A program made the translations under genes and the position numbers. From positions 62,001-126,000 of the forward strand of contig CACZBK010000015.1 of the NCBI GenBank assembly GCA_902779395.1: a stretch of 64,000 bases of DNA. Direction: 5' to 3'. Positions 1 to 64,000 of this stretch are shown in pieces. Origin of the DNA: an uncultured Lachnospiraceae bacterium. GTDB taxonomy: Bacteria > Bacillota > Clostridia > Lachnospirales > Lachnospiraceae. The notes below the pieces were generated by a model. It was not told the DNA's origin and searched no databases. It saw nothing but the letters and a program-made list of their open reading frames with translations. Within the stretch, counting starts at the first letter, position 1. Every line of letters begins with the position of its first letter.

Positions 1-1146
1 CATTTTTTCTTCCATCTCTGCCAGAAGGCTGAGACCCTGGTCTATCGTACGGGCAAACTGATTTTCTTCCTGTCTGAGATTATTGAGTATAAAATCTCTC
101 TTCTCTTCAAGCTCGGGATAACCGTCCTTACTGCCTTCTATAACAGTCTCGGCAAGTTTTGCCAGAAACACTCCGTCTATCCCGAGAAGGCGTCCGTGTC
201 TTGCTGCGCGCCTTATGATACGGCGGAGCACATATCCCCTGCCCATATTAGAAGGCGTGATACCGTCAGATATCATAAAGGTAGCCGAACGTATATGATC
301 GGTTATAAGGCGGATCGATATATCCTTTTTATCATCGGTCTGATAAACGGCTCCGGCCATCTCGCAGACTTTATCTCTTATGGCTTTCATGGTGTCGATA
401 TCAAAGACTGAATCAACATCCTGTACCACCACGGCAAGACGTTCAAGTCCCATACCGGTATCTATATTCTTTTGCTTGAGTTCGGTATAATTGCCCTTAC
501 CGTCTCCGTCAAACTGGGTGAACACATTGTTCCAGACCTCTATAAAGCGGTCGCACTCACACCCCACCTTGCAGTCAGGCTTTCCGCAGCCGTATTTGAT
601 TCCTCGGTCATAGTATATTTCGGAACAGGGACCACAGGGGCCTGCGCCGTGTTCCCAGAAGTTATCGCACTTTCCTTCTTCATCGCGGTAAAACTTGGTT
701 ATCCTGTCAGCCGGAACACCTATCTCATCTGTCCATATCTTTATGGCTTCATCATCTTCATAATACACCGAAGGATACAGGCGGTCCTTTTCAAGTCCTA
801 CAACCTCCGTAAGGAACTGCCAGCTCCATTTCAGCGACTCATGCTTAAAATAATCTCCGAAAGAGAAATTACCCAGCATCTCAAAAAACGTAAGATGTCT
901 TGCAGTATGCCCTACATTTTCAATATCACCGGTACGTACGCATTTCTGACAGGTTGTAACCCTGCGGCGCGGAGGTATCTCCTGCCCGGTAAAATAAGGC
1001 TTTAAGGGAGCCATACCTGAATTGATGATAAGAAGAGAATTGTCATTATGAGGAATGAGCGAAAAGCTCTTCATCTTAAGATGCCCCTGGCTTTCAAAGA
1101 AATCAAGGAACATCCGCCTTAATTGGTTTACACCATATTTTTCCAT
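1..1146 (-). CDS. alaS: Alanyl-tRNA synthetase, N-terminal part (runs off the left edge)
   Basis: Charges tRNA-Ala in the cytoplasm. The first 382 codons are in the window and stay open to base 1. The reading frame begins [19 protein letters not shown] and shows the class II catalytic core: motif 2 region around [21 protein letters not shown] and the segment [19 protein letters not shown] that precedes the conserved Cys-rich insert, then the region [17 protein letters not shown]. The ATG at 1146 is preceded by GGAGG at good spacing, which fixes the start. It lies 70 bp downstream of the tRNA-Thr gene, separated by a terminator-like hairpin, so it either has its own weak promoter or is read through from the tRNA. 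No T-box elements are visible in the short leader. Identification is secure; editing and C-Ala domains lie outside the window. Confidence 0.97.
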
Positions 1147-1174
1147 AAGAACCTCCGAAGTATATACTCTTTCT

Positions 1175-1209
1175 TTTAGAAAAGACCGTATCGCTATACT
1201 GATACGGCC
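1175..1209 (-). terminator. Hairpin terminator after tRNA-Thr
   Basis: A 9-bp stem (1184-1192 with 1201-1209, one G-T pair) is followed on the minus strand by TCTTTTCT. It lies just past the tRNA 3' end and upstream of alaS, so it probably ends the tRNA transcript, perhaps incompletely. Confidence 0.65.
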
Positions 1210-1215
1210 TCATAA

Positions 1216-1288
1216 AGCTGGAAAAGAGACTCGAACTCTCGACCCCTTCATTACGAGTGAAGTGCTCTACCGACTGAGCTATTCCAGC
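1216..1288 (-). tRNA. tRNA-Thr (anticodon CGU)
   Basis: The minus strand folds into a 73-nt cloverleaf. The acceptor stem is GCTGGAA with TTCCAGC (perfect 7 bp). The D arm is GCTC/GAGC, and the anticodon stem CTTCA/TGAAG closes the loop CTCGTAA, so the anticodon is CGT (reads ACG, threonine). The T arm is GAGAG TTCGAGT CTCTT. The discriminator base is T and CCA is not encoded. A promoter lies immediately upstream and a hairpin terminator immediately downstream, so it is an independent single-tRNA transcription unit. Confidence 0.96.
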
Positions 1289-1298
1289 AACGTTCCTT

Positions 1299-1326
1299 AT
1301 TATACTATAAAAAATGAAATATGCAA
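1299..1326 (-). promoter_or_regulatory. Promoter of tRNA-Thr
   Basis: Minus-strand TTGCAT (1321-1326), 16-bp spacer, TATAAT (1299-1304). The predicted start point is within a few bases of the tRNA 5' end at 1288. Confidence 0.75.
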
Positions 1327-1363
1327 GCAAAAAATACACTTAGCCGATCACAGCCATACGAGT

Positions 1364-1390
1364 AAAAAAGGGAGCACAGTACGTGCTCCC
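1364..1390 (-). terminator. Terminator of the SHOCT-repeat gene
   Basis: On the minus strand a stem GGGAGCAC / GTGCTCCC (1383-1390 with 1370-1377) with a 5-nt loop is followed by TTTTTT. It sits 27 bp past the stop codon of the gene ending at 1417. Confidence 0.9.
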
Positions 1391-1416
1391 CCAAAAAACC
1401 ATTTGACAATAAAATT

Positions 1417-3114
1417 TTACAGATCGTTCATCAGCTTGCCTTTGTATGCATTGAATTCATCATCTGTAATAATGCCGCCCTCCTTAAGCTTAAGCAGCAT
1501 GCCGACCTTTTCCTGGAACTCCTCCATACTTTCATAAGGAGCAAATACATCCTTGATAAGAGCCTGCTTCTTGCCTTCAAAATCTTCCTCGGTAATAAAT
1601 CCGCAGTCCCTGGCCACCATATAGAGTCTTGTGCGCGCTACGAAGTCTTCGATCTTCTCTACATCTTTTAAGATCTCTACCTTCTTTCCGTGATAATCCA
1701 TCTCGGAAAGCCAGCTCTTGTTTTTGAGGAGCATAACGCGAATGATCTTCTCCTTAAACTCTGCCTCATTTCCTCCGGGCATAGTCATGACTTCGCTGAT
1801 CATGCGCTGCTGTCTCTCTTTGTATTCCACATCGCTTGCGGTTCCGGCTACTACCATTGCAGGCCATCTTGAGAATTTCATCTCCAGAGCATCCATACTG
1901 TCGGAAAGCTTGGGTTCAAGCAGGGACTTAAGGTCTTTCTTATCACTTTCAAACTCCTCTGCGGGAACCAGCTCTGCATCAACGAGTATAGGCAGTTTCT
2001 GAAGTTTCAGGGTAAATACATTATTATCATCTATAGGATTATAAGCTACGCTCTCTAACAGCTTGGTCTTCTTAAGCTCATACTCTGCAGGTGTTACCAG
2101 TTCGCTCATGAGGATCACGGGCAGCTTGGCAGTATTCTCACGGAATACATTAAGATCGGTAACATTGGGATCAAAGCACTCGTCAACTATCTGGTTCTTA
2201 TTGCTCTCAAACTCAGAATCCGAAAGCATGCCGGATTTTCTGAGGACAAAGATCTTCTGGATCTTATCGTAGAAAGAACCCATACCCTTTTCTTCGCAGA
2301 TAAGCTTAAGCTTCTTCTCTTTATATTCCTCATCTGTACACATTCCGGATTCGTGCATGATATCCAGTTTCTTCAGCTTCTGCTCGTAGCTTTCGTTGTT
2401 CTTTCTTGCAGGAGCGGCAGGTGCTGCAGGCGCTGCAACAGTTGCAGCCGCAGTGGTCTGTGAAGGTGTATATGCCGGAACTACCGGTGTAGGTACAGGT
2501 ACTGCTGCAGGAGCCGGTGCAGGCGCGGGAGCCGGTGCGGGCGCATGAGGCGCAGGCGCGGGAGCCGGTGCGGGTGCGTGAGGCGCAGGCGCGGGAGCCG
2601 GTGCATGAGGTGCCGGTGCAGGTGCAGGCGCGGGAGCCGGGGTCGGCTTGGAATTGGTCTTGGCAGGAGCGGCAGGTGCCGGCGCAGCAGCTGCTGCTGC
2701 GGCTGCAGACGGTGCGGATGCAGCAGACTTCTTCGGAGTATCTTCACCCATACCTCCTGCTTTTTTACCGATCTCCGTCAAAAGATCCAGTGCTTTATCC
2801 ATATCTTTAAGCCCGGGAAGAATGGCCTGGGTCTTCTTAACTCCGTAAAGAGTCTGAAGACGTGTCACGATTATAAGGGCATTGCTTCCCTGAAACTCGC
2901 CTTTCTTCACATCACGGATCTCTTTAGCGGAGAAATCCGATTCGGCTACATATTCATTTTTTCCATCTTCATTGCAGATATAAGCCTTAACCTTGATCTT
3001 TACGTCATCAGCTTTAGTGTCATCGATCTGAAGATACAGCTTATCCTGATTACGTGCGGAAAGGAAAGACTTTAAACTGCTCCCCCAGTTACATTGAAAT
3101 ACCTGAACTGCCAT
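1417..3114 (-). CDS. Protein with eight SHOCT-like repeats and a Pro-Ala linker
   Basis: 565 aa from the ATG at 3114, chosen because AAGGGAGG lies at ideal spacing; an upstream in-frame ATG at 3228 lacks this. Residues 1-128 form a globular domain I do not recognise (starts MAVQVFQCNWGSSLK; mixed alpha/beta composition, no membrane segment or signal). Residues 131-237 are low complexity, dominated by (PA)n with occasional His. Residues 243-565 contain eight copies of a ~35-residue unit with the pattern of a SHOCT domain: hydrophobic helix, G, loop, hydrophobic-T/S-acidic-E-[YF], then KK.xL (e.g. SGMCTDEEYKEKKLKL, GGIITDDEFNAYKGKL). SHOCT units are usually single and C-terminal, and are thought to mediate binding or oligomerisation. 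The gene is monocistronic with its own promoter and terminator. The function of the whole protein is unknown. Confidence 0.85.
   Translation of the reverse strand: MAVQVFQCNWGSSLKSFLSARNQDKLYLQIDDTKADDVKIKVKAYICNEDGKNEYVAESDFSAKEIRDVKKGEFQGSNALIIVTRLQTLYGVKKTQAILPGLKDMDKALDLLTEIGKKAGGMGEDTPKKSAASAPSAAAAAAAAPAPAAPAKTNSKPTPAPAPAPAPAPHAPAPAPAPHAPAPAPAPAPHAPAPAPAPAPAPAAVPVPTPVVPAYTPSQTTAAATVAAPAAPAAPARKNNESYEQKLKKLDIMHESGMCTDEEYKEKKLKLICEEKGMGSFYDKIQKIFVLRKSGMLSDSEFESNKNQIVDECFDPNVTDLNVFRENTAKLPVILMSELVTPAEYELKKTKLLESVAYNPIDDNNVFTLKLQKLPILVDAELVPAEEFESDKKDLKSLLEPKLSDSMDALEMKFSRWPAMVVAGTASDVEYKERQQRMISEVMTMPGGNEAEFKEKIIRVMLLKNKSWLSEMDYHGKKVEILKDVEKIEDFVARTRLYMVARDCGFITEEDFEGKKQALIKDVFAPYESMEEFQEKVGMLLKLKEGGIITDDEFNAYKGKLMNDL
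2511..2660 (-). repeat. Degenerate GC-rich tandem repeat encoding (PA)n/(PAPH)n
   Basis: Within the SHOCT-repeat gene a GC-rich stretch made of short units such as GGAGCCGGTGCGGGCGC encodes alternating Pro-Ala with interspersed His. Such in-frame hexanucleotide repeats tend to vary in length between strains. Open frames on the other strand here are by-products of this repeat. Confidence 0.75.
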
Positions 3115-3172
3115 GTTAACCTCCCTTAGATGATCATTTTTTCGGATACTATCCGTATCCTTATCCTGCTTT

Positions 3173-3201
3173 ACTATAACAGTATTAAAATATCTTATCA
3201 A
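3173..3201 (-). promoter_or_regulatory. Promoter of the SHOCT-repeat gene
   Basis: Minus-strand TTGATA (3196-3201), 17-bp spacer, TATAGT (3173-3178). The ~50-nt leader contains a 6-bp hairpin (GGATAC/GTATCC, 3144-3160) just upstream of the ribosome-binding site. Confidence 0.7.
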
Positions 3202-3286
3202 GAGCACTAAAGGCCGCAGTTGCGGCATTTAATATTTTCAACACATATACTTGCATTTTTGTATTCATATACTAACTGTTTTGATA

Positions 3287-4306
3287 CTATTTGATCAATA
3301 TAGTACTATCAATAAATGCTTTTTCTGCTCCGATACTGCCTTTCAAACGCTTTCTGCTTATCTCAACTATGCCTAATTTTGTTATATCTTCAAGCTTTGC
3401 GGGGGGATCGAGCTTCACAAGCCTCTGTCTCAGATCCTCAAGCAATATTGTTTCACTTTCAGCATCTTTCATGCTTATAAAATCAATAAGAATGATACCG
3501 CTTACATTTCTTGCAGCGATCTGTGAACATATCTCCCTGCCTGCTTCAATATTGATCTTAAGGAAAGTATCTTCACGTTCACCGCCTTTTAAAGCTTTTG
3601 CGGAATTAACATCGATCACGCACATGGCTTCCGTCTCGGCTATCACTATCTGCGCTCCGCTCTTAAGATCTACTTTCGAAGAAAAAACATGCGAAAGCTT
3701 TGTGCTCAGGCCGTAAAGTGCACAGAGGCTTATGTCGGAAGCATCATGCAGGATAAGCCTGTCGTTTTTTCCGCATACGGCCACAGCACGTTCATACATG
3801 ATCTTATCCTCGGTCATCCACTTTGCGTTACCGGCTCTATCCATTTCATCAAGGCTTTTCTCCAAAGGGCCGGGCGCTTTATAAAGAAGACTGCCCTTTA
3901 CAGAATGGGCCGCTTTTGCAAAAACAGCTTCGGACAGCTCCGCAGGGATCTTATCACTCGCCTTGGCCAGCTTGGTTTTGTAAGGAAGAGTCTTTATGAT
4001 GAGCGGCAGCTCCGTTCCGGCTTTATGACTGCCCGGGACAAAGACCGGTTCGGTCAACCCGATATCAGCAAAAGACGCCGAGATATTTTTATTTGTATTC
4101 TCTATCCTGCCCATATAGATATTGCCTGTTTCCATATCATCCGGTCTGTATATATCTATACGTTCTATTTTATTGTCACAAAGCTTTATGATGCAGTCCT
4201 TTTCATTTCCATCCTTATCGGATCCCCTGTAAGCCACAAAACGGAGATCCGTCGAAGACTGCTCATTTTTAAGATATTCTTTTTTAATGATCAGATCTTT
4301 ACGCAT
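3287..4306 (-). CDS. Short ribonuclease E/G family protein
   Basis: 339 aa endoribonuclease of the RNase E/G family, acting in RNA processing and decay. An S1-like N-terminal part (GNIYMGRIENTNKNISASF, about residues 62-95) is followed by the catalytic DNase I-like region. The two metal-binding aspartates match E. coli RNase E D303 and D346: D232 in CVIDVNS and D275 in IILIDF, with the same 43-residue spacing. The chain stops soon after the conserved EISRKR motif, so the Zn-link cysteines (CPxCxG) and the small C-terminal domain seen in E. coli RNase G (489 aa) are absent. Its start overlaps the DUF2344 stop by 8 bp, so translation is coupled. The preceding radical SAM/DUF2344 genes are the usual clostridial partners. 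Family assignment is firm; the active oligomeric form is uncertain. Confidence 0.88.
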   Translation of the reverse strand: MRKDLIIKKEYLKNEQSSTDLRFVAYRGSDKDGNEKDCIIKLCDNKIERIDIYRPDDMETGNIYMGRIENTNKNISASFADIGLTEPVFVPGSHKAGTELPLIIKTLPYKTKLAKASDKIPAELSEAVFAKAAHSVKGSLLYKAPGPLEKSLDEMDRAGNAKWMTEDKIMYERAVAVCGKNDRLILHDASDISLCALYGLSTKLSHVFSSKVDLKSGAQIVIAETEAMCVIDVNSAKALKGGEREDTFLKINIEAGREICSQIAARNVSGIILIDFISMKDAESETILLEDLRQRLVKLDPPAKLEDITKLGIVEISRKRLKGSIGAEKAFIDSTILIK

Positions 4307-4997
4307 ATTTCCGCTGTGTTTCCGATAAAGCTGTCAGCTTTCCGTCTGTATCCGCATATATATCAAGCCTGCATATGCATTCCGGATAAAGAACGCCTCC
4401 CGCAAATCCGTTCAGCTTATCAAATACATCTGCCGGCCTCACATTCATGGCGCTTCCGCTCACAAGCCGCATAAACAGAGCACCACCGTCTTCCGTATGT
4501 ATATCAAGTATACCCGGACGTATATTTTTCGGATCTTTGGGCTTTCCTCCGCGCTTGGTCTTTCCTCCGTCTATCAGCAGCTCTTTCGTATCTGCCAGTT
4601 CGGCTACGGCTTTATCCAGTACGGACGTATCACCGCTTATCTCGATACGATAATCCGCAGCCGTGACCAGAGACATGGCATTCTCTGCATTTTCGATCAA
4701 TATGGAGGCACGGGTGACTTTTACACCCTCGTCCATAACCTCATTCAGCCGGCGCACCATCTCCTCTTCCGGCAATTCTTCGGTCAGGTCAAGGTCCATG
4801 TAATCACCTTCGGTCTCCATCGAAACCCCAAGCGGGTATGCAAAACTCATTATCTGATGGGGATGAAATCCTTCCGAGTATCTTGCCGGCAGGCCGGAGC
4901 GCATCACTGCTTTCTGAAAATAGCGCAGCATATCAAGATGACCGATATAGCGTACAGGTCCTTTTCTTGAAAACTTAAATCGCACACTTACACTCAT
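4299..4997 (-). CDS. DUF2344 / TIGR03936 family protein
   Basis: 232 aa protein starting MSVSVRFKFSRKGPVRYIGHLDMLRYF, the hallmark N-terminus of the TIGR03936 (DUF2344) family. This family is almost always fused or adjacent to the TIGR03960 radical SAM protein encoded just upstream, as here. Its role is not established; co-occurrence suggests the two act together on a ribosome- or RNA-linked modification, but that is inference. The start at 4997 has GAGAGGAGGT at good spacing and forms an ATGA overlap with the preceding stop codon (4994). The 3' end overlaps the RNase E/G start. Confidence 0.9.
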   Translation of the reverse strand: MSVSVRFKFSRKGPVRYIGHLDMLRYFQKAVMRSGLPARYSEGFHPHQIMSFAYPLGVSMETEGDYMDLDLTEELPEEEMVRRLNEVMDEGVKVTRASILIENAENAMSLVTAADYRIEISGDTSVLDKAVAELADTKELLIDGGKTKRGGKPKDPKNIRPGILDIHTEDGGALFMRLVSGSAMNVRPADVFDKLNGFAGGVLYPECICRLDIYADTDGKLTALSETQRKYA

Positions 4998-6883
4998 AGC
5001 GTACCTCCTCTCGGAGCGATGCAGATCCCGCAGGTAAACGATGTACAGCCGCAGCCGGTACATTTATCACGGCAATTGGGACTGACTGTTCCTTTTTTTG
5101 AGTTTTCCCATTCCCTGTACAGGTATTTTTTATTTACGCCGCAATCTATCATATCCCAGGGGAATATCTCATCTTCAGCCCTTTCACGGTATATATATGA
5201 GCCGTAGTCTATCCCGCACCGTTCAAACGCTTCCATCCATCGTTCATATGAGAAAGTCTCGGTCCAGGCATCAAATATGCCACCGTTTCTGTATACCTCC
5301 TCAATGACAGAAGACAGCCTGCGGTCTCCTCTGGCCAATATCCCTTCGATTATCGTTGTATTCGAATCATGATAATGATATACAAGCGATTTCTGGTTAA
5401 GCTGTTCACGTATCTTAGATTTGCAGTAAGCAGCTTTTCTCAGAAATTCTTCAGGCCTGTTCATGGCCGCCCATTGAAAGGCGGTAAAAGGCTTGGGTAC
5501 AAAAAACGAAGAAGAAGCAGTTACCGAAACCCTGCCCTGCCGTTCACTTTTAGGCACGGTATCATAATAGAGTGCAGCCACTTCATTGCTGAGCTCCGCA
5601 ATAGCCGCCACATCCTCATCCTCTTCTCCCGGAAGACCTATCATAAAATACAGCTTTACCTTATTCCATCCGCCTTTAAAAGCAAGTTCTGCGCCGCTTA
5701 AAATATTCTCCACCGTAAGGCCTTTGTTGATCACATTTCTCATCCTCTGGCTTCCGGCCTCGGGAGCAAATGTCAGGCTGTTTTTCTTGACATCCTGCAC
5801 TTTATTCATAACATCAAGAGAAAATGCATCTATCCTGAGCGAAGGCAGGGATATATTTATCTTCCTTTCATTGCACATGCTGATAAGGCGTTCAAGCAGC
5901 TCTTTGAGCATAGGATGATCGGAGGTTGAAAGCGAGCTGAGTGACAGTTCATCATATCCTGTATTCTCAAGTAATTCGACAGCATATTGTATAAGTTTAT
6001 CAACGCTTCTTATACGGACAGGCTTATATATCTGGCCCGCCTGGCAGAAACGGCATCCCCTGATGCAGCCGCGCATCACTTCCAGTACAGCCCTGTCCTG
6101 TGTGGCCTGGATAAAAGGTACTACTGGTGCCGTGTTATAGTAAGCTTCATCAAGATCCTTAACAAGCGCCTTTTTTACAGTAGCGGGTATATCGGAAGCT
6201 GCAGGTTCTATGCTCTTTACGATACCGTCATCATTGTATGCGATATCATATAAAGAAGGTACATATATGCCTTCTATGACAGCTGCTTTCCTCAGGAAAT
6301 CCTTTTTGCCAAGCCCCTTCTGACGGCAATCCAGATACAGATCGAACAGCGCACGATAGCTCACTTCTCCTTCACCTATATAAAACAGATCAAAAAAATC
6401 AGCTATCGGCTCACAGTTATATGTGCAAGGTCCGCCGCCTATGACTATCGGATCATCTTCCTTTCTGTCCTTTGCATATAAAGCCAAACCGGAAAGTTCG
6501 AGGACCTGCAGTATATTCACGTAACACATCTCATATTGCAGAGTAAATCCCAGAAAGTCAAAATCCCTTACCGGATCCTGGCTCTCAAGAGCAAAAAGCG
6601 GTATATGCTCACGCCGCATAATGGCATCCATATCGGTCCAGGGTGAGAAAACCCTCTCACACCATACGTCCTCATAAGAATTTAATAGTCCGTACAGTAT
6701 CTGCATGCCAAGATGAGACATCCCTATCTCATATACATCAGGAAAACAGAAACAGAAGCGGATCTTTACAAGGTCCGCTTCTTTCATAACACTGTTCAAC
6801 TCTCCGCCTGTGTATCTAGCCGGCTTTTCCGCTTCCATCAGTATACGGTGTGAAAGCGCAAGTCTTCGTTCACTTTTTTCCAT
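4994..6883 (-). CDS. Radical SAM protein, TIGR03960 family, with B12-binding-like N-terminus
   Basis: 629 aa. The N-terminal third carries a B12-binding-like Rossmann segment (CFPDVYEIGMSHLGMQILYG; VIGGGPCTYNCEPIADFFD). The radical SAM core follows, with the [4Fe-4S]-binding CxxxCxxC in RGCIRGCRFCQAGQ. The C-terminus is cysteine-rich (CRDKCTGCGC, then CGIC), perhaps a second metal site. Members are conserved in Clostridia beside DUF2344 and RNase G; the substrate is unknown. The start (GGAGA, then ATG at 6883) lies 2 nt after the hisIE stop, so the gene is physically the continuation of the histidine operon, which is unusual. Confidence 0.92.
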   Translation of the reverse strand: MEKSERRLALSHRILMEAEKPARYTGGELNSVMKEADLVKIRFCFCFPDVYEIGMSHLGMQILYGLLNSYEDVWCERVFSPWTDMDAIMRREHIPLFALESQDPVRDFDFLGFTLQYEMCYVNILQVLELSGLALYAKDRKEDDPIVIGGGPCTYNCEPIADFFDLFYIGEGEVSYRALFDLYLDCRQKGLGKKDFLRKAAVIEGIYVPSLYDIAYNDDGIVKSIEPAASDIPATVKKALVKDLDEAYYNTAPVVPFIQATQDRAVLEVMRGCIRGCRFCQAGQIYKPVRIRSVDKLIQYAVELLENTGYDELSLSSLSTSDHPMLKELLERLISMCNERKINISLPSLRIDAFSLDVMNKVQDVKKNSLTFAPEAGSQRMRNVINKGLTVENILSGAELAFKGGWNKVKLYFMIGLPGEEDEDVAAIAELSNEVAALYYDTVPKSERQGRVSVTASSSFFVPKPFTAFQWAAMNRPEEFLRKAAYCKSKIREQLNQKSLVYHYHDSNTTIIEGILARGDRRLSSVIEEVYRNGGIFDAWTETFSYERWMEAFERCGIDYGSYIYRERAEDEIFPWDMIDCGVNKKYLYREWENSKKGTVSPNCRDKCTGCGCTSFTCGICIAPRGGTL

Positions 6884-6885
6884 TT

Positions 6886-8187
6886 TTATCTCCGCGCCAG
6901 TTCTCTGGTAATATCTTCCCAGGTTACGCCTTTCTCCGCCATCAGTACCATTACATGATAAAGGAAATCGGATATTTCATACTTGATCTCTTCCGGATCG
7001 GGATTCTTTGCCGCTATTATGATCTCCGTAGCTTCCTCTCCGACTTTCTTAAGTATCTTATCGATACCTTTATCAAAAAGATAGTTAGTATAAGAGCCTT
7101 CCTTCGGATGCTCGCGTCTGTCTATGATAACTTTATATACATCTTCAAAGACTTTTGAAGGATCGGTATCAAGATATTCCTTCTTTACAACTTCGTTAAA
7201 GAAGCAGCTTCTCTCTCCTGTATGGCATGCCACCCCGACCTGGCTCACCTTGGCAAGCAGGGTATCCTTATCGCAATCTGCAGTAAGCTCTTTGACATAC
7301 TGGAAATGGCCGCTGGTCTCTCCTTTAAGCCACTGTGTCTTTCTGGAGCGGGAATAATAATTCATACGTCCGCTGCGTATGGTAGCTTTAAAAGCTTCCT
7401 CATTCATGTAGGCCATCATCAGAACTTCTTTTGTCCTGTAATCCTGTACGATCACGGGTACCAAACCGTCGGAATTAACGGTAAGTTCATCAAAAGACAG
7501 TTTGGCATCAAATCCGTTCACTTCCACTCCGTCCTCGGCGCAGAAAGATTTGATCGCATTGAGCTCATCTATGTTCGCATTAACTATAGGCCCGAAAACG
7601 CCGGCGATATTATCGCGCTTAAGGAGTCCCGCAATCTGCCCGGGAGCTGCATCCGGCATGGGTATGATAAGGGGAAGTGATGCTGCCTGGCTTATCTCGG
7701 TAACAGTCCCGCCGTTATAATGATCATCCGATCCGCCAATAAGTATAAGGCCGCCGATGAACTCATTTAATATGCTCTTTTTCCCGCTGACCTCGGATAT
7801 ACTGCCGACACAAGCATATATCTTCTCTTTGCCAAAACGCTTTGCCACATCCTCGGCAAGATCTATATTCGAATCCTTAGCAAAATTAAGAGCAGCTCCG
7901 GAACAGCCTGCATACAGGATCTTTTTAACATCTTCAAAACGCCTTATATTCCCGCAGCCTATTACCGGCACTTCGGCAGCGGCAACGATCCTCTTGATCG
8001 TACCTATCGCCGTATCATGTTCATCATCCGTCACCGAGAGGTCAAAGACGATGATCTCATCGGCACACATGTCCGAAAACCTTGCAGCCAGCTCTTCGGG
8101 ACTTTCTTCAAGCACGGTCCTGTCAAGTCTGTTTTTTACGGCCTTATCCTTTTCAAGATATATAGCGGCACAGAATTTCTTTTTCAT
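6886..8187 (-). CDS. hisIE: HisIE (PRA cyclohydrolase / PR-ATP pyrophosphatase) with an N-terminal HisF-like domain
   Basis: 433 aa fusion. Residues 230-332 are His[18 protein letters not shown] and [12 protein letters not shown] carry the Zn/Mg ligands. Residues 346-433 are HisE ([25 protein letters not shown]). Together they perform the second and third steps of histidine synthesis. Residues 1-220 look like a (beta/alpha)8 barrel of the HisA/HisF type: EIIVFDLS and a loop [16 protein letters not shown] resembling HisF's IDIPFTVGGGI. The two catalytic aspartates of HisF seem absent: strand 1 reads [10 protein letters not shown] and the strand-5 position reads ACVGSIS. This part is therefore probably not a cyclase. 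The gene follows hisB by 2 nt and has GGGAGC as ribosome-binding site. HisIE activity is secure; the role of the N-terminal domain is open. Confidence 0.9.
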
Positions 8188-8189
8188 TT

Positions 8190-8774
8190 TTATAAAGCTC
8201 CCTTCGTGCTGAGCACTCCTTCTACACGCGGATCAGTGGATGTTGCCATATCAAGAGCCTTACCGAAGGCCTTGAATGCAGCTTCCAGGATATGATGTCC
8301 GTTATCTCCGGATATCTGTTTGATGTGCAGGTTCATGCCCGCTGAATATGAAACGGCATAGAAAAATTCCTTTGCCAGTACACTTTCGAATTCACCGATC
8401 CGCTCTTCTTTAACATTAAGATCATATGAAAAATACGGTCTTCCGCAAAGATCCACAGCGCAAAGTATAAGAGCATCATCCATAGGGAGTATAAAATAAC
8501 CATATCTCTTTAATCCGGCTTTATCACCTATGGCCTCTTTTATCGCCTGCCCAAGGACTATCCCGCAGTCTTCAACGCTGTGATGTCCGTCAACATTCAG
8601 ATCGCCTTCACAGTTTAATTTAAGATCAAAAAAACCGTGCTTTGCAAATCCGGAAAGCATATGATCAAAAAAACCTATGCCCGTATTAATATCCGACGAT
8701 CCTTTTCCGTCAATATTAATTGACAGTTCAATATCCGTTTCTTTTGTTTTTCTGCTTACAAACGCTTCTCTCAT
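8190..8774 (-). CDS. hisB: Imidazoleglycerol-phosphate dehydratase
   Basis: 194 aa, the normal length of monofunctional HisB. It converts imidazoleglycerol phosphate to imidazoleacetol phosphate using two Mn ions. Visible family motifs are [29 protein letters not shown]-type (here [16 protein letters not shown]), the metal-binding [18 protein letters not shown], and the C-terminal [14 protein letters not shown]. Its start overlaps the hisD stop by 4 bp (ATGA), so it is translationally coupled in the his operon. Confidence 0.97.
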
Positions 8775-10072
8775 ATCGTCTCACCAAATCTTACGGCAAT
8801 GGAATTAGCATGTGCCGTAAGCCCTTCTTTAAGAGCAAAATTGATTATATATTTATGATCACGTTCCAGAGCATTTTTCGAATATGCGATTATGCTGCTT
8901 TTCTTGACAAAATCATCCACGTTAAGCGGCGAAAAGAACTTCGCAGTACCGTTGGTCGGAAGTATATGATCGGGGCCTGCGAAATAATCGCCAAGGGGCT
9001 CGGATGAATATGCTCCGAGAAAGATCGCACCGGCATTTTTGATCTTTGGCAGCAGAGCGAAATCATCTTTAGTCATTATCTCAAGATGTTCCGTAGCGAT
9101 CTCATTTACTGCATCAACCGCAGCATCCATATCCTCTGCCACAAATATATACCCGAAATCCGCCAGAGACTTTTCTATCACATCGCGGCGCGAAAGCGTG
9201 GGAATAAACCCATCAACTTCTTCAGATACCTTTTTAGCAAGATCGGCGGATGTGGTGACGAGTATCGAGCTGCCAAGCGGTCCGTGCTCAGCCTGCGAGA
9301 GCAGATCTGCCGCCACAAAACGGGCATCGGCAGTTTCATCCGCAAGTACCAGTATCTCCGAAGGTCCGGCTATGGAATCAATGCCGACCTGGCCGTAAAC
9401 CGCTTTTTTTGCAAGCGCGACAAAAATATTCCCGGGTCCGCAGATCTTATAAACCGGTTCAACAGATTCCGTTCCGTAAGCCATCGCAGCTATAGCCTGA
9501 GCTCCGCCTATACGGTAAACTTCATGCGCTCCGCCTATCCTTGCCGCAGCCAGAATGGATGCATCCACTTTTCCGTCCGGACCGGGCGGTGTACACATTA
9601 CTACCCGCTCAACACCTGCGACTTTAGCAGGGATCAGATTCATCAGAACAGAGGATGAAAGAGGCGCCTTGCCGCCGGGCACATAAACACCGACCTTTTC
9701 TATGGCAGTGAACTTCTGTCCGAGCATGCTGCCGTCTTCCTTCATATCCATCCAGCTTATACGCTTTTGTTTTTCATGGAAATCATATATATTACGTGCT
9801 GCCTTTTCCAGGACTTCCCAGAAACCTTCTGCTTTTATCTGAGAAACAGCCTCATCGATCTCTTTTTCGCTGACACGGATCGTTTCCGCGGAAAGATCAA
9901 ACTTGTCGAATTTCCTGCTGTATTCAAATAAAGCCTTATCTCCGTTATTCCGGACATTATCGATTATTTCCGAAACAGTCTTTTCTATATCCGGATAGCA
10001 TCCGGCAGCCCTGTTTTCCAGGACTTTTTTGAACTCGTTCTTATTTTTTTCATTAAGCTCTATTATCTTCAT
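8771..10072 (-). CDS. hisD: Histidinol dehydrogenase
   Basis: 433 aa, full length. It catalyses the last two NAD-dependent oxidations from L-histidinol to L-histidine. Diagnostic stretches are YVPGGKAPLSSSVLMN, GPGNIFVALAKKAVYG, the Zn/catalytic segment IAGPSEILVLAD with LLSQAEHGPLG, and TEHLEIM. The C-terminal GPDHILPTNGTAKFFSPL completes the active site. It is preceded by hisG with no gap and overlaps hisB by 4 bp. Confidence 0.97.
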   Translation of the reverse strand: MKIIELNEKNKNEFKKVLENRAAGCYPDIEKTVSEIIDNVRNNGDKALFEYSRKFDKFDLSAETIRVSEKEIDEAVSQIKAEGFWEVLEKAARNIYDFHEKQKRISWMDMKEDGSMLGQKFTAIEKVGVYVPGGKAPLSSSVLMNLIPAKVAGVERVVMCTPPGPDGKVDASILAAARIGGAHEVYRIGGAQAIAAMAYGTESVEPVYKICGPGNIFVALAKKAVYGQVGIDSIAGPSEILVLADETADARFVAADLLSQAEHGPLGSSILVTTSADLAKKVSEEVDGFIPTLSRRDVIEKSLADFGYIFVAEDMDAAVDAVNEIATEHLEIMTKDDFALLPKIKNAGAIFLGAYSSEPLGDYFAGPDHILPTNGTAKFFSPLNVDDFVKKSSIIAYSKNALERDHKYIINFALKEGLTAHANSIAVRFGETI

Positions 10073-10073
10073 A

Positions 10074-10733
10074 TCATGACTCCTTGTCTATGACTTCCCT
10101 CAAGTCGCCGACCAGCTTACGGATACGCTCATTTTCCATACGCATGCTGACCTGATTGACTATTATCCGTGCCGATAAAGGGCATATTTCCTCAAGTACT
10201 GTAAGTCCGTTCTCTCTTAAGGTGCCGCCTGTCTCGACTATATCAACGATCACATCCGAAAGCCCTACAATAGGCCCCAGTTCAACAGAACCGTTAAGTT
10301 TTATTATATCTACTGTCTGATGCTTTTCGTTGTAGAAATAATCCCTGGCGATCTTAGGATATTTGCTTGCCACTCTGATAAGTTCATGATGCTCAAGGAG
10401 CGATCTTGCGGATTCAGGGCCGCATACACACATACGGCACTTTCCAAGTTTAAGGTCTAATACTTCAAATACCCTTCGCCCTTCTTCCATTATCGTGTCT
10501 TTTCCGGTAACACCGATATCGGCCACACCGTATTCAACATAGGTCGGTACATCAGGAGCTTTGGCAAGGAAGAATTTAAGCCCCAATTCCTCATTTACAA
10601 AAATGAGTTTTCTGCTGTTCTTATCTTCCATCTCACGGCAGCTGATGCCCACTTTTTCAAAAAGAGCAAGGGTCTTGTCAGCCAGACGTCCCTTCGTTAA
10701 TGCAAATGTAAGATATCTGTCTTTTTCTATCAT
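10074..10733 (-). CDS. hisG: ATP phosphoribosyltransferase, short (HisZ-dependent) form
   Basis: 219 aa. It catalyses the committed first step of histidine synthesis, joining ATP and PRPP. Motifs include TFALTKGRLADKTLALFEKVGI at the start, VEYGVADIGVTGKDTI, and the PRPP-binding region ADVIVDIVETGGTLREN-type (here LSDVIVDIVETGGTLREN). It lacks the C-terminal regulatory ACT-like domain of long HisG. This fits its position directly after hisZ, whose product supplies the regulatory function in a HisG4HisZ4 complex. Confidence 0.97.
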   Translation of the reverse strand: MIEKDRYLTFALTKGRLADKTLALFEKVGISCREMEDKNSRKLIFVNEELGLKFFLAKAPDVPTYVEYGVADIGVTGKDTIMEEGRRVFEVLDLKLGKCRMCVCGPESARSLLEHHELIRVASKYPKIARDYFYNEKHQTVDIIKLNGSVELGPIVGLSDVIVDIVETGGTLRENGLTVLEEICPLSARIIVNQVSMRMENERIRKLVGDLREVIDKES

Positions 10734-10747
10734 TATCGTATCTGATC

Positions 10748-11938
10748 CTATTCTATGCTCCCGTAAAAACGGATATAATTAACACCGTTTTTAGAAGCAT
10801 ATTCTTTATATTCATCCTTTGTAAGATTACGGTCATGGAATATTCCCGAGACCTTAAGGCCTTTCATCCTTAATTTCTTTATCTCCTCAAGAGCCTCTTC
10901 CCTGCTGCTGTCATCATAAACTATCCATGATATGGATTCGGCTTCCCCCTTGAGCACACCCTGTGCCGAAAGCGCGACCTGCATATCATCAAGTAAAAAT
11001 ACACAGCCCACAGCGCCTGCATTCCTGCCAAAGCGTGTAAGGAGCTCATCATATCTTCCGCCCTTTACTATGGCATCACCCACACCATAGGTGAAAGCTT
11101 TAAATATCATGCCGGTATAATAATTGAACTTTGAAAGCATGCCCAGGTCGTATGAAAGATAATCCGCCAGCCCATATATATTTACCAGCTCATGTATACG
11201 CACAAGACGGTCAACAGCCTTCATTGAGCGTACATTGCTGATCATCTTTCTTGCTTCTTTAAGCTCGTCTATCGTACATACATCACCTGCATGACGCAGA
11301 AGTTTCAGATAATTATCGGAAACATTTGCATTTCTTAAGATCTCTTCGGCACCGAAATAGTTCTTGACCGATATCTCTTCCCTCAGGGCGCTAATAACAT
11401 CATCATCAAGCGCTGCCTCTTCACATATCCCCTTAAAGAAATCTATCTGTCCCACACTGACGGTAAAGCGTTCGAGCCCGGTGCTCTTTAGTGCCTCTAT
11501 GACCAGACAGAGCATCTCGGCGTCGGCATCCGCAGATGTATCCCCTATGAGTTCAGCCCCCATCTGGGTATTTTCTTTAAGCTTTCCCTGCAGATCGGAA
11601 GTATTAACAAAAGCATTTCCTTCATAACACAGCCTTACAGGCACATGATCATCAAGAAAATACTTTGCCGCACATCTTGCTATAGACGGTGTAAAATCGG
11701 GACGAAGAGCCAGCGTATTGCCTTCCTTGTCAAAGAATTTAAAAAGATCCTTTGACGGAGTGGTCCCCACCTCTTTTGAAAAAACATCGAAAAATTCAAA
11801 CGAAGGGGTGCGTATCTCTCTGTAACCGAAGCCGTCAAGCACCGACTGCATCTTAGCGCTCAGAGCCTTTTTACCGGAAAGCTCAGCGCCATAAACATCT
11901 TTTACTCCTTCAGGAGTGTGTATAAGTAATCTTTCCAT
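10748..11938 (-). CDS. hisZ: ATP phosphoribosyltransferase regulatory subunit
   Basis: 396 aa paralogue of histidyl-tRNA synthetase without anticodon-binding function. It binds HisG and mediates histidine feedback. Class II synthetase-like motifs are visible: RTPSFEFFDVF, FKFFDKEGNTLALRPDFTPSIAR, VRLCYEGNAFV and DAIVKGGRYDELLTRFG. The typical opening MERLLIHTPEGVKDVYG supports the ATG at 11938. No ribosome-binding site precedes it, and a perfect consensus promoter ends 8 nt upstream, so the message should be leaderless. It is the first gene of the run hisZ-G-D-B-IE and onwards. Confidence 0.95.
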   Translation of the reverse strand: MERLLIHTPEGVKDVYGAELSGKKALSAKMQSVLDGFGYREIRTPSFEFFDVFSKEVGTTPSKDLFKFFDKEGNTLALRPDFTPSIARCAAKYFLDDHVPVRLCYEGNAFVNTSDLQGKLKENTQMGAELIGDTSADADAEMLCLVIEALKSTGLERFTVSVGQIDFFKGICEEAALDDDVISALREEISVKNYFGAEEILRNANVSDNYLKLLRHAGDVCTIDELKEARKMISNVRSMKAVDRLVRIHELVNIYGLADYLSYDLGMLSKFNYYTGMIFKAFTYGVGDAIVKGGRYDELLTRFGRNAGAVGCVFLLDDMQVALSAQGVLKGEAESISWIVYDDSSREEALEEIKKLRMKGLKVSGIFHDRNLTKDEYKEYASKNGVNYIRFYGSIE

Positions 11939-11946
11939 AGCTTTGT

Positions 11947-11975
11947 ATTATAGTTACTTTACATAATTATGTCAA
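11947..11975 (-). promoter_or_regulatory. Consensus promoter of the histidine operon
   Basis: Minus-strand TTGACA (11970-11975), 17-bp spacer, TATAAT (11947-11952): a perfect sigma-A consensus. Only 8 nt separate the -10 box from the hisZ ATG, which predicts a leaderless transcript. The -35 box overlaps the tail of the recO reading frame. Confidence 0.85.
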
Positions 11976-12090
11976 ACCGTAAGGCTCAGCATATCTTCAC
12001 TTTTATATTTATGCCCGTCACCGTATCGTTTGCGTTCATTACGGGCTATCTCTGCAAGTTCTTCTATGACTTTCTGAAAAGCTTTTCAGG
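11972..12090 (-). pseudogene. recO: Out-of-frame C-terminal end of recO
   Basis: In the frame one base behind the annotated recO frame, the sequence encodes about 38 further residues ending HKYKSEDMLSLTV. This resembles the helical RecO C-terminus with its conserved K-S pair (YLKSKRFL in B. subtilis). It has no start codon or ribosome-binding site of its own, so it is best read as the detached end of recO. Confidence 0.65.
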
Positions 12091-12609
12091 TGCCGTAGCC
12101 CCCAGGAAATCAAGGGTATAAAGCGCCGTCTTACTGTATCCGCTATTGTGATCGTCCCTGTGAAAACAGCCTGAGAGCATGATCATTTTCAGCTCAAATA
12201 TGGCTTTTACCAGCCTGTTATCATATGCAGGATGTATCAGAGCCCTGCATGACTGATATAAGAGCTTTAATATATCTCTTTCATCATTGTTTTCACGTGT
12301 ATTATACTCTGCTGCTTCCAGAAAATACATTCCGTACAGCGATGCCTCAAAATCAGTACGCAGTTCTTCAAAATAATTCCTGACCGCAGCATCCGTAAGC
12401 GTATATGCACTCTTTCCCGGATAAAGCTTAAAATCCGCGAAGATAAAAAGATCCGTAGCGGCACTCAGATGATTGGTCTGTCTTCTGGCGCCCCTTGCAA
12501 ATGCACTGATCTTCCCGTAATCCCTGGTCAGTATCACAACTCTTCTGTCATAATCCGCCGACGCAGTACTCTTAAGTATCATGCCGGGAGTCTCAAAAGG
12601 AGCTGCCAT
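12064..12609 (-). CDS. recO: DNA repair protein RecO, apparently frameshifted and without zinc finger
   Basis: The 181-codon frame opens with a RecO OB-fold: GMILKSTASADYDRRVVILTRDYGKISAFARGARR. Helical family features follow (LFIFADFKLYPGKSAYTLTDA). RecO loads RecA with RecR and mediates strand annealing. Two oddities are visible. The four-cysteine zinc finger (about 35 residues in B. subtilis RecO) is replaced by a short CFHRDDHN link. The frame also ends abruptly at EKLFRKS, while the -1 frame continues as FQKVIEELAEIARNERKRY and then HKYKSEDML, which matches the normal RecO C-terminus, to a stop at 11972. One added base near 12074-12089 would restore a ~212-aa protein. This is either a sequencing error or a real recent mutation. 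It follows era directly. Confidence 0.85.
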   Translation of the reverse strand: MAAPFETPGMILKSTASADYDRRVVILTRDYGKISAFARGARRQTNHLSAATDLFIFADFKLYPGKSAYTLTDAAVRNYFEELRTDFEASLYGMYFLEAAEYNTRENNDERDILKLLYQSCRALIHPAYDNRLVKAIFELKMIMLSGCFHRDDHNSGYSKTALYTLDFLGATAPEKLFRKS

Positions 12610-12611
12610 GA

Positions 12612-13526
12612 TCAGTCCTCATTCTTATAGCCGTAATTTGATACCAGAAAATCGCTGTCTCTCCAGCCCTCTTTGACTTTCACAAAAAGTTTGAGATTAA
12701 CACTGCATTCAAGCATTTCTTCCATATCGATACGGGCTTTGGTCCCGATATTTTTAAGCATTGATCCGCCTTTACCGATTATCATACCTTTGTGTGAGGC
12801 TTTTTCGCAGACTATCGTAGCATCGATATCATAGATCCCGCCACGCTGTCTTTCTCTGTACTCCATACGGTCGATCACAACTGCTATCCCATGAGGCACC
12901 TCCTTATCCAGAAGGTAAAGCGCCTTTTCACGGATCAGTTCCGCTGCTATGGCTCTCTGCGTCTGATCGGTAAGATCATCTTCATCATAATAGTACGGTC
13001 CTGCCGGAAGATATTTATAGATGCTGTCTATAAGATCATCTACATTGTCTCCTTTCAGGGCTGACAGCGGGATTATCTCCGAAAACCCGCACAGATCCTT
13101 GTATCTGTCGATCACACTCAGCAGTTCTGCAGGTCTTACGGTATCCGTTTTATTGATCACAAGAATGACAGGCAGCTTTATCTCTTTCAGAGACTGAGCT
13201 ATATCATCATCCCCTTCAGGGATCCTGGCAGAAGGTTCCACAAGCCAGATGATAACATCCGAATCCTTAAGGCTCTTTTTAGCCACGCTCATCATATAAT
13301 CACCCAGTTTGTTTTTTGCCTTATGGATACCCGGAGTATCAACAAACACTATCTGACCGCGTTCTTCGGTATAAACCGTCTGTATGCGCATGCGGGTAGT
13401 CTGCGGTTTGGGTGAAGTAATGGCTATCTTCTGGCCGATGATACGGTTCATGAGCGTAGACTTCCCCACATTGGGGCGGCCTATCAACGCACAGAATCCG
13501 GACTTTTTTTCTTTTTCTTCCTGCAT
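12612..13526 (-). CDS. era: GTPase Era
   Basis: 304 aa, standard length. It is a 30S ribosome assembly GTPase that binds the 3' end of 16S rRNA. GTPase motifs: G1 GRPNVGKSTLMN, G2 within KPQTTRMRIQTV, G3 DTPGIH, G4 NKTD, G5-like PLSALKG. The C-terminal KH domain is marked by GMIIGKGGSMLKNIGTKARIDME. It lies between a PreP-type protease gene and recO; the era-recO order is classical in Firmicutes. Confidence 0.98.
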   Translation of the reverse strand: MQEEKEKKSGFCALIGRPNVGKSTLMNRIIGQKIAITSPKPQTTRMRIQTVYTEERGQIVFVDTPGIHKAKNKLGDYMMSVAKKSLKDSDVIIWLVEPSARIPEGDDDIAQSLKEIKLPVILVINKTDTVRPAELLSVIDRYKDLCGFSEIIPLSALKGDNVDDLIDSIYKYLPAGPYYYDEDDLTDQTQRAIAAELIREKALYLLDKEVPHGIAVVIDRMEYRERQRGGIYDIDATIVCEKASHKGMIIGKGGSMLKNIGTKARIDMEEMLECSVNLKLFVKVKEGWRDSDFLVSNYGYKNED

Positions 13527-13538
13527 AGCCTCTCCCGT

Positions 13539-16460
13539 TTATCTGTTAAACAGCGGCTTGATCTCCTTAAACATGCCGGCCGCTTCTTTTATCTTACCTT
13601 CGTTTCCGACAACGCAGAGGGCATTGTCTTCCATGATCGCATCTATATATCTGTGCAGCGAACGTATATCGGCATCATTTGCCGAAAGAAGTCTGTCACG
13701 CCTTGCCTGCCGTGCTTTATCATCATCCTGATCCAGCCACAGCTGAAGCGAACGTGCTCCCTTAAGTCTGGGCGTCAGAGGGATATCCACATCACTCATG
13801 GTACCGATGATATATCTTGTCATCTTTTTCTCATCTGCCTTGAAATTCTTCAGGAAATCACTGATCCCTTCAAATACTTCCATTGTCTTATCGAGATTAG
13901 GATCGCGGTAGGAAACAAAACCGGCTTCACCATAAGTGGTAAAGCGGCTCATGCATCCGTAGGCACCGCCCTTTACCCTCACCTCGTTCCAGAGATATTC
14001 ATATCCGAGAATGGTCTTTAAGATATATAACGCAGGATCAAAGCTCAGACCGTGTGCCGCATAATTTCCTGCCCGGCATACATACTGCACCTGGGCAGAA
14101 TTGGTAAAGCCTTCATTCAGTACCTCAAGCTTTCTTTCTTCTTTAACGATCTTGGCGGGTCTTTCCGAAAGCGAAGGGATTATCTTTGCCACCGTCCCCT
14201 TTAAACTGTCAAATTCAGCCCTGCTTCCGGTAATATCCAGTAAAAGATTATCCTTACGGAAGATAAAATCACGTGCTTCTTTAAGCTTTGCTATGATCTC
14301 TTTCTTTCTGCTCTCATAATTCTCTTCAGCATCTTCAAGGAAACGGAAAAAGCCCATACCGCCGATATTTTCCTTTCGTGCCGAAAAATCGGTAAGATAA
14401 GAAAGCGCATGAGCCGAAGCCACAGTATGTCCCGCATACATCATATACCCTGCCAGACGCGAACGCTGTTCTGCGATTATCTGGAAAAGCCTCTTCTCAT
14501 CATCGATCTTACTTGTGAGCATTATCTCTTTGACAAGATCCATGCCGCTTTCTGTCTGAGTACCCAATACACTCATGTTCACGCAGTAATAGCAGCGGTA
14601 ATCTTCTATCTTCCACCCGGGGACACCCGATGTCTGTGCCTGGCTGATATTTCCGGTACGCTTATCTATCTCATATCCAAGCTGTTCGTAGCTGTAGTTT
14701 TCGGTATCGACACTGCCAAGCATTACACGAAGCAGCCCCACATAAGGCTCAAGTTCTATGGGGAGGCCTTCCATATCAAAGAGCATGGTAAAATACAGGA
14801 TACCGTTGGTATCTATCTCATGGAAAAGCGCTTTTACCCCGTCAAGCTCAGTAAGCTCATTATATACAGGAGGAACTTCCTTCTTTATATCCGCTCTGGT
14901 CAGGCACGGAAGGCATTCCTTCGCCTTTTCATCATCTTCTTTGCTCTGATATTCTTTAAGCTCCTCTGCATTCCTTACGATCTGCTCATACTCATCATCG
15001 CTTAAGGTTTTTCTGTATGCAGCAAGCTTTTCAGCCAGCTCTTTCTCCTTCCTTGCAGTAAGTCCTTTTTCAGGCTTGAGCACAAGTATGGTCTTGTGTT
15101 TATTATCTATAAGATACTTCTTTACAAGCCCGGTATAATAATCGCTCTCGATACGATCGCGAAGAAGCGAATACAGTCCCAAAGATTCAAGATGGATAAA
15201 CGGCTTATCCTTATCGTAAAGCCAGCTGTCAAGAGCTTTAAGGCCGTAAAGCAGTCCCTTGGGATAACTTCCCGTATCGCCTTCACGGAAATGGAATTCC
15301 AGGGAATTGACGCATGCCAGTAAAGCATTTTTATCAAAGCCTTCCTTTACTACCTTAGCCAGCCCTTCTTCGATTATCCTTACGAATTCATCCCTGTCGC
15401 TCTCATCAGCATTTTTAGCCACGATACTGTAGTATGGCTGGAAGATACCGTTTTCATATATGGAACTGATCTCCGTACCTATCCCGGCATCCAGCAGCGC
15501 CTGGCGAAGCGGAGTCCCGTCAGCCCCTACGAGCGCATAATCTATCATCTGAAAAGCTATATAAAGCTCGGGATCCATAACATTTCCAACCACCGCGTTA
15601 TAACTTAAATATGTCTGATTTTCGCTTCTTTCATCTTCGGTTATGGGATAGCTTCTGCAGATGTTAAGGACCTCATCAAAAGCTGCCTGCTCTCCCGGCT
15701 CAGACGAAACTTCTATACGGTCATATCCGCAAAGATACTCTTTATCAAGCCATTCAAGCCTCTCCTGCATATCTGCATTACCGTAAAGATAAATAAGGGA
15801 ATTGACGGGATGATAATATTTTCTGTGGAAATCAAGAAAAGCCTCATAGCTCAGTTCCGGTATAACATCCGGATCGCCTCCGCTCTCAACACCGTAGGTA
15901 GTATCCGGGAACAGCGAAGAAAAGGTTTCTCTGGAAAGTACGTCATCCGGTGAGGAAAACGCCCCCTTCATCTCATTATACACTACTCCGTTTAATACTA
16001 TATTTCCGTCATCATCCGTCTCATAATGCCAGCCTTCCTGCATGAAGATCTTCTTTTCTTTGTATATATTGGGTTTAAGCACAGCATCCATATAAACGTT
16101 CATGAGGTTTTTGAAATCCTGATCATTGCAGGATGCCACGGGATATACAGTCTTATCCGGATATGTCATTGCATTTAAGAATGTATTCAGCGAACCTTTT
16201 ACAAGCTCTACAAAAGGATCCTTCAGCGGATATTTTTCCGATCCGCATAATACCGAATGCTCCAGTATATGCGCCACGCCCGTGGAATCCTTGGGCGGGG
16301 TACGGAATGCTATATAAAACACCTTATTCTCGTCATCATTCTCAAGTACGCTTATCCTTGCCCCGCTCTTTATATGTTCAAGTATATAAGCCTCCGATTT
16401 AAGATCCTCCGAGTAATGCTGTTCTATCAGACGGTATGCGCTGAGTTTTTCTGCGTTCAA
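13539..16460 (-). CDS. M16C-family metalloprotease (presequence-protease type)
   Basis: 973 aa zinc peptidase of the PreP/Cym1 (M16C) type, made of two clam-shell halves. The inverted zinc motif HxxEH is HILEH at residues 64-68, and the distal ligand lies in YNEMKGAF (E163). N-terminal residues such as FRTPPKDSTGVAHILEHSVLCGSEKYPLKDPFVEL are diagnostic. No signal peptide is present, so it is cytoplasmic, probably degrading short peptides. GGAGG precedes the ATG. It is transcribed into era. Confidence 0.95.
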   Translation of the reverse strand: MNAEKLSAYRLIEQHYSEDLKSEAYILEHIKSGARISVLENDDENKVFYIAFRTPPKDSTGVAHILEHSVLCGSEKYPLKDPFVELVKGSLNTFLNAMTYPDKTVYPVASCNDQDFKNLMNVYMDAVLKPNIYKEKKIFMQEGWHYETDDDGNIVLNGVVYNEMKGAFSSPDDVLSRETFSSLFPDTTYGVESGGDPDVIPELSYEAFLDFHRKYYHPVNSLIYLYGNADMQERLEWLDKEYLCGYDRIEVSSEPGEQAAFDEVLNICRSYPITEDERSENQTYLSYNAVVGNVMDPELYIAFQMIDYALVGADGTPLRQALLDAGIGTEISSIYENGIFQPYYSIVAKNADESDRDEFVRIIEEGLAKVVKEGFDKNALLACVNSLEFHFREGDTGSYPKGLLYGLKALDSWLYDKDKPFIHLESLGLYSLLRDRIESDYYTGLVKKYLIDNKHKTILVLKPEKGLTARKEKELAEKLAAYRKTLSDDEYEQIVRNAEELKEYQSKEDDEKAKECLPCLTRADIKKEVPPVYNELTELDGVKALFHEIDTNGILYFTMLFDMEGLPIELEPYVGLLRVMLGSVDTENYSYEQLGYEIDKRTGNISQAQTSGVPGWKIEDYRCYYCVNMSVLGTQTESGMDLVKEIMLTSKIDDEKRLFQIIAEQRSRLAGYMMYAGHTVASAHALSYLTDFSARKENIGGMGFFRFLEDAEENYESRKKEIIAKLKEARDFIFRKDNLLLDITGSRAEFDSLKGTVAKIIPSLSERPAKIVKEERKLEVLNEGFTNSAQVQYVCRAGNYAAHGLSFDPALYILKTILGYEYLWNEVRVKGGAYGCMSRFTTYGEAGFVSYRDPNLDKTMEVFEGISDFLKNFKADEKKMTRYIIGTMSDVDIPLTPRLKGARSLQLWLDQDDDKARQARRDRLLSANDADIRSLHRYIDAIMEDNALCVVGNEGKIKEAAGMFKEIKPLFNR

Positions 16461-16487
16461 ATCATTTTCCTCCGTGTTATTGTCTTT

Positions 16488-16880
16488 TTACAGTTTAAAT
16501 CCCATCAAAGCCATATTTGATAATACTATCTCGCTTATCTTTATCCCTTCGACGGACCTTCTGTCGTTTTCGACGAATTTCTTTATGTCTTCATTATACT
16601 CTTTATACCCGCCTTTCTTTTCAGGCAGATAATATTTCACCTTTGTCTTCAGATTCTCATAGATCCTGAAATTCTTGTCATCCTTTGTCATTTGAAGCAG
16701 GTGATCTTCAATTGTCATTGACGGATCCGCATATGGCAGAATGAGCCGGTCGATGATAGTCTGAAACTTAAACGGAAGACGTTCCGCCCCCATAAGCTCG
16801 GCATATGAATATTTTACGCCGATCATAGTGCGCGAAAACTCCTGAAGGACATATTTATAATCGTTGTTATCCTGTGTCAT
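16488..16880 (-). CDS. Hypothetical protein downstream of the sigma-like gene
   Basis: 130 aa, soluble, rich in Lys and Tyr, no recognisable domain (opens MTQDNNDYKYVLQEFSRTMIG, ends NMALMGFKL). Its start overlaps the stop of the sigma-like gene by 4 bp (ATGA). Expression is thus coupled to it, suggesting a joint function. It is a real gene by coding context and overlap; I assign no activity. Confidence 0.7.
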   Translation of the reverse strand: MTQDNNDYKYVLQEFSRTMIGVKYSYAELMGAERLPFKFQTIIDRLILPYADPSMTIEDHLLQMTKDDKNFRIYENLKTKVKYYLPEKKGGYKEYNEDIKKFVENDRRSVEGIKISEIVLSNMALMGFKL

Positions 16881-17602
16881 AATGCTATATTATCCAGAAT
16901 ATCTTTTGAAAGAAGCGAAAGCTGTCTCAGTTCATCTTCTTCCATATCCATTTCCGCGCAGATCTCTGCCGCAGATATCTTTCGGTTATATTCTTCGCTC
17001 ATCTCTTTTGCCTTCGAGCATATGTTCATGATACGGAGCATTGTACGTTCGATTCCTTCCGTCTCATCCTTTTCGGCCGCAATCAGTTCTTCCATGGCAT
17101 TCATGGCAGTCCTGGTCACCAGGCCGTCACACTCGGAAGGATCCTCTATACTGCCAAGCATGCTCATGGCCGCTGCCAGTGCAACATTTCCTTCCCCGAT
17201 AAGATCCGAGATATCAACCCCCTGACCGCTGTAAAGTCTTGCAAGATCTGCGATATTCATCAGGTATGCATTGGTCAGCTTATCCCTGGCAGCAGTATCG
17301 CCGTTCATAGCCGCCATGATGAGTACTCTTTTCATGTCCTCATCAGGTACATCTATCTCCTTAAGCTCCTCAAGATACATCGAGATCACGCCCTCATCCT
17401 CTTTGCTGAGCGTTTCTTTTATATCCAGAGCTTTACCTATCCCGATATTGTTTTCTTTGAAATACTGTTTAAGTATCTTCTCCTGATGTGGCTCAAGCTC
17501 ACCGAAAACATCAGTTATCTGTTCTTCGGTAATAAACCCGCCCTGAAATATCGCGGTATCTTTAAGCCTTGTTATATTATCAAGAAATTCTCTCTCATCC
17601 AT
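16877..17602 (-). CDS. Sigma-70-like protein lacking promoter-reading regions
   Basis: 241 aa from the ATG at 17602, which has GAGGG 9 nt upstream; further in-frame starts upstream lie inside the preceding gene. Residues 22-56 (GFITEEQITDVFGELEPHQ and following) resemble sigma-A region 1.1. Residues 69-84 (EDEGVISMYLEELKEI) resemble region 1.2, and residues 98-147 (NGDTAARDKLTNAYLM, then DISDLIGEGNVALAAAM) resemble regions 2.1-2.2, the core RNA polymerase contact. The following stretch lacks the F-S-T-Y-A-x-W-W aromatic set of region 2.3/2.4 that melts and reads the -10 box. Residues 187-236 resemble region 3 (ISAAEICAEMDMEEDELRQL), and the protein ends before any region 4. It may bind core polymerase without recognising promoters; that is inference. 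Confidence 0.7.
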   Translation of the reverse strand: MDEREFLDNITRLKDTAIFQGGFITEEQITDVFGELEPHQEKILKQYFKENNIGIGKALDIKETLSKEDEGVISMYLEELKEIDVPDEDMKRVLIMAAMNGDTAARDKLTNAYLMNIADLARLYSGQGVDISDLIGEGNVALAAAMSMLGSIEDPSECDGLVTRTAMNAMEELIAAEKDETEGIERTMLRIMNICSKAKEMSEEYNRKISAAEICAEMDMEEDELRQLSLLSKDILDNIAL

Positions 17603-18548
17603 TCTGCTCATCCCTCGTATAATGCTTATGACTGAAAATGTGATCCGAGCAATACTCATAATTCCCTTCACACTTGGAACAGAAACGGAATTCCAGATCC
17701 GGATACTCCTCACTGGTCCTTCCGCAGATAGCACATTTATGTCTGGCTATCTTCATCGAAGCAGCTTGATGAACCTGCTTTTTAAATTCTCTCTGCCTGG
17801 CCTTCATCTGCGGAGTCCGTTTAAATCCTCTTCGGGTAGTCAGGAAGAAAATGACGAAATTCAAAAGCGATGCGCCTATGACAAACAGGCCAAGCGGCGA
17901 TCCCGAGCTTTTACACATATCAACCGCTTCAACGATAAGTATGATGGCATATATCACTCCCAGTACCTTGACCTTTAAGGGTATGATAAACATGAGAAGT
18001 ATCTGCATATCAGGATAAGTTGCCGCAAAAGCAAGGAATATAGACATATTGATATAATATGTGGAGAAAAGCTCACTGAGCATTGTAAAATAATAGCTTC
18101 CGCCATACAATGCCGGCACTTCTTCACCATACCCCAGCTGATACATGGTATCGGCAGCAGTCACCATATCCTGCTGGAAGATCATCACATAAGCATACAT
18201 AAGGAAAGCTCCGATAAGTGTAAAGATCATGCCGGAAAAGATATAATAATTAAAATAAAACGTCCCCCAGGTACGCTCTAAAGTGTTTCCTATTGAAAAA
18301 TAGAAATACATCATTATCAGCACAAAAAACAGATTGGAACTCTCGGGCGGGATAAGCACCCAGGATATGATACGCCATACCTGTCCGTGAAGTATGGCAT
18401 AAGGATTTAAAGATAACACATCTATTATGCCCGGATTGATCATCTGCATGATATATCCCACCGCATAACAGATTATCATTACAAGCGGCAGATTCGGTAT
18501 AGCATAACGCCCTATCTTTTTTTCAAGTTTATCTAAAAATGAAGGCAT
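17595..18548 (-). CDS. Rhomboid-like membrane protein with C-terminal zinc ribbon, probably not a protease
   Basis: 317 aa from the ATG at 18548 (GGGAG about 10 nt upstream; an ATG at 18572 is an alternative). Six to seven hydrophobic segments cover residues ~20-240. The loop HGQVWRIISWVLIPP resembles the first loop of rhomboid proteins. The catalytic GxSG serine and partner histidine are not visible, so it is likely a pseudo-rhomboid. After a basic linker the tail has CAICG ... FCSKCEGNYEYCSDH, a cytoplasmic zinc-ribbon-like module. It starts an operon with its own promoter and overlaps the sigma-like gene by 8 bp. A membrane-anchored partner for that protein is conceivable. Confidence 0.7.
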   Translation of the reverse strand: MPSFLDKLEKKIGRYAIPNLPLVMIICYAVGYIMQMINPGIIDVLSLNPYAILHGQVWRIISWVLIPPESSNLFFVLIMMYFYFSIGNTLERTWGTFYFNYYIFSGMIFTLIGAFLMYAYVMIFQQDMVTAADTMYQLGYGEEVPALYGGSYYFTMLSELFSTYYINMSIFLAFAATYPDMQILLMFIIPLKVKVLGVIYAIILIVEAVDMCKSSGSPLGLFVIGASLLNFVIFFLTTRRGFKRTPQMKARQREFKKQVHQAASMKIARHKCAICGRTSEEYPDLEFRFCSKCEGNYEYCSDHIFSHKHYTRDEQNG

Positions 18549-18592
18549 ACAAAAAATTCTCCCATTGATCATCCTGATTCATACAGCCATTT

Positions 18593-18621
18593 ATTGTATC
18601 AAAATCCGCCTAAAAAGTAAA
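18593..18621 (-). promoter_or_regulatory. Promoter of the rhomboid-like/sigma-like operon
   Basis: Minus-strand TTTACT (18616-18621), 17-bp spacer, TACAAT (18593-18598), with an extended -10 TG one base upstream. The -35 overlaps the U-tract of the preceding terminator. Confidence 0.65.
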
Positions 18622-18647
18622 CCGACCCCGAAAAATACTTCGGGGCC
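18612..18647 (-). terminator. Terminator of the MscS-type gene
   Basis: A 9-bp stem (18624-18632 with 18639-18647, GGCCCCGAA against TTCGGGGTC on the minus strand), followed by GG, TTTAC and TTTTT. It lies 28 bp past the stop at 18675. Confidence 0.8.
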
Positions 18648-18674
18648 GGCCGTTTACTCTGTTAATACTGACGA

Positions 18675-19883
18675 TCAGTCTTTTTTCTTATCCTCATCCA
18701 TTTTCTTCTCAAGCTTATCCAGCTGATCTGCGGCAAACTTCCTTCCGCCTACACCGAAGGCTACGGCAAATGCGATACCCAAAGCCGCAAGTATGATGAT
18801 AAATGCGGTATTTACTATAGCCGCTGCGATACCGAGCTGGTTGAGGGCCATAAATACAGCCACTACTATGATAGCCGCTTTGGCGAAGGCAGCATAATCC
18901 TTAAGCCCGCCCTTCTTCATGATCTTTTCAACTGCAGCAGCGCAGAAGAATGCAGCAATGATGATCAGCACTGCAGCAAGTACATTGGGCATATAGGAGA
19001 TCAGTCTCTCGCCTATTCCCGAAAGCACGGAAAGCTTAAGTACATCAACACCTTCAACTATAAAGAAGATATCAAGTACAATAGTGACAATAAGACCTAC
19101 AGTCTTTGAGAACACGAAATTCTTCGCCTTATCCCCGACAAGTTCCTTAACCTTTGCATCTGCCCCCGAAGAAGCGATAAGACGTGATACTATCTGTCCT
19201 GCAAATTTACCGATAAGAGCGCCTATCCAGATCAGGATGATGGCAACAACGATCTGGGGTATAAAGGTAAATACAACGGAAAGCATCGAAACCGCAGGAT
19301 TTGTTACCGCTGTGATGTTAAGAGCCTGAAGAGCAACGATAACAACAGGTATCATGATGAACACATATACGATATATGCCAGCGTTACGGAAAGACGTGC
19401 ATTATTATCAACCGTGATCCCCATCTTTTCCTGAAGCTGATCCACTTTAAGACGGATAAATACAGGTATAAGAAGTTCCCTTACAAGTTTTGCTATGATC
19501 GAGCCGGCAATAAGAACGATGATCGCAGCAAATATACTGGGAACATATCCCCATACGGCATTAAGAAGCTGCGTCAGCGGAGTAGCTATGGAACTTACTC
19601 CCAGTGCTGTAAATATTCCGGGAACAAAAAGAAGAAAAACAAAAAGATAAACAAACTTTCCGATGTAGTCAATTATACCGATGCCGGTATTTAACGGTGA
19701 ACCGCCCTGTACCCCGGGCTGTGCCATGTTGAGCTGCGCCAGTTTTGTTTTCTTAAGGAGATTCGTGACTATGTTACGCACAATGGAGCTTACGATAAAT
19801 GCCAGGATCAGCAAAAGAAATGCTGCCAGCACACCACCGATCGCACTTACGATCTTTGACAAGAGGTTACTAAAGTATTCCAT
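18675..19883 (-). CDS. MscS-related protein with TM-helix repeats
   Basis: 402 aa integral membrane protein. Repeated amphipathic segments of the type ALLTQLLNAVWGYVPSIFAAI, SVVFTFIPQIVVAIILIWIG and ISYMPNVLAAVLIIIAAFF match the conserved TM_helix unit (PF05552) found in a branch of the mechanosensitive-channel superfamily. The soluble MscS beta-domain is absent; the chain ends in a short charged tail (KKMDEDKKKD). It is probably a membrane pore or osmotic-response protein, with function inferred from family only. AAGGAGG precedes the ATG. It follows the response regulator gene by 48 bp and ends in a strong terminator. Confidence 0.85.
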   Translation of the reverse strand: MEYFSNLLSKIVSAIGGVLAAFLLLILAFIVSSIVRNIVTNLLKKTKLAQLNMAQPGVQGGSPLNTGIGIIDYIGKFVYLFVFLLFVPGIFTALGVSSIATPLTQLLNAVWGYVPSIFAAIIVLIAGSIIAKLVRELLIPVFIRLKVDQLQEKMGITVDNNARLSVTLAYIVYVFIMIPVVIVALQALNITAVTNPAVSMLSVVFTFIPQIVVAIILIWIGALIGKFAGQIVSRLIASSGADAKVKELVGDKAKNFVFSKTVGLIVTIVLDIFFIVEGVDVLKLSVLSGIGERLISYMPNVLAAVLIIIAAFFCAAAVEKIMKKGGLKDYAAFAKAAIIVVAVFMALNQLGIAAAIVNTAFIIILAALGIAFAVAFGVGGRKFAADQLDKLEKKMDEDKKKD

Positions 19884-19931
19884 ATTCCTTTCCTCCTTTT
19901 GGGTTTTATATATTTTACGCCTTCCGGCGTA

Positions 19932-20708
19932 TCATACGGTGTTTTTATTCCTATACTTCTGCTGTACAAAGAATTTTTCCAACGTCCCAAGAAGTGTTTT
20001 TCTGTCTATGGTCTTCAACAGGTAACCTGCAGGTTTAAGTGAAAGGACCTCCATTATGGCCTCTTTATCACTTTTCCCGGTAAGAAACATAACAGGGATC
20101 GATGCGGAACTCGATTCACTCTTAAGCATCTCAAAAACCTTCGATCCTTTGACCGTAGGCATCTCGTAATCAAGAAGTACAAGGTCCGCCTCATTATTCG
20201 CAAGCCAGGTGATCGCCTGCATCCCCGAATTCACCATGCTCACACGGTAATCATCCTTAAGCCATTCCTTTATAAGTTTCAGATATGTGGGATCATCATC
20301 CACAACCAGTATCATTTTCTTCTTCTGGAGAAGCGATTCCTCATCTATAAAATCGCCTATATGCTCCATCACCTTCGCCATATCGAAGGGTCTCGCATAT
20401 TCACCTTCCACCAGTTCGGGCGGGATTATCTTTTCCGCTTCATCCAGCTCATTCCGCCCGCCTATAAGGATAAGCTCCTTTTCATCCTCAAGCAAAAGAT
20501 CCTTTATGTACACCAGCGCATCTCTGTTTTCAGCAACAGCATCATCCGCATACAGGATCATAAGCCTGAAATAATCTTTAAGATTACTGATCTCCCTGAC
20601 ACTCAATGCACAGTCTCTGTAAGGATAAAGATTCTTTTCCATCTGCGATTTTATGGTATTCACAAGGAAGGTATCCTCATTCTTTATGAACAGTATGGGT
20701 TTAGCCAT
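19932..20708 (-). CDS. Response regulator with a pseudo-receiver and a true receiver domain
   Basis: 258 aa, no DNA-binding domain. Residues 1-122 have a receiver-like pattern (ILFIKNEDTFLVNTI, LILIGG, YARPFDMAKVMEHI) but no clear phosphoacceptor. Residues 130-250 form a complete receiver: acidic pair in VVDDDP, phosphoacceptor D180 in VLLDYEMP, Thr in FLTGK, Lys in LLKT. It lies 27 bp after the EAL/hybrid-kinase gene that ends in an HPt domain. It is therefore the obvious terminal phosphate acceptor of that relay, with output through protein contacts. Confidence 0.88.
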   Translation of the reverse strand: MAKPILFIKNEDTFLVNTIKSQMEKNLYPYRDCALSVREISNLKDYFRLMILYADDAVAENRDALVYIKDLLLEDEKELILIGGRNELDEAEKIIPPELVEGEYARPFDMAKVMEHIGDFIDEESLLQKKKMILVVDDDPTYLKLIKEWLKDDYRVSMVNSGMQAITWLANNEADLVLLDYEMPTVKGSKVFEMLKSESSSASIPVMFLTGKSDKEAIMEVLSLKPAGYLLKTIDRKTLLGTLEKFFVQQKYRNKNTV

Positions 20709-20735
20709 AAAACAGCTCCTTTACACGGTGCATCG

Positions 20736-23700
20736 TCAGATCCCGCTTAACAGATCACTTATCTCTTCCCATTTGAATTCCTCGGTAAGTGAACGTATCT
20801 TTGCTATCCTGTCCGCATCCGCAGGCTTTAGTTTATAGTCTTTAAGTGAATCCAGAACAAATATCATATTATCATAATCGAACATTTTTGCAAAATCCAT
20901 CATTGTAGCATATGCATCATGAAGATCATTATCCCCGATAGGAGTTTTGGACTCAGGCGTATCTTCCTCTGAGTCATCATCACCCAGCACATTCTCTAAA
21001 AGTCCGATCAGTTTACGATAATCCCTTAATAAAATATCAGTATCCGATATTATCGTCTTAATGTCAAGTTCATTTCCCGCTTTTTCAAGATCGGCAGCCA
21101 TTTGCGAAAGCTCCGCCGCCCCTATCACTTTAGAAGAGCTTTTAAGAGAATGCACCTGTATGGTATAAGCTTCCCAGTCTTCATCCTTAAAATATTTCTC
21201 TATATCCGCAGCCTTTTCATTTGCCCCGTTTAAATATATCTCAAGAACACTTCTGTATCCGGATACAGATCCGCAGTTTTTTATCCCGGATGCCGTATCC
21301 AGATCATTAAGCTTTCGAAGCCACGAATCCCCGGCACTGATATAAGCTTCATCCTCATCCGTATCACTGCCTGCAAGAAGGACTTTCGAAGCCGGAAGAA
21401 AATGTATGAGCATCTCCTCGAGTTTCGGACCTTCAACAGGCTTTATCATATATTCATCAAAACCTTCTTTCAAAAACCGCTCACGTGCACCGGTAACCGC
21501 ATTGGCCGTAAGTGCCACGACAGGCGTTTTCGCATTGGGATATTCTCCCAGGGATTTCATTATATGCAGAGTCTCGATGCCGTCCATCTCAGGCATCCTG
21601 AAATCAAGAAGTATGAGATCGTAATGCTTGTTGCTTACCATCTCAAGACATTCTTTACCGCTCATGGCTGTATCTATACGTATCTTCGTCTGTTTGAGCA
21701 GCTCCTTTATGACAAGATGATTGACAGGAGTATCATCCACGACAAGTATATCGGCATCCGGGGCCCTGAAACTTTCCTTATAGTTTGTCCGCTCCCTGGT
21801 ATTAACACTCAGATATCTGCTCCTGAAATCCCCTATATTATCATGTTTTATTATACGCTGGGGCAGACGTATCGTGAATGTCGACCCTTCACCGTAAACC
21901 GAATGGCAGACTATCTCGCCGTGCATGATCTGAAGAAGACTGTATGTGATGGCAAGTCCAAGTCCGCTTCCTTCTATATTTCTTGTATGTCCCGAATCAA
22001 ATCGCTGGAATTTGCCAAAGAGCTTTCCTATATCTTCCTCTTTTATCCCTATCCCCGTATCTGTCACGGCCACCGACAGCATCAGCCTGTCCCTGCCCGA
22101 AAGATTACCGTCTATCTCGAGCTTTACGCTTCCTTTTGCCGTATACTTTACCGCATTATTTAATACATTTACCATTATCTGACGCAGTCTCATCCCGTCA
22201 CCGAAGAGCGTATCCGGAAGATTGGGATTTACGATGATCTTAAATTCAAGATCTTTTTCATCAGCCTTTACCTGTATCATATTAACTACATCATTTACCA
22301 CAGAGCTCAGGTCATATTCTGCTTCTGCTATCTCCATGCTCCCTGATTCTATCTTGGAAAAATCAAGTATATCATTTATAAGCGAGATCAGTGTCCTGCC
22401 CGCACTCTCTATATTGTGAGCATGATCCAGTATCTGTCCGTTATTACTCTCACGCAGTATCATCTCATTCATTCCGAGTATGGCATTTATGGGCGTGCGT
22501 ATCTCATGAGACATGTTTGCCAGGAAGTTGGACTTTGCTTCACTTATAGCCCTGGCGCGCTGTTCCTCCATACGCGTAAGTTCGGTAACCCTCAGTATAC
22601 CCAGAAGTTCATTTTTGCTGACCGGTCTGGAGAAATAATAGCCCTGCAGATAATCCGCTTTCAGCTCCTCAAGAAGCGATACATGTTCCTGTGTTTCCAC
22701 ACCTTCAACAAGGATCTTAAGATCCATTTCCCTTATCATCCGAATGGTATTTTCAAGGATCACACTGCCTCTGCTCTTGCCGTTCTCCGGTTCTTCGACC
22801 GCTTCCCAGAGTATGGACTTATCGATCTTGATCACATCAAAATCGATAGAAAAAACACTCATTACATTCGAATATCCTATCCCGTAATCATCAAGAGACA
22901 GCAAAAATCCGGAGGCCTTAAGATCACCGAGTACAGTATCCAGCTCCGCATAATCACTTGCGGCAGCTGATTCCGTTACTTCAAAGTTGATAAAGTGCGG
23001 CATCACATCATATTTTCTGACAATGGAACGTATACGTTCAACAAAACCGGGCTGCAGGCACTGCAGAACGGAAAGATTGATCTCTATACAGTCAAGCCCC
23101 ATTTCGGTGGGAATACCGCTCGATAAAAACAGACATACCTCCTCAAGCACATATTCACCCAGTCTGTCGATCAGACCGTTCTGTTCGGCGATCGGTATAA
23201 ACTCATCCGGCATGATATTCCCAAGTTTGCTGTCCTTTAAGCGGAGCAAGGCCTCGGCAGAATAGATGGACATTCCTTTTGTGCGGTAAACAGGCTGGTA
23301 ATATACCTCAAAACGGTTCTCCGACAATCCTCTGTGAAGAGCGCTCTCAACTTCAGCCCTGCGTACAAGATAATTCAGTTCCGCTCCCTTGAGTATCCTG
23401 CCTTTTTCCCTTGCCGGAAGAGGCCCGTCACACATAAGCATCATATCGCTCCTGCGTTCAAATACCGCATCAACATCCGCGCACATCACAACACATGTCA
23501 GCATGATATTTGCATCCTGATACTCAAAGCTGTCATCAAATCGGCGGTATATCTCATCTCCCTTTGCCAGAGCCTCTTCAGCAGGCCCGGTATGTATCAG
23601 CATAAAAGAGTCCGGCGTAGTCCGGTATATATCCTCCCTGGAATGTACCGTCTTAAGATATCCCGATACCAGACTGATAAAAACATCATTATCTGTTGTA

Positions 23701-24368
23701 CCTATAAGGCGTCTTAAGGTCTCTGCATTCGTGATACGCACACAGATCACATTAAGTCCGCTCACCATTGTAAGACTGGTTTTCAGATCGCTTACCAGTG
23801 CAGCTCTGTTATTTACACCTGTCGAAAGATCCAGACGGTAATCTTCATTTTCTACCAGGATCATCATCCCGGTAAGACCGATCATCTCCGCAAACAGCTC
23901 ACTTCTTATATTCTGTATTACCATCTGAAGCACTATACCCGTAAGCGTGACCGTAAGGAAAAATAAAACCGTCCATTTTTTATTTCTGACCAGAGCCGGG
24001 ATCTGGTACAGGATCTTCCGGATCTTCTGTCTGGATCTGTCCATGAGCGCAGATACCCCGCTGCATACAAGGACATAAGCGAAAAACACGGCTCCGATCA
24101 GCGGATGTGTGATAAAATACAGAAAATGCATAGATCTTACGATAAATGCCGCAGCTGCATCGGACGCATAGAAAGGAGCCAGCATCAGTACCACGACACT
24201 GGTAAGGGCATTAAATACGATAAAGAGCACCGATATGCAGAATATCTTATTCTGCCTTTTATAGGTTCTGCCCTGGATCAGAGTCACGAGAAGAATACTC
24301 ACTCCAAGGATCAGGGTGGCGATCATTATAGCACTCTCATGCAGTTGTGATAATAAGATCTTCTCCAT
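20736..24368 (-). CDS. Membrane EAL phosphodiesterase fused to a hybrid histidine kinase with HPt
   Basis: 1210 aa from the ATG at 24368 (a further in-frame ATG at 24398 overlaps the previous gene). Order: ~5-6 membrane segments (to ~175); GGDEF-like domain with the motif lost (TTPDSF, ~175-310); EAL domain (~335-590) with intact EALLR, INLS, FEVTE, SLDDYG, VIKIDK and EGVE residues; HisKA with H621 in MSHEIRTP; HATPase with NNAVKYT, DTGIGI and GSGLGLA; receiver with D922 in LLDFRMPEMDG; HPt with H1073 in VHSLKSSS. The protein can plausibly both hydrolyse c-di-GMP and run a full His-Asp-His relay, delivering phosphate to the adjacent response regulator. The signal is unknown. Confidence 0.9.
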   Translation of the reverse strand: MEKILLSQLHESAIMIATLILGVSILLVTLIQGRTYKRQNKIFCISVLFIVFNALTSVVVLMLAPFYASDAAAAFIVRSMHFLYFITHPLIGAVFFAYVLVCSGVSALMDRSRQKIRKILYQIPALVRNKKWTVLFFLTVTLTGIVLQMVIQNIRSELFAEMIGLTGMMILVENEDYRLDLSTGVNNRAALVSDLKTSLTMVSGLNVICVRITNAETLRRLIGTTDNDVFISLVSGYLKTVHSREDIYRTTPDSFMLIHTGPAEEALAKGDEIYRRFDDSFEYQDANIMLTCVVMCADVDAVFERRSDMMLMCDGPLPAREKGRILKGAELNYLVRRAEVESALHRGLSENRFEVYYQPVYRTKGMSIYSAEALLRLKDSKLGNIMPDEFIPIAEQNGLIDRLGEYVLEEVCLFLSSGIPTEMGLDCIEINLSVLQCLQPGFVERIRSIVRKYDVMPHFINFEVTESAAASDYAELDTVLGDLKASGFLLSLDDYGIGYSNVMSVFSIDFDVIKIDKSILWEAVEEPENGKSRGSVILENTIRMIREMDLKILVEGVETQEHVSLLEELKADYLQGYYFSRPVSKNELLGILRVTELTRMEEQRARAISEAKSNFLANMSHEIRTPINAILGMNEMILRESNNGQILDHAHNIESAGRTLISLINDILDFSKIESGSMEIAEAEYDLSSVVNDVVNMIQVKADEKDLEFKIIVNPNLPDTLFGDGMRLRQIMVNVLNNAVKYTAKGSVKLEIDGNLSGRDRLMLSVAVTDTGIGIKEEDIGKLFGKFQRFDSGHTRNIEGSGLGLAITYSLLQIMHGEIVCHSVYGEGSTFTIRLPQRIIKHDNIGDFRSRYLSVNTRERTNYKESFRAPDADILVVDDTPVNHLVIKELLKQTKIRIDTAMSGKECLEMVSNKHYDLILLDFRMPEMDGIETLHIMKSLGEYPNAKTPVVALTANAVTGARERFLKEGFDEYMIKPVEGPKLEEMLIHFLPASKVLLAGSDTDEDEAYISAGDSWLRKLNDLDTASGIKNCGSVSGYRSVLEIYLNGANEKAADIEKYFKDEDWEAYTIQVHSLKSSSKVIGAAELSQMAADLEKAGNELDIKTIISDTDILLRDYRKLIGLLENVLGDDDSEEDTPESKTPIGDNDLHDAYATMMDFAKMFDYDNMIFVLDSLKDYKLKPADADRIAKIRSLTEEFKWEEISDLLSGI

Positions 24369-24375
24369 AACTTTC

Positions 24376-26283
24376 TCAGGCCGGATCTGCAAACTCATCT
24401 TCGCTTACGGGATATGAAAAATAATATCCCTGCATATAATCGACTTTAAGCTCCCTGAGCATTTTTATCTGTTCATCATTTTCAACCCCTTCAGCAAGTA
24501 TGCTCCGGTCAAGGTCCTTGATCATACGAACGGAATTTTCAAGCACAACCCTTCCGGTATCACTTTCCGCCGCTTCCCACAATATGTTCCTGTCTATCTT
24601 GACCACGTTGAAGTCAAGCGCAAATATAGCCTCCACATTGATATAACCGGATCCGAAATCCTCAAGCAGAAAAGAAAATCCGGCTTCTTTAAGCTTTGTC
24701 ATAAACTGCTCGAGCAGTTTATGATCTTCCCGGCTTACAGGCTTGGTTATCTCAAAAACAAGTTTATCCGGATCCACTCCGTAACCCTGCACAACATCTA
24801 TGATATGCCGCGCAAAATCCGAAACCATACACTGAACGAGTGAAAGATTTACATATATCTTTTCAAAGCCGTTTTTTTCAGGTATACCGCTTTTAATATA
24901 CCTGCATACATCATTAAGGACTATATCGCCGATCTGACGGATCTGCCCCGTCCGCTCAGCCTGAGGGATAAATTCAGCCGGCATGAGTTCTCCCAGCTTT
25001 TCATCATATAGTCTTACAAGAGCTTTAAGCGCGCAGGCTTTAAGATTATCCGATCTGACAATACTGTGATAGCAGATCGAGAAGCCGTTATTCTTAAGCC
25101 CTCTCGACATAGCCTCTTCCAGTTCATTTGACCTTCCAAGGTATCTGAGCATATTCTTACTGACTATCCCTCTTCCCTTATATGGCGGTCTGGGTCCGTC
25201 CACCATTAGCATTATATCCCTTACCCCGGAGATATCTGCAGGAACAGCCCCTCTTATGACTACTGCCCTGACAGGTGTGTCTATATCATCCAGATAGAGG
25301 CCTTCCATAAACTTCACATAGATCTTTTCCGATATGGCAACCGCTTCTTCCTCCGTAGAATCCATTATTATCATAAATGATGTATTTGTGGATCTGTGTA
25401 TACGATACCAGGGCAGTATACCTTTCAGATAATCCGCTACAGCCACCATCATCGGTTCTACTCCGCTCTTTCCAAGAAGGCGCATAAGAATATCATAATT
25501 TGTCAGACGTATGCATATCACATGAAAGCTCTGATCAAGGCGGAGGAGATTGTTTAAATGCCGCCTGAGCTCCTGGCGGTTATATACTCCGCATGATTTA
25601 TCCATACGGTCATCTTCATTTTCCATAGTCAGCATTATCCCCAAAAGCGTAAGTGATATGGCAAACAATTCACAGCTGACTCCCCTGTACAGAAAGTCAA
25701 AAAACATTCCTCCGAAAAGTACCGGGAAGAAAGTCAGCATTGCATATACCCGCTTTCTTACCAGCCCGTGTCTGTGTTTGATAAGATTCACGGCTCCTAT
25801 CGTTATATAGATAAATGCCATGAAATATGAGATCAGCAGACCGGGCCCGTATACCTCATTAAGTTCATCATCTATACTGTATACGATATGTCTGAACGGA
25901 TTGATAAAAAGCATGATCTCCATAAAAACCGACGGCCCGAAGAACAAAACCTTCTTTATGCCTGTAAGATGCCTGTGCGAACCGTTAGACATAATGATGT
26001 AATACAAAAACAGCATGGGCAGGAGCAGATGAAACAGCAGATTTATCCACTCCGTAAAATACAGTATCTGCCGCGCCGCATCTTTATCCATGTAAACAAG
26101 GCGTACTGTTATACCTGCCGATTTGCTGACCGAACAGATCATGGTAAAAACGCTCAATGTTATGAACAGTTTATTTCTGAAGCGGTCATTTTTATTAGAT
26201 GCGAGAGTATGCGTAAGCACAAGCATCGTAATAACGATAGCCGCCATCAGAAAAGCTGTCTGTTTTAATACATCAAATACCAT
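24376..26283 (-). CDS. Membrane GGDEF-like/EAL-like protein, probably catalytically inactive
   Basis: 635 aa from the ATG at 26283 (a GTG two codons upstream is possible). About seven membrane segments (to ~210) are followed by a GGDEF-like domain without GGDEF (TNTSF in its place) and an EAL-like domain. In the latter the signature reads KALVR, so the metal-binding Glu is Lys, and the DD pair reads LEDFGSGY. YVNLS, VVKIDR and EGVEN are kept. It lacks kinase domains and ends in EDEFADPA. It is a paralogue of both neighbours and lies between them (11 nt and ~8 nt gaps). It is likely a c-di-GMP receptor or a regulator of the flanking proteins rather than an enzyme; this is inference from the substitutions. 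Confidence 0.85.
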   Translation of the reverse strand: MVFDVLKQTAFLMAAIVITMLVLTHTLASNKNDRFRNKLFITLSVFTMICSVSKSAGITVRLVYMDKDAARQILYFTEWINLLFHLLLPMLFLYYIIMSNGSHRHLTGIKKVLFFGPSVFMEIMLFINPFRHIVYSIDDELNEVYGPGLLISYFMAFIYITIGAVNLIKHRHGLVRKRVYAMLTFFPVLFGGMFFDFLYRGVSCELFAISLTLLGIMLTMENEDDRMDKSCGVYNRQELRRHLNNLLRLDQSFHVICIRLTNYDILMRLLGKSGVEPMMVAVADYLKGILPWYRIHRSTNTSFMIIMDSTEEEAVAISEKIYVKFMEGLYLDDIDTPVRAVVIRGAVPADISGVRDIMLMVDGPRPPYKGRGIVSKNMLRYLGRSNELEEAMSRGLKNNGFSICYHSIVRSDNLKACALKALVRLYDEKLGELMPAEFIPQAERTGQIRQIGDIVLNDVCRYIKSGIPEKNGFEKIYVNLSLVQCMVSDFARHIIDVVQGYGVDPDKLVFEITKPVSREDHKLLEQFMTKLKEAGFSFLLEDFGSGYINVEAIFALDFNVVKIDRNILWEAAESDTGRVVLENSVRMIKDLDRSILAEGVENDEQIKMLRELKVDYMQGYYFSYPVSEDEFADPA

Positions 26284-26293
26284 GCACACCTGC

Positions 26294-29200
26294 CTATACG
26301 TAGAAAACTTTGCTTTCCGGAAGAAATCCCGTCAGAAGCTCCATAAGCTTTTTTCTTTCAACCGGTTTTTCCAGATGATCATCAAATCCCGCTTTACGCT
26401 CCGCTTCCCTGATCGCGGGATTTACGGCTGCTGTCATTGATATCACGGGCGACCTTCTGCTTACCGCCTCTGCCGAAGCTCTCAATGCTTTTAAGGTTTC
26501 CTCACCGCTCTTTCCGGGCATATTCTGATCCATAAATATGATATCATAATGCATTTCTCCGGCCTTTTGCAGCCCTTCCTCTCCGCTTAATGCCGTATCT
26601 ATACTGATATCCGTTTCCTTAAGCAGTTCAAGCAACACAACATGATTCAAAGGTGTATCATCAATGATCAGAAGTCTTGCATCCGGAGCTTTGAATTCCC
26701 TGCCTTCTTTTTTGCCGTTATCGATATCCTCCAGCTCATGATGCCTGAACGGTTTCATAAGCTCTTCTCCCACCTTCTTCTGGATCAGCTGAATGGTAAA
26801 AGTACTTCCCATACCGTATTCACTGTTAACATCGATCTGCCCCTGCATCATCTGAAGCAGATGATAGCTGATAGCCAGGCCAAGCCCGAAGCCTTCCACC
26901 GTACGGTTCTTTTCCATATCCAGCCTCTGAAACATCTCATAGAGCCGGCTCTGATCCTCTTCTCTTATCCCGCATCCTGTATCTTCAACACTCATCTTAA
27001 GCATCACTTCCGAATCATTGTATGTCTCTCCTTCCACAGTAAGGAGCACTCCGCCTTCAGATGTGTATTTCACCGCGTTATTCAGGATATTCATCATTAT
27101 CTGTTTAAGCCTGAACTCATCTCCGTAGAGCCTTGCAGGCAGTCCATCCGATATATTTACCCTGAAGCTTAAATGTTTCTGTTCAGTCTTTATATTTATC
27201 TCTTTTATCACATCACTCAAAGCAGCCTTAAGATCGTATTCCGCTTCCACTATCTCCATCTCTCCGGCTTCAATCTTTGAGTAATCAAGTATATTGTTTA
27301 TCAGCGACAGCAGATTACGCCCTGCTGCTTCCATCTCCCCGGCATAACGCATGATATTCTCTTCATCACATTCACGCAGTATCATCTCATTCATACCCAG
27401 TACCGCATTTATCGGGGTACGGATCTCATGTGACATATTAGCCAGAAAACTGGATTTCGCTTCACTGGCTGCAAGAGCTTTACGCTCCTCCATCCTGGCC
27501 AGTTCAGTCACCCTCAATATACCAAGAAGCTCATTCTTGGTAATAGGTCTTGACGAATAGTATCCCTGTACGTAATCCGCATCCAGTTTTTTTAACAGAT
27601 CTATCTGCTCCCTGCTTTCGACTCCTTCAACAAGTATACGCCTGTGCATCTGACGTATCATACGTACACAGCTTTCAAGAACGACCCTTCCTATGCTTCC
27701 GTCATCAGCTCTGTCAAGTATGCTCTTATCGATCTTGATAACATCAAAGTCAAGTGAATAAAGAGATCTGATATCGGAAAACCCAGTCCCGTAACTATCC
27801 ATCAGGAATCTGAAACCGTAATTTCTGAGTTCATTGATAGTAGACCTAAGTATATTGAATTCGGATGCCGCCGCCGATTCTTTTATCTCAAAACTGATCC
27901 TTGAAGGCGAGATATCATAATGAAGGACCTTATCCTTTACATATCCGGCAAACCCCGGTTTCATACACTGAAGGATCGATATATTCATACTTATATATTC
28001 TATGCCCATTTCCACAGGAAGACCGCTGGCAAGAAAAAGACATACTTCATCAAAAACAAAATCGCCTATCTTATCTATCAACCCGTCACGTTCGGCTATG
28101 GGAATGAATTCCGAAGGCGGGATATCTCCAAGTTCACTGTCATGCAGTCGTATCAGCGCCTCCGCAGAATGAATATTCAGATTTTCCAGGAAATAAACCG
28201 GCTGGTAAAATACTTCAAAATTATGTTCTTTAAAACCGCGCCTTAAAGCACGTTCAACCCTGATGCTTCGTTTTATCGCCTCAAGGCCGGTATCCGTAAC
28301 AGGATTTTTGTACATATCCTGCGTGACAGGGGTATCTGTCATAAGGAATACTTCGTCAACACTGCTTATATCCCTGGGATAATTGGCATACATTACCAGC
28401 GCCTGCAGCTTAAGTTCCACATCCTCGGCCCTGTATGGCTCATCAAAACGCTTCCTTATCGCAACTGCCTGTTCTCCGGCCTCTTCCACGCTCTGTCCAA
28501 GTCCTACCAGCACAAAACAGTTGGTGCTCATTTTGTAGATATGATAATAGGGCATGATGGTTTTTAAATACTTTGCCACATCATCTATAATACTTTCATG
28601 ATTGTAATTTCCGGTAAGCTTTTCTATTACATCGTCATCATTTATATAGACCATGGTAACCGAAAATTCCTGCCCTATGCTTATATAGCTGTTCAGGTCT
28701 ATATTCAGGGCATTACGGTTAAGAAGACCGCTTCCCAGATCCAGTCTTTCTTCGTCATTTTCAATGAATATCATCGCACACATCAGTGCTATAGATTCAA
28801 AGAATATCTCAACCTGCGCCTTATTCTGGACAAACTGGATCAGGATACCGAGCATTGTAAGAACATAGAGAGAAAAAAGACCGTAGCGGCATCTGGGGAT
28901 CACAACATACCAGCGTTTTGCCAGATCCACCAGAGCCAGTACAAAGTAAAGCCCTGCCAAAAGATAATAAACAATAATAAACGGAGAACGTATATATCCA
29001 AGATCATCATTAATACGATAAAGTATACCCGTGAAAGGATTGATCAGGACCAGTATTTCCATCAGGAGAAACGGGATCATCAAAACAGAGAAATGCCATC
29101 TGTGTTTGCGCATAAGGAACACCGAACCGCTGATATATATCATATATACATATAACAGAGGAGCAAGAAGCGCATGAGAAAAGAAATACACAAACAGACA

Positions 29201-29434
29201 GACTCTCCGGATCATAATGGCCATATGGATATCACCCGTAAACAGCGCAGCATATACACTTCCGGTATCGGATATGCCTCCGGCCATAACACACAAAAGG
29301 AAATAAATATATACCCTGTTCTGTTCTCGTTTAGTCTTGCCGCGGATAAAGGTATATATAAGGGAAGACAGGCAAATGAAAAAACCTGCCAGATAGAAGG
29401 ACGCATCATAAAAAAGTGACAGACGCTCTCCCAA
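26294..29434 (-). CDS. Membrane EAL protein fused to a hybrid histidine kinase (no HPt)
   Basis: 1046 aa from a TTG at 29434, which has AAGGGGG 6 nt upstream; the in-frame TTG at 29440 sits too close to that site. Order: ~7 membrane segments (to ~220); GGDEF-like domain with STNCF in place of the motif; EAL domain (~390-640) with SAEALIRL, MNIS, FEIKE, VIKIDK and EGVE, but the DD pair is MDSYG (second Asp lost); HisKA H669 in MSHEIRTP; HATPase (NNAVKYT, DTGCGI, GFGLGLA); receiver D969 in FMDQNMPG. It is the first gene of the three-paralogue operon and has no HPt, so phosphate may pass through the HPt of the third protein. Confidence 0.88.
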   Translation of the reverse strand: MGERLSLFYDASFYLAGFFICLSSLIYTFIRGKTKREQNRVYIYFLLCVMAGGISDTGSVYAALFTGDIHMAIMIRRVCLFVYFFSHALLAPLLYVYMIYISGSVFLMRKHRWHFSVLMIPFLLMEILVLINPFTGILYRINDDLGYIRSPFIIVYYLLAGLYFVLALVDLAKRWYVVIPRCRYGLFSLYVLTMLGILIQFVQNKAQVEIFFESIALMCAMIFIENDEERLDLGSGLLNRNALNIDLNSYISIGQEFSVTMVYINDDDVIEKLTGNYNHESIIDDVAKYLKTIMPYYHIYKMSTNCFVLVGLGQSVEEAGEQAVAIRKRFDEPYRAEDVELKLQALVMYANYPRDISSVDEVFLMTDTPVTQDMYKNPVTDTGLEAIKRSIRVERALRRGFKEHNFEVFYQPVYFLENLNIHSAEALIRLHDSELGDIPPSEFIPIAERDGLIDKIGDFVFDEVCLFLASGLPVEMGIEYISMNISILQCMKPGFAGYVKDKVLHYDISPSRISFEIKESAAASEFNILRSTINELRNYGFRFLMDSYGTGFSDIRSLYSLDFDVIKIDKSILDRADDGSIGRVVLESCVRMIRQMHRRILVEGVESREQIDLLKKLDADYVQGYYSSRPITKNELLGILRVTELARMEERKALAASEAKSSFLANMSHEIRTPINAVLGMNEMILRECDEENIMRYAGEMEAAGRNLLSLINNILDYSKIEAGEMEIVEAEYDLKAALSDVIKEINIKTEQKHLSFRVNISDGLPARLYGDEFRLKQIMMNILNNAVKYTSEGGVLLTVEGETYNDSEVMLKMSVEDTGCGIREEDQSRLYEMFQRLDMEKNRTVEGFGLGLAISYHLLQMMQGQIDVNSEYGMGSTFTIQLIQKKVGEELMKPFRHHELEDIDNGKKEGREFKAPDARLLIIDDTPLNHVVLLELLKETDISIDTALSGEEGLQKAGEMHYDIIFMDQNMPGKSGEETLKALRASAEAVSRRSPVISMTAAVNPAIREAERKAGFDDHLEKPVERKKLMELLTGFLPESKVFYV

Positions 29435-29468
29435 AGACAACCCCCTTTTTGTATATATTTACGATTGT

Positions 29469-29477
29469 ATTATATCA
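29469..29477 (-). promoter_or_regulatory. Extended -10 promoter of the EAL/hybrid-kinase operon
   Basis: Minus-strand TGATATAAT, an extended -10 (TGnTATAAT), lies about 35 nt upstream of the TTG start, just inside the 3' flank of recG. No good -35 box is seen, as is usual for extended -10 promoters. Confidence 0.55.
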
Positions 29478-29481
29478 CAGA

Positions 29482-31551
29482 TCAGAGACAAATACCATGA
29501 AAATCAGAATAAGACATCTCTTCTTTTTCGGATAAAGCCTGTTTTAATCTGCCAAGATCCGCACTGCCGGAAGAGATGATACGTTCCAGGCTCTGCTTTG
29601 TTTCTTTAAGAAGTGTGGCATCGGTATAAATATCCGCTATTTTAAAATACGGAAGTCCGGATTGCCTTAAACCGAAGAAATCCCCGGGTCCCCTTTGTTT
29701 AAGGTCCTCCTCTGCGATCCTGAACCCGTCATTGCTCTCCTTAAGTATGGCAAGCCTTTCCGATGTTTTTTTGCTCACCCGGCCGCTCTCAGCTCCTGTA
29801 ACAAAAATGCAATATGACTGATAGGAACCTCTGCCTACGCGTCCGCGAAGCTGATGAAGCTGCGAAAGGCCGAAACGTTCGGCATTCTCTATGACCATTA
29901 CTGTTGAATTAGGTACATTGACACCGACTTCTATAACGGTAGTGGAAACAAGGATATCAGTCTCATGTTTAGCAAAACGCTCCATGACACTGTTCTTATC
30001 ATCGCTTTTCATTTTTCCGTGAAGCATGTCTATGCGCACTTCCGGCGGGAAAATACGCCTTATCTCTTCGGTATATTCGGTAACGTTTGATACATCCTCC
30101 ATTTCACCGTCTTCTACCATCGGACATATTATATAGGCCTGCCTTCCTTCGCTGATACGCTTTAATATAAACTGATAGATCTTCTTATGTTCATCATTAC
30201 CCATTATGGCATTCTTAACAGGCAGACGATCGGATGGAAGTTCATTTATCAGCGAAACATCAAGATCTCCGTACAGGATCAGTCCAAGAGTGCGCGGGAT
30301 AGGCGTAGCACTCATTACCAGTACATGTACATCCCTGCCCTTGACCGCAAGCGCCATACGCTGTCTCACCCCAAAACGGTGCTGTTCATCCGTGATCATC
30401 AGTCCCAGATCCTTAAATTCTACATCATCCTGTATAAGAGCATGGGTCCCTATGATCAGATTATGATCACCGTTTTTTATTCCTTCTTTGACCAGCCTTT
30501 TTTCTTTCGCCTTTAAAGATCCCGATAACAGAACCGGCTTAAACGTAAGATCATATTTCCTGCTCATAGCCACAGCATCTTCGTAATGCTGTCTTGCCAG
30601 CACTTCCGTAGGCGCCATGATGGCCGCCTGATGGCCGTCGTCACATATTGCAAGAGCCGAAAGGAAAGCTACTATCGTCTTCCCGCTTCCCACATCACCC
30701 TGAAGAAGCCGGTTCATGCAATAACCGCTTTTCATATCCCTGTAGATATCCATCAATGATGTTATCTGGGCAGAAGTAAGCTTAAAAGGAAGCCTGTCCC
30801 GGATCTTTTCAAAAGAACGTTCCGGATCATTAAGGGAGTAAGAGCTTTTTATCTTCTCAGTGCCATCCTTCAGCAGTTCCATCCTGGCCAGAAATAAAAA
30901 GAATTCATCAAAAGCAAGCCGTCGTCTTGCGGCATATACCTCTTCCATATCAGAAGGCGCATGCATCTTTCTAAGCGCATGCGCTATGGGCATAAGCTTT
31001 CTTTCCCGTACCACATCATCAGGAAGATATTCCCTGATATCTCCGGCAAGAGGCAAAACCTGGGCTACTGCTTTTCTGATAAGGGTTTCACTTAAGCTTT
31101 TTGTCAATGGATATACAGGTTTAAGATTTTTTATCCCGTCTTCATATTCTTTTTCACTTAGAAATTTCGGCTGGGATAAAAATACAGACACGCCTTTTCT
31201 CCTGGCATAAACATTCATTATTATCTTCCTTCCAGGGAAGATACTTTTTTTTAGCCATGGCATATTAAAGACACTGACCCTGGCGCTGCCGCTCTCGTCA
31301 GAAAACGAGAACTGAAGTATACTGCGTCCTCCTCTTCTTATAAGGCATGCTTCGCTGCTCACGCGTCCGCTGAGCGTGACTTTCCCGTCACATTCTATCG
31401 CAGATAAAAGCTTTATCTCACTTAAGCGTTCGTAACTCCTTGGAAGGTAATGCAAAACATCGTTTAAGTTAAAAAGACCGGCGGAGTAAAAAGCCTCCGC
31501 CGTCTTATCTGCAATTCCTTTTAATACTTTGATATCGTCCGATAAAAGCAT
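29482..31551 (-). CDS. recG: ATP-dependent DNA helicase RecG
   Basis: 689 aa. It remodels stalled forks and Holliday junctions. The wedge/OB domain is at the N-terminus (LSGRVSSEACLI). Helicase motifs: I GDVGSGKTIVAF, Ia APTEVLARQHYE, II DEQHRFG, III MSATPIPRTL, V TTVIEVGVNVPNS, VI QLRGRVGRG. The TRG-like segment near the end (RGPGDFFGLRQSGLP) is typical. The start codon shares TGATG with the FakA stop, so the two are coupled. A GTG one codon earlier is an alternative start. Confidence 0.97.
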   Translation of the reverse strand: MLLSDDIKVLKGIADKTAEAFYSAGLFNLNDVLHYLPRSYERLSEIKLLSAIECDGKVTLSGRVSSEACLIRRGGRSILQFSFSDESGSARVSVFNMPWLKKSIFPGRKIIMNVYARRKGVSVFLSQPKFLSEKEYEDGIKNLKPVYPLTKSLSETLIRKAVAQVLPLAGDIREYLPDDVVRERKLMPIAHALRKMHAPSDMEEVYAARRRLAFDEFFLFLARMELLKDGTEKIKSSYSLNDPERSFEKIRDRLPFKLTSAQITSLMDIYRDMKSGYCMNRLLQGDVGSGKTIVAFLSALAICDDGHQAAIMAPTEVLARQHYEDAVAMSRKYDLTFKPVLLSGSLKAKEKRLVKEGIKNGDHNLIIGTHALIQDDVEFKDLGLMITDEQHRFGVRQRMALAVKGRDVHVLVMSATPIPRTLGLILYGDLDVSLINELPSDRLPVKNAIMGNDEHKKIYQFILKRISEGRQAYIICPMVEDGEMEDVSNVTEYTEEIRRIFPPEVRIDMLHGKMKSDDKNSVMERFAKHETDILVSTTVIEVGVNVPNSTVMVIENAERFGLSQLHQLRGRVGRGSYQSYCIFVTGAESGRVSKKTSERLAILKESNDGFRIAEEDLKQRGPGDFFGLRQSGLPYFKIADIYTDATLLKETKQSLERIISSGSADLGRLKQALSEKEEMSYSDFHGICL

Positions 31552-33230
31552 CACTCTACCGAAATGATATAATAATATACAGGCTGTCCGCCTTCCTGCA
31601 TATCCACCTCAAGAGCCTGATACTTATCCTTCACTTTATCTACTATCGCAGATGCAGCATCTTCCTTAACATCTGCACCGAAATATACCGTGATCAGTTC
31701 CGAGGAATCATCGACCATCTTATCGAGCATTTTAAGGATAACTTCATCAATATCTTTACCGTTTGACAATATACCCTTATCGCCTATGCCCATATAGTCA
31801 TCCTTCTGTATCTCGACTCCGTCGATAGAAGTGTCACGTACGGCATATGTAACCTGGCCTGTCTTTACCTGGCTGATGGCATCTGCCATAAGCTTCTCAT
31901 TTTCCTCCGCACTCATATCAGGGACATAAGCCACAAGAGCCGAAATGCCCTGAGGAATGGTCTTTGTGGGTATGACTATGATCTTCTTATCTTTTGTCAT
32001 ATCCCGTGCCTGATTAGCTGCAAGGATTATATTCTTATTATTCGGGAATACAAAGATATTATCGGCATTTATGGCAGCGATCGCATTCAGCATGTCCTCG
32101 GTACTGGGATTCATGGTCTGTCCGCCTTCAATAAGGTAATCCACTCCAAGATTCTTAAACACTTCACTGATACCTGCCCCGGCTGACACAGCGATAAAAC
32201 CGCAGTCTTTTCTGGGTGCATCGTGAACTGCTTCAGCTGCCGGCGAAGCATTGCCTTCATTATTCTTCATCTTCTGCTCATTTTCAGAGGCACGGCTTCT
32301 GTTGCTTACCGTTACATCCAGAAGCTCTCCGAACTTGATAGCCTTCTGAAGTACCATACCGGGATCGTTGGTATTAACGCTTACATTTACTATACTGTCA
32401 TCAACGGTAAGCACCACTTCATCACCGATCTCTTCAAGGAATTTTCTGACCTCCTGTTCACGCTGAAGGTGGAAAGTTTTCTCAAGCCTTACAGAAAGGC
32501 CTGTATGATAAAGATACCTGAATTTCGGCTTTTTTTCTTCGGTATTATTAAACAGCCTTACCTCACCGGCACTCTGTGAAGTAGCTTCATCAAGGGTAAA
32601 CTCTATTCCGCTGCCTGTAAGTCCTTCATAAAAACCTTCAAGTACAGCTACAAGGCCGGCACCGCCCGAGTCTACCACTCCCGCTTCCTTAAGCACAGGG
32701 AGCATCTCCGGAGTTTTATCCAGAACTTCCTTGGCGTATTCGATCACTTCTTTGAGAAGTACTTCTATATCCTCCTCCCCGCGCTCGAATACTTCATTAG
32801 TCTTAACCGCCACTGCCTTTGCCACGGTAAGGATCGTTCCTTCCTTAGGCTGCATAACTGCTTTATATGCCGATTCAACGGCTTTATCGCAGCCGGCGCT
32901 GATAACAGCAATATCTATAGTATCATTACCCTTTACCACCTTTGTAAAGCCACGGAAAAGCTGGCTTAAGATAACGCCGGAATTACCTCTTGCTCCGCGC
33001 AGGGACCCTGATGAGATACTCTTGCATAAAGTAGTCATATCCGGATCACTCAGACCATACACATCCTTTGCCGCCGACATGATAGTCAGGGTCATATTAG
33101 TACCCGTATCCCCGTCAGGAACAGGAAAAACATTCAGCTCGTTTATATGATCTCTGCCTGCTTCAAGTTTTTTTGCACCGGCAAGAAACATTTTTGCGAT
33201 GCTTTTTGCATCGAGACTCTTTACAGCCAC
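31551..33230 (-). CDS. fakA: Fatty acid kinase subunit A (DAK2/YloV family)
   Basis: 559 aa. It provides the ATP-binding half of fatty acid kinase; with a FakB partner it phosphorylates exogenous fatty acids. The N-terminal DAK2 (DhaL) domain is clear: ELNVFPVPDGDTGTNM and GSLRGARGNSGVILSQLFRG, with the Asp residues that bind two Mg ions. The C-terminal DegV-like region contains FIAVSAGAGISEVFKNLG and VFPNNKNIILAANQA. The gene follows Asp23/Gls24 by 16 bp, the usual Firmicutes yloU-yloV arrangement, and overlaps recG. Confidence 0.95.
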   Translation of the reverse strand: MAVKSLDAKSIAKMFLAGAKKLEAGRDHINELNVFPVPDGDTGTNMTLTIMSAAKDVYGLSDPDMTTLCKSISSGSLRGARGNSGVILSQLFRGFTKVVKGNDTIDIAVISAGCDKAVESAYKAVMQPKEGTILTVAKAVAVKTNEVFERGEEDIEVLLKEVIEYAKEVLDKTPEMLPVLKEAGVVDSGGAGLVAVLEGFYEGLTGSGIEFTLDEATSQSAGEVRLFNNTEEKKPKFRYLYHTGLSVRLEKTFHLQREQEVRKFLEEIGDEVVLTVDDSIVNVSVNTNDPGMVLQKAIKFGELLDVTVSNRSRASENEQKMKNNEGNASPAAEAVHDAPRKDCGFIAVSAGAGISEVFKNLGVDYLIEGGQTMNPSTEDMLNAIAAINADNIFVFPNNKNIILAANQARDMTKDKKIIVIPTKTIPQGISALVAYVPDMSAEENEKLMADAISQVKTGQVTYAVRDTSIDGVEIQKDDYMGIGDKGILSNGKDIDEVILKMLDKMVDDSSELITVYFGADVKEDAASAIVDKVKDKYQALEVDMQEGGQPVYYYIISVE

Positions 33231-33246
33231 TTTACTACTCCTCCTG

Positions 33247-33603
33247 TTAATCGATCACTCTGACGCCTTCGACAAAAATGTTGATCTTCTCAACTTCCAT
33301 GCCGGTATAACTTTCAAGCTTATATTTTACATTACTGATAAGATTTTCACTTACTGCCATGATGCTAACGCCATAAGCAATTATGATATGAAAATCAAGG
33401 ATTAGCTTTCCGCCGGAATTCTTAACCGAAATACCGTGCTTAACGCTTTCCTTCTTAAGTATACGTACCAGCCCTTCTCTGGGATTAACGCTGGCCATAC
33501 CCACTATGCCGAAGCACTCATTTGCAACGGTACCTGCATACTGTGCGATAACATTCTTATCTATCTGTATACTGCCCAGATGCGTATCAACCGAATTGTT
33601 CAT
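33247..33603 (-). CDS. Asp23/Gls24 family envelope protein (YloU type)
   Basis: 118 aa. It has the family layout: GSIQIDKNVIAQYAGTVANECFGIVGM at the start, a central VSVKNSGGKLILDFHIIIAYG, and the ending VEKINIFVEGVRV. Asp23 proteins form soluble assemblies at the membrane and are linked to envelope stress. The invariant pairing with fakA suggests a lipid-related role. It is the first gene of the asp23-fakA-recG unit, with GGAGG and a promoter upstream. Confidence 0.95.
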   Translation of the reverse strand: MNNSVDTHLGSIQIDKNVIAQYAGTVANECFGIVGMASVNPREGLVRILKKESVKHGISVKNSGGKLILDFHIIIAYGVSIMAVSENLISNVKYKLESYTGMEVEKINIFVEGVRVID

Positions 33604-33644
33604 AGCCGTCCTCCTGTATCGTGATGATTAAAAAACTAAAACAT

Positions 33645-33673
33645 ATTATATCCGAAAGCACGATCAAACGCAA
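33645..33673 (-). promoter_or_regulatory. Promoter of asp23-fakA-recG
   Basis: Minus-strand TTGCGT (33668-33673), 17-bp spacer, TATAAT (33645-33650). It lies immediately after the rpmB terminator. Confidence 0.7.
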
Positions 33674-33674
33674 G

Positions 33675-33707
33675 AAAACCACCTCATATTATAAAGGTGG
33701 TTTTTTT
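33675..33707 (-). terminator. Terminator after rpmB
   Basis: An 8-bp stem (AACCACCT/AGGTGGTT, 33677-33684 with 33695-33702) with a 10-nt loop, flanked by T-rich sequence on both strands (TTTTC on the minus strand), 27 bp past the rpmB stop. Confidence 0.8.
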
Positions 33708-33733
33708 GTCAAATACGGAAAACTATACGCAAA

Positions 33734-33919
33734 TCAAGCGCGCTCTACAGCGCCGGACTTTAAACAAGTGGTGCACACATGCAGTCTCTTGGGTGTGCCG
33801 CCAACCTTGCACTTAACATTCTTTATATTTGCATTCCACACATGATTGGATCTTCTGTGTGAGTGGCTTACGTTATTTCCGAAATGTGCTCCCTTTCCGC
33901 AAATATCACATCTTGCCAT
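33734..33919 (-). CDS. rpmB: Ribosomal protein L28
   Basis: 61 aa large-subunit protein. It begins MARCDICGKGAHFGNNVSHSHRR and contains VCTTCLKSGAVERA. The four cysteines (CxxC at both ends) mark the zinc-binding (C+) form. GGAGGTG precedes the ATG, with a promoter upstream and a terminator downstream. It is encoded divergently in function from its neighbours but on the same strand, as in other Clostridia where it precedes the asp23-fakA-recG genes. Confidence 0.98.
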   Translation of the reverse strand: MARCDICGKGAHFGNNVSHSHRRSNHVWNANIKNVKCKVGGTPKRLHVCTTCLKSGAVERA

Positions 33920-33973
33920 CCTGATACACCTCCTTTGGCATTAAAATATCACGTAAAATCACGCAACAGCGAT

Positions 33974-34002
33974 ATATTACCAGATTTATACACAAAATGC
34001 AA
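33974..34002 (-). promoter_or_regulatory. Promoter of rpmB
   Basis: Minus-strand TTGCAT (33997-34002), 17-bp spacer, TAATAT (33974-33979). Confidence 0.7.
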
Positions 34003-34011
34003 GCACTTTTT

Positions 34012-34605
34012 TCAGCTGCCTGCCTTTGCAAAAGCAAAACGGCTTCTCAGCTCCTCGTATTCCTCATTAATCTTGATGAGCATCTCCTGATCACCGCAGT
34101 TATTATCGGGATGATATATCTTCATAAGCTCCTTATAGCGTTTTTTCAGAGCCACTATATTATCAACTCCCCGAAAAAAAAGTCCGGTCGCATATACTTC
34201 TTTACGTGCCGCGGCGTTGGCTTTTCTGAGTCTGATCTTTTCCTGTTCCACCTGGCGGTATTCATCTTTCAGCTTTATCCTGTCTTCGTCAAGTATGGCA
34301 TAGGACCTCTGGATGATCTTCTGCTTTTTATCTATCATGCGTTCATCATCTTTAAGGCGTTTGCGCTCATATTCCACAGACTCCCGAAGCTGGTTCATCT
34401 CTATGGACAGCTGCCTTTTTTCACGCTGAAGCTGTCTTCTCTCCCCGGCTATCTCTTTTCGTTCTCTCCGAAGTTCATCAATATCAGCTTCTATCTGGGC
34501 CCTGTCAGCCTGAATACGCACACTTTCACGAAAGAGCTGGTGTTTTAATTCCTCAAGCTCTTCCGCGTTTCTGATATTTTCAAGTTTTTCTTCAAAACTC
34601 TCCAT
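34012..34605 (-). CDS. Coiled-coil protein with a C-terminal J domain
   Basis: 197 aa. Residues ~1-130 are a long, highly charged heptad-like region (ERKEIAGERRQLQREKRQL and similar), almost certainly a coiled coil. Residues ~145-190 form a compact J domain with the essential HPD: YKELMKIYHPDNN, then LIKINEEYEELRSRF. J domains stimulate DnaK ATPase. The placement at the C-terminus and the lack of Gly/Phe or zinc regions mark it as a specialised co-chaperone. It is the last gene of the NUDIX-DUF2953-GerW unit, 12 bp after gerW. The target is unknown; an assembly or sporulation link is only suggested by neighbours. Confidence 0.85.
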   Translation of the reverse strand: MESFEEKLENIRNAEELEELKHQLFRESVRIQADRAQIEADIDELRRERKEIAGERRQLQREKRQLSIEMNQLRESVEYERKRLKDDERMIDKKQKIIQRSYAILDEDRIKLKDEYRQVEQEKIRLRKANAAARKEVYATGLFFRGVDNIVALKKRYKELMKIYHPDNNCGDQEMLIKINEEYEELRSRFAFAKAGS

Positions 34606-34617
34606 CAGCAGTGTTTA

Positions 34618-35052
34618 TCAATCCTTTTTATCAAACGATCCGGACTCCGATACATCTTTCCCTTCAGGGAAAGCGGCGTTTTCCGCCTCATCCGCATCAA
34701 TATCCACAGCCTTTCGTGCTTTGAATTTATCTATGATCTCAGGGATAAGATCTGCGATCTTTGACACGCTGCTCGTATCTTTAACGCTGATCATCCTTGC
34801 ATGTCCGTCCTGAAGGATCAGGACTGCAGAAGGTGAAAGTTTGGCATTCATCCCTCCAAGCCCACTGTCCTTTTTACTGCCGTTCGCCTTGATCCCGGCA
34901 CCCGCAGCCACACCGAAGGACACATCAACAAGAGGAACTATAGTCGCATTCCCCACCTGGATAGGTTCCCCTATAACTGTCTTGGATCCCACAAGATGTT
35001 CCATATTACTGATCAGTGAGTCCATTACATTTGTGATGTTATTCTCAGCCAT
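34618..35052 (-). CDS. gerW: GerW-family sporulation protein (YtfJ type)
   Basis: 144 aa. The signature is clear: NVMDSLISNMEHLVGSKTVIGEP, GNATIVPLVDVSFGVAAGAG and GGMNAKLSPSAVLIL. In Bacillus, YtfJ/GerW affects spore germination and is paired with a DUF2953 protein (YtfI); the same pair occurs here with an 8-bp overlap. An acidic ~25-residue tail extends beyond the family core. It suggests an endospore-forming lineage, though non-sporulating Clostridia also retain it. Confidence 0.93.
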   Translation of the reverse strand: MAENNITNVMDSLISNMEHLVGSKTVIGEPIQVGNATIVPLVDVSFGVAAGAGIKANGSKKDSGLGGMNAKLSPSAVLILQDGHARMISVKDTSSVSKIADLIPEIIDKFKARKAVDIDADEAENAAFPEGKDVSESGSFDKKD

Positions 35053-36136
35053 TTTTCTTCTTTTCCTCCGCTTCCTCTTCTCTCTTTAATCTCTTAATAA
35101 AAGCTTTCACTTTTTTATTAAACAGGAGCATCATACCATGCCAGGCTACCGCCAGCAAAAAGACATGCCCTTTTAATGTAGCGTTCATATCAAAATACTT
35201 TTCATCCTGATATGCATTCACGATAACCCTGCCGCGCCGGCCCCTTATAAGCTCTATAAACGGAAGGGCATATACTTCATATTCATAGACCTTAGCTACA
35301 TTCGCAGGATCATCATCGGCTATATTGACAAGCGCATCAAAACGTGTAGGCTTCACTGCTTTAAGGATCTTAAGGACATGTTTTTTTACATATTCATAAA
35401 CCCATTCGGCGCCCTCACTGCCAAGAAGCCTGTGATAATACTCTATGGTCCCGAAAAGTTCTTCGATCTTTTCTCTGATCTTTTCTATCTTATCAAGAAG
35501 GGCTTCGCCGCCCTCTTCTATGATATCAGGAAGATCAAAACAGATATCCCATATCGCATCAAGGATCCTGTCGATAAATTCGTCAAAAGACTCCTTTTTG
35601 CCTTTTGGACTGTTCTTATCTTTCCTGAAAAACCGGCTGAAAAGATTCTTTTTCTCCTTCCCGCCGCTGCTTTTTTCTGCCCCGGTTTCTATATTTTCTT
35701 TAGTATCCTCTGCAGTTTCATCCGCCGCCTGATCCTTTATCACTTCCACTTCAGGATCCGCTTCGGCAGCTGTATGTTCCGCTTCTTTATCGTCCTTCTT
35801 TTTTCTCTTATCAGCCGCAAGAGAGGCACGTTTCGCTTTAAGCCTTTCCTTTTCTGCCTTCAGACGTGCTTTCTGTGCTTTTCTTTTCCTGTCATAAAAA
35901 GGTATCCCCAGTATCTTTATACGGAGATTTATCCCGTCATCATACGTTAAAAGCACCACAACAAAGTGCAGAAGCCAGGTAACTTTAACATAAGCACTGA
36001 TACCGCCGCTCTTCTCACCATGTATCTTGTATCTGTACGGAACCAGAAGGATCAAAAGCAGTATCGCGATCAGAAACAGGACGATGCAAAGCAGCACGAT
36101 CCCGGCGACCTTTAGTACGCTCAAAAATATATCCAT
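35045..36136 (-). CDS. DUF2953 membrane-anchored protein (YtfI type)
   Basis: 363 aa. An N-terminal membrane segment (~residues 8-32, VLLCIVLFLIAILLLILLV) is followed by a beta-rich segment (ISAYVKVTWLLHFV), a long Lys/Glu-rich stretch (~75-180) and the conserved DUF2953 C-terminal part (GTIEYYHRLLGSEGAEWVYEYVKKHVLKILKAVKPTRF in shorter form; residues ~235 onwards). It is the upstream partner of gerW, overlapping it. The function is not known beyond that genetic link. The charged insert is longer than in Bacillus YtfI. Confidence 0.85.
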   Translation of the reverse strand: MDIFLSVLKVAGIVLLCIVLFLIAILLLILLVPYRYKIHGEKSGGISAYVKVTWLLHFVVVLLTYDDGINLRIKILGIPFYDRKRKAQKARLKAEKERLKAKRASLAADKRKKKDDKEAEHTAAEADPEVEVIKDQAADETAEDTKENIETGAEKSSGGKEKKNLFSRFFRKDKNSPKGKKESFDEFIDRILDAIWDICFDLPDIIEEGGEALLDKIEKIREKIEELFGTIEYYHRLLGSEGAEWVYEYVKKHVLKILKAVKPTRFDALVNIADDDPANVAKVYEYEVYALPFIELIRGRRGRVIVNAYQDEKYFDMNATLKGHVFLLAVAWHGMMLLFNKKVKAFIKRLKREEEAEEKKKNG

Positions 36137-36138
36137 CT

Positions 36139-36420
36139 TCAGGCTCCCACACGTTCCGCTGCATAATAGGCCAGATACAGAAGCGCCTTATCATAATCAC
36201 CTGCCAGTCCAAGTATATGTATATCCCTGTCCCGGTAATACTTCTGCTTAAGCTGACGGCTGCTGACAAATTCCGCACTGCCGGCCCGGCTTTTGTATAT
36301 CACATAGATGTCATCGACTATCTTACCCTTCATGAAGGATTCGCAGATCCTCATCTTCTTCTCTTTTAGGTCACTGCTTACATACAGCCCCGGATCAAAG
36401 GTAAACATAGTCTCACCCAT
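36139..36420 (-). CDS. Small hypothetical protein
   Basis: About 93 aa, starting MGETMFTFDPGLYVSSDLKEKKM. Its ATG at 36420 overlaps the end of the NUDIX gene as ATGGGTGA, and a Met four codons later is an alternative. It reads VDDIYVIYKSRAGSAEFVSSRQL and ends in LAYYAAERVGA. No motif or membrane segment is recognised. The coding evidence is the tight packing: coupled to the NUDIX stop and 2 bp before the DUF2953 start. Confidence 0.6.
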   Translation of the reverse strand: MGETMFTFDPGLYVSSDLKEKKMRICESFMKGKIVDDIYVIYKSRAGSAEFVSSRQLKQKYYRDRDIHILGLAGDYDKALLYLAYYAAERVGA

Positions 36421-36853
36421 TCCATAAACGTGCGCGGTATAATCTCTGATAATCAGCGTAGGCTTCTTCGAGTATCTGCTTTTCATTGGCAAAGCGGAGC
36501 AGATGATATGCCTCATGGTATTTATAGTAGCCGGAATCACAGAAATACTCTTCGCGCTGAGGGCGTGAATAATAGCTGCCGGATTTCATGAGATACCAGT
36601 GGACTTCTTTTTCAACCACATCTTCCGGTACATTAAAACTGTAATCGCTCTTTCCTATATACTTAACGATCCTTGCTTTAACACCGGTCTCTTCCTGCAC
36701 CTCACGCAAGGCTGTCTGAGGATATTCTTCATTCTTCTCGACAGTCCCTTTGGGAAGCACCCACCCCTCATATCTGTTTCTGTAATTCTTATACAGCAAG
36801 AGTATCTTGCCACGAAATATCACCACACCTCCGCAGCTGACTGCTTCTATCAT
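36413..36853 (-). CDS. NUDIX hydrolase
   Basis: 146 aa. The Nudix box is complete: G(5)E(7)REVQEETGV within VEKNEEYPQTALREVQEETG. It begins with the family pattern AVSCGGVVIFRGKILLLYKNYRNRYEGWVLPKG. This form resembles diadenosine tetraphosphate/RNA 5'-cap type hydrolases of Clostridia, but the substrate cannot be told from sequence. It is the first gene of a five-gene run, with GGAGG and a good promoter. Confidence 0.92.
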   Translation of the reverse strand: MIEAVSCGGVVIFRGKILLLYKNYRNRYEGWVLPKGTVEKNEEYPQTALREVQEETGVKARIVKYIGKSDYSFNVPEDVVEKEVHWYLMKSGSYYSRPQREEYFCDSGYYKYHEAYHLLRFANEKQILEEAYADYQRLYRARLWNG

Positions 36854-36889
36854 CCTGTAGTCCTCCTGTGGTTGTGCACAATTGTAGTA

Positions 36890-36918
36890 ATTATATCCTT
36901 TTTCATGGGAAGTTGCAA
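36890..36918 (-). promoter_or_regulatory. Promoter of the NUDIX-gerW-J-domain operon
   Basis: Minus-strand TTGCAA (36913-36918), 17-bp spacer, TATAAT (36890-36895). Confidence 0.75.
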
Positions 36919-36951
36919 GAATAATTATGTGCGCCGCAATACAAACGCAGC

Positions 36952-37473
36952 CTATCCGCGGATCTTTTGAAATATCACGGAAACTATCTCTTCAACAGAC
37001 AGATCATCTGTATCGATCACTATATCGGCGCACTCTGTGTATGCGCCATTTCTGAGTTTAAGCATCGCCCCGATACGTTCTTCTTTCTCGGATAAGAGCT
37101 TCGCGTCCGCAAGAAGCGGCCGTGTCGTATCGTGCTCAAGGCGCCGTGCGATCACTTCGGGAGATGCCTTCAGATAAATTACTGTTCCAAGCTCTTTAAG
37201 AAGTTTACGGTTTTCCGGGCGCATGGGCATGCCCCCGCCTGTGGATATCAGGAACCCGGCATTTTCATCTTTCATCGAACGCAAAAGCTCCGTTTCCATA
37301 TCCCTGAAGCGTTCTTCTCCGAACTCTTCAAAGATACGGCTGATCTTCATATCCGCATCCCGTTCTATCTTTTCATCCGTATCGAGCACAAAAGCATTCA
37401 GCCTGTCGCCAAGCAGCCTTGCTACACTGCTTTTGCCGGAACCCATATATCCTACAAGGATTATATTCTTCAT
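36952..37473 (-). CDS. aroK: Shikimate kinase
   Basis: 173 aa. It phosphorylates shikimate at O3. Walker A is GYMGSGKSSVARLLG. The shikimate-binding DTDEKIERDADMKISRIFEEFGE and the GGG motif STGGGMPMRPENR are both present, and the lid region follows (RRLEHDTTRPLL). Its start overlaps aroQ by 4 bp. It is the last gene of yqeG-aroE-aroQ-aroK, which supplies three of the seven steps to chorismate; DAHP synthase is encoded separately at 53777. Confidence 0.97.
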   Translation of the reverse strand: MKNIILVGYMGSGKSSVARLLGDRLNAFVLDTDEKIERDADMKISRIFEEFGEERFRDMETELLRSMKDENAGFLISTGGGMPMRPENRKLLKELGTVIYLKASPEVIARRLEHDTTRPLLADAKLLSEKEERIGAMLKLRNGAYTECADIVIDTDDLSVEEIVSVIFQKIRG

Positions 37474-37913
37474 ATATTTTTACCGATCAGCTCAAGCATA
37501 TGCTCAACAGCCACAAGATAGCCGTCCAGTCCAAGCCCTTTGATCTGTTCATTGCAGACTTCTGCGGTAACCGAAATATGCCGGAATTCTTCACGCTGCA
37601 TGATATCCGAGATATGGACCTCGATCTTGGGCATATCCACACTGGCGAGCGCATCCCTTATCGCATAACTGTAATGTGTGTATGCTCCCGGATTAATGAT
37701 TATCCCCTCTGTCTCATCAAAATAAGCATCCTGTATGCGGTCTATTATGGCCCCCTCATGATTCGACTGGAAAACTTCGATATTGATATCCAGCTGCGCT
37801 GCCTTTTCCTCTATCAGCTTCAGCAGATGATCGTAATCCTGATCGCCGTATACCTTTTTTTCACGTATGCCCAGAAAATTAATATTCGGACCGTTTATTA
37901 TCAATAATCTCAT
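37470..37913 (-). CDS. aroQ: 3-dehydroquinate dehydratase, type II
   Basis: 147 aa, typical of the dodecameric type II enzyme. It shows the opening LLIINGPNINFLGIREKKVYG, the catalytic Tyr region after it, and QSNHEGAIIDRIQDAYF. GIIINPGAYTHYSYAIRDAL and VEVHISDIMQREEFRH (here IEVHISDIMQREEFRHISV) complete the active site. It is separated from aroE by 2 bp and overlaps aroK. Confidence 0.97.
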   Translation of the reverse strand: MRLLIINGPNINFLGIREKKVYGDQDYDHLLKLIEEKAAQLDINIEVFQSNHEGAIIDRIQDAYFDETEGIIINPGAYTHYSYAIRDALASVDMPKIEVHISDIMQREEFRHISVTAEVCNEQIKGLGLDGYLVAVEHMLELIGKNI

Positions 37914-37915
37914 CG

Positions 37916-38797
37916 TTACATATCCTTCATTTTCATATATATATCTTTCACGACTTCATCGGGAACGGAAACATCATTCCATATCTCATAAGACCGGACG
38001 CCCTGATATACAAGCATCTTAAGTCCGTTATAGGCATGGTTTCCTTCCTTGCCGGCTTCTATAGCTTCCATAAAAGCAGTCCTTGCCGGATTGAATATTA
38101 TATCGATCCCCGTATCGCATAACTCATAAAACTTTTTGTCATTAACAAGTTTTTCCCCTGTTTTGGGATACATGCCAAGACTGGTCGTGTTCACGGCTAT
38201 CCATCCGCTGCCATCATTCTCCATCGCAGCTATAAGAGCCGCATCCGTAGCAAAAGCCGTGATCTCCGTATCCTTATACGCATCACCGAACTCATCGGCG
38301 AGCGCCTTTGCTTTTTCATACGTGCGGTTAAATATCACAAGCTTTCTGGCTGAGCTTTTTAACACTGCACATATTATAGCTCTTGATGCCCCGCCGGCGC
38401 CAAGTACAACAACGTTTTTTCCTTTAAGATCTATCCCGTCCGATCTGAGCGCACTCATAAAACCGTACAGATCGGTATTATAGCCGTACCATCCGTCTTC
38501 TGTACGTTTTAAAGTATTGACCGCACCGACCAGTTTGGCATCTCCATCCTCTCCGGAAAGGAAAAGCCGTACATCCTGTTTATGCGGTACCGTCACATTA
38601 AATCCCTTCACGCCAAGCGCAAGGCCGCCTCTGACCGCATAAGCCAGCTCATCAGGTTCCACATCAAAGCAAAGATATACCATATCTTTGCCGAAGTGTT
38701 CGGAAAGACTGTTATGTATGAACGGAGATCTCGAATGGCCTACGGGATGTCCCAAAAGCCCCATCAGCATTGTGGAAGAATTGATACCGCTACTCAT
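37916..38797 (-). CDS. aroE: Shikimate dehydrogenase
   Basis: 293 aa NADP-dependent reductase of 3-dehydroshikimate. The N-terminal substrate domain has LLGHPVGHSRSPFIHNS and the catalytic Lys in FNVTVPHKQDV. The NADP site is VVLGAGGASRAIICAVLKS followed by FNRTYEKAKALA, the NRT pattern for NADP preference. The C-terminal NGLKMLVYQGVRSYEIW is typical. Overlaps yqeG by 4 bp. Confidence 0.97.
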   Translation of the reverse strand: MSSGINSSTMLMGLLGHPVGHSRSPFIHNSLSEHFGKDMVYLCFDVEPDELAYAVRGGLALGVKGFNVTVPHKQDVRLFLSGEDGDAKLVGAVNTLKRTEDGWYGYNTDLYGFMSALRSDGIDLKGKNVVVLGAGGASRAIICAVLKSSARKLVIFNRTYEKAKALADEFGDAYKDTEITAFATDAALIAAMENDGSGWIAVNTTSLGMYPKTGEKLVNDKKFYELCDTGIDIIFNPARTAFMEAIEAGKEGNHAYNGLKMLVYQGVRSYEIWNDVSVPDEVVKDIYMKMKDM

Positions 38798-39306
38798 CTG
38801 AAAAGCCTCTTTTCAATAAAATATGCAAGTCTTACAGGAAATTCCAGCAAGCGTTTAAGGTGGATATGCGGAGGTTCCCTGAAACTTATCCTTCCGACCA
38901 AAACACTGTGCAGTCCGCTCCTGTTAGCTCCCCATATGTCGGTAAACAGCTGGTCACCGACTACAAGTACCTGCTCTTTTTTCAGCCCCATCTTGCGGAC
39001 TGCTTCCAGATACCCGCGTCTGCCCGGCTTGCCTGCTTTATACACATAGCCGCTTCCCACTCCGGCAGCAAAGCTCTTTACCCGCGGCTCCTCATTATTG
39101 GATACTATCTCTACCTTGAAACCTTTTTTCTTAAGCTTCCCGACCAAAAGAGCCGCCCTGGCGGTAGCAGGTGCATCATGTTCTACAAGGGTATTGTCGA
39201 TATCAAAAATGATCCCCCTGTATCCTCTGCTCCGAAAGGCGTCAAAATCAACAGCATAGGTATTTTTATAATATATATCCGGATATAGATTCTTAAAAAT
39301 GCTCAT
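38794..39306 (-). CDS. YqeG-family HAD (subfamily IIIA) phosphatase
   Basis: 170 aa. The HAD motif I is GIIFDIDNTLVEHDAP, motif II is VEIVSNN, and the late motif is LVVGDQLFTDIWGANRSG. It starts with the family N-terminus LYPDIYYKNTYAVDFDAFRSRG. YqeG proteins are conserved phosphatases of unknown substrate that commonly precede aroE in Firmicutes. The ATG at 39306 lacks a ribosome-binding site, and the promoter -10 box ends only 6 nt upstream, so the message looks leaderless. Confidence 0.93.
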   Translation of the reverse strand: MSIFKNLYPDIYYKNTYAVDFDAFRSRGYRGIIFDIDNTLVEHDAPATARAALLVGKLKKKGFKVEIVSNNEEPRVKSFAAGVGSGYVYKAGKPGRRGYLEAVRKMGLKKEQVLVVGDQLFTDIWGANRSGLHSVLVGRISFREPPHIHLKRLLEFPVRLAYFIEKRLFR

Positions 39307-39312
39307 TGTGCG

Positions 39313-39341
39313 ATAATACCACAGCTTTATGAATATTTCAA
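39313..39341 (-). promoter_or_regulatory. Promoter of yqeG-aroE-aroQ-aroK
   Basis: Minus-strand TTGAAA (39336-39341), 17-bp spacer, TATTAT (39313-39318). The -10 box is 6 nt from the yqeG ATG, so transcription should begin at or next to the start codon. Confidence 0.75.
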
Positions 39342-39348
39342 TCTTTCA

Positions 39349-40848
39349 TCAGTCCGTAGCAAGTTCAAAATAGAATTCCACACCATCATCATAATTGGTA
39401 ACTCCGTATTGCTGATGAAGCGATTCCATAATAGCCTTTACAATAGAAAGTCCAAGTCCGCTGCCTCCGTATTCTCTGGTCCTGGCTTTATCAACCTTAT
39501 AGAATTTCTCCCAGATCCTGGCAACACTCTCATCAGGGATAGCATTACCGCTGTTGAACACAGTAGTCCTGACATGCCCTTCAAGCCTCTGTGTCTTTAT
39601 GATTATCTCCATCCTGCCTGCGCAATAATGAACGGCATTGGAAATATAATTCCTAAGCACTTCCTCAACCTGATACTCATCAGCCCATACAAACATACCC
39701 GGATCGGATTCATAAACGATCTTGATCCCCTTTTGTTCGCACATGGGTGCAAAGGTATTAACGCTCGCCGTAATAAGAGCGTCCAGGTCAAAGCGCTCCA
39801 TCACCATCACATCTTCACCCGATTCAACCTGATTAAGCGATATCAGGCGTTTAACAAGGTGATTCATCTTACGTGTCTCATCAATGATGACATCGCAGTA
39901 ATAATCCCTGCTTTCCTGGTCGTCCGTGACTCCGTCCTTCAGCCCTTCGGCATATCCCTGAATAAGGGCAATGGGCGTTTTCAGCTCATGAGATACATTC
40001 GCCAGAAATTCCTTACGCCTCTGATCCGCATTCATCCTGGCTTCCACATCACGCTGAAGCTCAAGATTGGCTGTTTTGAGCCTTCCGATATTTTCTTTCA
40101 GGCGGTCCGACAAAGTATTTATATTCTCCCCCAAGAGATCGATCTCATTACGGCTACGTCCCACATACCTTGCATCAAAATCCATCTCCGACATGCTCTT
40201 AGACACCTTCACCAGAGACATTATCGGTCTGGTGACCCTGGAAGTAACAACACCTATCACTACTATAGCCAGGACCATGGCGACAAGGCCTATGGATATC
40301 AGCATGCTGTTTGCGATACGCACACTCTCTCTTACGCTCTCGAGAGCGGTCCGTACCATAAAGAAGCAATCCTCGTCAAGATCCCCCCACATGACCACAT
40401 AATCCAGTCCGCTTATGGGATCCTGCATATAACTCATACTGTATTCATCATTTTCTTCTATAAGCTTTTTGTCTATGCCATCTCTTGAAAATACGATATC
40501 ACGAAGCTGCCTGCTTATCTGACCCGGATCTTTTATATTTGAATAAAGAGTATTGGATGATGCATCCGTGACCACAAAGCTGACATTATATGTATTGCAG
40601 AGGCGAAGCATATTGCTCTCAAATGAGCTGTCCGAAAAACTGTTTTTTTTCTCCGCTTCCAGCAAAAGCTCATATACTTCTTTAAGATTAGCGTTTTTAT
40701 ATTTCAGATAGTTTCTTTCAAGTAAATAATCATTAAAAAACCAGCACCCTACCAGGATGAAACACAGAAGGAAAAAATATGTGAGCGTCATCTGAAGTCT
40801 GATGCTGAAAAAAAGACGTTTTTTCTTTTGAGGCTGTTCTTTGGACAT
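39349..40848 (-). CDS. Sensor histidine kinase, HAMP type
   Basis: 499 aa. Transmembrane segments at ~17-37 and ~180-202 flank an extracytoplasmic sensor of ~140 residues. A HAMP linker follows (RPIMSLVKVSKSMSEMDF), then HisKA with H287 in FLANVSHELKTPIALIQGY, and HATPase with NYISNAVHY, GNAIPDE and GGSGLGLSIVKAIME. It is a membrane sensor whose partner is the OmpR-type regulator encoded 3 bp upstream in the same operon. The stimulus is unknown; the layout resembles cell-envelope sensing kinases such as VanS/PhoR. Confidence 0.95.
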   Translation of the reverse strand: MSKEQPQKKKRLFFSIRLQMTLTYFFLLCFILVGCWFFNDYLLERNYLKYKNANLKEVYELLLEAEKKNSFSDSSFESNMLRLCNTYNVSFVVTDASSNTLYSNIKDPGQISRQLRDIVFSRDGIDKKLIEENDEYSMSYMQDPISGLDYVVMWGDLDEDCFFMVRTALESVRESVRIANSMLISIGLVAMVLAIVVIGVVTSRVTRPIMSLVKVSKSMSEMDFDARYVGRSRNEIDLLGENINTLSDRLKENIGRLKTANLELQRDVEARMNADQRRKEFLANVSHELKTPIALIQGYAEGLKDGVTDDQESRDYYCDVIIDETRKMNHLVKRLISLNQVESGEDVMVMERFDLDALITASVNTFAPMCEQKGIKIVYESDPGMFVWADEYQVEEVLRNYISNAVHYCAGRMEIIIKTQRLEGHVRTTVFNSGNAIPDESVARIWEKFYKVDKARTREYGGSGLGLSIVKAIMESLHQQYGVTNYDDGVEFYFELATD

Positions 40849-40851
40849 CGA

Positions 40852-41535
40852 TCAGCTTTCCTTTGTATCGAATTTATATCCCAGTCCCCAGATCGTATGG
40901 ATAAAATCTCCTTTGGGCCCCATCTTACTGCGAAGCTTCTTCACATGCGTATCGATAGTCCTGGCATCTCCGAAATAATCATAATTCCATACGCTGTTCA
41001 GGATCTTCTCGCGTGAAAGGGCTATGCCCTGATTCTCCATAAAGAAATTCAAAAGCTCAAATTCCTTAAACGAAAGGTCAATGCTCTGTCCGTCAACAAA
41101 AACCGTATGCGCCACCTTATCAATAACAACACCGCCGGCTTCGATACGGGCATCATCACTCATCCCCGTGGTGCGGCGCAGCACAGCCTCCACCCTGGCA
41201 ACCAGTATCTTGGGCGAAAAGGGCTTTGACATATATTCATCCACTCCGAGCTGAAATCCCAGAAGTTCATCCCTCTCTTCACTTCTTGCCGTAAGCATTA
41301 TGATAGGCACTGCAGACGTTTTCCGGATCTCTTTGCATACCTCCCAGCCATCCATTTTAGGCATCATCACATCAAGTATGAGAAGATCTATATTATTGTC
41401 GGAGAAAAATATATCCAGCGCTGCAGCTCCGTCTTCAGCCTCAAGTACCGTATAGTCGTTCCTGACAAGAAAATCCTTTACGAGCTTTCTCATCCTGCTC
41501 TCATCATCAACCACAAGTATCCTGGCTTTATCCAT
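40852..41535 (-). CDS. OmpR/PhoB-family response regulator
   Basis: 227 aa. The receiver has the acidic pair in VVDDES, phosphoacceptor D55 in LILDVMMPKMDG, Thr in LTARSEE and Lys in YMSKPF. The C-terminal winged helix (LSFKEFELLNFFMENQGIALSREKILNSVW and DTHVKKLRSKM) binds DNA. It is the partner of the sensor kinase encoded just downstream. GGAGGTGAAT precedes the ATG. Confidence 0.96.
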   Translation of the reverse strand: MDKARILVVDDESRMRKLVKDFLVRNDYTVLEAEDGAAALDIFFSDNNIDLLILDVMMPKMDGWEVCKEIRKTSAVPIIMLTARSEERDELLGFQLGVDEYMSKPFSPKILVARVEAVLRRTTGMSDDARIEAGGVVIDKVAHTVFVDGQSIDLSFKEFELLNFFMENQGIALSREKILNSVWNYDYFGDARTIDTHVKKLRSKMGPKGDFIHTIWGLGYKFDTKES

Positions 41536-41593
41536 AGGTCATTCACCTCCGTTTATCCCATGATACCTCGGGAATATGTCGATTTTGTGAAAT

Positions 41594-42187
41594 TCAGTTA
41601 TTTTCTCTTTTTAATTCCAGTTCCTTCTGTCTGATGATATCTTCCCTCTCTTTAAGGTCCAATTCCCAGGCGGAGTATTTATCCTGCAGAACACGCTCAT
41701 AATTCAGGATATTGGGGTTGTCGCTGACCAGGGCGATCACCAGCATGGCGATCAGCGCCACAACAAGAAAAACTATAACGATCCTCAGATTTACAAGATC
41801 ATGCTGATATTTTTTTCTTCTTTTCTTTTCGTTTTTAAGATTGTCTTTTAATTCATCGGTGATTATGCGGAAATGAGCTCTTTCGCTCATATAATCGGAA
41901 GGGATACAGGGAATGTAAGCACCGAGATCCTCTTTGCGTTCCTCAAGGTATCTGCGCATGCCGACCAAATAATAATAGCCCTCGACGGTCTTGAAAACAC
42001 GTCCTTCAAGGGCTTTTTTATAGAACGCCAGTATCAGCGCCGGTTTTGAATAGTCAAGCTGCTTTTCAAGTCTCTTTATACGTTCGGCCTCGATACGGGC
42101 ATCTTCCGCTTCGGCTGCATACTCAAAAGTATACAGCCCCTGATCTATGCGGGAAGGTTTTTCTTCTTCTTTATTTTCTTCTGCCAT
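41594..42187 (-). CDS. Single-pass membrane protein with coiled-coil ends, unknown function
   Basis: 197 aa. A charged cytoplasmic N-terminus (~1-130, including a helical ALILAFYKKALEGRVF) leads to one membrane segment at ~134-156 (IVIVFLVVALIAMLVIALV). A short heptad-like, charged tail ends the protein (LDLKEREDIIRQKELELKRE). No domain is recognised. It lies 12 bp after nrdR and 58 bp before the two-component regulator, so it may be part of that signalling unit. Confidence 0.75.
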   Translation of the reverse strand: MAEENKEEEKPSRIDQGLYTFEYAAEAEDARIEAERIKRLEKQLDYSKPALILAFYKKALEGRVFKTVEGYYYLVGMRRYLEERKEDLGAYIPCIPSDYMSERAHFRIITDELKDNLKNEKKRRKKYQHDLVNLRIVIVFLVVALIAMLVIALVSDNPNILNYERVLQDKYSAWELDLKEREDIIRQKELELKRENN

Positions 42188-42199
42188 TATCTCAATGTA

Positions 42200-42655
42200 T
42201 TATTTCTTATCCAGCACCTTCTTAAGTTCATCCATAAAGGTGTTGATATCCTTAAATTCGCGGTATACGGAGGCAAAACGGACATAAGCGACAGCTTCGA
42301 GACTTTCAAGCTTTTCCATTACTATCTCACCTATAACGGCACTGGGGACTTCTTTTTCCTCGCGTTTGAAAACTTCTGTTTCAACCTCATCAACCAGCCT
42401 GGTGATAGCTTCGGCACTGATGGGTCTTTTGTGACAGGCTCTCAAAACTCCGGCCTCTATCTTTTTACGGTCATAAGCCTCACGGTTATTATCTTTCTTG
42501 ATAACTATCAGAGGTATAGTTTCAACTTTTTCATAGGTTGTAAAACGTTTGTCGCATTCATCACAAACACGTCGTCTTCTTATGGATGCATTATCATCAG
42601 CAGGACGTGAATCCACGACCCTTGTATTTTCGTGACCGCAAAAAGGACATTTCAT
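42200..42655 (-). CDS. nrdR: Transcriptional repressor NrdR
   Basis: 151 aa. It represses ribonucleotide reductase genes in response to dATP/ATP. The N-terminal zinc ribbon is CPFCGHENTRVVDSRPADD with CDECDKRFTTYE; the ATP-cone follows (VIKKDNNREAYDRKKIEAG). Length and sequence match the family. It has a perfect consensus promoter and GGAGGG ribosome-binding site, and starts an operon with the membrane protein and probably the two-component system. No nrd gene is nearby. Confidence 0.98.
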   Translation of the reverse strand: MKCPFCGHENTRVVDSRPADDNASIRRRRVCDECDKRFTTYEKVETIPLIVIKKDNNREAYDRKKIEAGVLRACHKRPISAEAITRLVDEVETEVFKREEKEVPSAVIGEIVMEKLESLEAVAYVRFASVYREFKDINTFMDELKKVLDKK

Positions 42656-42693
42656 AATTTTTCCCTCCGTTTCTTTATAAACAACCTTAAGAA

Positions 42694-42722
42694 ATTATAA
42701 CGGAATAAAAAAATTATGTCAA
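42694..42722 (-). promoter_or_regulatory. Consensus promoter of nrdR
   Basis: Minus-strand TTGACA (42717-42722), 17-bp spacer, TATAAT (42694-42699), with a ~30-nt leader ending in GGAGGG. I do not see a clear pair of NrdR boxes over it. Confidence 0.85.
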
Positions 42723-42734
42723 CCAATTTATCAG

Positions 42735-43319
42735 TCAGTTTCTTCTGAATGTAATATTACCGCTTACAGGATCCATACTGTCTATTATTGCCAGCGACTC
42801 AACTCTTATACCCATATCGCGGAGTAACCTGCCACCGGGCATATACCCCTTCTCAATCGCTATACCCACACCGGCAAGAGAGGCACCGGCCTGTCCTATG
42901 ATATCCATAAGTGCCGTGACCGCGCTTCCGTTAGCAAGGAAATCATCAATGATCAGTATATTATCGGAGGGTACTATAAATTTCTTTGAAACCACAACAC
43001 TGTATGTACACTGATGGGTAAAAGATTCTACAGAGGACACATACAGCTCCCCGTCCAGATTAATGGTCCTTGTTTTTTTGGCAAAGACAACCGAAGCATT
43101 AAAATACTGGGCAGCTATAGCTGCTATGCCTATACCCGACGCCTCGATAGTAAGTATCTTATTGATGGGAACACCGTCAAATATCCTCTTCCATTCCCTT
43201 CCCATCTCATTAAAGAGCTGGATGTCCATACGGTGATTGATAAAGGAATCCACTTTAAGCACATCACCCGGTTTAACTCTGCCTTCACTTATTATCCGGT
43301 CCTCTAATAGCTTCATCAT
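42735..43319 (-). CDS. xpt: Xanthine phosphoribosyltransferase
   Basis: 194 aa. It converts xanthine and PRPP to XMP for purine salvage. Motifs: MKLLEDRIISEGRVKPGDVLKVDSFINHR, KILTIEASGIGIAAI, and the PRPP loop NILIIDDFLANGSA. It is the last gene of the nucleoside ABC transporter operon and overlaps the permease stop (ATGATGA). The operon therefore couples import of purine nucleosides/bases to salvage. Confidence 0.96.
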   Translation of the reverse strand: MMKLLEDRIISEGRVKPGDVLKVDSFINHRMDIQLFNEMGREWKRIFDGVPINKILTIEASGIGIAAIAAQYFNASVVFAKKTRTINLDGELYVSSVESFTHQCTYSVVVSKKFIVPSDNILIIDDFLANGSAVTALMDIIGQAGASLAGVGIAIEKGYMPGGRLLRDMGIRVESLAIIDSMDPVSGNITFRRN

Positions 43320-44299
43320 CGCTCCTCTCTGAAATACGACTGCCCAAGCGCTGCGGGCGGCTGTTTTTCCCTGCTGTTTGTGAGACTGGTAAATACCAGA
43401 ACTACAATAGTCACGACATAAGGAAGCATCTTGAATATTTCCTGCGAAGCTCTTGTGAGTCCGGGAATATAAAGATACATCCAGTAAAGAACACCGAAGA
43501 GGTACGCACCCCAGATAGCGTTCTTAGCCTTCCAGGTTGCAAAGATAACGAGCGCAACGGAAAGCCAGCCAAGCTTTTCTATGCTTCCGTCATTAGCCCA
43601 TGTACCTTTTATGTAATCCATAACATAATAAACCCCGCCGAATCCGCATATACCCGCTCCGATACATATCGCAAGATATTTATGTGCCGTAACATTTATG
43701 CCGGCAGCATCGGCCGCCTGCGGATTTTCACCCACGGTGCGCAGATTAAGACCGGTCATGGTATGCTGCATAAAAAGCTGAGTCACTATAGCCAGTATCA
43801 CTGCCAGATATACCATAAAGCCATATGAAAAGAACAGTTTTCCTATTATCCCCATGTTTGCAAGAGGCGCGATGTTCTGCCTGAAAGCAGCCGATGTAAC
43901 CGGCACCGATATCTGTTCAAAGCGGCCGGCAAGCGTATTTAAAGATCCGCCGAAAAAGTTTGCCACTCCGGAACCGAAGATCGAAAGCGCCAGACCTGTA
44001 ACATTCTGATTGGCTCTGAGTGTAATGGTCAGGAATGCATATATCAGCCCCCCGAACGATGCGCCCGCAAACGAAGCTAAAAGCGCAAGCAGAACACACA
44101 CCGCGGAAGAAGGCGTATCGGTACTTCCTTCATAAATAAAAACAGCAGCCAGCGAAGATATACCGCCAAGATACATTATGCCCGGAACACCAAGGTTCAG
44201 ATTCCCGGCCTTTTCGGTAATGATCTCACCGATACATCCGAACATTATTACCGTACCGAAGAATACAGCCGCCTGAAATAAGGATATAAAGCCCTGCAT
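43316..44299 (-). CDS. Nucleoside ABC transporter permease (second)
   Basis: 327 aa, ~8-9 membrane segments, of the BPD_transp_2 permease family. It starts with a helix and GEIITEKAGNLNLGVPGIMYLGG, typical of the NupQ/YufQ subunit. The coupling-loop-like segment LNLRTVGENPQAADAAGINV is present. It works with the other permease, ATPase and BMP lipoprotein encoded upstream; 1 bp separates it from the first permease. Confidence 0.93.
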   Translation of the reverse strand: MQGFISLFQAAVFFGTVIMFGCIGEIITEKAGNLNLGVPGIMYLGGISSLAAVFIYEGSTDTPSSAVCVLLALLASFAGASFGGLIYAFLTITLRANQNVTGLALSIFGSGVANFFGGSLNTLAGRFEQISVPVTSAAFRQNIAPLANMGIIGKLFFSYGFMVYLAVILAIVTQLFMQHTMTGLNLRTVGENPQAADAAGINVTAHKYLAICIGAGICGFGGVYYVMDYIKGTWANDGSIEKLGWLSVALVIFATWKAKNAIWGAYLFGVLYWMYLYIPGLTRASQEIFKMLPYVVTIVVLVFTSLTNSREKQPPAALGQSYFREER

Positions 44300-44300
44300 A

Positions 44301-45401
44301 TCACGCTTCCTCCTTTCCGTGTTTTCTGAACATAAGCTTAAAGTTTATAAAGAATTCACTTCCAAGTATAAAGAACAGTATTATACCTGTTATCATTTCC
44401 GAAGCATAGCTGTTGAGCTTGCATTTGGAAGCTATCTCTCCCGCACCGCTCTGCAAAAAGGCCAGCAAAAGCGATATCAGCAGCATGGCTCCGCTGTCAA
44501 ACTTTGCAAGCCAGGCAACTATGATAGCCGTAAATCCGCGTCCTCCGGCTGTAGATGTCGATATCGTATGACTTGCTCCTGCCACAGCCATAAAGCCTGC
44601 AAGCCCGCAGATCGCCCCTGATAAGAGCATAGTCCTGATCGTGACCCAGCCCACGCTTATACCGGCATAACGGGCGGTATTCTCCGATTCTCCTACAACC
44701 GATATCTCATAGCCGTGTTTTGTATATTTCAGATAAACAAACATCAGCACCGCCAGAATAAGGACAATATCAGCACTCATAAATACCCGGCTTCCCATTA
44801 CGGGAGGAAACCATCCTTCCTGGGAATTCTGATTGATGACACCTACCGTATTAGATCCGAAGGGATTCTCCCATTTGGCCACAAAGAAAGATGTGAGCTG
44901 AATAGCCACATAATTCATCATAAGTGTAAACAGAGTTTCATTTGTATTATACTTTGCTTTAAATACCGCAGGTAAAAGCCCCCATAATGCACCGGCTGCG
45001 GCACTGACCACAAACATCAGAGAAAAAAGCACGATCGGCGGAAGCGCCCGGAGATAGATCATGCAGCCTGCGGTAACTATCCCGCCTACCAGGACCTGCC
45101 CTTCCGCTCCTATGTTCCAAAAACGCATCTTAAATGCCGGAGCAAGTCCGATGGCAATACATGCCAGCATCATCATCTCCTTTACCGTAGACCATATCCT
45201 TGTCCTGGTCCCGAAAGCTCCGGATACCATCGTACTGTATACTTCAACAGGATTGAGCCCGGTGATGGCGTATATCACAAACCCGCATATCACACAGGCC
45301 ATAAGAAGGCTGATACACCTTATCAGCAGTTTTTTATATGCCGGCATGCCATCCCGTTTAGTAAGTCTTATCAGAGGCTCTTTTTTTGTTTCCTTTGCCA
45401 T
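44301..45401 (-). CDS. Nucleoside ABC transporter permease (first)
   Basis: 366 aa, ~8-9 membrane segments, BPD_transp_2 family, NupP/YufP-like. Features: FRFWNIGAEGQVLVGGIV-like (here KMRFWNIGAEGQVLVGG), NYVAIQLTSFFV, and the coupling segment EISVVGESENTARYAGISVGW. It is the larger of the two paralogous permeases, overlapping the ATPase stop by 1 bp. Confidence 0.93.
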   Translation of the reverse strand: MAKETKKEPLIRLTKRDGMPAYKKLLIRCISLLMACVICGFVIYAITGLNPVEVYSTMVSGAFGTRTRIWSTVKEMMMLACIAIGLAPAFKMRFWNIGAEGQVLVGGIVTAGCMIYLRALPPIVLFSLMFVVSAAAGALWGLLPAVFKAKYNTNETLFTLMMNYVAIQLTSFFVAKWENPFGSNTVGVINQNSQEGWFPPVMGSRVFMSADIVLILAVLMFVYLKYTKHGYEISVVGESENTARYAGISVGWVTIRTMLLSGAICGLAGFMAVAGASHTISTSTAGGRGFTAIIVAWLAKFDSGAMLLISLLLAFLQSGAGEIASKCKLNSYASEMITGIILFFILGSEFFINFKLMFRKHGKEEA

Positions 45402-46939
45402 CAGCGCTTCTCCTTCCCGGCAGAAACCAATGTCATAAGCCGTCCTATCTCTTCCTTTTTAGCACTCCGGCCGTCAAGGATCCCGTTTACACGCCCGGAA
45501 CAGAGTACGAGAATGCGGTCACACAGTTCCATCAACACATCCAGATCTTCTCCTACATAAATAACCGCCACCCCGGCTTTTTTCTGTTCGTTCAGAAGCC
45601 TGTAGATCGTATACGAAGTATTTATATCCAGACCACGCACGGCATAAGCCGTCATAAGTACCGCAGGGCTCGCGGATATCTCACGCCCCACCAGTACTTT
45701 CTGTACATTACCGCCCGACAGACGACGCACAGGTGTCGAAAGCCCCGGGGTAACAACATTAAGATCATTCAATATCTGTTCAGCCAGTTCTCTGGGCTTT
45801 TTCTTATCAGTGAAGATGGACCTGCCTTCATTGTAATCCTTAAGCATCATATTATCAGACATGCCCATGGAACCCACAAGCCCCATTCCAAGCCTGTCCT
45901 CAGGCACAAACGACAGATGCACCCCAAGCTGTCTTATCTTCCTGGGTGTCAGCCCTATAAGTTCATATTCTTTATCATCATCGGGAGAATAATATTTTAT
46001 TGAAGCACCGGGCATGGAATTCTGCAGCCCCGCCACGGATTCAAGAAGCTCTTTCTGTCCGTTGCCCGAAACGCCGGCAACGCCTAAGATCTCGCCGCCA
46101 TATGCATCAAAGCTCACATCTTCAAGTACCTTCAGGCCATCGGAATTGTAGCATGAAAGATGAGACACCCTAAGCCGGATCTTTTTTTCCTTTATCTCAG
46201 GACGTTCAATGTTCAGCTCAACCTTTTCTCCGACCATCATTTCGGTAAGGCGCTCTTCTGTCGCATCCCGGGTCTCTATGGAATCGACATATTCGCCTTT
46301 ACGCAGTATGGCCACTCTGTCAGATATGGACAGCACTTCATGAAGCTTATGGGTGATTATGATAACAGTCTTCCCGTCTTTTTTCATATTACGGATCACA
46401 TCAAATAACTTTTCTGTTTCCTGCGGAGTAAGGACTGCTGTAGGCTCATCGAGTATCAGGATATCAGCACCGCGGTAAATAACCTTGATTATCTCCAGCG
46501 TCTGTTTTTCCGACACGCTCATATCATAGACCTTTTTCGCCGGATCCATGACAAAGCCGTACTTATCACATATTTTCCTGATATCATTCGAAACGCCGCG
46601 CAGATCAAGCCCATGTTCACGTTTGATCCCTATCACGACATTTTCGGCAGCACTAAAAACGTCCACCAGCTTAAAATGCTGATGGACCATACCTATTCCG
46701 CAGTCGAAAGCATCCTTGGGATCTCTGATGTTTACGACTTTACCATTGACTTTTATCTCACCGTGATCTGGGTAATATATCCCGGACAGCATGTTCATGA
46801 GCGTTGTCTTGCCGCTTCCGTTTTCACCGAGCAGCGAAAGGATCTCACCCTTATAGATATCCATGCTCACATTTTCATTCGCATGAACACTGCCGAAGCT
46901 TTTCGAAACATTACGTAAAGAAATTACAGCCTCACTCAT
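45401..46939 (-). CDS. Nucleoside ABC transporter ATP-binding protein (tandem NBDs)
   Basis: 512 aa with two nucleotide-binding domains. NBD1: Walker A GENGSGKTTLMN, Walker B ILILDEPTAVLTP; its signature is SVSEKQTLEIIK, a common variant in this family. NBD2: GVSGNGQKELLE, signature RLSGGNVQKVLVGRE, and PAVLMTAYAVRGLDI at the Walker B position, without the catalytic acidic residue. Degenerate second sites are normal for sugar/nucleoside importers of this type (NupO/YufO, RbsA). It is separated from the lipoprotein gene by a 60-bp gap holding a hairpin. Confidence 0.94.
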   Translation of the reverse strand: MSEAVISLRNVSKSFGSVHANENVSMDIYKGEILSLLGENGSGKTTLMNMLSGIYYPDHGEIKVNGKVVNIRDPKDAFDCGIGMVHQHFKLVDVFSAAENVVIGIKREHGLDLRGVSNDIRKICDKYGFVMDPAKKVYDMSVSEKQTLEIIKVIYRGADILILDEPTAVLTPQETEKLFDVIRNMKKDGKTVIIITHKLHEVLSISDRVAILRKGEYVDSIETRDATEERLTEMMVGEKVELNIERPEIKEKKIRLRVSHLSCYNSDGLKVLEDVSFDAYGGEILGVAGVSGNGQKELLESVAGLQNSMPGASIKYYSPDDDKEYELIGLTPRKIRQLGVHLSFVPEDRLGMGLVGSMGMSDNMMLKDYNEGRSIFTDKKKPRELAEQILNDLNVVTPGLSTPVRRLSGGNVQKVLVGREISASPAVLMTAYAVRGLDINTSYTIYRLLNEQKKAGVAVIYVGEDLDVLMELCDRILVLCSGRVNGILDGRSAKKEEIGRLMTLVSAGKEKR

Positions 46940-46954
46940 AAAGCCCCTCTCATT

Positions 46955-46991
46955 ATGAAAAGCCGGTCACGGAACACTTTCCGCGGCCGGC
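46955..46991 (-). terminator. Intercistronic hairpin between the BMP lipoprotein and ATPase genes
   Basis: A 12-bp interrupted stem (GCCGG/CCGGC outer, CGCGGAA/TTCCGTG inner, AGTG loop; 46962-46991) is followed on the minus strand by TTTTCAT. Such hairpins act as partial terminators or 3' stabilisers, giving more binding protein than ATPase. Confidence 0.65.
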
Positions 46992-46999
46992 ATCTTTGA

Positions 47000-48223
47000 T
47001 CAGTTCAGCTCTTTTATTCCGTCTATACGCAGCGAGAAACAGGGAGCAGCAACATGCTCCGATTCATGGAAATAACCGTCGCTGATACACTCATAACCGT
47101 CAGGCAGTGCGAAGGTACTTACCTGATCACCGCCCACGGTAAATTTAGATGTATCAAATACATGTATCGAACCGTCCTTGATCCCCGATATCACTTCCGA
47201 TACTTTATCGGCTGTACCTTCAGCCACGGAAGGTCCAAGTGTTGTGATAGCAACGGCATCTTCAGAATATCCTTCAGCCCAGTCCGTATCGATCCTGCTT
47301 CCGGAAAGCACCTGTTCGAAAGCGTGCTTATAATATACAGACCAGTTATTGGTTGCAGAAGTAAGTGCAGCGGTAGGCGCTACATTTAACATATCAACAT
47401 TATATCCTACAGAATATGCTACCTTACCGGAATCAAGTGCTGCCTGTACAGCAGAAGGCGCACCCGTTGAATCGGCATGCTGTCCGATGATAACGCATCC
47501 GTCTGCCATAAGCGCATTTGCAGCCTCACCTTCTGCAGTGATGTCAAACCATGAATTAGTATAAGTAACTTCCATGGATACATTCTGATATACAGACTGA
47601 ACGCCAAGGAAAAAGGCTGTGTAACCGGAAACCACTTCGGCATAAGGATATGCACCAACATAACCTATAAGGACATTGCCGTTGGCATCATAATTCTCAG
47701 CACCCAGCTTATTGTCAGCAACAAGTTCGGCAACTTTCATACCTGCCACAACGCCGGATACATAACGGCTTTCATATATCTTCGTAAATGCGTTGGAGAA
47801 ATTGTCAAGCCCGCTGGCAGCTGCAGTATCACCCGTCATAGCTACAAATGAAACATCGGGATACTCCGATGCCACCTGCTGCATGAATGACTGATGACCG
47901 TAGCTGTTTGAAAAGATCGCTGAACACCCCTGATCCACAAGGTCCTTCGCTGCAGTCTCACAGCTCTCATCCTCGGGAACGGAATATTTCCAGATTATAT
48001 TATCTTCAGCTATGCCGGTTGCGGCAGCAGCTTTTTTGATCCCTTCGATATGAGCGTAGGTATATCCTTCATTCTCATCTCCGACTAAAATAGCACCTAT
48101 CTTGATGCTGTTTCCTTTTTCACCCTCAGCACCGATTGTGCTTTCTGCTCCTCCTGCCTCGCATCCCGCAACGCCAAATACCATGATACCTGCCATCAAA
48201 GCAGCAACTACTCTCTTTTTCAT
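47000..48223 (-). CDS. BMP-family nucleoside-binding lipoprotein
   Basis: 407 aa. A type II signal peptide ends in the lipobox VAGC (Cys21), so it is anchored outside the membrane. The mature part has the BMP/Med layout: SIKIGAILVGDENEGYTYAHIEGI, FSNSYGHQSFMQQVASEYPDV, GYVGAYPYAEVVSGYTAFFLGVQSV and VIIGQHADSTGAPSAVQ. Orthologues (NupN/BmpA) bind purine nucleosides such as guanosine. It is the first gene of the importer operon, with AAGGAGG. Confidence 0.93.
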   Translation of the reverse strand: MKKRVVAALMAGIMVFGVAGCEAGGAESTIGAEGEKGNSIKIGAILVGDENEGYTYAHIEGIKKAAAATGIAEDNIIWKYSVPEDESCETAAKDLVDQGCSAIFSNSYGHQSFMQQVASEYPDVSFVAMTGDTAAASGLDNFSNAFTKIYESRYVSGVVAGMKVAELVADNKLGAENYDANGNVLIGYVGAYPYAEVVSGYTAFFLGVQSVYQNVSMEVTYTNSWFDITAEGEAANALMADGCVIIGQHADSTGAPSAVQAALDSGKVAYSVGYNVDMLNVAPTAALTSATNNWSVYYKHAFEQVLSGSRIDTDWAEGYSEDAVAITTLGPSVAEGTADKVSEVISGIKDGSIHVFDTSKFTVGGDQVSTFALPDGYECISDGYFHESEHVAAPCFSLRIDGIKELN

Positions 48224-48242
48224 AATTTCCTCCTTATGTATA

Positions 48243-48270
48243 GATACACTACTGCAAAAACAAGTGTATC
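48243..48270 (-). promoter_or_regulatory. Inverted repeat overlapping the importer promoter (possible operator)
   Basis: Perfect 8-bp arms GATACACT (48243-48250) and AGTGTATC (48263-48270) separated by 12 bp. The right arm overlaps the predicted -10 box. The position suits a repressor site; it could alternatively form a leader hairpin. No candidate regulator is encoded next to it except the GGDEF protein, which lacks a DNA-binding domain. Confidence 0.5.
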
Positions 48271-48296
48271 TTACCTCAAAGGGTTAATGATGTAAA
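48268..48296 (-). promoter_or_regulatory. Probable promoter of the nucleoside importer operon
   Basis: Minus-strand TTTACA (48291-48296), 17-bp spacer, TAAGAT (48268-48273). No purine riboswitch core is visible in the leader. Confidence 0.55.
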
Positions 48297-48305
48297 TAGG
48301 CATTT

Positions 48306-50216
48306 TTAATCAAGAGGCTTACCCGAATCGATAAGTTTATGTATACGTTCCTTTTCCTTATACATTGATTCATCAGCCTTCTTGATATAGTCATCTATGG
48401 TCCCTTCATCATAAGGCTCGATGACCGTATATCCTATACTTGCGTGCAGTATAAAGGAAAGACTCAGCGATTTAAAATACTCTGTCATATTCGTACTGAT
48501 AGCCTTAAGTTCCATAGGAACGCTTTCCGCAGAAACACACTGTCCCACGGCAATAAATTCATCACCGCCGTATCTTCCGAACATCCAGTCTGCCGGAGAA
48601 AACTTCTGTAAAGCATCAGCTGTCGCTTTTATGGCAAAATCTCCGTTGAGATGTCCGTGCACATCGTTTATGGTCTTCATCCTGTCTATATCAGCGAAAA
48701 CAAGCACCGATCTTAAGCCTTTTTCTTTTCTCTTATTTATATATTCATAAAGCACACTCTGACATCCTGTACGATTATAAAAACCTGTGAGCACATCGGT
48801 CATGTATATCTTCTTAAGTTCCCTGTTATTCTTCTGGGCGAATATATAGCGCCTCATGCTGAAAAGGATGGCATTAAGACTCATGATAAAGCTTCTTAAG
48901 TTATTATTATAAAGCATTTTGGGACTGTTCTTTATCGCAATATATCCGATGATATAATCATGATGATTTAGCGGCGCCAGTATATACAGATCAGAGCCGC
49001 CTTCCTTATGTTCATATCCGGGATAAAGCTCTTTTGAAGAGAATGAAGATAGGGAAAGTTTTTTCCCGTTTCTCCTTTCATAAAGGATGTCCATCGTAGA
49101 ACTGTACCCTCTTATCCTCTGGGGATAAGAATCATCTTCAAGCTCAAAAAAAGCAGGTTCCGTACAGATACAATAATCATCACCGAATTCGGGAAGATCC
49201 CGTATGGTCTTCAGACCGTTCTCATAAAAATCTTCTTTTCTCTCGGCATTTGAAAGGGCCATCTGAAGCCTCTGAAAGAAAACCTCCATTATAGAGATGC
49301 TCAGATTATCAAAATACAGATTCCTGATACGTTCAAAGCGGTAATCGCTCATCTCCCTGCTCGCCTTACAGCCGCAGCTTTCCGCCGGAACAAAAAAGGA
49401 TTTTATGATATCATCAAATCGTTCTTCAGGATGTGCTATCTGATATTTAAGCCTTTCATAGGCCTTTTCCCCCAGTTCATCCCATCCCCTTGAGACCGAA
49501 GATAATATAGGAAAAGTATATCGTCCTTCGGCAATCGCATCAAACCCGGTAAGGATAACGTCATCCGGAACCCTGTATCCATGTTCCGCCAGTGCTCTGT
49601 TCGCACCGATAGCCATCAGATCATTAGCACACACAAATGCATCCGGAAGTTCATGCCCCTCCTCCAGATATCTGTTTATCTGAAGATAGGCACTGTAAGG
49701 GCTGAAATCTCCGTTCACATCACAAAAAAGCTCAAGATCATGTTTTTTCAGGGCATCTGTCAGAGCCTGCCGTCTTACCGTATTCTCCGCATTTTCTTTT
49801 ACGCCGTTAACATAGGCCACCTTCCTTACGCCATGTTTCTCGATCAGATGCACACAAAGGTCATATATGCCCTCATAATTTTCCGAGCATATGCTTGACA
49901 TATCAGGCACATGGCCTTCGAGCGAGAGCATGGGAACACCCGCTCTTTGAAAGCGCGCACATACTCTTTCCTGTTCATCCGGGAAATTATAGGTATTGGT
50001 AAGCATGATGGCCCCGTCGTAATCAGCAGGGTCCGGCAGATGAAAGATGTTAAGCTGACACTTGTTCTGAAGTTCGTCATCGATAACGGTACAGTAAGTG
50101 ACAAATACAAATATATCGGTATCGTCTTCACGGGCTTTTTTTCTTATGCCGCCGAGTACATGTTCTATGAACTCGTTACTGTAGCCATTTGTAAATACTG
50201 CTATTCTGTTCTTCAT
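48306..50216 (-). CDS. Diguanylate cyclase with an N-terminal LacI-type ligand-binding domain
   Basis: 636 aa from the ATG at 50216; codons upstream overlap tmRNA and are not coding. Residues ~1-275 match the periplasmic-binding-like effector domain of LacI/GalR regulators (RIAVFTNGYSNEFIEHVLGG, DAFVCANDLMAIGANRALAEHGY, VPDDVILTGFDAIAEG) but the helix-turn-helix is absent. Residues ~300-460 form a linker/GAF-like region. Residues ~475-636 are a GGDEF domain with intact YGGDEF (550-554) and ADIDRMKTINDVHGHLNGD. The RxxD inhibitory site is missing. No signal or membrane segment, so it is cytoplasmic. It should make c-di-GMP in response to a small ligand, perhaps a sugar or nucleoside. Confidence 0.9.
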   Translation of the reverse strand: MKNRIAVFTNGYSNEFIEHVLGGIRKKAREDDTDIFVFVTYCTVIDDELQNKCQLNIFHLPDPADYDGAIMLTNTYNFPDEQERVCARFQRAGVPMLSLEGHVPDMSSICSENYEGIYDLCVHLIEKHGVRKVAYVNGVKENAENTVRRQALTDALKKHDLELFCDVNGDFSPYSAYLQINRYLEEGHELPDAFVCANDLMAIGANRALAEHGYRVPDDVILTGFDAIAEGRYTFPILSSVSRGWDELGEKAYERLKYQIAHPEERFDDIIKSFFVPAESCGCKASREMSDYRFERIRNLYFDNLSISIMEVFFQRLQMALSNAERKEDFYENGLKTIRDLPEFGDDYCICTEPAFFELEDDSYPQRIRGYSSTMDILYERRNGKKLSLSSFSSKELYPGYEHKEGGSDLYILAPLNHHDYIIGYIAIKNSPKMLYNNNLRSFIMSLNAILFSMRRYIFAQKNNRELKKIYMTDVLTGFYNRTGCQSVLYEYINKRKEKGLRSVLVFADIDRMKTINDVHGHLNGDFAIKATADALQKFSPADWMFGRYGGDEFIAVGQCVSAESVPMELKAISTNMTEYFKSLSLSFILHASIGYTVIEPYDEGTIDDYIKKADESMYKEKERIHKLIDSGKPLD

Positions 50217-50234
50217 ATCCCCCAATAAAAAGCG

Positions 50235-50568
50235 TGGACCTGAGGGGAATCGAACCCCTGTCCGAAATGCCCGCCATTGCCCTTCTACTATCATAGTCGG
50301 TGATCAGTCATTCCCTCTGCCGTTATGTCATCGACAACGTAACGGTTTTAGTAGCTTCATGGATCTGCCGTATGCTCAAAGCTTTGCATACGCGTTTCCT
50401 GCGATCCGACGCCCTTACCTCAACGCGCAGGTGCGAAGAGAAGGACGGGCTGCACTTAGGCAGCCAGTGCTAAATTATCTTCAGCGTTTAGTTTAATTTT
50501 CGGGTTTAACGCACTCCTGCGGATAGCTTCTTCAACTTAAGACACCCCGTCGAAACCTTATCAAGCCC
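50235..50568 (-). ncRNA. ssrA: tmRNA (ssrA), 334 nt
   Basis: Transfer-messenger RNA for ribosome rescue. The ends pair as an acceptor stem GGGCTTG with CAGGTCC (50562-50568 with 50236-50242, two wobble pairs). The 5' side continues GGTTTCGACGGGG, conserved in tmRNAs. The T arm is AGGGG TTCGATT CCCCT. The discriminator is A and CCA is not encoded. The tag frame (50456-50485) reads AEDNLALAA then stop, starting at GCT after the usual TAAAC context. It follows smpB by 147 bp, its protein partner. A TATAAT sits 9 nt upstream of the 5' end and a TTTTT follows the 3' end. Confidence 0.96.
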
Positions 50569-50577
50569 ATATCCTTA

Positions 50578-50583
50578 ATTATA
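50578..50583 (-). promoter_or_regulatory. -10 box of tmRNA
   Basis: Minus-strand TATAAT, 9 nt upstream of the tmRNA 5' end; preceded by TGC (TG-C, extended -10). No consensus -35 at 17 bp. Confidence 0.6.
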
Positions 50584-50714
50584 GCATCCTCGCGGAGCGT
50601 TATAGTAAACGCAATGATCTATTACGCTTATTATATGTAAAAATATTACAATGTGCCTATATTATTGTCAAGGATAAGATCCTTCGCCCGGTGAAAAACA
50701 GCTTTTGCGTGATC

Positions 50715-51179
50715 TTACAGGTTCTTTACCTTGAATTCCCTCTCAACTTCCCTTCTGGCATCCTTCTTTGCTATATCTTCCCTCTTATCATAGATCTTCT
50801 TGCCTTTTGCAAGCCCTATCTCAAGCTTTGCACGTCCGTCCTTGAAGTATACCTGCAGCGGCATTATCGTAAAGCCCTTCTCCGAGGTATCTCCGATAAG
50901 CTTGTTGATCTCCGATCTGTGCAGCAGCAGTTTCCTTGTCCTCATCGGATCCCGGTTAAATATATTGCCGTGGTCATACGGGCTTATATTCATTCCCACC
51001 ACATAAGCCTCACCGTCTTCTATATGTACATATGCTTCCTTTATGCTGCACTTGCCTGCACGGAGGCTTTTTACCTCAGTACCGGCAAGTGCCAGTCCGG
51101 CTTCATATTTTTCGATTATAAAATAATCATGAAAAGCCTTTTTATTATTTGCGACGAGCTTTATACCATCTTTTTTCAT
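50715..51179 (-). CDS. smpB: SsrA-binding protein SmpB
   Basis: 154 aa from the ATG at 51179 (an in-frame ATG nine codons upstream lies deeper in rnr). It binds tmRNA and delivers it to stalled ribosomes. Family features: LVANNKKAFHDYFIIEKYEAGLALAGTEVKSLRAGK, EAYVVGMNISPYDHGN and the basic C-terminal tail (KGKKIYDKREDIAKKDARREVEREF). It overlaps the end of rnr by 35 bp. Confidence 0.97.
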   Translation of the reverse strand: MKKDGIKLVANNKKAFHDYFIIEKYEAGLALAGTEVKSLRAGKCSIKEAYVHIEDGEAYVVGMNISPYDHGNIFNRDPMRTRKLLLHRSEINKLIGDTSEKGFTIMPLQVYFKDGRAKLEIGLAKGKKIYDKREDIAKKDARREVEREFKVKNL

Positions 51180-53232
51180 GTTTTTTCTTGCACTCCCTGT
51201 GGTCATTATCCGTTATCAGTTCAAAGTCTATATTATGCATCAGCTTATCAACGCTGACAGCTCTCACCTTTACCTTTTGCCCAAGATTATACCTTGTCCC
51301 GCTGAATCTCCCGCACAAAGCATGTTCCTTCTCCGAATAAGCGAAATCATCTCCGGGTATCTTCGTTACCGGCACCATACCCTCAACGGTATTGTCAAGC
51401 TTAACATACATGCCCCATCCCGTAACGCCGCTTATCATGCCCTCATATTCTTCCATCAGATGATCCTGCATATATTCAGCCATCTTCAGCTTATCCGCAT
51501 CACGCTCGGCATCTACTGCCCTGCGTTCACGTTCCGAGCACTTATTTGCTACAGACTCAAGGATATCTTCATAATGGGCGATACGTTTTTTCTTAAGTTT
51601 ATCATGAAGCTGCTCTTTAAGTATACGGTGGATCTGCAGATCCGGATAACGCCTTATCGGAGAAGTAAAATGAGTATACTCCGATGCCGCCAGCCCGAAA
51701 TGTCCGTCGCATTCAGTCGAATATCTGGCCTGTTTCATGCTTCTTAAAGACAAGCTCCTTATAAGGTCTTCTTCCGGCTTTCCCTTGCAGGCAGCAAGAA
51801 GTTTCTGTACTTCCTTCGGCTTGATCGCTGCGGGATCCCCCTTGACATTATACCCGAATCCTTTAAGCAGGTCCATAAGTTCAGCCATACGTTCCGCATC
51901 GGGTGTTTCATGGATCCTGTAAAGGAAAGGCAGCGACTTGCCATGCATGTATCCAGCCACGCATTCATTGGCGCTTAACATGAACTGCTCTATGATACCC
52001 GTGGCTGTATTATGCTCATAAGCCTTTATATCCGTAACCTTTCCGTTATCATCAAGATATACCTTTGTCTCGGGAAGATCAAAATCTATCGCTCCGCGCT
52101 TTGTCCGCAGTTTCTTAAGAGCTTCCGCAAGCTTTTCCATACGCTTAAACATCACCTTAAATCCGCGGTACTCCTTAAGAAGCGCTTTATCTTCGCCTTT
52201 CAGTATATCGGCAACGGCAGTATAAGTCATGCGCCTGTCAACATTTATAACTGATTCACATATCTCATAGCTCTTGATGTGCCCGCTTTCATCAATACGC
52301 ATGATACAGCTCATAGCCAGTCTGTCTTCTCCGGCATTCAGTGAACATATCCCGTTTGACAGACTTACGGGAAGCATGGGTATCACTTTTCCGGGAAGAT
52401 ATACACTTGTTCCACGGTTGAGCGCCTCGGCATCAAGCACACTGTCTTCTTTAACATAATGACTGACATCCGCTATATGCACGCCCAGAAGATAATCCTT
52501 GCCTTTTGTACAAAGACTGACAGCATCATCCAGATCCTTGGAATCCTCACCGTCGATCGTGACCATCTTTACATCCCTGAGATCCCTCCGGCCTTTCATC
52601 TCGCTTTTTTTGACTTTCATCGAAACTGATCCCGAAGCTTTTAATACATCATCTCCAAACTCCTCCGGAAGATCGTGCATTCTTACCACAGACATGATAT
52701 CCACTCCGGGCGCGAAAGGATCGCCCAGAACTTCGACTATCCTGCCCTCGGGTCTCCTTCCGCCTCCGCCGTAATCAATGATCTCGGCAACAACTTTATC
52801 TCCGTCAGAAACATCCCCTTCCATACCGGGTGCAATATGGATATCCTCAGCTATCCTTGCGTTGTCAGGGATAACAAAACCAAAACCCCTGCAAGCCTGG
52901 TAAGTACCTGTAAGCCGGGTGATCCCGCGTTTCAGTATTTTGGTGATACGCCCCTCTGTATGTCTGCCTCGTTTTCCTGTAAGCTCCGCTTTAACCATAT
53001 CCTGATGAAAAGCACCGTTTAGTCTGGATGCAGGAATAAAGATATCTTCATCAAGGCCTTCACAGCTTACAAAGCCGAAACCTTTTCGGTTAGTGGTAAG
53101 CACCCCTTCGAAGACAGGCTTTTTTCCGCCTTTTTTACTTTTCTTTTTATCTTTAACGGTATAGGTTCTTTTTGTTTTATTGTTCTTTTCTTTGCTTTTC
53201 ATTTCTTTGTTCTTCATTTCTTTGTTCTTCAT
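51145..53232 (-). CDS. rnr: Ribonuclease R
   Basis: 695 aa 3'-5' exoribonuclease of the RNB family, able to degrade structured RNA and part of tmRNA-linked decay. Cold-shock domains at the N-terminus (GVLTTNRKGFGFVSCEGLDEDIFIP), catalytic RNB motif TIDGEDSKDLDDAVSL with clustered Asp, LPFLYRIHETPD, FGLAASEYTHFTSPIRRYPDL, and a C-terminal S1 domain (YEGMISGVTGWGMYVKL) are all present. The Lys-rich N-terminus is built from a 15-bp repeat carrying three in-frame ATGs; the first (53232) has AAGGA at best spacing. Neighbours smpB and tmRNA fit its role. Confidence 0.97.
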   Translation of the reverse strand: MKNKEMKNKEMKSKEKNNKTKRTYTVKDKKKSKKGGKKPVFEGVLTTNRKGFGFVSCEGLDEDIFIPASRLNGAFHQDMVKAELTGKRGRHTEGRITKILKRGITRLTGTYQACRGFGFVIPDNARIAEDIHIAPGMEGDVSDGDKVVAEIIDYGGGGRRPEGRIVEVLGDPFAPGVDIMSVVRMHDLPEEFGDDVLKASGSVSMKVKKSEMKGRRDLRDVKMVTIDGEDSKDLDDAVSLCTKGKDYLLGVHIADVSHYVKEDSVLDAEALNRGTSVYLPGKVIPMLPVSLSNGICSLNAGEDRLAMSCIMRIDESGHIKSYEICESVINVDRRMTYTAVADILKGEDKALLKEYRGFKVMFKRMEKLAEALKKLRTKRGAIDFDLPETKVYLDDNGKVTDIKAYEHNTATGIIEQFMLSANECVAGYMHGKSLPFLYRIHETPDAERMAELMDLLKGFGYNVKGDPAAIKPKEVQKLLAACKGKPEEDLIRSLSLRSMKQARYSTECDGHFGLAASEYTHFTSPIRRYPDLQIHRILKEQLHDKLKKKRIAHYEDILESVANKCSERERRAVDAERDADKLKMAEYMQDHLMEEYEGMISGVTGWGMYVKLDNTVEGMVPVTKIPGDDFAYSEKEHALCGRFSGTRYNLGQKVKVRAVSVDKLMHNIDFELITDNDHRECKKKHEKRWYKARRK

Positions 53233-53234
53233 TT
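53190..53234 (-). repeat. 15-bp tandem repeat carrying alternative start codons of rnr
   Basis: Two exact copies and one near copy of ATGAAGAACAAAGAA encode MKNKE-MKNKE-MKSKE. Each unit brings its own ATG, so gain or loss of a unit keeps the frame and a start codon. Confidence 0.8.
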
Positions 53235-53254
53235 CTTTTTCCTTACTTATCCGG

Positions 53255-53292
53255 CCGCCGGTCAGCTTTAGCCGACATCTTCCTTTCGGCGG
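53255..53292 (-). promoter_or_regulatory. Structured leader upstream of rnr
   Basis: Two stacked helices: P1 CCGCCG/CGGCGG (53287-53292 with 53255-53260) and P2 GTCGGC/GCTGAC with a TAAA loop (53271-53276 with 53261-53266). They are joined by a 10-nt one-sided bulge (53277-53286). It lies between the secG terminator and the rnr start. Confidence 0.5.
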
Positions 53293-53303
53293 TTCTGCGA
53301 TTT

Positions 53304-53330
53304 AAAAAAGCCCCTCTTTTTCAGAGGGGC
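53304..53330 (-). terminator. Terminator of secG
   Basis: Minus-strand GCCCCTC, 7-nt loop, GAGGGGC, then TTTTTT: a textbook intrinsic terminator 17 bp after the secG stop. Confidence 0.93.
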
Positions 53331-53346
53331 CATAAGATCAGATCCG

Positions 53347-53580
53347 TTAAAATGCTGAGATATTAAGTACTGCCGCAAGCAGGATAGCCGCTATCGAAAG
53401 TACCCTTGTTATCATCAGCACTCTGCCTTCACGTGACCGGGATTTGTTCTTATCCCAATAAGTATCACTTGAGCCGCCTGTAAGGCCGCTGATACCTGAA
53501 TCACGTCCCTTCTGCATAAGTACTACAACACAAAGTGCTATACAAACCATTATAAACAAGATAGTTAATGCCGTTCTCAT
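53347..53580 (-). CDS. secG: Protein translocase subunit SecG
   Basis: 77 aa. Two hydrophobic helices (LTILFIMVCIALCVVVLMQ and VLMITRVLSIAAILLAAVL) flank the conserved QKGRDSGISGLTGGSS loop typical of SecG. It is an accessory part of the SecYEG channel. AGGAGG precedes the ATG. It has its own promoter and a strong terminator, so rnr just downstream is probably mostly independent, although the secG-rnr-smpB-ssrA order is conserved in Firmicutes. Confidence 0.95.
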   Translation of the reverse strand: MRTALTILFIMVCIALCVVVLMQKGRDSGISGLTGGSSDTYWDKNKSRSREGRVLMITRVLSIAAILLAAVLNISAF

Positions 53581-53610
53581 AACAAACCTCCTGAATTTCC
53601 AAACAGGGAT

Positions 53611-53639
53611 ATCCTATCACATAGTCTACATAAATGCAA
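53611..53639 (-). promoter_or_regulatory. Promoter of secG
   Basis: Minus-strand TTGCAT (53634-53639), 17-bp spacer, TAGGAT (53611-53616). It is arranged back-to-back with the DAHP synthase promoter. Confidence 0.65.
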
Positions 53640-53670
53640 GCATTTTTTTCAGACATATTTATGGTGATTA

Positions 53671-53699
53671 TTGCCTTTAGATACACGCAGTGTTATAAT
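53671..53699 (+). promoter_or_regulatory. Promoter of the DAHP synthase gene
   Basis: Plus-strand TTGCCT (53671-53676), 17-bp spacer, TATAAT (53694-53699). The ~70-nt leader contains a perfect 12-bp palindrome GATCTTAAGATC (53720-53731), a possible regulator site. Confidence 0.7.
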
Positions 53700-53776
53700 C
53701 ACATACGTTTTTATAATATGATCTTAAGATCGATCTGGTTTTTTATTTATTTTATGATACTTACGGAGGAAAAAAG

Positions 53777-54805
53777 ATGTCATTTAAGATAAAAAGAGCT
53801 CTCCCTACACCGGAAGAGATATGCGCTCAGTATCCTGTTCCGGATGAACTTAAAGAACTCAAAAAGAAGCGTGACCGGGAAATATGCGACATAATAAGCG
53901 GCAAAAGCGATAAATTCCTGCTTATCATAGGTCCCTGCTCCGCAGACAACGAAGAAGCCGTGGTGGATTATACCGACCGCCTGGCACGTATCTATCCCAA
54001 AGTAAGCGACAGACTTGTGCTTGTACCGCGAGTATATACCAATAAGCCGCGTACCAACGGCGATGGATACAAAGGCATAGTTTCACAGCCTGATCCCGAA
54101 CAGGGAGAAGATTTCCTTCACGGACTTATAGCAATGCGCCAGATGCATCTGCGTGTAATGAGCGAGTCCCGACTGACCGCCGCCGATGAAATGCTCTATC
54201 CCGAAAACTGGCCCTACATTTCGGATATACTTTCTTATGTAGCCATAGGTGCAAGATCCGTCGAGGATCAGCAGCACCGTCTTACCAGCAGCGGCTTTGA
54301 TGTGGCTACCGGTATGAAGAACCCTACAAGCGGCCATCTGTCGGTCATGCTCAATTCCATTTATGCAGCACAGCAGCCTCATTCTTTCATATTCAGGGGC
54401 AATGAAGTGGAAACCAGCGGCAACCCTTATGCGCACGCCATACTGCGTGGTGCCGTGAACAAAAACGGATCGAACATTTCCAATTATCACTATGAAGACC
54501 TGGCTTTGCTCCTCGAATTATACCAGGAGCGAAATGTAGTCAACCCCGCATGCATAATAGATGCCAACCACAATAATTCCGGCAAACGCTTTGCTGAACA
54601 GCCGCGAATAATAAAAGAGGTGCTCCACTCCCGCCGTGTCAATCCCGAGATAAGAAAGCTCGTAAAAGGTGTAATGGTAGAAAGCTACATCAAGGAAGGC
54701 AGCCAGAAGATAGGTGAAGGAATATACGGAAAATCCATCACCGACCCCTGCCTGGGATGGGCAGACAGCGAACAGCTGATATATGATATCGCCGATCTGG
54801 TATAA
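53777..54805 (+). CDS. 3-deoxy-7-phosphoheptulonate (DAHP) synthase, class I (AroFGH type)
   Basis: 342 aa. It condenses PEP and erythrose 4-phosphate, the first step of aromatic amino acid synthesis. Motifs: LLIIGPCSADNEEAVVDY, PRVYTNKPRTNGDGYKG, IGARSVEDQQHRLTSSG, GMKNPTSGHLSVMLNSI and IIDANHNNSGK. No extra regulatory domain is fused. This is the only plus-strand gene in the window, with its own promoter, GGAGG ribosome-binding site and terminator. Later pathway steps (aroE, aroQ, aroK) are encoded ~15 kb away. Confidence 0.96.
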   Translation: MSFKIKRALPTPEEICAQYPVPDELKELKKKRDREICDIISGKSDKFLLIIGPCSADNEEAVVDYTDRLARIYPKVSDRLVLVPRVYTNKPRTNGDGYKGIVSQPDPEQGEDFLHGLIAMRQMHLRVMSESRLTAADEMLYPENWPYISDILSYVAIGARSVEDQQHRLTSSGFDVATGMKNPTSGHLSVMLNSIYAAQQPHSFIFRGNEVETSGNPYAHAILRGAVNKNGSNISNYHYEDLALLLELYQERNVVNPACIIDANHNNSGKRFAEQPRIIKEVLHSRRVNPEIRKLVKGVMVESYIKEGSQKIGEGIYGKSITDPCLGWADSEQLIYDIADLV

Positions 54806-54824
54806 ACCCTATCAGACTGTAACG

Positions 54825-54856
54825 AAAAACCCCGGTCATAAGACCGGGGTTTTTCT
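54825..54856. terminator. Bidirectional terminator between DAHP synthase and xerD
   Basis: Stem ACCCCGGTC/GACCGGGGT with a short loop, flanked by A5 on one side and T5 on the other, so it can end transcription of both convergent genes. Confidence 0.9.
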
Positions 54857-54892
54857 TAAATAGAGGAGAATAATGATTTACAAAAATTAGGG

Positions 54893-55780
54893 TTATCCCC
54901 TGGGAAAATTCTTAACATAAACTTCGCGGAGTTTATTCTGGGACATATTTGCATATATCTGGGTAGTAGATATATCCGAATGCCCAAGCATCTCCTGTAC
55001 ACTGCGAAGGTCGGCTCCGTTCTCTACAAGATGTGCCGCAAATGAATGACGAAGTGTATGCGGAGTGATATCTGCGGTTATACCGGCCTTTCTTGCATAA
55101 TATTTAACCAGTTTCCAGAAGCCCTGACGGCTCATAGGCTGTCCGGAGCAATTGGTAAACAGCACATCGGATGTCTGGTCCTCAAGCATAAGATCTCTTG
55201 CATTTCGTAAGTAGTCTGCGAGAGCTCTCTTAGCAGGTGCTCCGAAAGGAACCACACGCTCCTTCTTTGCATCCCTGCATACTATATATCCGACCTGCAG
55301 ATTGATATCAGAAACATTAAGGTTTATAAGTTCCGAAACTCTTATTCCCGTAGCATATAAAAGCTCGAGCATTGCTCTGTCCCTGAGATCCTTGGGTGCG
55401 GAACCCTTAGGCTGGTCAAGCAGACGGTTGACCTCATCTGTTGTAAGTATCTCGGGGAGTTTCTTCTCGATCCTCGGTGCTTTGAGATCTTCCGCTATAT
55501 CCTCACTCACATATCCCTTACGGAAAAGAAAATGGAAAAACGCTTTTATAGATGCGATATTTCTTGAAACCGTTGCAGCTGCAAGGTCGCTCTTTTCCAT
55601 CAGCAGGATATAATTCTGAAGTGTTGTGGCACTTACTTTATTAAGTTCGTCAGCCCCCTGAGAGATAAGATATTTTTCAAGCTTTGCTATATCTCTCTTA
55701 TAGGAAAGCTCCGTATTTCTTGATGTTTTCTTAACGTCCTTAAGATAGTCGATAAATTCATTAAGCTCTTTTTCCATCAT
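54893..55780 (-). CDS. xerD: Tyrosine recombinase XerD
   Basis: 295 aa from the ATG at 55780 (GGTGAAG upstream); an ATG at 55804 with GAGGG is an alternative. It resolves chromosome dimers at dif. The N-terminal SAM-like domain is followed by the catalytic domain with R147 (TGIRVSEL), Lys in CRDAKKERVVP, H241/R244 (PHTLRHSFAAHL), H267 (LGHSDISTTQIY) and the nucleophile Y276. Normal length, no transposon neighbours, so it is the housekeeping recombinase. It has a strong promoter and a ~130-nt structured leader. Confidence 0.93.
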   Translation of the reverse strand: MMEKELNEFIDYLKDVKKTSRNTELSYKRDIAKLEKYLISQGADELNKVSATTLQNYILLMEKSDLAAATVSRNIASIKAFFHFLFRKGYVSEDIAEDLKAPRIEKKLPEILTTDEVNRLLDQPKGSAPKDLRDRAMLELLYATGIRVSELINLNVSDINLQVGYIVCRDAKKERVVPFGAPAKRALADYLRNARDLMLEDQTSDVLFTNCSGQPMSRQGFWKLVKYYARKAGITADITPHTLRHSFAAHLVENGADLRSVQEMLGHSDISTTQIYANMSQNKLREVYVKNFPRG

Positions 55781-55844
55781 GCTTACTTCACCGGCATTTA
55801 CCATCTCACTAAACCCTCTTCATAATTTATTTTACCGTCTTTAA

Positions 55845-55906
55845 CAGGCTTAAACGTTACATAAAAATGCTACATAACGAGATTGACATAAGCCTGTCTT
55901 CGGCTT
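55845..55906 (-). promoter_or_regulatory. Structured leader RNA of xerD with two alternative helices
   Basis: Helix A pairs AAGCC (55902-55906) with GGCTT (55890-55894). Helix B pairs CAGGCTTA (55889-55896) with TAAGCCTG (55845-55852) and encloses an inner CGTTA/TAACG stem (55875-55879 with 55855-55859). A and B share bases and exclude each other, the pattern of a switching leader. I match it to no known riboswitch. Confidence 0.5.
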
Positions 55907-55915
55907 TCATGAGTG

Positions 55916-55944
55916 ATTATAAATGGGCAAATTTAGAAAAGCAA
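55916..55944 (-). promoter_or_regulatory. Promoter of xerD
   Basis: Minus-strand TTGCTT (55939-55944), 17-bp spacer, TATAAT (55916-55921). The 269-bp gap to the NUDIX gene at 56050 holds this promoter, the leader structure and no other gene that I can support. Confidence 0.75.
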
Positions 55945-56049
55945 ACAGAAAATCAAGTGATTTTTAGCCTTATTTTACGGCTGTTTATGGTTAACACAAA
56001 ATATCGCAGAAGGATATTTTATGTGTACCACATCTTGAGAACAAGAAAT

Positions 56050-56631
56050 TTATTTATTGACCTTATTGGTCAAAAATGCGTAGGCAGAGATGGCTGCAAC
56101 CGTCTTTCCGTCATTAAGCTGTCCGGAAAAGATCATTTTCATAAGCTCATTTACATCCCATGCTTCAACATTTATGAATTCATCGGCATCCGGATGACGT
56201 TTGGCACGTTTAAGCCCTTTAGCCAGATATATATCTATCTTCTCACCGCTGTATGCCACCGTAGGATAAAACGACATAAGGAAACTCACTTCCGAAGCGG
56301 TAAACCCGGTCTCTTCAGTCAGCTCACGGACAGCAGCCGCCTTCGTAGGTTCATCAGGACCTTCAAGGCCGCCTGCGGGTATCTCTATCATAAAACGGTC
56401 AAAAGCATTTCTGTATTGTCTTACCAGTATTATACGCCCTTCGTCATCAACAGGGAGCACAGCTGCCGCTCCCTGATGATAAATATAGTCCCACACCCGT
56501 ATATTCCCGTTCGGGATCCGTACCGTATCATGGCAATACGTAAGGATAGATCCTTTAACTATTTCCTCACGTTTTAAGCGTTCTATCTTCATTTTATCCA
56601 GCGGTGCCTGTTTAAACAGCTCTTCTGACAT
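56050..56631 (-). CDS. NUDIX hydrolase, ADP-ribose pyrophosphatase type
   Basis: 193 aa from the ATG at 56631 (AAAGGTG at good spacing). The Nudix box is GLEGPDEPTKAAAVRELTEETGF with the preceding IEIPAGG, characteristic of ADP-ribose pyrophosphatases. VLPVDDEGRIILVRQYRNAF is the usual upstream strand pair. It hydrolyses ADP-ribose or related nucleotide sugars, with exact substrate inferred. It lies 43 bp downstream of pepC. Confidence 0.93.
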   Translation of the reverse strand: MSEELFKQAPLDKMKIERLKREEIVKGSILTYCHDTVRIPNGNIRVWDYIYHQGAAAVLPVDDEGRIILVRQYRNAFDRFMIEIPAGGLEGPDEPTKAAAVRELTEETGFTASEVSFLMSFYPTVAYSGEKIDIYLAKGLKRAKRHPDADEFINVEAWDVNELMKMIFSGQLNDGKTVAAISAYAFLTNKVNK

Positions 56632-56674
56632 TATCGCAATCACCTTTCATCGTAAGACATACCTGAAATTCTTT

Positions 56675-58021
56675 TTAATCAGCCAGTGTTCCGAACGGAT
56701 CCCAGGGCTGAAGCTCGGTCACTTTACCGTCAAGCTGCTTTCTGGATGCGGCATCAAGATACTTTTTGTTTACTACCACCTGATACACATAATCATCAAA
56801 CCATTCATCACTTGCCACATAATATCCGTCAACACCCGAATCTTTTCCCCAGCTGTTTTCTATGCGCCAGCGGTCGGGCTGTCCTTTCTCATTGATATTA
56901 ACACCGAGTATCACCATGGCATGGTTCATGGCACTGTCTCCGTAGTCAAGAGCCTGTGCTTTATCAAAGATAAATCTCACATTAAACAGCTCTTCGAACG
57001 CGGCGCTCTTCTTATCAAAAACACCTTCCTTACGTACGCCGAATTTCCTGCAGTCCGATCCGAACCACACCGGGTGCCCGTCCTTAAGCTGTTTGATCAC
57101 TGCTTTTTTTATCTTATCCATCTCAAGATTAAGATATTTAACCGGAGCGCCCTCAACTACATTTCCAAGATACTTTACGGTATAAGTTTTTCCGTAAGGC
57201 TTATCCTTCGTCGGAGCATTTATGATCGATACACATTCACTGAGTCTGATCCCGACATATTTCTTAAAGAAATCCACCGGTGTGATCCCGAATTCCTGTA
57301 TCAGCTTATCATCCTTGCTTCTTAAGCAAAGGTCGAATTTTCTGGGAGGCTCACCCAGGGATATGACAAGCATCCTGTATATCTCATTTAAGAAACCTTC
57401 CTTCATTTTCTGTACCTGTGCGGTAGTGTTATCAGCATTTATGCTCTCTCTCAAAAGCATTGCATCTTCACGCAGCTTACCCGTAAGATACATATCAAAC
57501 CAGCGCGAAGCCTCTGCCCCCTTTGCATCAGGATAAGCATATTTGGGAACAACACCGTACTTTTCCACCAGATTGGAAAGCATATCCCATTGCCCGCCGT
57601 CACATAAGGGATCGGCATTTATAAACTGAAACAGTCTTCCGTCCAGAGGCTCGCTGCTTGTCTTTATCACGCTCTCAAGATAATAATTTGCTTTTTCCAG
57701 CTTATCGTAGAAAAAAAGATAATTCTGAGAAAGTTCAAAATTATCAAGATTGTATTTTTTTATAATCTCATAGCGGAAGGTATTCAGCGCAGAGAATATC
57801 CAGCATCTTCCGCTGGCTTTCTGATCGGTTATCTTCCCCTGCTTAAGATCGATATTAAAAGTAAAAGGAAGAGCGGATACGGCAGAAAGATCTGTGGCTG
57901 CCTCCATTATCCCGTTTTTCGATGCCGCCCTTGCCGCAATAAGATTGGCACGGTCCGAATTAAATTCCCTGCTCATCTCACTTAACTGTTTTAGACTGAT
58001 CCCTTTTGCTTTTCCGGCCAT
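56675..58021 (-). CDS. pepC: Aminopeptidase C / bleomycin hydrolase (C1B)
   Basis: 448 aa cytoplasmic cysteine peptidase that forms hexameric barrels. The catalytic set is Q67 and C73 in DQKASGRCWIFSALN, H367 in MNHAMV and N389 in ENSWG. The length and the C-terminal WFDDYVYQVVVNKKYL match the family. It likely trims peptides; the PreP-type protease at 13539 is another peptide scavenger in this window. AGGAGG precedes the ATG. Confidence 0.96.
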   Translation of the reverse strand: MAGKAKGISLKQLSEMSREFNSDRANLIAARAASKNGIMEAATDLSAVSALPFTFNIDLKQGKITDQKASGRCWIFSALNTFRYEIIKKYNLDNFELSQNYLFFYDKLEKANYYLESVIKTSSEPLDGRLFQFINADPLCDGGQWDMLSNLVEKYGVVPKYAYPDAKGAEASRWFDMYLTGKLREDAMLLRESINADNTTAQVQKMKEGFLNEIYRMLVISLGEPPRKFDLCLRSKDDKLIQEFGITPVDFFKKYVGIRLSECVSIINAPTKDKPYGKTYTVKYLGNVVEGAPVKYLNLEMDKIKKAVIKQLKDGHPVWFGSDCRKFGVRKEGVFDKKSAAFEELFNVRFIFDKAQALDYGDSAMNHAMVILGVNINEKGQPDRWRIENSWGKDSGVDGYYVASDEWFDDYVYQVVVNKKYLDAASRKQLDGKVTELQPWDPFGTLAD

Positions 58022-58040
58022 TTTTTAATCCTCCTGATGT

Positions 58041-59774
58041 TTATACTGTTTCTGTAAGGCCATTTATCCCCGGCTTCACTGCCATGGAATAGTTTGTATA
58101 ATATACCACAAATCCCGGGGCTGCGCCCGCAGGTTTTTTCAACTCTTTTTTCTTCAGATAATCCACTTCACATTTATCCTGCTGTGAAGCTGATGAATAA
58201 TATGCCGCCAGAGCTGCCGCCTGTTCAAAAACCTTATCCGGCAGCTCCTTCCCTCCGCACTTTACCAGCACATGGCTTCCGGGTACTTTCTTTGCATGAA
58301 ACCACCAGTCACCGCCGTCTGCCAGCTTGAACGATATCTCATCATTCTGGTAATTATTCTTTCCCACATAGATATGATATCCGTCTTCCGTAACATAATG
58401 CAGAGGTTTTCCGCTTTTCTTTTCTTTCTTTTCGCTGTTCTTTTTCTTAATATACCCCGTATCGGAAAGCTCCTTTCGTATCTCGTTAAGATCTTCTTCC
58501 CGCCGTGCTATATCAAGCGAGAGCTGTACGCTTTCAAGATGCATAAGCTCATTACGCGTTATATTCACCTGCTCACTCAGTGCTTCATAGGTTCGTTTCT
58601 GCTTCTGATATTTATCAAAATACCGGCCTGCATTCTCCATCGGGCTAAGGTCCGGATCAAGGCTTATCTTCAGTGTGGTATTATCATAATAATTCAGCGC
58701 CTCATATTCCCGCGTACCGCTTTCAATCTGATATGCATAGGCAGTGAGCAGTTCACCGCACAGTTTCAGTTTTTCTCTTTTCTCTGTATCGGCAAGCTGT
58801 TTTTCCTGCAGCTTAAGCTTTTTTACCGTTCTCTCAACAGCAGTCTGCACTATATGCCGAAGATCCGTTGAGCGCTGTCTGATACGCACCACTGCTTCTT
58901 TCTTTGAATAATAATCTTCAAGCAATGCAGACATGCTCTCATAAGCACATGACTCGGGATACGCTCCCGTGTTTATTGCACTGAATTCCTTCGGCTCATC
59001 TTTATCATAATAGATACAGGGATCAAAACTTAAGCTTCTTACACGTCCCATCACCTTATCGAAACTCATAAACAGAGCATCTTTATCGGGGGCGGAGATA
59101 TTGAGCGCAGCAGCATCCATGCGATCGTCTATGCCGGACAGGCGAACGATCTCCGAAGCCATCAGCGGAGATATCCCGGAATAAAGATCCATAAGACATC
59201 CGGCAGCATCTCTTCCTGCTTTCGCACCTTTAAGGAAATCCTCCCGGTCCGCTTTGAGCGGATCCTGCTTTTTATCTCCCCCTGCCACAAAATACTCTCT
59301 GCCCGGAAGCACTTCTCTTACGGAACTCACCATGGCAGAAACTCTTTTAATAGCATCGATTATCTTTTCGTTTTCATCAAGAAGAATGATATTACTGTGC
59401 TTACCCATGATCTCACAGACAAGGGTCTTGTATTTCAGATCCCCCATCTCATCATAATGTTCGAATCTGATCCTGATGATCCGTTCCAGTCCCGGCTGGC
59501 TTATCTCCATTATCCTGGCACTCCCCAGGTACTTGCGTAAAAGCATGCAAAAAGCAGGCGCCGTAACAGGCGCCGGTTTATTATTACTGCACAGATATAC
59601 CAGAGGCAGTGATGCATCTGCCGACATCAGCAGCCGATACTGACCATCAGCCGTCTTGACAGTGATGATAAGCGCATCCCTCTCTGGCTGCGATATCTTG
59701 GCGACCCTGCCGGGTACTATCCTGTCATTGAGTTCTTTAACCACCGCCGCTACGGTGATCCCGTCAAATGCCAT
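58041..59774 (-). CDS. rqcH: Rqc2/RqcH-type NFACT protein (ribosome quality control)
   Basis: 577 aa. In Bacillus RqcH binds stalled 50S subunits and adds C-terminal Ala tails. NFACT-N begins MAFDGITVAAVVKELNDRIVPGRVAKI; a central coiled coil follows (VRIRQRSTDLRHIVQ to ~430). The NFACT-R domain is at the end: YHIYVGKNNYQNDEISFK, WWFHAKKVPGSHVLVK. Older annotations call it fibronectin-binding protein. With tmRNA-SmpB at 50-51 kb, the window encodes both main ribosome-rescue routes. Confidence 0.94.
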   Translation of the reverse strand: MAFDGITVAAVVKELNDRIVPGRVAKISQPERDALIITVKTADGQYRLLMSADASLPLVYLCSNNKPAPVTAPAFCMLLRKYLGSARIMEISQPGLERIIRIRFEHYDEMGDLKYKTLVCEIMGKHSNIILLDENEKIIDAIKRVSAMVSSVREVLPGREYFVAGGDKKQDPLKADREDFLKGAKAGRDAAGCLMDLYSGISPLMASEIVRLSGIDDRMDAAALNISAPDKDALFMSFDKVMGRVRSLSFDPCIYYDKDEPKEFSAINTGAYPESCAYESMSALLEDYYSKKEAVVRIRQRSTDLRHIVQTAVERTVKKLKLQEKQLADTEKREKLKLCGELLTAYAYQIESGTREYEALNYYDNTTLKISLDPDLSPMENAGRYFDKYQKQKRTYEALSEQVNITRNELMHLESVQLSLDIARREEDLNEIRKELSDTGYIKKKNSEKKEKKSGKPLHYVTEDGYHIYVGKNNYQNDEISFKLADGGDWWFHAKKVPGSHVLVKCGGKELPDKVFEQAAALAAYYSSASQQDKCEVDYLKKKELKKPAGAAPGFVVYYTNYSMAVKPGINGLTETV

Positions 59775-59793
59775 ATCCGCATTCTCCTGAATT

Positions 59794-60465
59794 TCAGACT
59801 GAGACTGTATCCATAAGCTCTATCAGGCTTCTGGAATTTTCATAAGCATCCCCGCGAAATACAGCCGAACCTGCAACTATAACATTCGCACCGTATTCCA
59901 TGATGGAAATGATATTGTCCTTTGTTATCCCGCCGTCAACTTCCACGTCACAGTACAGGCCTTTTTCGTCGATCATATCTTTAAGCTGCCTTACTTTCTT
60001 TAAGCATTCGGTCAGGACATGCTGGCCTCCGAAGCCCGGCTCCACCGTCATCGGAAGCACCATGTCAAGCTCCGGCAAAAGTGTTTTTATCTCACTTACT
60101 GCCGTAGCCGGCTTAAGTGCAATGCCGGCTTTTTTCCCGCACTTATGTATCATCTTGATCACGGAAACAGGATCATCACAGGCTTCGTAATGAACCGTAA
60201 TGATATCCGCACCAAGCTCGGCAAACTCCTCGATATAACGATCAGGTTTTACTATCATCAGATGCGCATCTATCTTAAGGCCGGTAGCCTTACGAAGAAG
60301 CTGCATAAGAGGCATTCCGAAAGAGATAGCCGGAACAAAACTCCCGTCCATAACATCAAAATGAACATATCCCGCTCCGCCGGCCTCGATACGTTTTATT
60401 TCTCCCTCAAGATTCATAAGATCGGCAGCCAGTATGGACGGCGCTAAAATATTTTTTCTTTTCAT
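59794..60465 (-). CDS. rpe: Ribulose-phosphate 3-epimerase
   Basis: 223 aa TIM barrel of the pentose phosphate pathway. Motifs: APSILAADLMNLEGEIKRIEAGGAGYVHFDVMDGSFVPAISFG, KIDAHLMIVKPDRYIEEF, MTVEPGFGGQ and DGGITKDNI with the metal-binding Asp/His residues. It lies 3 bp after rsgA, as in many Firmicutes. Confidence 0.98.
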   Translation of the reverse strand: MKRKNILAPSILAADLMNLEGEIKRIEAGGAGYVHFDVMDGSFVPAISFGMPLMQLLRKATGLKIDAHLMIVKPDRYIEEFAELGADIITVHYEACDDPVSVIKMIHKCGKKAGIALKPATAVSEIKTLLPELDMVLPMTVEPGFGGQHVLTECLKKVRQLKDMIDEKGLYCDVEVDGGITKDNIISIMEYGANVIVAGSAVFRGDAYENSRSLIELMDTVSV

Positions 60466-60468
60466 ACG

Positions 60469-61347
60469 CTAGTACCTCTTCCTGTCATTCAACTCCGAAT
60501 AAACGGAACAATAGTTCTCATATCTGATCAGCGGTATCTCCCCGGCCGAAACAGCTTCTCTCACAGCACAGCCCGGTTCTTTTATATGCATACAGTCAAG
60601 AAATCGGCATTCTCCCGCATATGGATCAAATTCAGGATATTCCTGACGCACTTCATCCGCTTCAATATCCTTAAGCTCCAGAGCCGTAAAACCGGGAGTA
60701 TCCATAACATAACCGCCGCCGTCTATCTCAAACAGTTCTGAATGTCTGGTAGTATGTCTGCCGCGTTTGAGCTTTTTACTGATCTCTCCGGTCTGGGCAT
60801 ATGCTCCGGGACACAACGCATTGAGTATGGTGGACTTGCCCACACCCGACGGCCCGGCCAGCAGGCTTATATGACCGCCTAGCATCTCTTTCAGCGCATC
60901 CTTAAAGCCCTCTTCCAAAGCACACAATGCATGTACATGAGATACGGCATCTTTATACGAATCCTGAAGCCGCTTTACCTGCACTTCATCAGCCAGGTCT
61001 TTTTTATTAAATAACAGGATACATGGAACATTGCTGCGGCGCAGCGTTATAAGAAATCTGTCCAGAAGAACATAGTTGGGAGCCGGCTTATCAAAAGCAA
61101 AAACCAGAAGTGCCTGATCGATATTGGCAGCTTCGGGTCTGATGAGCCTGTTATTCCTGGGCAGAAGTTCATCTACGCTTCCGGTGGAATCATTTTCACT
61201 TATGATACTGATGCGTACCATATCACCTACAAGGAGCTTTTCGTTATCCTTCCTGAAAATCCCCCTGCCACGGCATTCATATACCCTGCCGCCTTCAGTC
61301 TTCACATAATAGAAACCGCCTACGCCTTTAATGATCCTGCCTTCCAT
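60469..61347 (-). CDS. rsgA: Ribosome small subunit-dependent GTPase A
   Basis: 292 aa circularly permuted GTPase that checks late 30S assembly. An OB domain is followed by G4 FNKKD, then G1 GPSGVGKSTILN, and G3 DTPGF. The C-terminal zinc site is CRFLDCMHIKEPGCAV. Its start lies 4 bp after prkC with no separate ribosome-binding site evident, suggesting coupling. Confidence 0.97.
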   Translation of the reverse strand: MEGRIIKGVGGFYYVKTEGGRVYECRGRGIFRKDNEKLLVGDMVRISIISENDSTGSVDELLPRNNRLIRPEAANIDQALLVFAFDKPAPNYVLLDRFLITLRRSNVPCILLFNKKDLADEVQVKRLQDSYKDAVSHVHALCALEEGFKDALKEMLGGHISLLAGPSGVGKSTILNALCPGAYAQTGEISKKLKRGRHTTRHSELFEIDGGGYVMDTPGFTALELKDIEADEVRQEYPEFDPYAGECRFLDCMHIKEPGCAVREAVSAGEIPLIRYENYCSVYSELNDRKRY

Positions 61348-61351
61348 AGGC

Positions 61352-63673
61352 TTATTGCTTTACTTCAGTAAATTCTACTTTTTCAGGCCCCTGTGTTTTC
61401 TGAACCTGAACCTGCTGTACCGACATATTTCCCTCCTCATCATAAACTTCCTGATCTTCGGTAACAGTATAGTCTATGGTAAGTATTCCTTTTGATATCA
61501 TGAATATTCCCGTGATATTGATATCAACAGGGAAAGTATCTGTAGTATCCTGCCAGATGGGGCTTCCGTTCTCCTCTTTCAGGGAAATGGTCGCACTGCC
61601 GCCCTGATATCCGGGAGGTGCATCCAGACGCCTGTCATACTTATAATATGCCTGCTTGCGCCCTTTGCTGACCCTGTATTCTATCTCGGAATCATTGTTT
61701 ATGCTGGTTCCGGCAGAATAATTCTGGTAACATATTTTCCCTTCCTCATAATCATCACTGTATTCATCTTCTCCGCGTTTTGCGGAAAGTCCCAGTTCCT
61801 CGAGGATCTGCTTTACTTCTCCCTCGGTATGATTTTTGAGGTCAGGCATATTTACCTTTATTATCTCTTTTCCGTGACTTACATATATCGTCACCTTACT
61901 GCCTATGGCTGCTGAAGTTCCTGCTTCAGGTTCCTGTCTGATAACATTTCCCTTTTCCACTTCATCACTGTATTCATTAAGAACTTCAACTTCAAAACTG
62001 TCATCTTCAAGAGTCTTCCTGGCTTCGGGACGTGAAAAACCCACAACAGCAGGGATAGGGAGCATACCCTTCTGGGTATTGCCCATAGCCTGTGTAGGTG
62101 TGGCTTCAGCAGATGCTTCGGCTGCTGGTGAAGGTGTGGGCACCGGCTCCTTATCTTTGCCGAAACCAACCGCATGCCATACTATATAAAGGAAAATGAT
62201 CGCCAGTATCACTGCCGCGATGATGATAAGGATAGTAGTAAGTACTTCCATCCTGGGGTCTGTCTCATCCTCAAAGCGGTCTTCCCTGGATCTAGAACGT
62301 CTTTTACTGTCCGGGCGTCTGTTTGAACGGCTTGATGAACTGTTTTTCTTTCTGGGAACATCAGGTGCCGTAGGCCTCTTATTTGCGGCTGACATAGAAA
62401 CAGCACTCTCATTCCCGGAGCCCTGTTTGTTCCTGGATGAAGAATTCTTTTTCTTTTTCTTTTTTCCCGAAGAAGTGCTGTTATCTCTCTTGCGTCTGTT
62501 TATTATAGGCTGCAGTACCGGTCCGTTTGCATAGGGATCCTCTTCGGCAGGCGGATATTCGCCTTCGTATTCAGGGTATTCGCCTTCATACTCCGGGTAT
62601 TCACCTTCATATTCGGGATACTCACCTTCGTATTCCGGATATTCGCCTTCATATTCCGGATATTCCCCTTCCCCTCCGGCATATTCTCCGCTGTCATCAG
62701 TATATGCTTCTTCAGGCACATTATTATTCATCATTGCCGCATCGAAAGAATCACGTCTGCTCGCCTGCTGTCGGATGCGTTTGATCTCCTGCGGAGAAAT
62801 ATCCTTGGTAGCACCTGTCTCATCATTCTCATCAAGCTTAACAAAATCCTCATCCGGACTTATTAGCGAACGCTTAAGGTCTTCAATAAGCTCAGGTGCC
62901 GACTGGTAACGTCTGTCAGGAGATTTTTGCGTACATTTAAGAACTATCTTTTCAAGACTCACCGGTATCTCGGGTACAAAATCCCTGGGTGAGGGCATCT
63001 GTTCCTGAATATGTTTTATGGCAACTGCTACTGTGGTATCCCCGTTAAAAGGCACACGTCCGGTAAGCATTTCAAACAATGTTATGCCAAGCGAATAAAT
63101 ATCGCTTTTTTCGTCGGAGAAACCGCCACGGACCTGTTCCGGCGAAGTATAATGTACACTTCCCATCACATTGGACGTGATAGTATTACTGGTAGCAGCC
63201 TTGGCAATACCGAAGTCCGTTACCTTTACCTTTCCGTCCATGCTGATGATAACATTCTGGGGTTTGATGTCTCTGTGAATGATATGATTATTATGGGCAG
63301 CCTCTATCCCCTGTGCCACCTGTATCGCAATACTTACTGCCTCCCTTACGGAAAGCCTTGCTTTTTTCTCTATATATTTCTTAAGGGTGATGCCTTCAAC
63401 CAGCTCCATCACTATAAAATGTGATCCGCTCTCCTCACCCACGTCGTAAACATTTACGATATTAGGATGCATAAGCCCTGCCGCAGACTGTGCCTCACTG
63501 CGGAATTTCTGCAGGAAATCCTTATTTTCCGAGAATTCCTGCTTTAAGACCTTTACCGCAACAAATCTGTTCAGCTTATGATCCTTCGCCTTATATACGT
63601 CACTCATACCGCCGGTACCGATCTTTTCCAGCACCTCATAACGGTCTGCTACTGTCATACCTATCTTAATCAT
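61352..63673 (-). CDS. prkC: PASTA-domain Ser/Thr protein kinase
   Basis: 773 aa membrane kinase that senses peptidoglycan fragments. Kinase domain ~1-270: VAVKVLK (K41), HRDIKPQN (D135), DFGIAK and GSVHYTSPEQ. The juxtamembrane part is odd: six EGEYP(EY) repeats at ~335-374, then a very basic Ser/Lys/Arg stretch (~390-465). One membrane helix lies at ~478-500. Outside are two PASTA repeats (~537-601 and ~606-670), fewer than the three or more of many PrkC/StkP proteins. A further ~100-residue domain of unknown type ends the protein. The adjacent Stp phosphatase completes the pair. AAGGAG precedes the ATG. Confidence 0.96.
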   Translation of the reverse strand: MIKIGMTVADRYEVLEKIGTGGMSDVYKAKDHKLNRFVAVKVLKQEFSENKDFLQKFRSEAQSAAGLMHPNIVNVYDVGEESGSHFIVMELVEGITLKKYIEKKARLSVREAVSIAIQVAQGIEAAHNNHIIHRDIKPQNVIISMDGKVKVTDFGIAKAATSNTITSNVMGSVHYTSPEQVRGGFSDEKSDIYSLGITLFEMLTGRVPFNGDTTVAVAIKHIQEQMPSPRDFVPEIPVSLEKIVLKCTQKSPDRRYQSAPELIEDLKRSLISPDEDFVKLDENDETGATKDISPQEIKRIRQQASRRDSFDAAMMNNNVPEEAYTDDSGEYAGGEGEYPEYEGEYPEYEGEYPEYEGEYPEYEGEYPEYEGEYPPAEEDPYANGPVLQPIINRRKRDNSTSSGKKKKKKNSSSRNKQGSGNESAVSMSAANKRPTAPDVPRKKNSSSSRSNRRPDSKRRSRSREDRFEDETDPRMEVLTTILIIIAAVILAIIFLYIVWHAVGFGKDKEPVPTPSPAAEASAEATPTQAMGNTQKGMLPIPAVVGFSRPEARKTLEDDSFEVEVLNEYSDEVEKGNVIRQEPEAGTSAAIGSKVTIYVSHGKEIIKVNMPDLKNHTEGEVKQILEELGLSAKRGEDEYSDDYEEGKICYQNYSAGTSINNDSEIEYRVSKGRKQAYYKYDRRLDAPPGYQGGSATISLKEENGSPIWQDTTDTFPVDINITGIFMISKGILTIDYTVTEDQEVYDEEGNMSVQQVQVQKTQGPEKVEFTEVKQ
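62553..62678 (-). repeat. 21-bp tandem repeat in prkC (EGEYPEY units)
   Basis: Six in-frame 21-bp units, diverged mainly at third codon positions, encode EGEYPEY repeats. Silent divergence shows selection to keep the peptide, not a fresh expansion. Confidence 0.88.
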
Positions 63674-63682
63674 TACAGCTCC

Positions 63683-64000
63683 TTAACCTTCCACCCTCAC
63701 CAGTATTACGGTTATATTATCTCTTCCGCCGTTCATATTTGCTCCTGCAACCAGACGCTGGGCTTTTTCCTTAAGAGTACCTTCCCCTTCTATTATCCCC
63801 AGCATCTCTTTGTCTTCAAGCATATTGGAAAGCCCGTCTGAGCACATGAGGAGCATATCTCCCACGACCAGATCTTCCACCTCAAAAAAGTCCGGATCAA
63901 CTTCCTCCATTACACCAACAGCACGTGTGATGATGTTTTTATCAGGATGGTTTCTTGCGGACTTTCTTTCAAGTTCCCCCATCTGTACCATTTCTTCCAC
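63683..64000 (-). CDS. stp: PP2C-type Ser/Thr phosphatase, C-terminal part (runs off the right edge)
   Basis: The last ~105 codons are in the window; the start lies beyond base 64000. PP2C motifs are visible: NIITRAVGV, VGDMLLMCSDGLSNML and GGRDNITVILVRVEG with the metal-binding Asp residues. It removes phosphates placed by PrkC, encoded 9 bp downstream. The 64-kb edge cuts the gene. Confidence 0.95.
   Translation of the reverse strand: MEEMVQMGELERKSARNHPDKNIITRAVGVMEEVDPDFFEVEDLVVGDMLLMCSDGLSNMLEDKEMLGIIEGEGTLKEKAQRLVAGANMNGGRDNITVILVRVEG

What the first reader, a model, noticed from the sequence alone, without database searches (positions are those of the whole stretch)
19932..29434. Three tandem membrane EAL proteins, two fused to hybrid histidine kinases, with a double-receiver regulator
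Seen directly: one operon encodes three paralogues with the same N-terminal membrane plus GGDEF-like plus EAL-like layout. Two continue into HisKA-HATPase-receiver, one of them with an HPt. A DNA-binding-free response regulator with a degenerate and a complete receiver follows. Known: EAL domains degrade c-di-GMP and hybrid kinases run phosphorelays, but the two are normally separate proteins. Inference: these chains couple c-di-GMP turnover to a phosphorelay, perhaps with the EAL part acting as the sensor that gates the kinase, and phosphate passing through the single HPt to the last gene's receiver.
Basis: partly seen in the sequence, partly recalled or inferred. Interest (0 to 1): 0.75.

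Follow-up and report, generated by a model that had tools for sequence, protein, structure and literature searches.

The report
EAL domains wired into sensor kinases
In bacteria from the ruminant gut, a domain that normally destroys the messenger c-di-GMP has been built into the sensing end of a membrane signalling kinase, where it probably reads the messenger and controls a phosphate relay to a dedicated two-receiver partner protein.

Summary
Four minus-strand genes C (29440-26294), B (26289-24376), A (24398-20736) and D (20708-19932) encode 7TM-dGGDEF-EAL-kinase-REC, 7TM-dGGDEF-EAL, 7TM-dGGDEF-EAL-kinase-REC-HPt and a double receiver. No assembly join is involved: gene order and fusions recur in 11 other genomes of the genus, and fusion-D pairs recur in other gut Lachnospiraceae.

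Across 52 fused proteins the kinase residues are essentially invariant, and the EAL-to-phosphohistidine spacing is 46 residues in 52 of 52. The full EAL set of 13 scored residues survives in only 13 of 52, against 53 of 55 unfused relatives outside such loci. A 14-protein clade keeps the binding pocket but has lost the essential Glu (RocR E352). Some sister kinases with HPt and a D-type partner carry FIST or, by eye, PAS-like or Cache-like input there. So the EAL is most likely an input domain and the kinase the output.

In this operon A keeps all scored residues, while B and C carry fixed, different losses. Most likely c-di-GMP binding by the EALs gates the kinases, and phosphate flows through A's HPt to D. 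Ligand, direction and relay are inferred, not shown. New variant of c-di-GMP-responsive kinases.

The parts
26294..29440 (-). Gene C: 7TM - degenerate GGDEF - EAL (degenerate) - HisKA - HATPase - receiver, no HPt; start 29440 or 29434
27545..28252 (-). EAL domain of C: T267->K and D296->S relative to RocR numbering; changed in 12 of 12 orthologues (K/N and S/G/R)
27461..27553 (-). C linker from EAL end to HisKA; predicted as one helix with DHp helix 1; 46 residues from the QGY Gln to the phospho-His
27263..27460 (-). C HisKA (phospho-acceptor His intact)
26786..27124 (-). C HATPase_c (N, G1, G2 boxes intact)
26333..26671 (-). C receiver (DD, D, T, K intact)
24376..26289 (-). Gene B: 7TM - degenerate GGDEF - EAL, no kinase
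24409..25116 (-). EAL domain of B: E175->K, E268->K, D295->E (RocR numbering), the same changes in 12, 11 and 12 of 12 orthologues
20736..24398 (-). Gene A: 7TM (shortened here) - degenerate GGDEF - EAL (catalytic set intact) - HisKA - HATPase - receiver - HPt - tail
22623..23342 (-). EAL domain of A: all 13 scored positions intact
22539..22631 (-). A linker from EAL to HisKA, the most conserved segment of the protein (0.96 mean pairwise identity among 12 orthologues)
22341..22538 (-). A HisKA
21855..22202 (-). A HATPase_c
21408..21749 (-). A receiver
21072..21248 (-). A HPt domain (phospho-acceptor His intact)
19932..20708 (-). Gene D: double receiver without output domain
20337..20708 (-). 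D first receiver: receiver fold, acidic pair lost, Lys->Arg, one Asp (D55) invariant in 22 of 22
19983..20312 (-). D second receiver, complete

Best explanation
A and C are 7TM hybrid histidine kinases in which a degenerate GGDEF plus an EAL domain occupies the cytoplasmic input slot. The EAL domain senses c-di-GMP (A may also hydrolyse it). Its ligand and dimer state is passed through one continuous helix of fixed length to the DHp helix, which changes autokinase or phosphatase activity. Phosphate passes His -> own receiver -> A's single HPt -> second receiver of D, which acts by protein contact because it has no output domain. C, having no HPt, must use A's, as a heterodimer or in trans. B is a kinase-less, non-catalytic relative that probably tunes A and C by dimerisation or by competing for c-di-GMP. 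Shown: domains, conservation, gene linkage, and that kinase residues outlast EAL catalytic residues. Inferred: the ligand, the direction of control, the phosphotransfer route and the role of B.
For: Kinase residues intact across fusions: HisKA His 52/52, G1 Asp 52/52, receiver Asp and Lys 51/51, HPt His 39/39 of those with an HPt. EAL set of 13 positions intact in 13/52 fused, 0/23 unfused EALs sharing a locus with a fusion, 53/55 unfused EALs elsewhere. A 14-row clade has lost E352 (S/T/A) plus, in 6 rows, T267 and, in 1 row, D296, yet its 11 other pocket positions have 0.99 within-clade identity against 0.66 background. TBD1265 E703A, the equivalent of E352, abolished PDE activity (passage of PMC12943098). 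The Q372-to-His distance is 46 in 52/52, and the linker is the most conserved segment (0.96 in A, 0.93 in C; EAL 0.80 and 0.75). The model shows one helix 626-681 carrying the His at 662. Some kinases with the same HK-REC-HPt-tail and a D-type neighbour have FIST domains (L043, L045) or, by eye, 7TM-PAS-like (L036) or Cache-like (L038) input instead. D lies in the locus in 32 of 34 HPt+tail fusions outside the window, immediately next in 29. All 13 HPt-less fusions accompany an HPt-bearing A, one of them on another contig of the same genome.
Against: A of this window and its 11 close orthologues keep every scored catalytic residue, so here the EAL may simply be an enzyme. In the unnamed genus g27 (8 loci) even the pocket is gone (identity 0.41 against 0.59 background), so c-di-GMP cannot be the ligand in every member. 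Fusion needs only two changes on the tree, so the association of fusion with catalytic loss cannot be tested by independent pairs (1 supported pair, 3 at most); counts of rows are not independent events. Three fusions (L106-L108) have HPt but no tail and no D. Only 5 of 16 non-EAL relatives (L036-L051, 1.5 kb flanks) show a D-type neighbour, and 0 of 20 (L083-L102, flanks that often end inside the kinase), so the shared-chassis argument rests on few loci. The linker helix has pLDDT of about 50-69 (below 50 at residues 646-655), and only a monomer was modelled.
Confidence: 0.6

Rival explanations
1. The reverse direction: the kinase is the controller and the EAL is the output, so that phosphorylation state switches c-di-GMP hydrolysis by A.
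For: A's EAL keeps all 13 scored residues in 12 of 12 proteins of the window's A clade.
Against: In 39 of 52 fusions the EAL has lost needed residues while the kinase, receiver and HPt stay intact. The EAL is N-terminal, in the slot that FIST and PAS-like input occupies in some sister kinases. A dedicated receiver gene D follows as a separate target.
Confidence: 0.15
2. The EAL domains are now purely structural: a dimerisation and signal-relay module between the 7TM sensor and the kinase, with no nucleotide ligand.
For: In g27 fusions and in A-type L143, L173, L178 and L179 substrate-binding or metal residues are lost widely, yet linker length and kinase are kept.
Against: In the window clades A, B, C and in the E352-less clade the 11 pocket positions other than E352 and T267 have 0.94-1.00 within-clade identity against 0.60-0.80 background, which a pure scaffold would not need.
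Confidence: 0.18
3. Two independent activities merely tethered: membrane PDE and hybrid kinase share only localisation.
For: No biochemical link is known; the two EAL-kinase chains read elsewhere have PAS between the parts.
Against: Zero variation of the 46-residue spacing in 52 fusions and the highest conservation in the linker argue for mechanical coupling.
Confidence: 0.06
4. Assembly or frameshift artefact joining separate genes.
For: Two of the 13 other genomes of the genus read have a broken frame in one of these genes (C in L053, A in L062).
Against: Both breaks lie beyond the EAL-HisKA junction, and the junction recurs in many separate assemblies.
Confidence: 0.01

Closest known systems
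SgmT (Myxococcus xanthus) hybrid histidine kinase with a c-di-GMP-binding GGDEF domain (PMC3509222, abstract and outline read)
   Same: A hybrid kinase carrying a c-di-GMP-turnover domain used as a receptor.
   Different: There the receptor is a C-terminal GGDEF used for spatial sequestration and a GAF is the primary sensor; here an EAL sits N-terminal, joined by one helix to HisKA, behind 7TM, with HPt and a double-receiver partner.
RavS-RavR (Xanthomonas campestris; PMC6707612, abstract and outline read)
   Same: c-di-GMP acts on a histidine kinase, and an EAL protein feeds back by degrading it.
   Different: RavS binds c-di-GMP in its CA region and the EAL is in the separate response regulator RavR.
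CckA (Caulobacter; passage of PMC12564702)
   Same: c-di-GMP switches a kinase that feeds a phosphorelay.
   Different: c-di-GMP controls the kinase/phosphatase balance of CckA; no EAL domain is present (recalled).
LapD and FimX type degenerate GGDEF-EAL receptors (passages of PMC12564702; PDB relatives)
   Same: Catalytically degenerate EAL binding c-di-GMP, membrane-bound in LapD; B of the window has this layout.
   Different: No kinase; LapD has a periplasmic output and a HAMP/S-helix (recalled), while these proteins have 7TM.
EAL plus kinase chains on Bacillales plasmids (Peribacillus asahii L217, Aneurinibacillus L218)
   Same: EAL and HisKA-HATPase in one chain.
   Different: At least one (L217) or two (L218) PAS domains lie between EAL and HisKA; no receiver, Hpt or 7TM-like family was found in L218 or in the 1245-residue part of L217 scanned; L217 also has a strong GGDEF match. 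Of the 13 plasmid records covering 80% of the query only three were opened; in the third (L219) the two matched genes are separate.
PleD double receiver (top fold match of D)
   Same: Two receivers in tandem, one of them degenerate (the degeneracy in PleD is recalled).
   Different: D has no GGDEF output and its first, not second, receiver is degenerate.

Membership tests
Hybrid histidine kinase with phosphorelay | HisKA His, N/G1/G2 boxes and receiver Asp intact | tested here: met
   A and C of the window and their orthologues; His 52/52, receiver Asp 51/51
Hybrid histidine kinase with phosphorelay | HPt and a terminal receiver | tested here: met
   HPt in A only; D has a complete second receiver
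Hybrid histidine kinase with phosphorelay | Phosphotransfer between the parts | not testable with these tools
   needs biochemistry
Catalytic EAL phosphodiesterase | Full metal, base and substrate residues (RocR Q161, E175, R179, N233, E265, D295, D296, K316, E352) in A | tested here: met
   A only, 12 of 12 proteins of its clade; K316 as a catalytic residue is recalled
Catalytic EAL phosphodiesterase | Same set in B and C | tested here: not met
   B: E175K, D295E (and E268K); C: D296S/G/R (and T267K/N)
Catalytic EAL phosphodiesterase | Hydrolysis of c-di-GMP | not testable with these tools
   needs an assay
Catalytic GGDEF cyclase | GG[DE]EF signature | tested here: not met
   absent in A, B, C and all orthologues aligned
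LapD-like c-di-GMP receptor | Membrane protein with degenerate GGDEF and EAL | tested here: met
   B and C
LapD-like c-di-GMP receptor | Periplasmic domain plus HAMP/S-helix and a LapG-like partner | tested here: inconclusive
   membrane helices in the model of C and no such domain in Pfam; a LapG partner was not searched for
c-di-GMP-responsive histidine kinase (SgmT, CckA, RavS kind) | c-di-GMP binding that alters the kinase | not testable with these tools
   inferred from pocket conservation
Double receiver (REC-REC) protein | Two receiver folds, no output domain | tested here: met
   model and alignment of D

The most novel reading that the evidence does not exclude
The operon is a self-resetting c-di-GMP comparator: three paralogous EAL subunits with different, fixed active-site states (A hydrolyses, B carries Lys and C carries changed metal-site residues and only bind) form mixed dimers with a shared DHp and a single HPt, so that occupancy and hydrolysis of c-di-GMP are converted directly into phosphate flow to D. 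Trigger-enzyme logic would thus be fused into a kinase.
Probability: 0.22. Interest if true: 0.8.

Novelty: new variant of a known kind. Interest (0 to 1): 0.6.

Why it matters
Second-messenger and phosphorelay signalling are usually joined through separate proteins. Here an EAL domain stands in the input slot of a hybrid kinase with an invariant helical spacing, and a graded series of natural variants exists: catalytic set intact, base-less but pocket-intact, metal-site-changed, pocket-lost. That series makes it directly testable how a phosphodiesterase fold becomes a signal input. It also offers an entry to c-di-GMP signalling in gut Lachnospiraceae, for which the paper searches listed nothing on such proteins.

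Tried and rejected
Assembly or frameshift explanation: rejected by recurrence. Kinase-controls-PDE: kept as a rival but disfavoured. Gene conversion as the reason for the similar A and C linkers: not supported, since of 100 linker+HisKA codons 39 differ synonymously and 27 non-synonymously. A phylogenetically independent test of 'fusion goes with catalytic loss' is not possible, with 1 supported pair and 3 at most. One search was a first residue table on the 80 named loci; one search replaced it after removing 10 same-contig duplicates and adding other genomes; frames under 500 residues (such as L176) were dropped, and near-copies such as L107/L108 and L185/L186 were kept. The order search scored at most 10 candidates a genome and cut its listing, so its count of full-length junctions (own genome plus 9) is a lower bound. 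Literature: searches listed no paper that, by title, start of abstract or the passages I opened, describes an EAL joined directly to HisKA; the one hit proved to be a phrase about two separate protein types. The library holds only open-licence papers. For papers not named with a read call only the listing was seen.
Full report
CHECK OF THE OBSERVATION. The four frames are open on the minus strand and lie almost end to end: C-B gap 4 bases, B-A overlap 23 (none if A starts 10 codons later), A-D gap 27, recG-C gap 41. Pfam gives EAL in C (397-632), B (392-627) and A (353-592); HisKA, HATPase_c and Response_reg in C and A; Hpt in A (1051-1109); and one receiver in D. GGDEF is below cut-off or undetected, and the 7TM family HisKA_7TM is a weak, sub-threshold match in B. 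A model of C residues 10-904 shows seven membrane-helix segments (the fourth broken), an alpha/beta GGDEF-like domain, the EAL barrel and then one helix at model residues 626-681 that carries the phospho-acceptor His at 662 (mean pLDDT 79; linker about 50-69, below 50 at 646-655). D is two complete receiver folds (mean pLDDT 87); its best PDB match is PleD. The window lies in G000, contig 15. A and C are the only 2 of its 21 EAL matches with a kinase: 9 long frames were scanned with Pfam, and all 21 short loci with HMMs made here. Upstream neighbours are RecG, FakA-like and Asp23 genes, and an MS_channel gene follows D.

RECURRENCE. In 11 other genomes of the genus the order recG-C-B-A-D is the same; in G010 it is split over two contigs and in G032 the contig ends inside A. 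Two more genomes of the genus (G014, G033) have A and D without C or B in the stretch fetched. In the genus search 14 of 35 genomes have the junction. In an order-wide sample of 392 genomes the full-length junction was listed for the own genome plus nine others, eight of them one genus, g27 (a lower bound). In a phylum-wide sample of 398 it was found in two, including the own genome, at E 1e-42. A capped scan of named genomes gave 80 loci, mostly ruminant-gut MAGs labelled Lachnospiraceae, with Eubacterium, Ruminococcus, Oscillospiraceae and a few Selenomonadales labels. Seven of them are the window's clade; 17 others carry EAL-kinase chains, besides L145 and L149, which are G033 and G014. Nearly all the rest are unfused 7TM-dGGDEF-EAL proteins.

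WHICH PARTS ARE KEPT. After removing 10 duplicate contigs the set has 52 fused EALs, 78 unfused 7TM EALs and 9 others. Thirteen positions named by RocR numbers were read. Residue roles come from passages of PMC7911125 (substrate Q161, R179; metal E175, N233, E265, D295, D296, E352) and PMC12943098 (E703A of TBD1265, the E352 equivalent, abolishes activity; the E355 equivalent is not needed); T267, E268, K316 and Q372 as landmarks are recalled. All 13 are intact in 13 of 52 fused EALs (the 12 window-type A proteins plus L140), in 0 of 23 unfused EALs that share a locus with a fusion, and in 53 of 55 unfused EALs elsewhere (exceptions L072_2349 and L112). Kinase residues stay: His 52/52, second N-box Asn 52/52 (first 51/52), G1 Asp 52/52, receiver Asp and Lys 51/51 (one row ends before the receiver), HPt His 39/39.

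Within the fusions the losses differ by clade. In 14 rows E352 is S, T or A while the 11 other pocket positions (T267 set aside) have 0.99 identity against 0.66 background. In the window's C clade T267 is K or N and D296 is S, G or R in 12 of 12. In the B clade E175 is K and D295 is E in 12 of 12, and E268 is K in 11 of 12. In g27 the pocket itself is lost (0.41 against 0.59). This is the pattern of a domain kept for signalling rather than for turnover. The tree needs only two changes for fusion, so a formal independent-contrast test is impossible.

COUPLING. From the QGY Gln to the kinase His there are 46 residues in 52 of 52 fusions, with no indel, although EAL, TM and GGDEF-like parts diverge strongly. 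In the window genus the linker is the most conserved segment of A (0.96) and C (0.93), and A against C is 0.83 there but 0.54 in EAL and 0.28 in the TM part (G031's broken C left out). Codons of A and C in this region differ at many synonymous sites, so this is selection rather than recent copying.

PARTNERS. D lies in the locus, on the same strand, in 32 of 34 HPt+tail fusions outside the window: 29 immediately next, 3 with one B-like gene between; the two misses are at contig ends (L061, L173). D also follows the broken A of L062. L106-L108, with HPt but without the tail, have no D. All 13 HPt-less fusions occur with an HPt-bearing A. Among 16 non-EAL relatives of the kinase (L036-L051, 1.5 kb flanks) five have a D-type neighbour: two with FIST domains (L043, L045) and, read by eye, a 7TM-PAS-like one (L036) and Cache-like input (L038; L040 looks alike in length and domains); 11 show none, and none of 20 further loci (L083-L102) whose short flanks often end inside the kinase. 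So the EAL unit looks like one of several interchangeable inputs on one phosphorelay chassis, on the evidence of few loci. D has no close paralogue in its own genome: best other match 5.9e-24 against 8.1e-121, and the other matches cover mainly the second receiver (position 94 onward).

MECHANISM. I take the EALs as c-di-GMP inputs that change the dimer at the head of the DHp helix, with phosphate going through A's HPt to D (0.6). The genome has much c-di-GMP machinery for such a sensor to read: 55 GGDEF, 21 EAL and 3 PilZ matches. A may in addition destroy the ligand and so reset the signal. B and C are predicted non-catalytic. None of this is biochemically shown.

KNOWN SYSTEMS. c-di-GMP-responsive kinases exist (SgmT, CckA, RavS), as do degenerate EAL receptors (LapD, FimX). 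EAL and kinase in one chain also occur on Bacillales plasmids, with PAS between them. What I did not find in the searches named in Tried and rejected is an EAL wired directly by a fixed helix to HisKA, with a three-paralogue division of active-site states. Hence 'new variant of a known kind'.

LIMITS. Many of the genomes are MAGs; catalytic state is judged from sequence; models are monomers; and the paper library is open-licence only.

Noticed in passing
window 23985-23990 (A, between residues 137 and 138): A of this genome lacks 55-56 residues (a membrane helix, an outer loop with a conserved Arg, a second membrane helix) that all 13 compared orthologues have; the gap is in frame. Real deletion or assembly error was not resolved.
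   Followed up: partly
L053:5448-8588 and L062:9897-13714: C of G031 is broken between HATPase and receiver, and A of G022 is broken after the HPt; both breaks lie beyond the EAL-kinase junction.
   Followed up: no
window 18620-19883: A gene with mechanosensitive-channel helices starts 48 bases after D, and the strongest terminator-like hairpin lies only after it (18651-18620), so the transcript may run beyond D.
   Followed up: no
L072:2361-6205 (G000 contig 7): Another tandem pair of about 640-residue EAL proteins in the same genome, one with intact and one with degenerate catalytic positions.
   Followed up: partly
L043:202-4141 and L045:658-4632: FIST-domain hybrid kinases with HPt followed by the same kind of double-receiver protein as D.
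   Followed up: partly
L067:1894-5205: An EAL domain joined to LacI-type periplasmic-binding-protein-like domains in one chain.
   Followed up: no
window 50232-50568: tmRNA gene on the minus strand, tag peptide AEDNLALAA.
   Followed up: no
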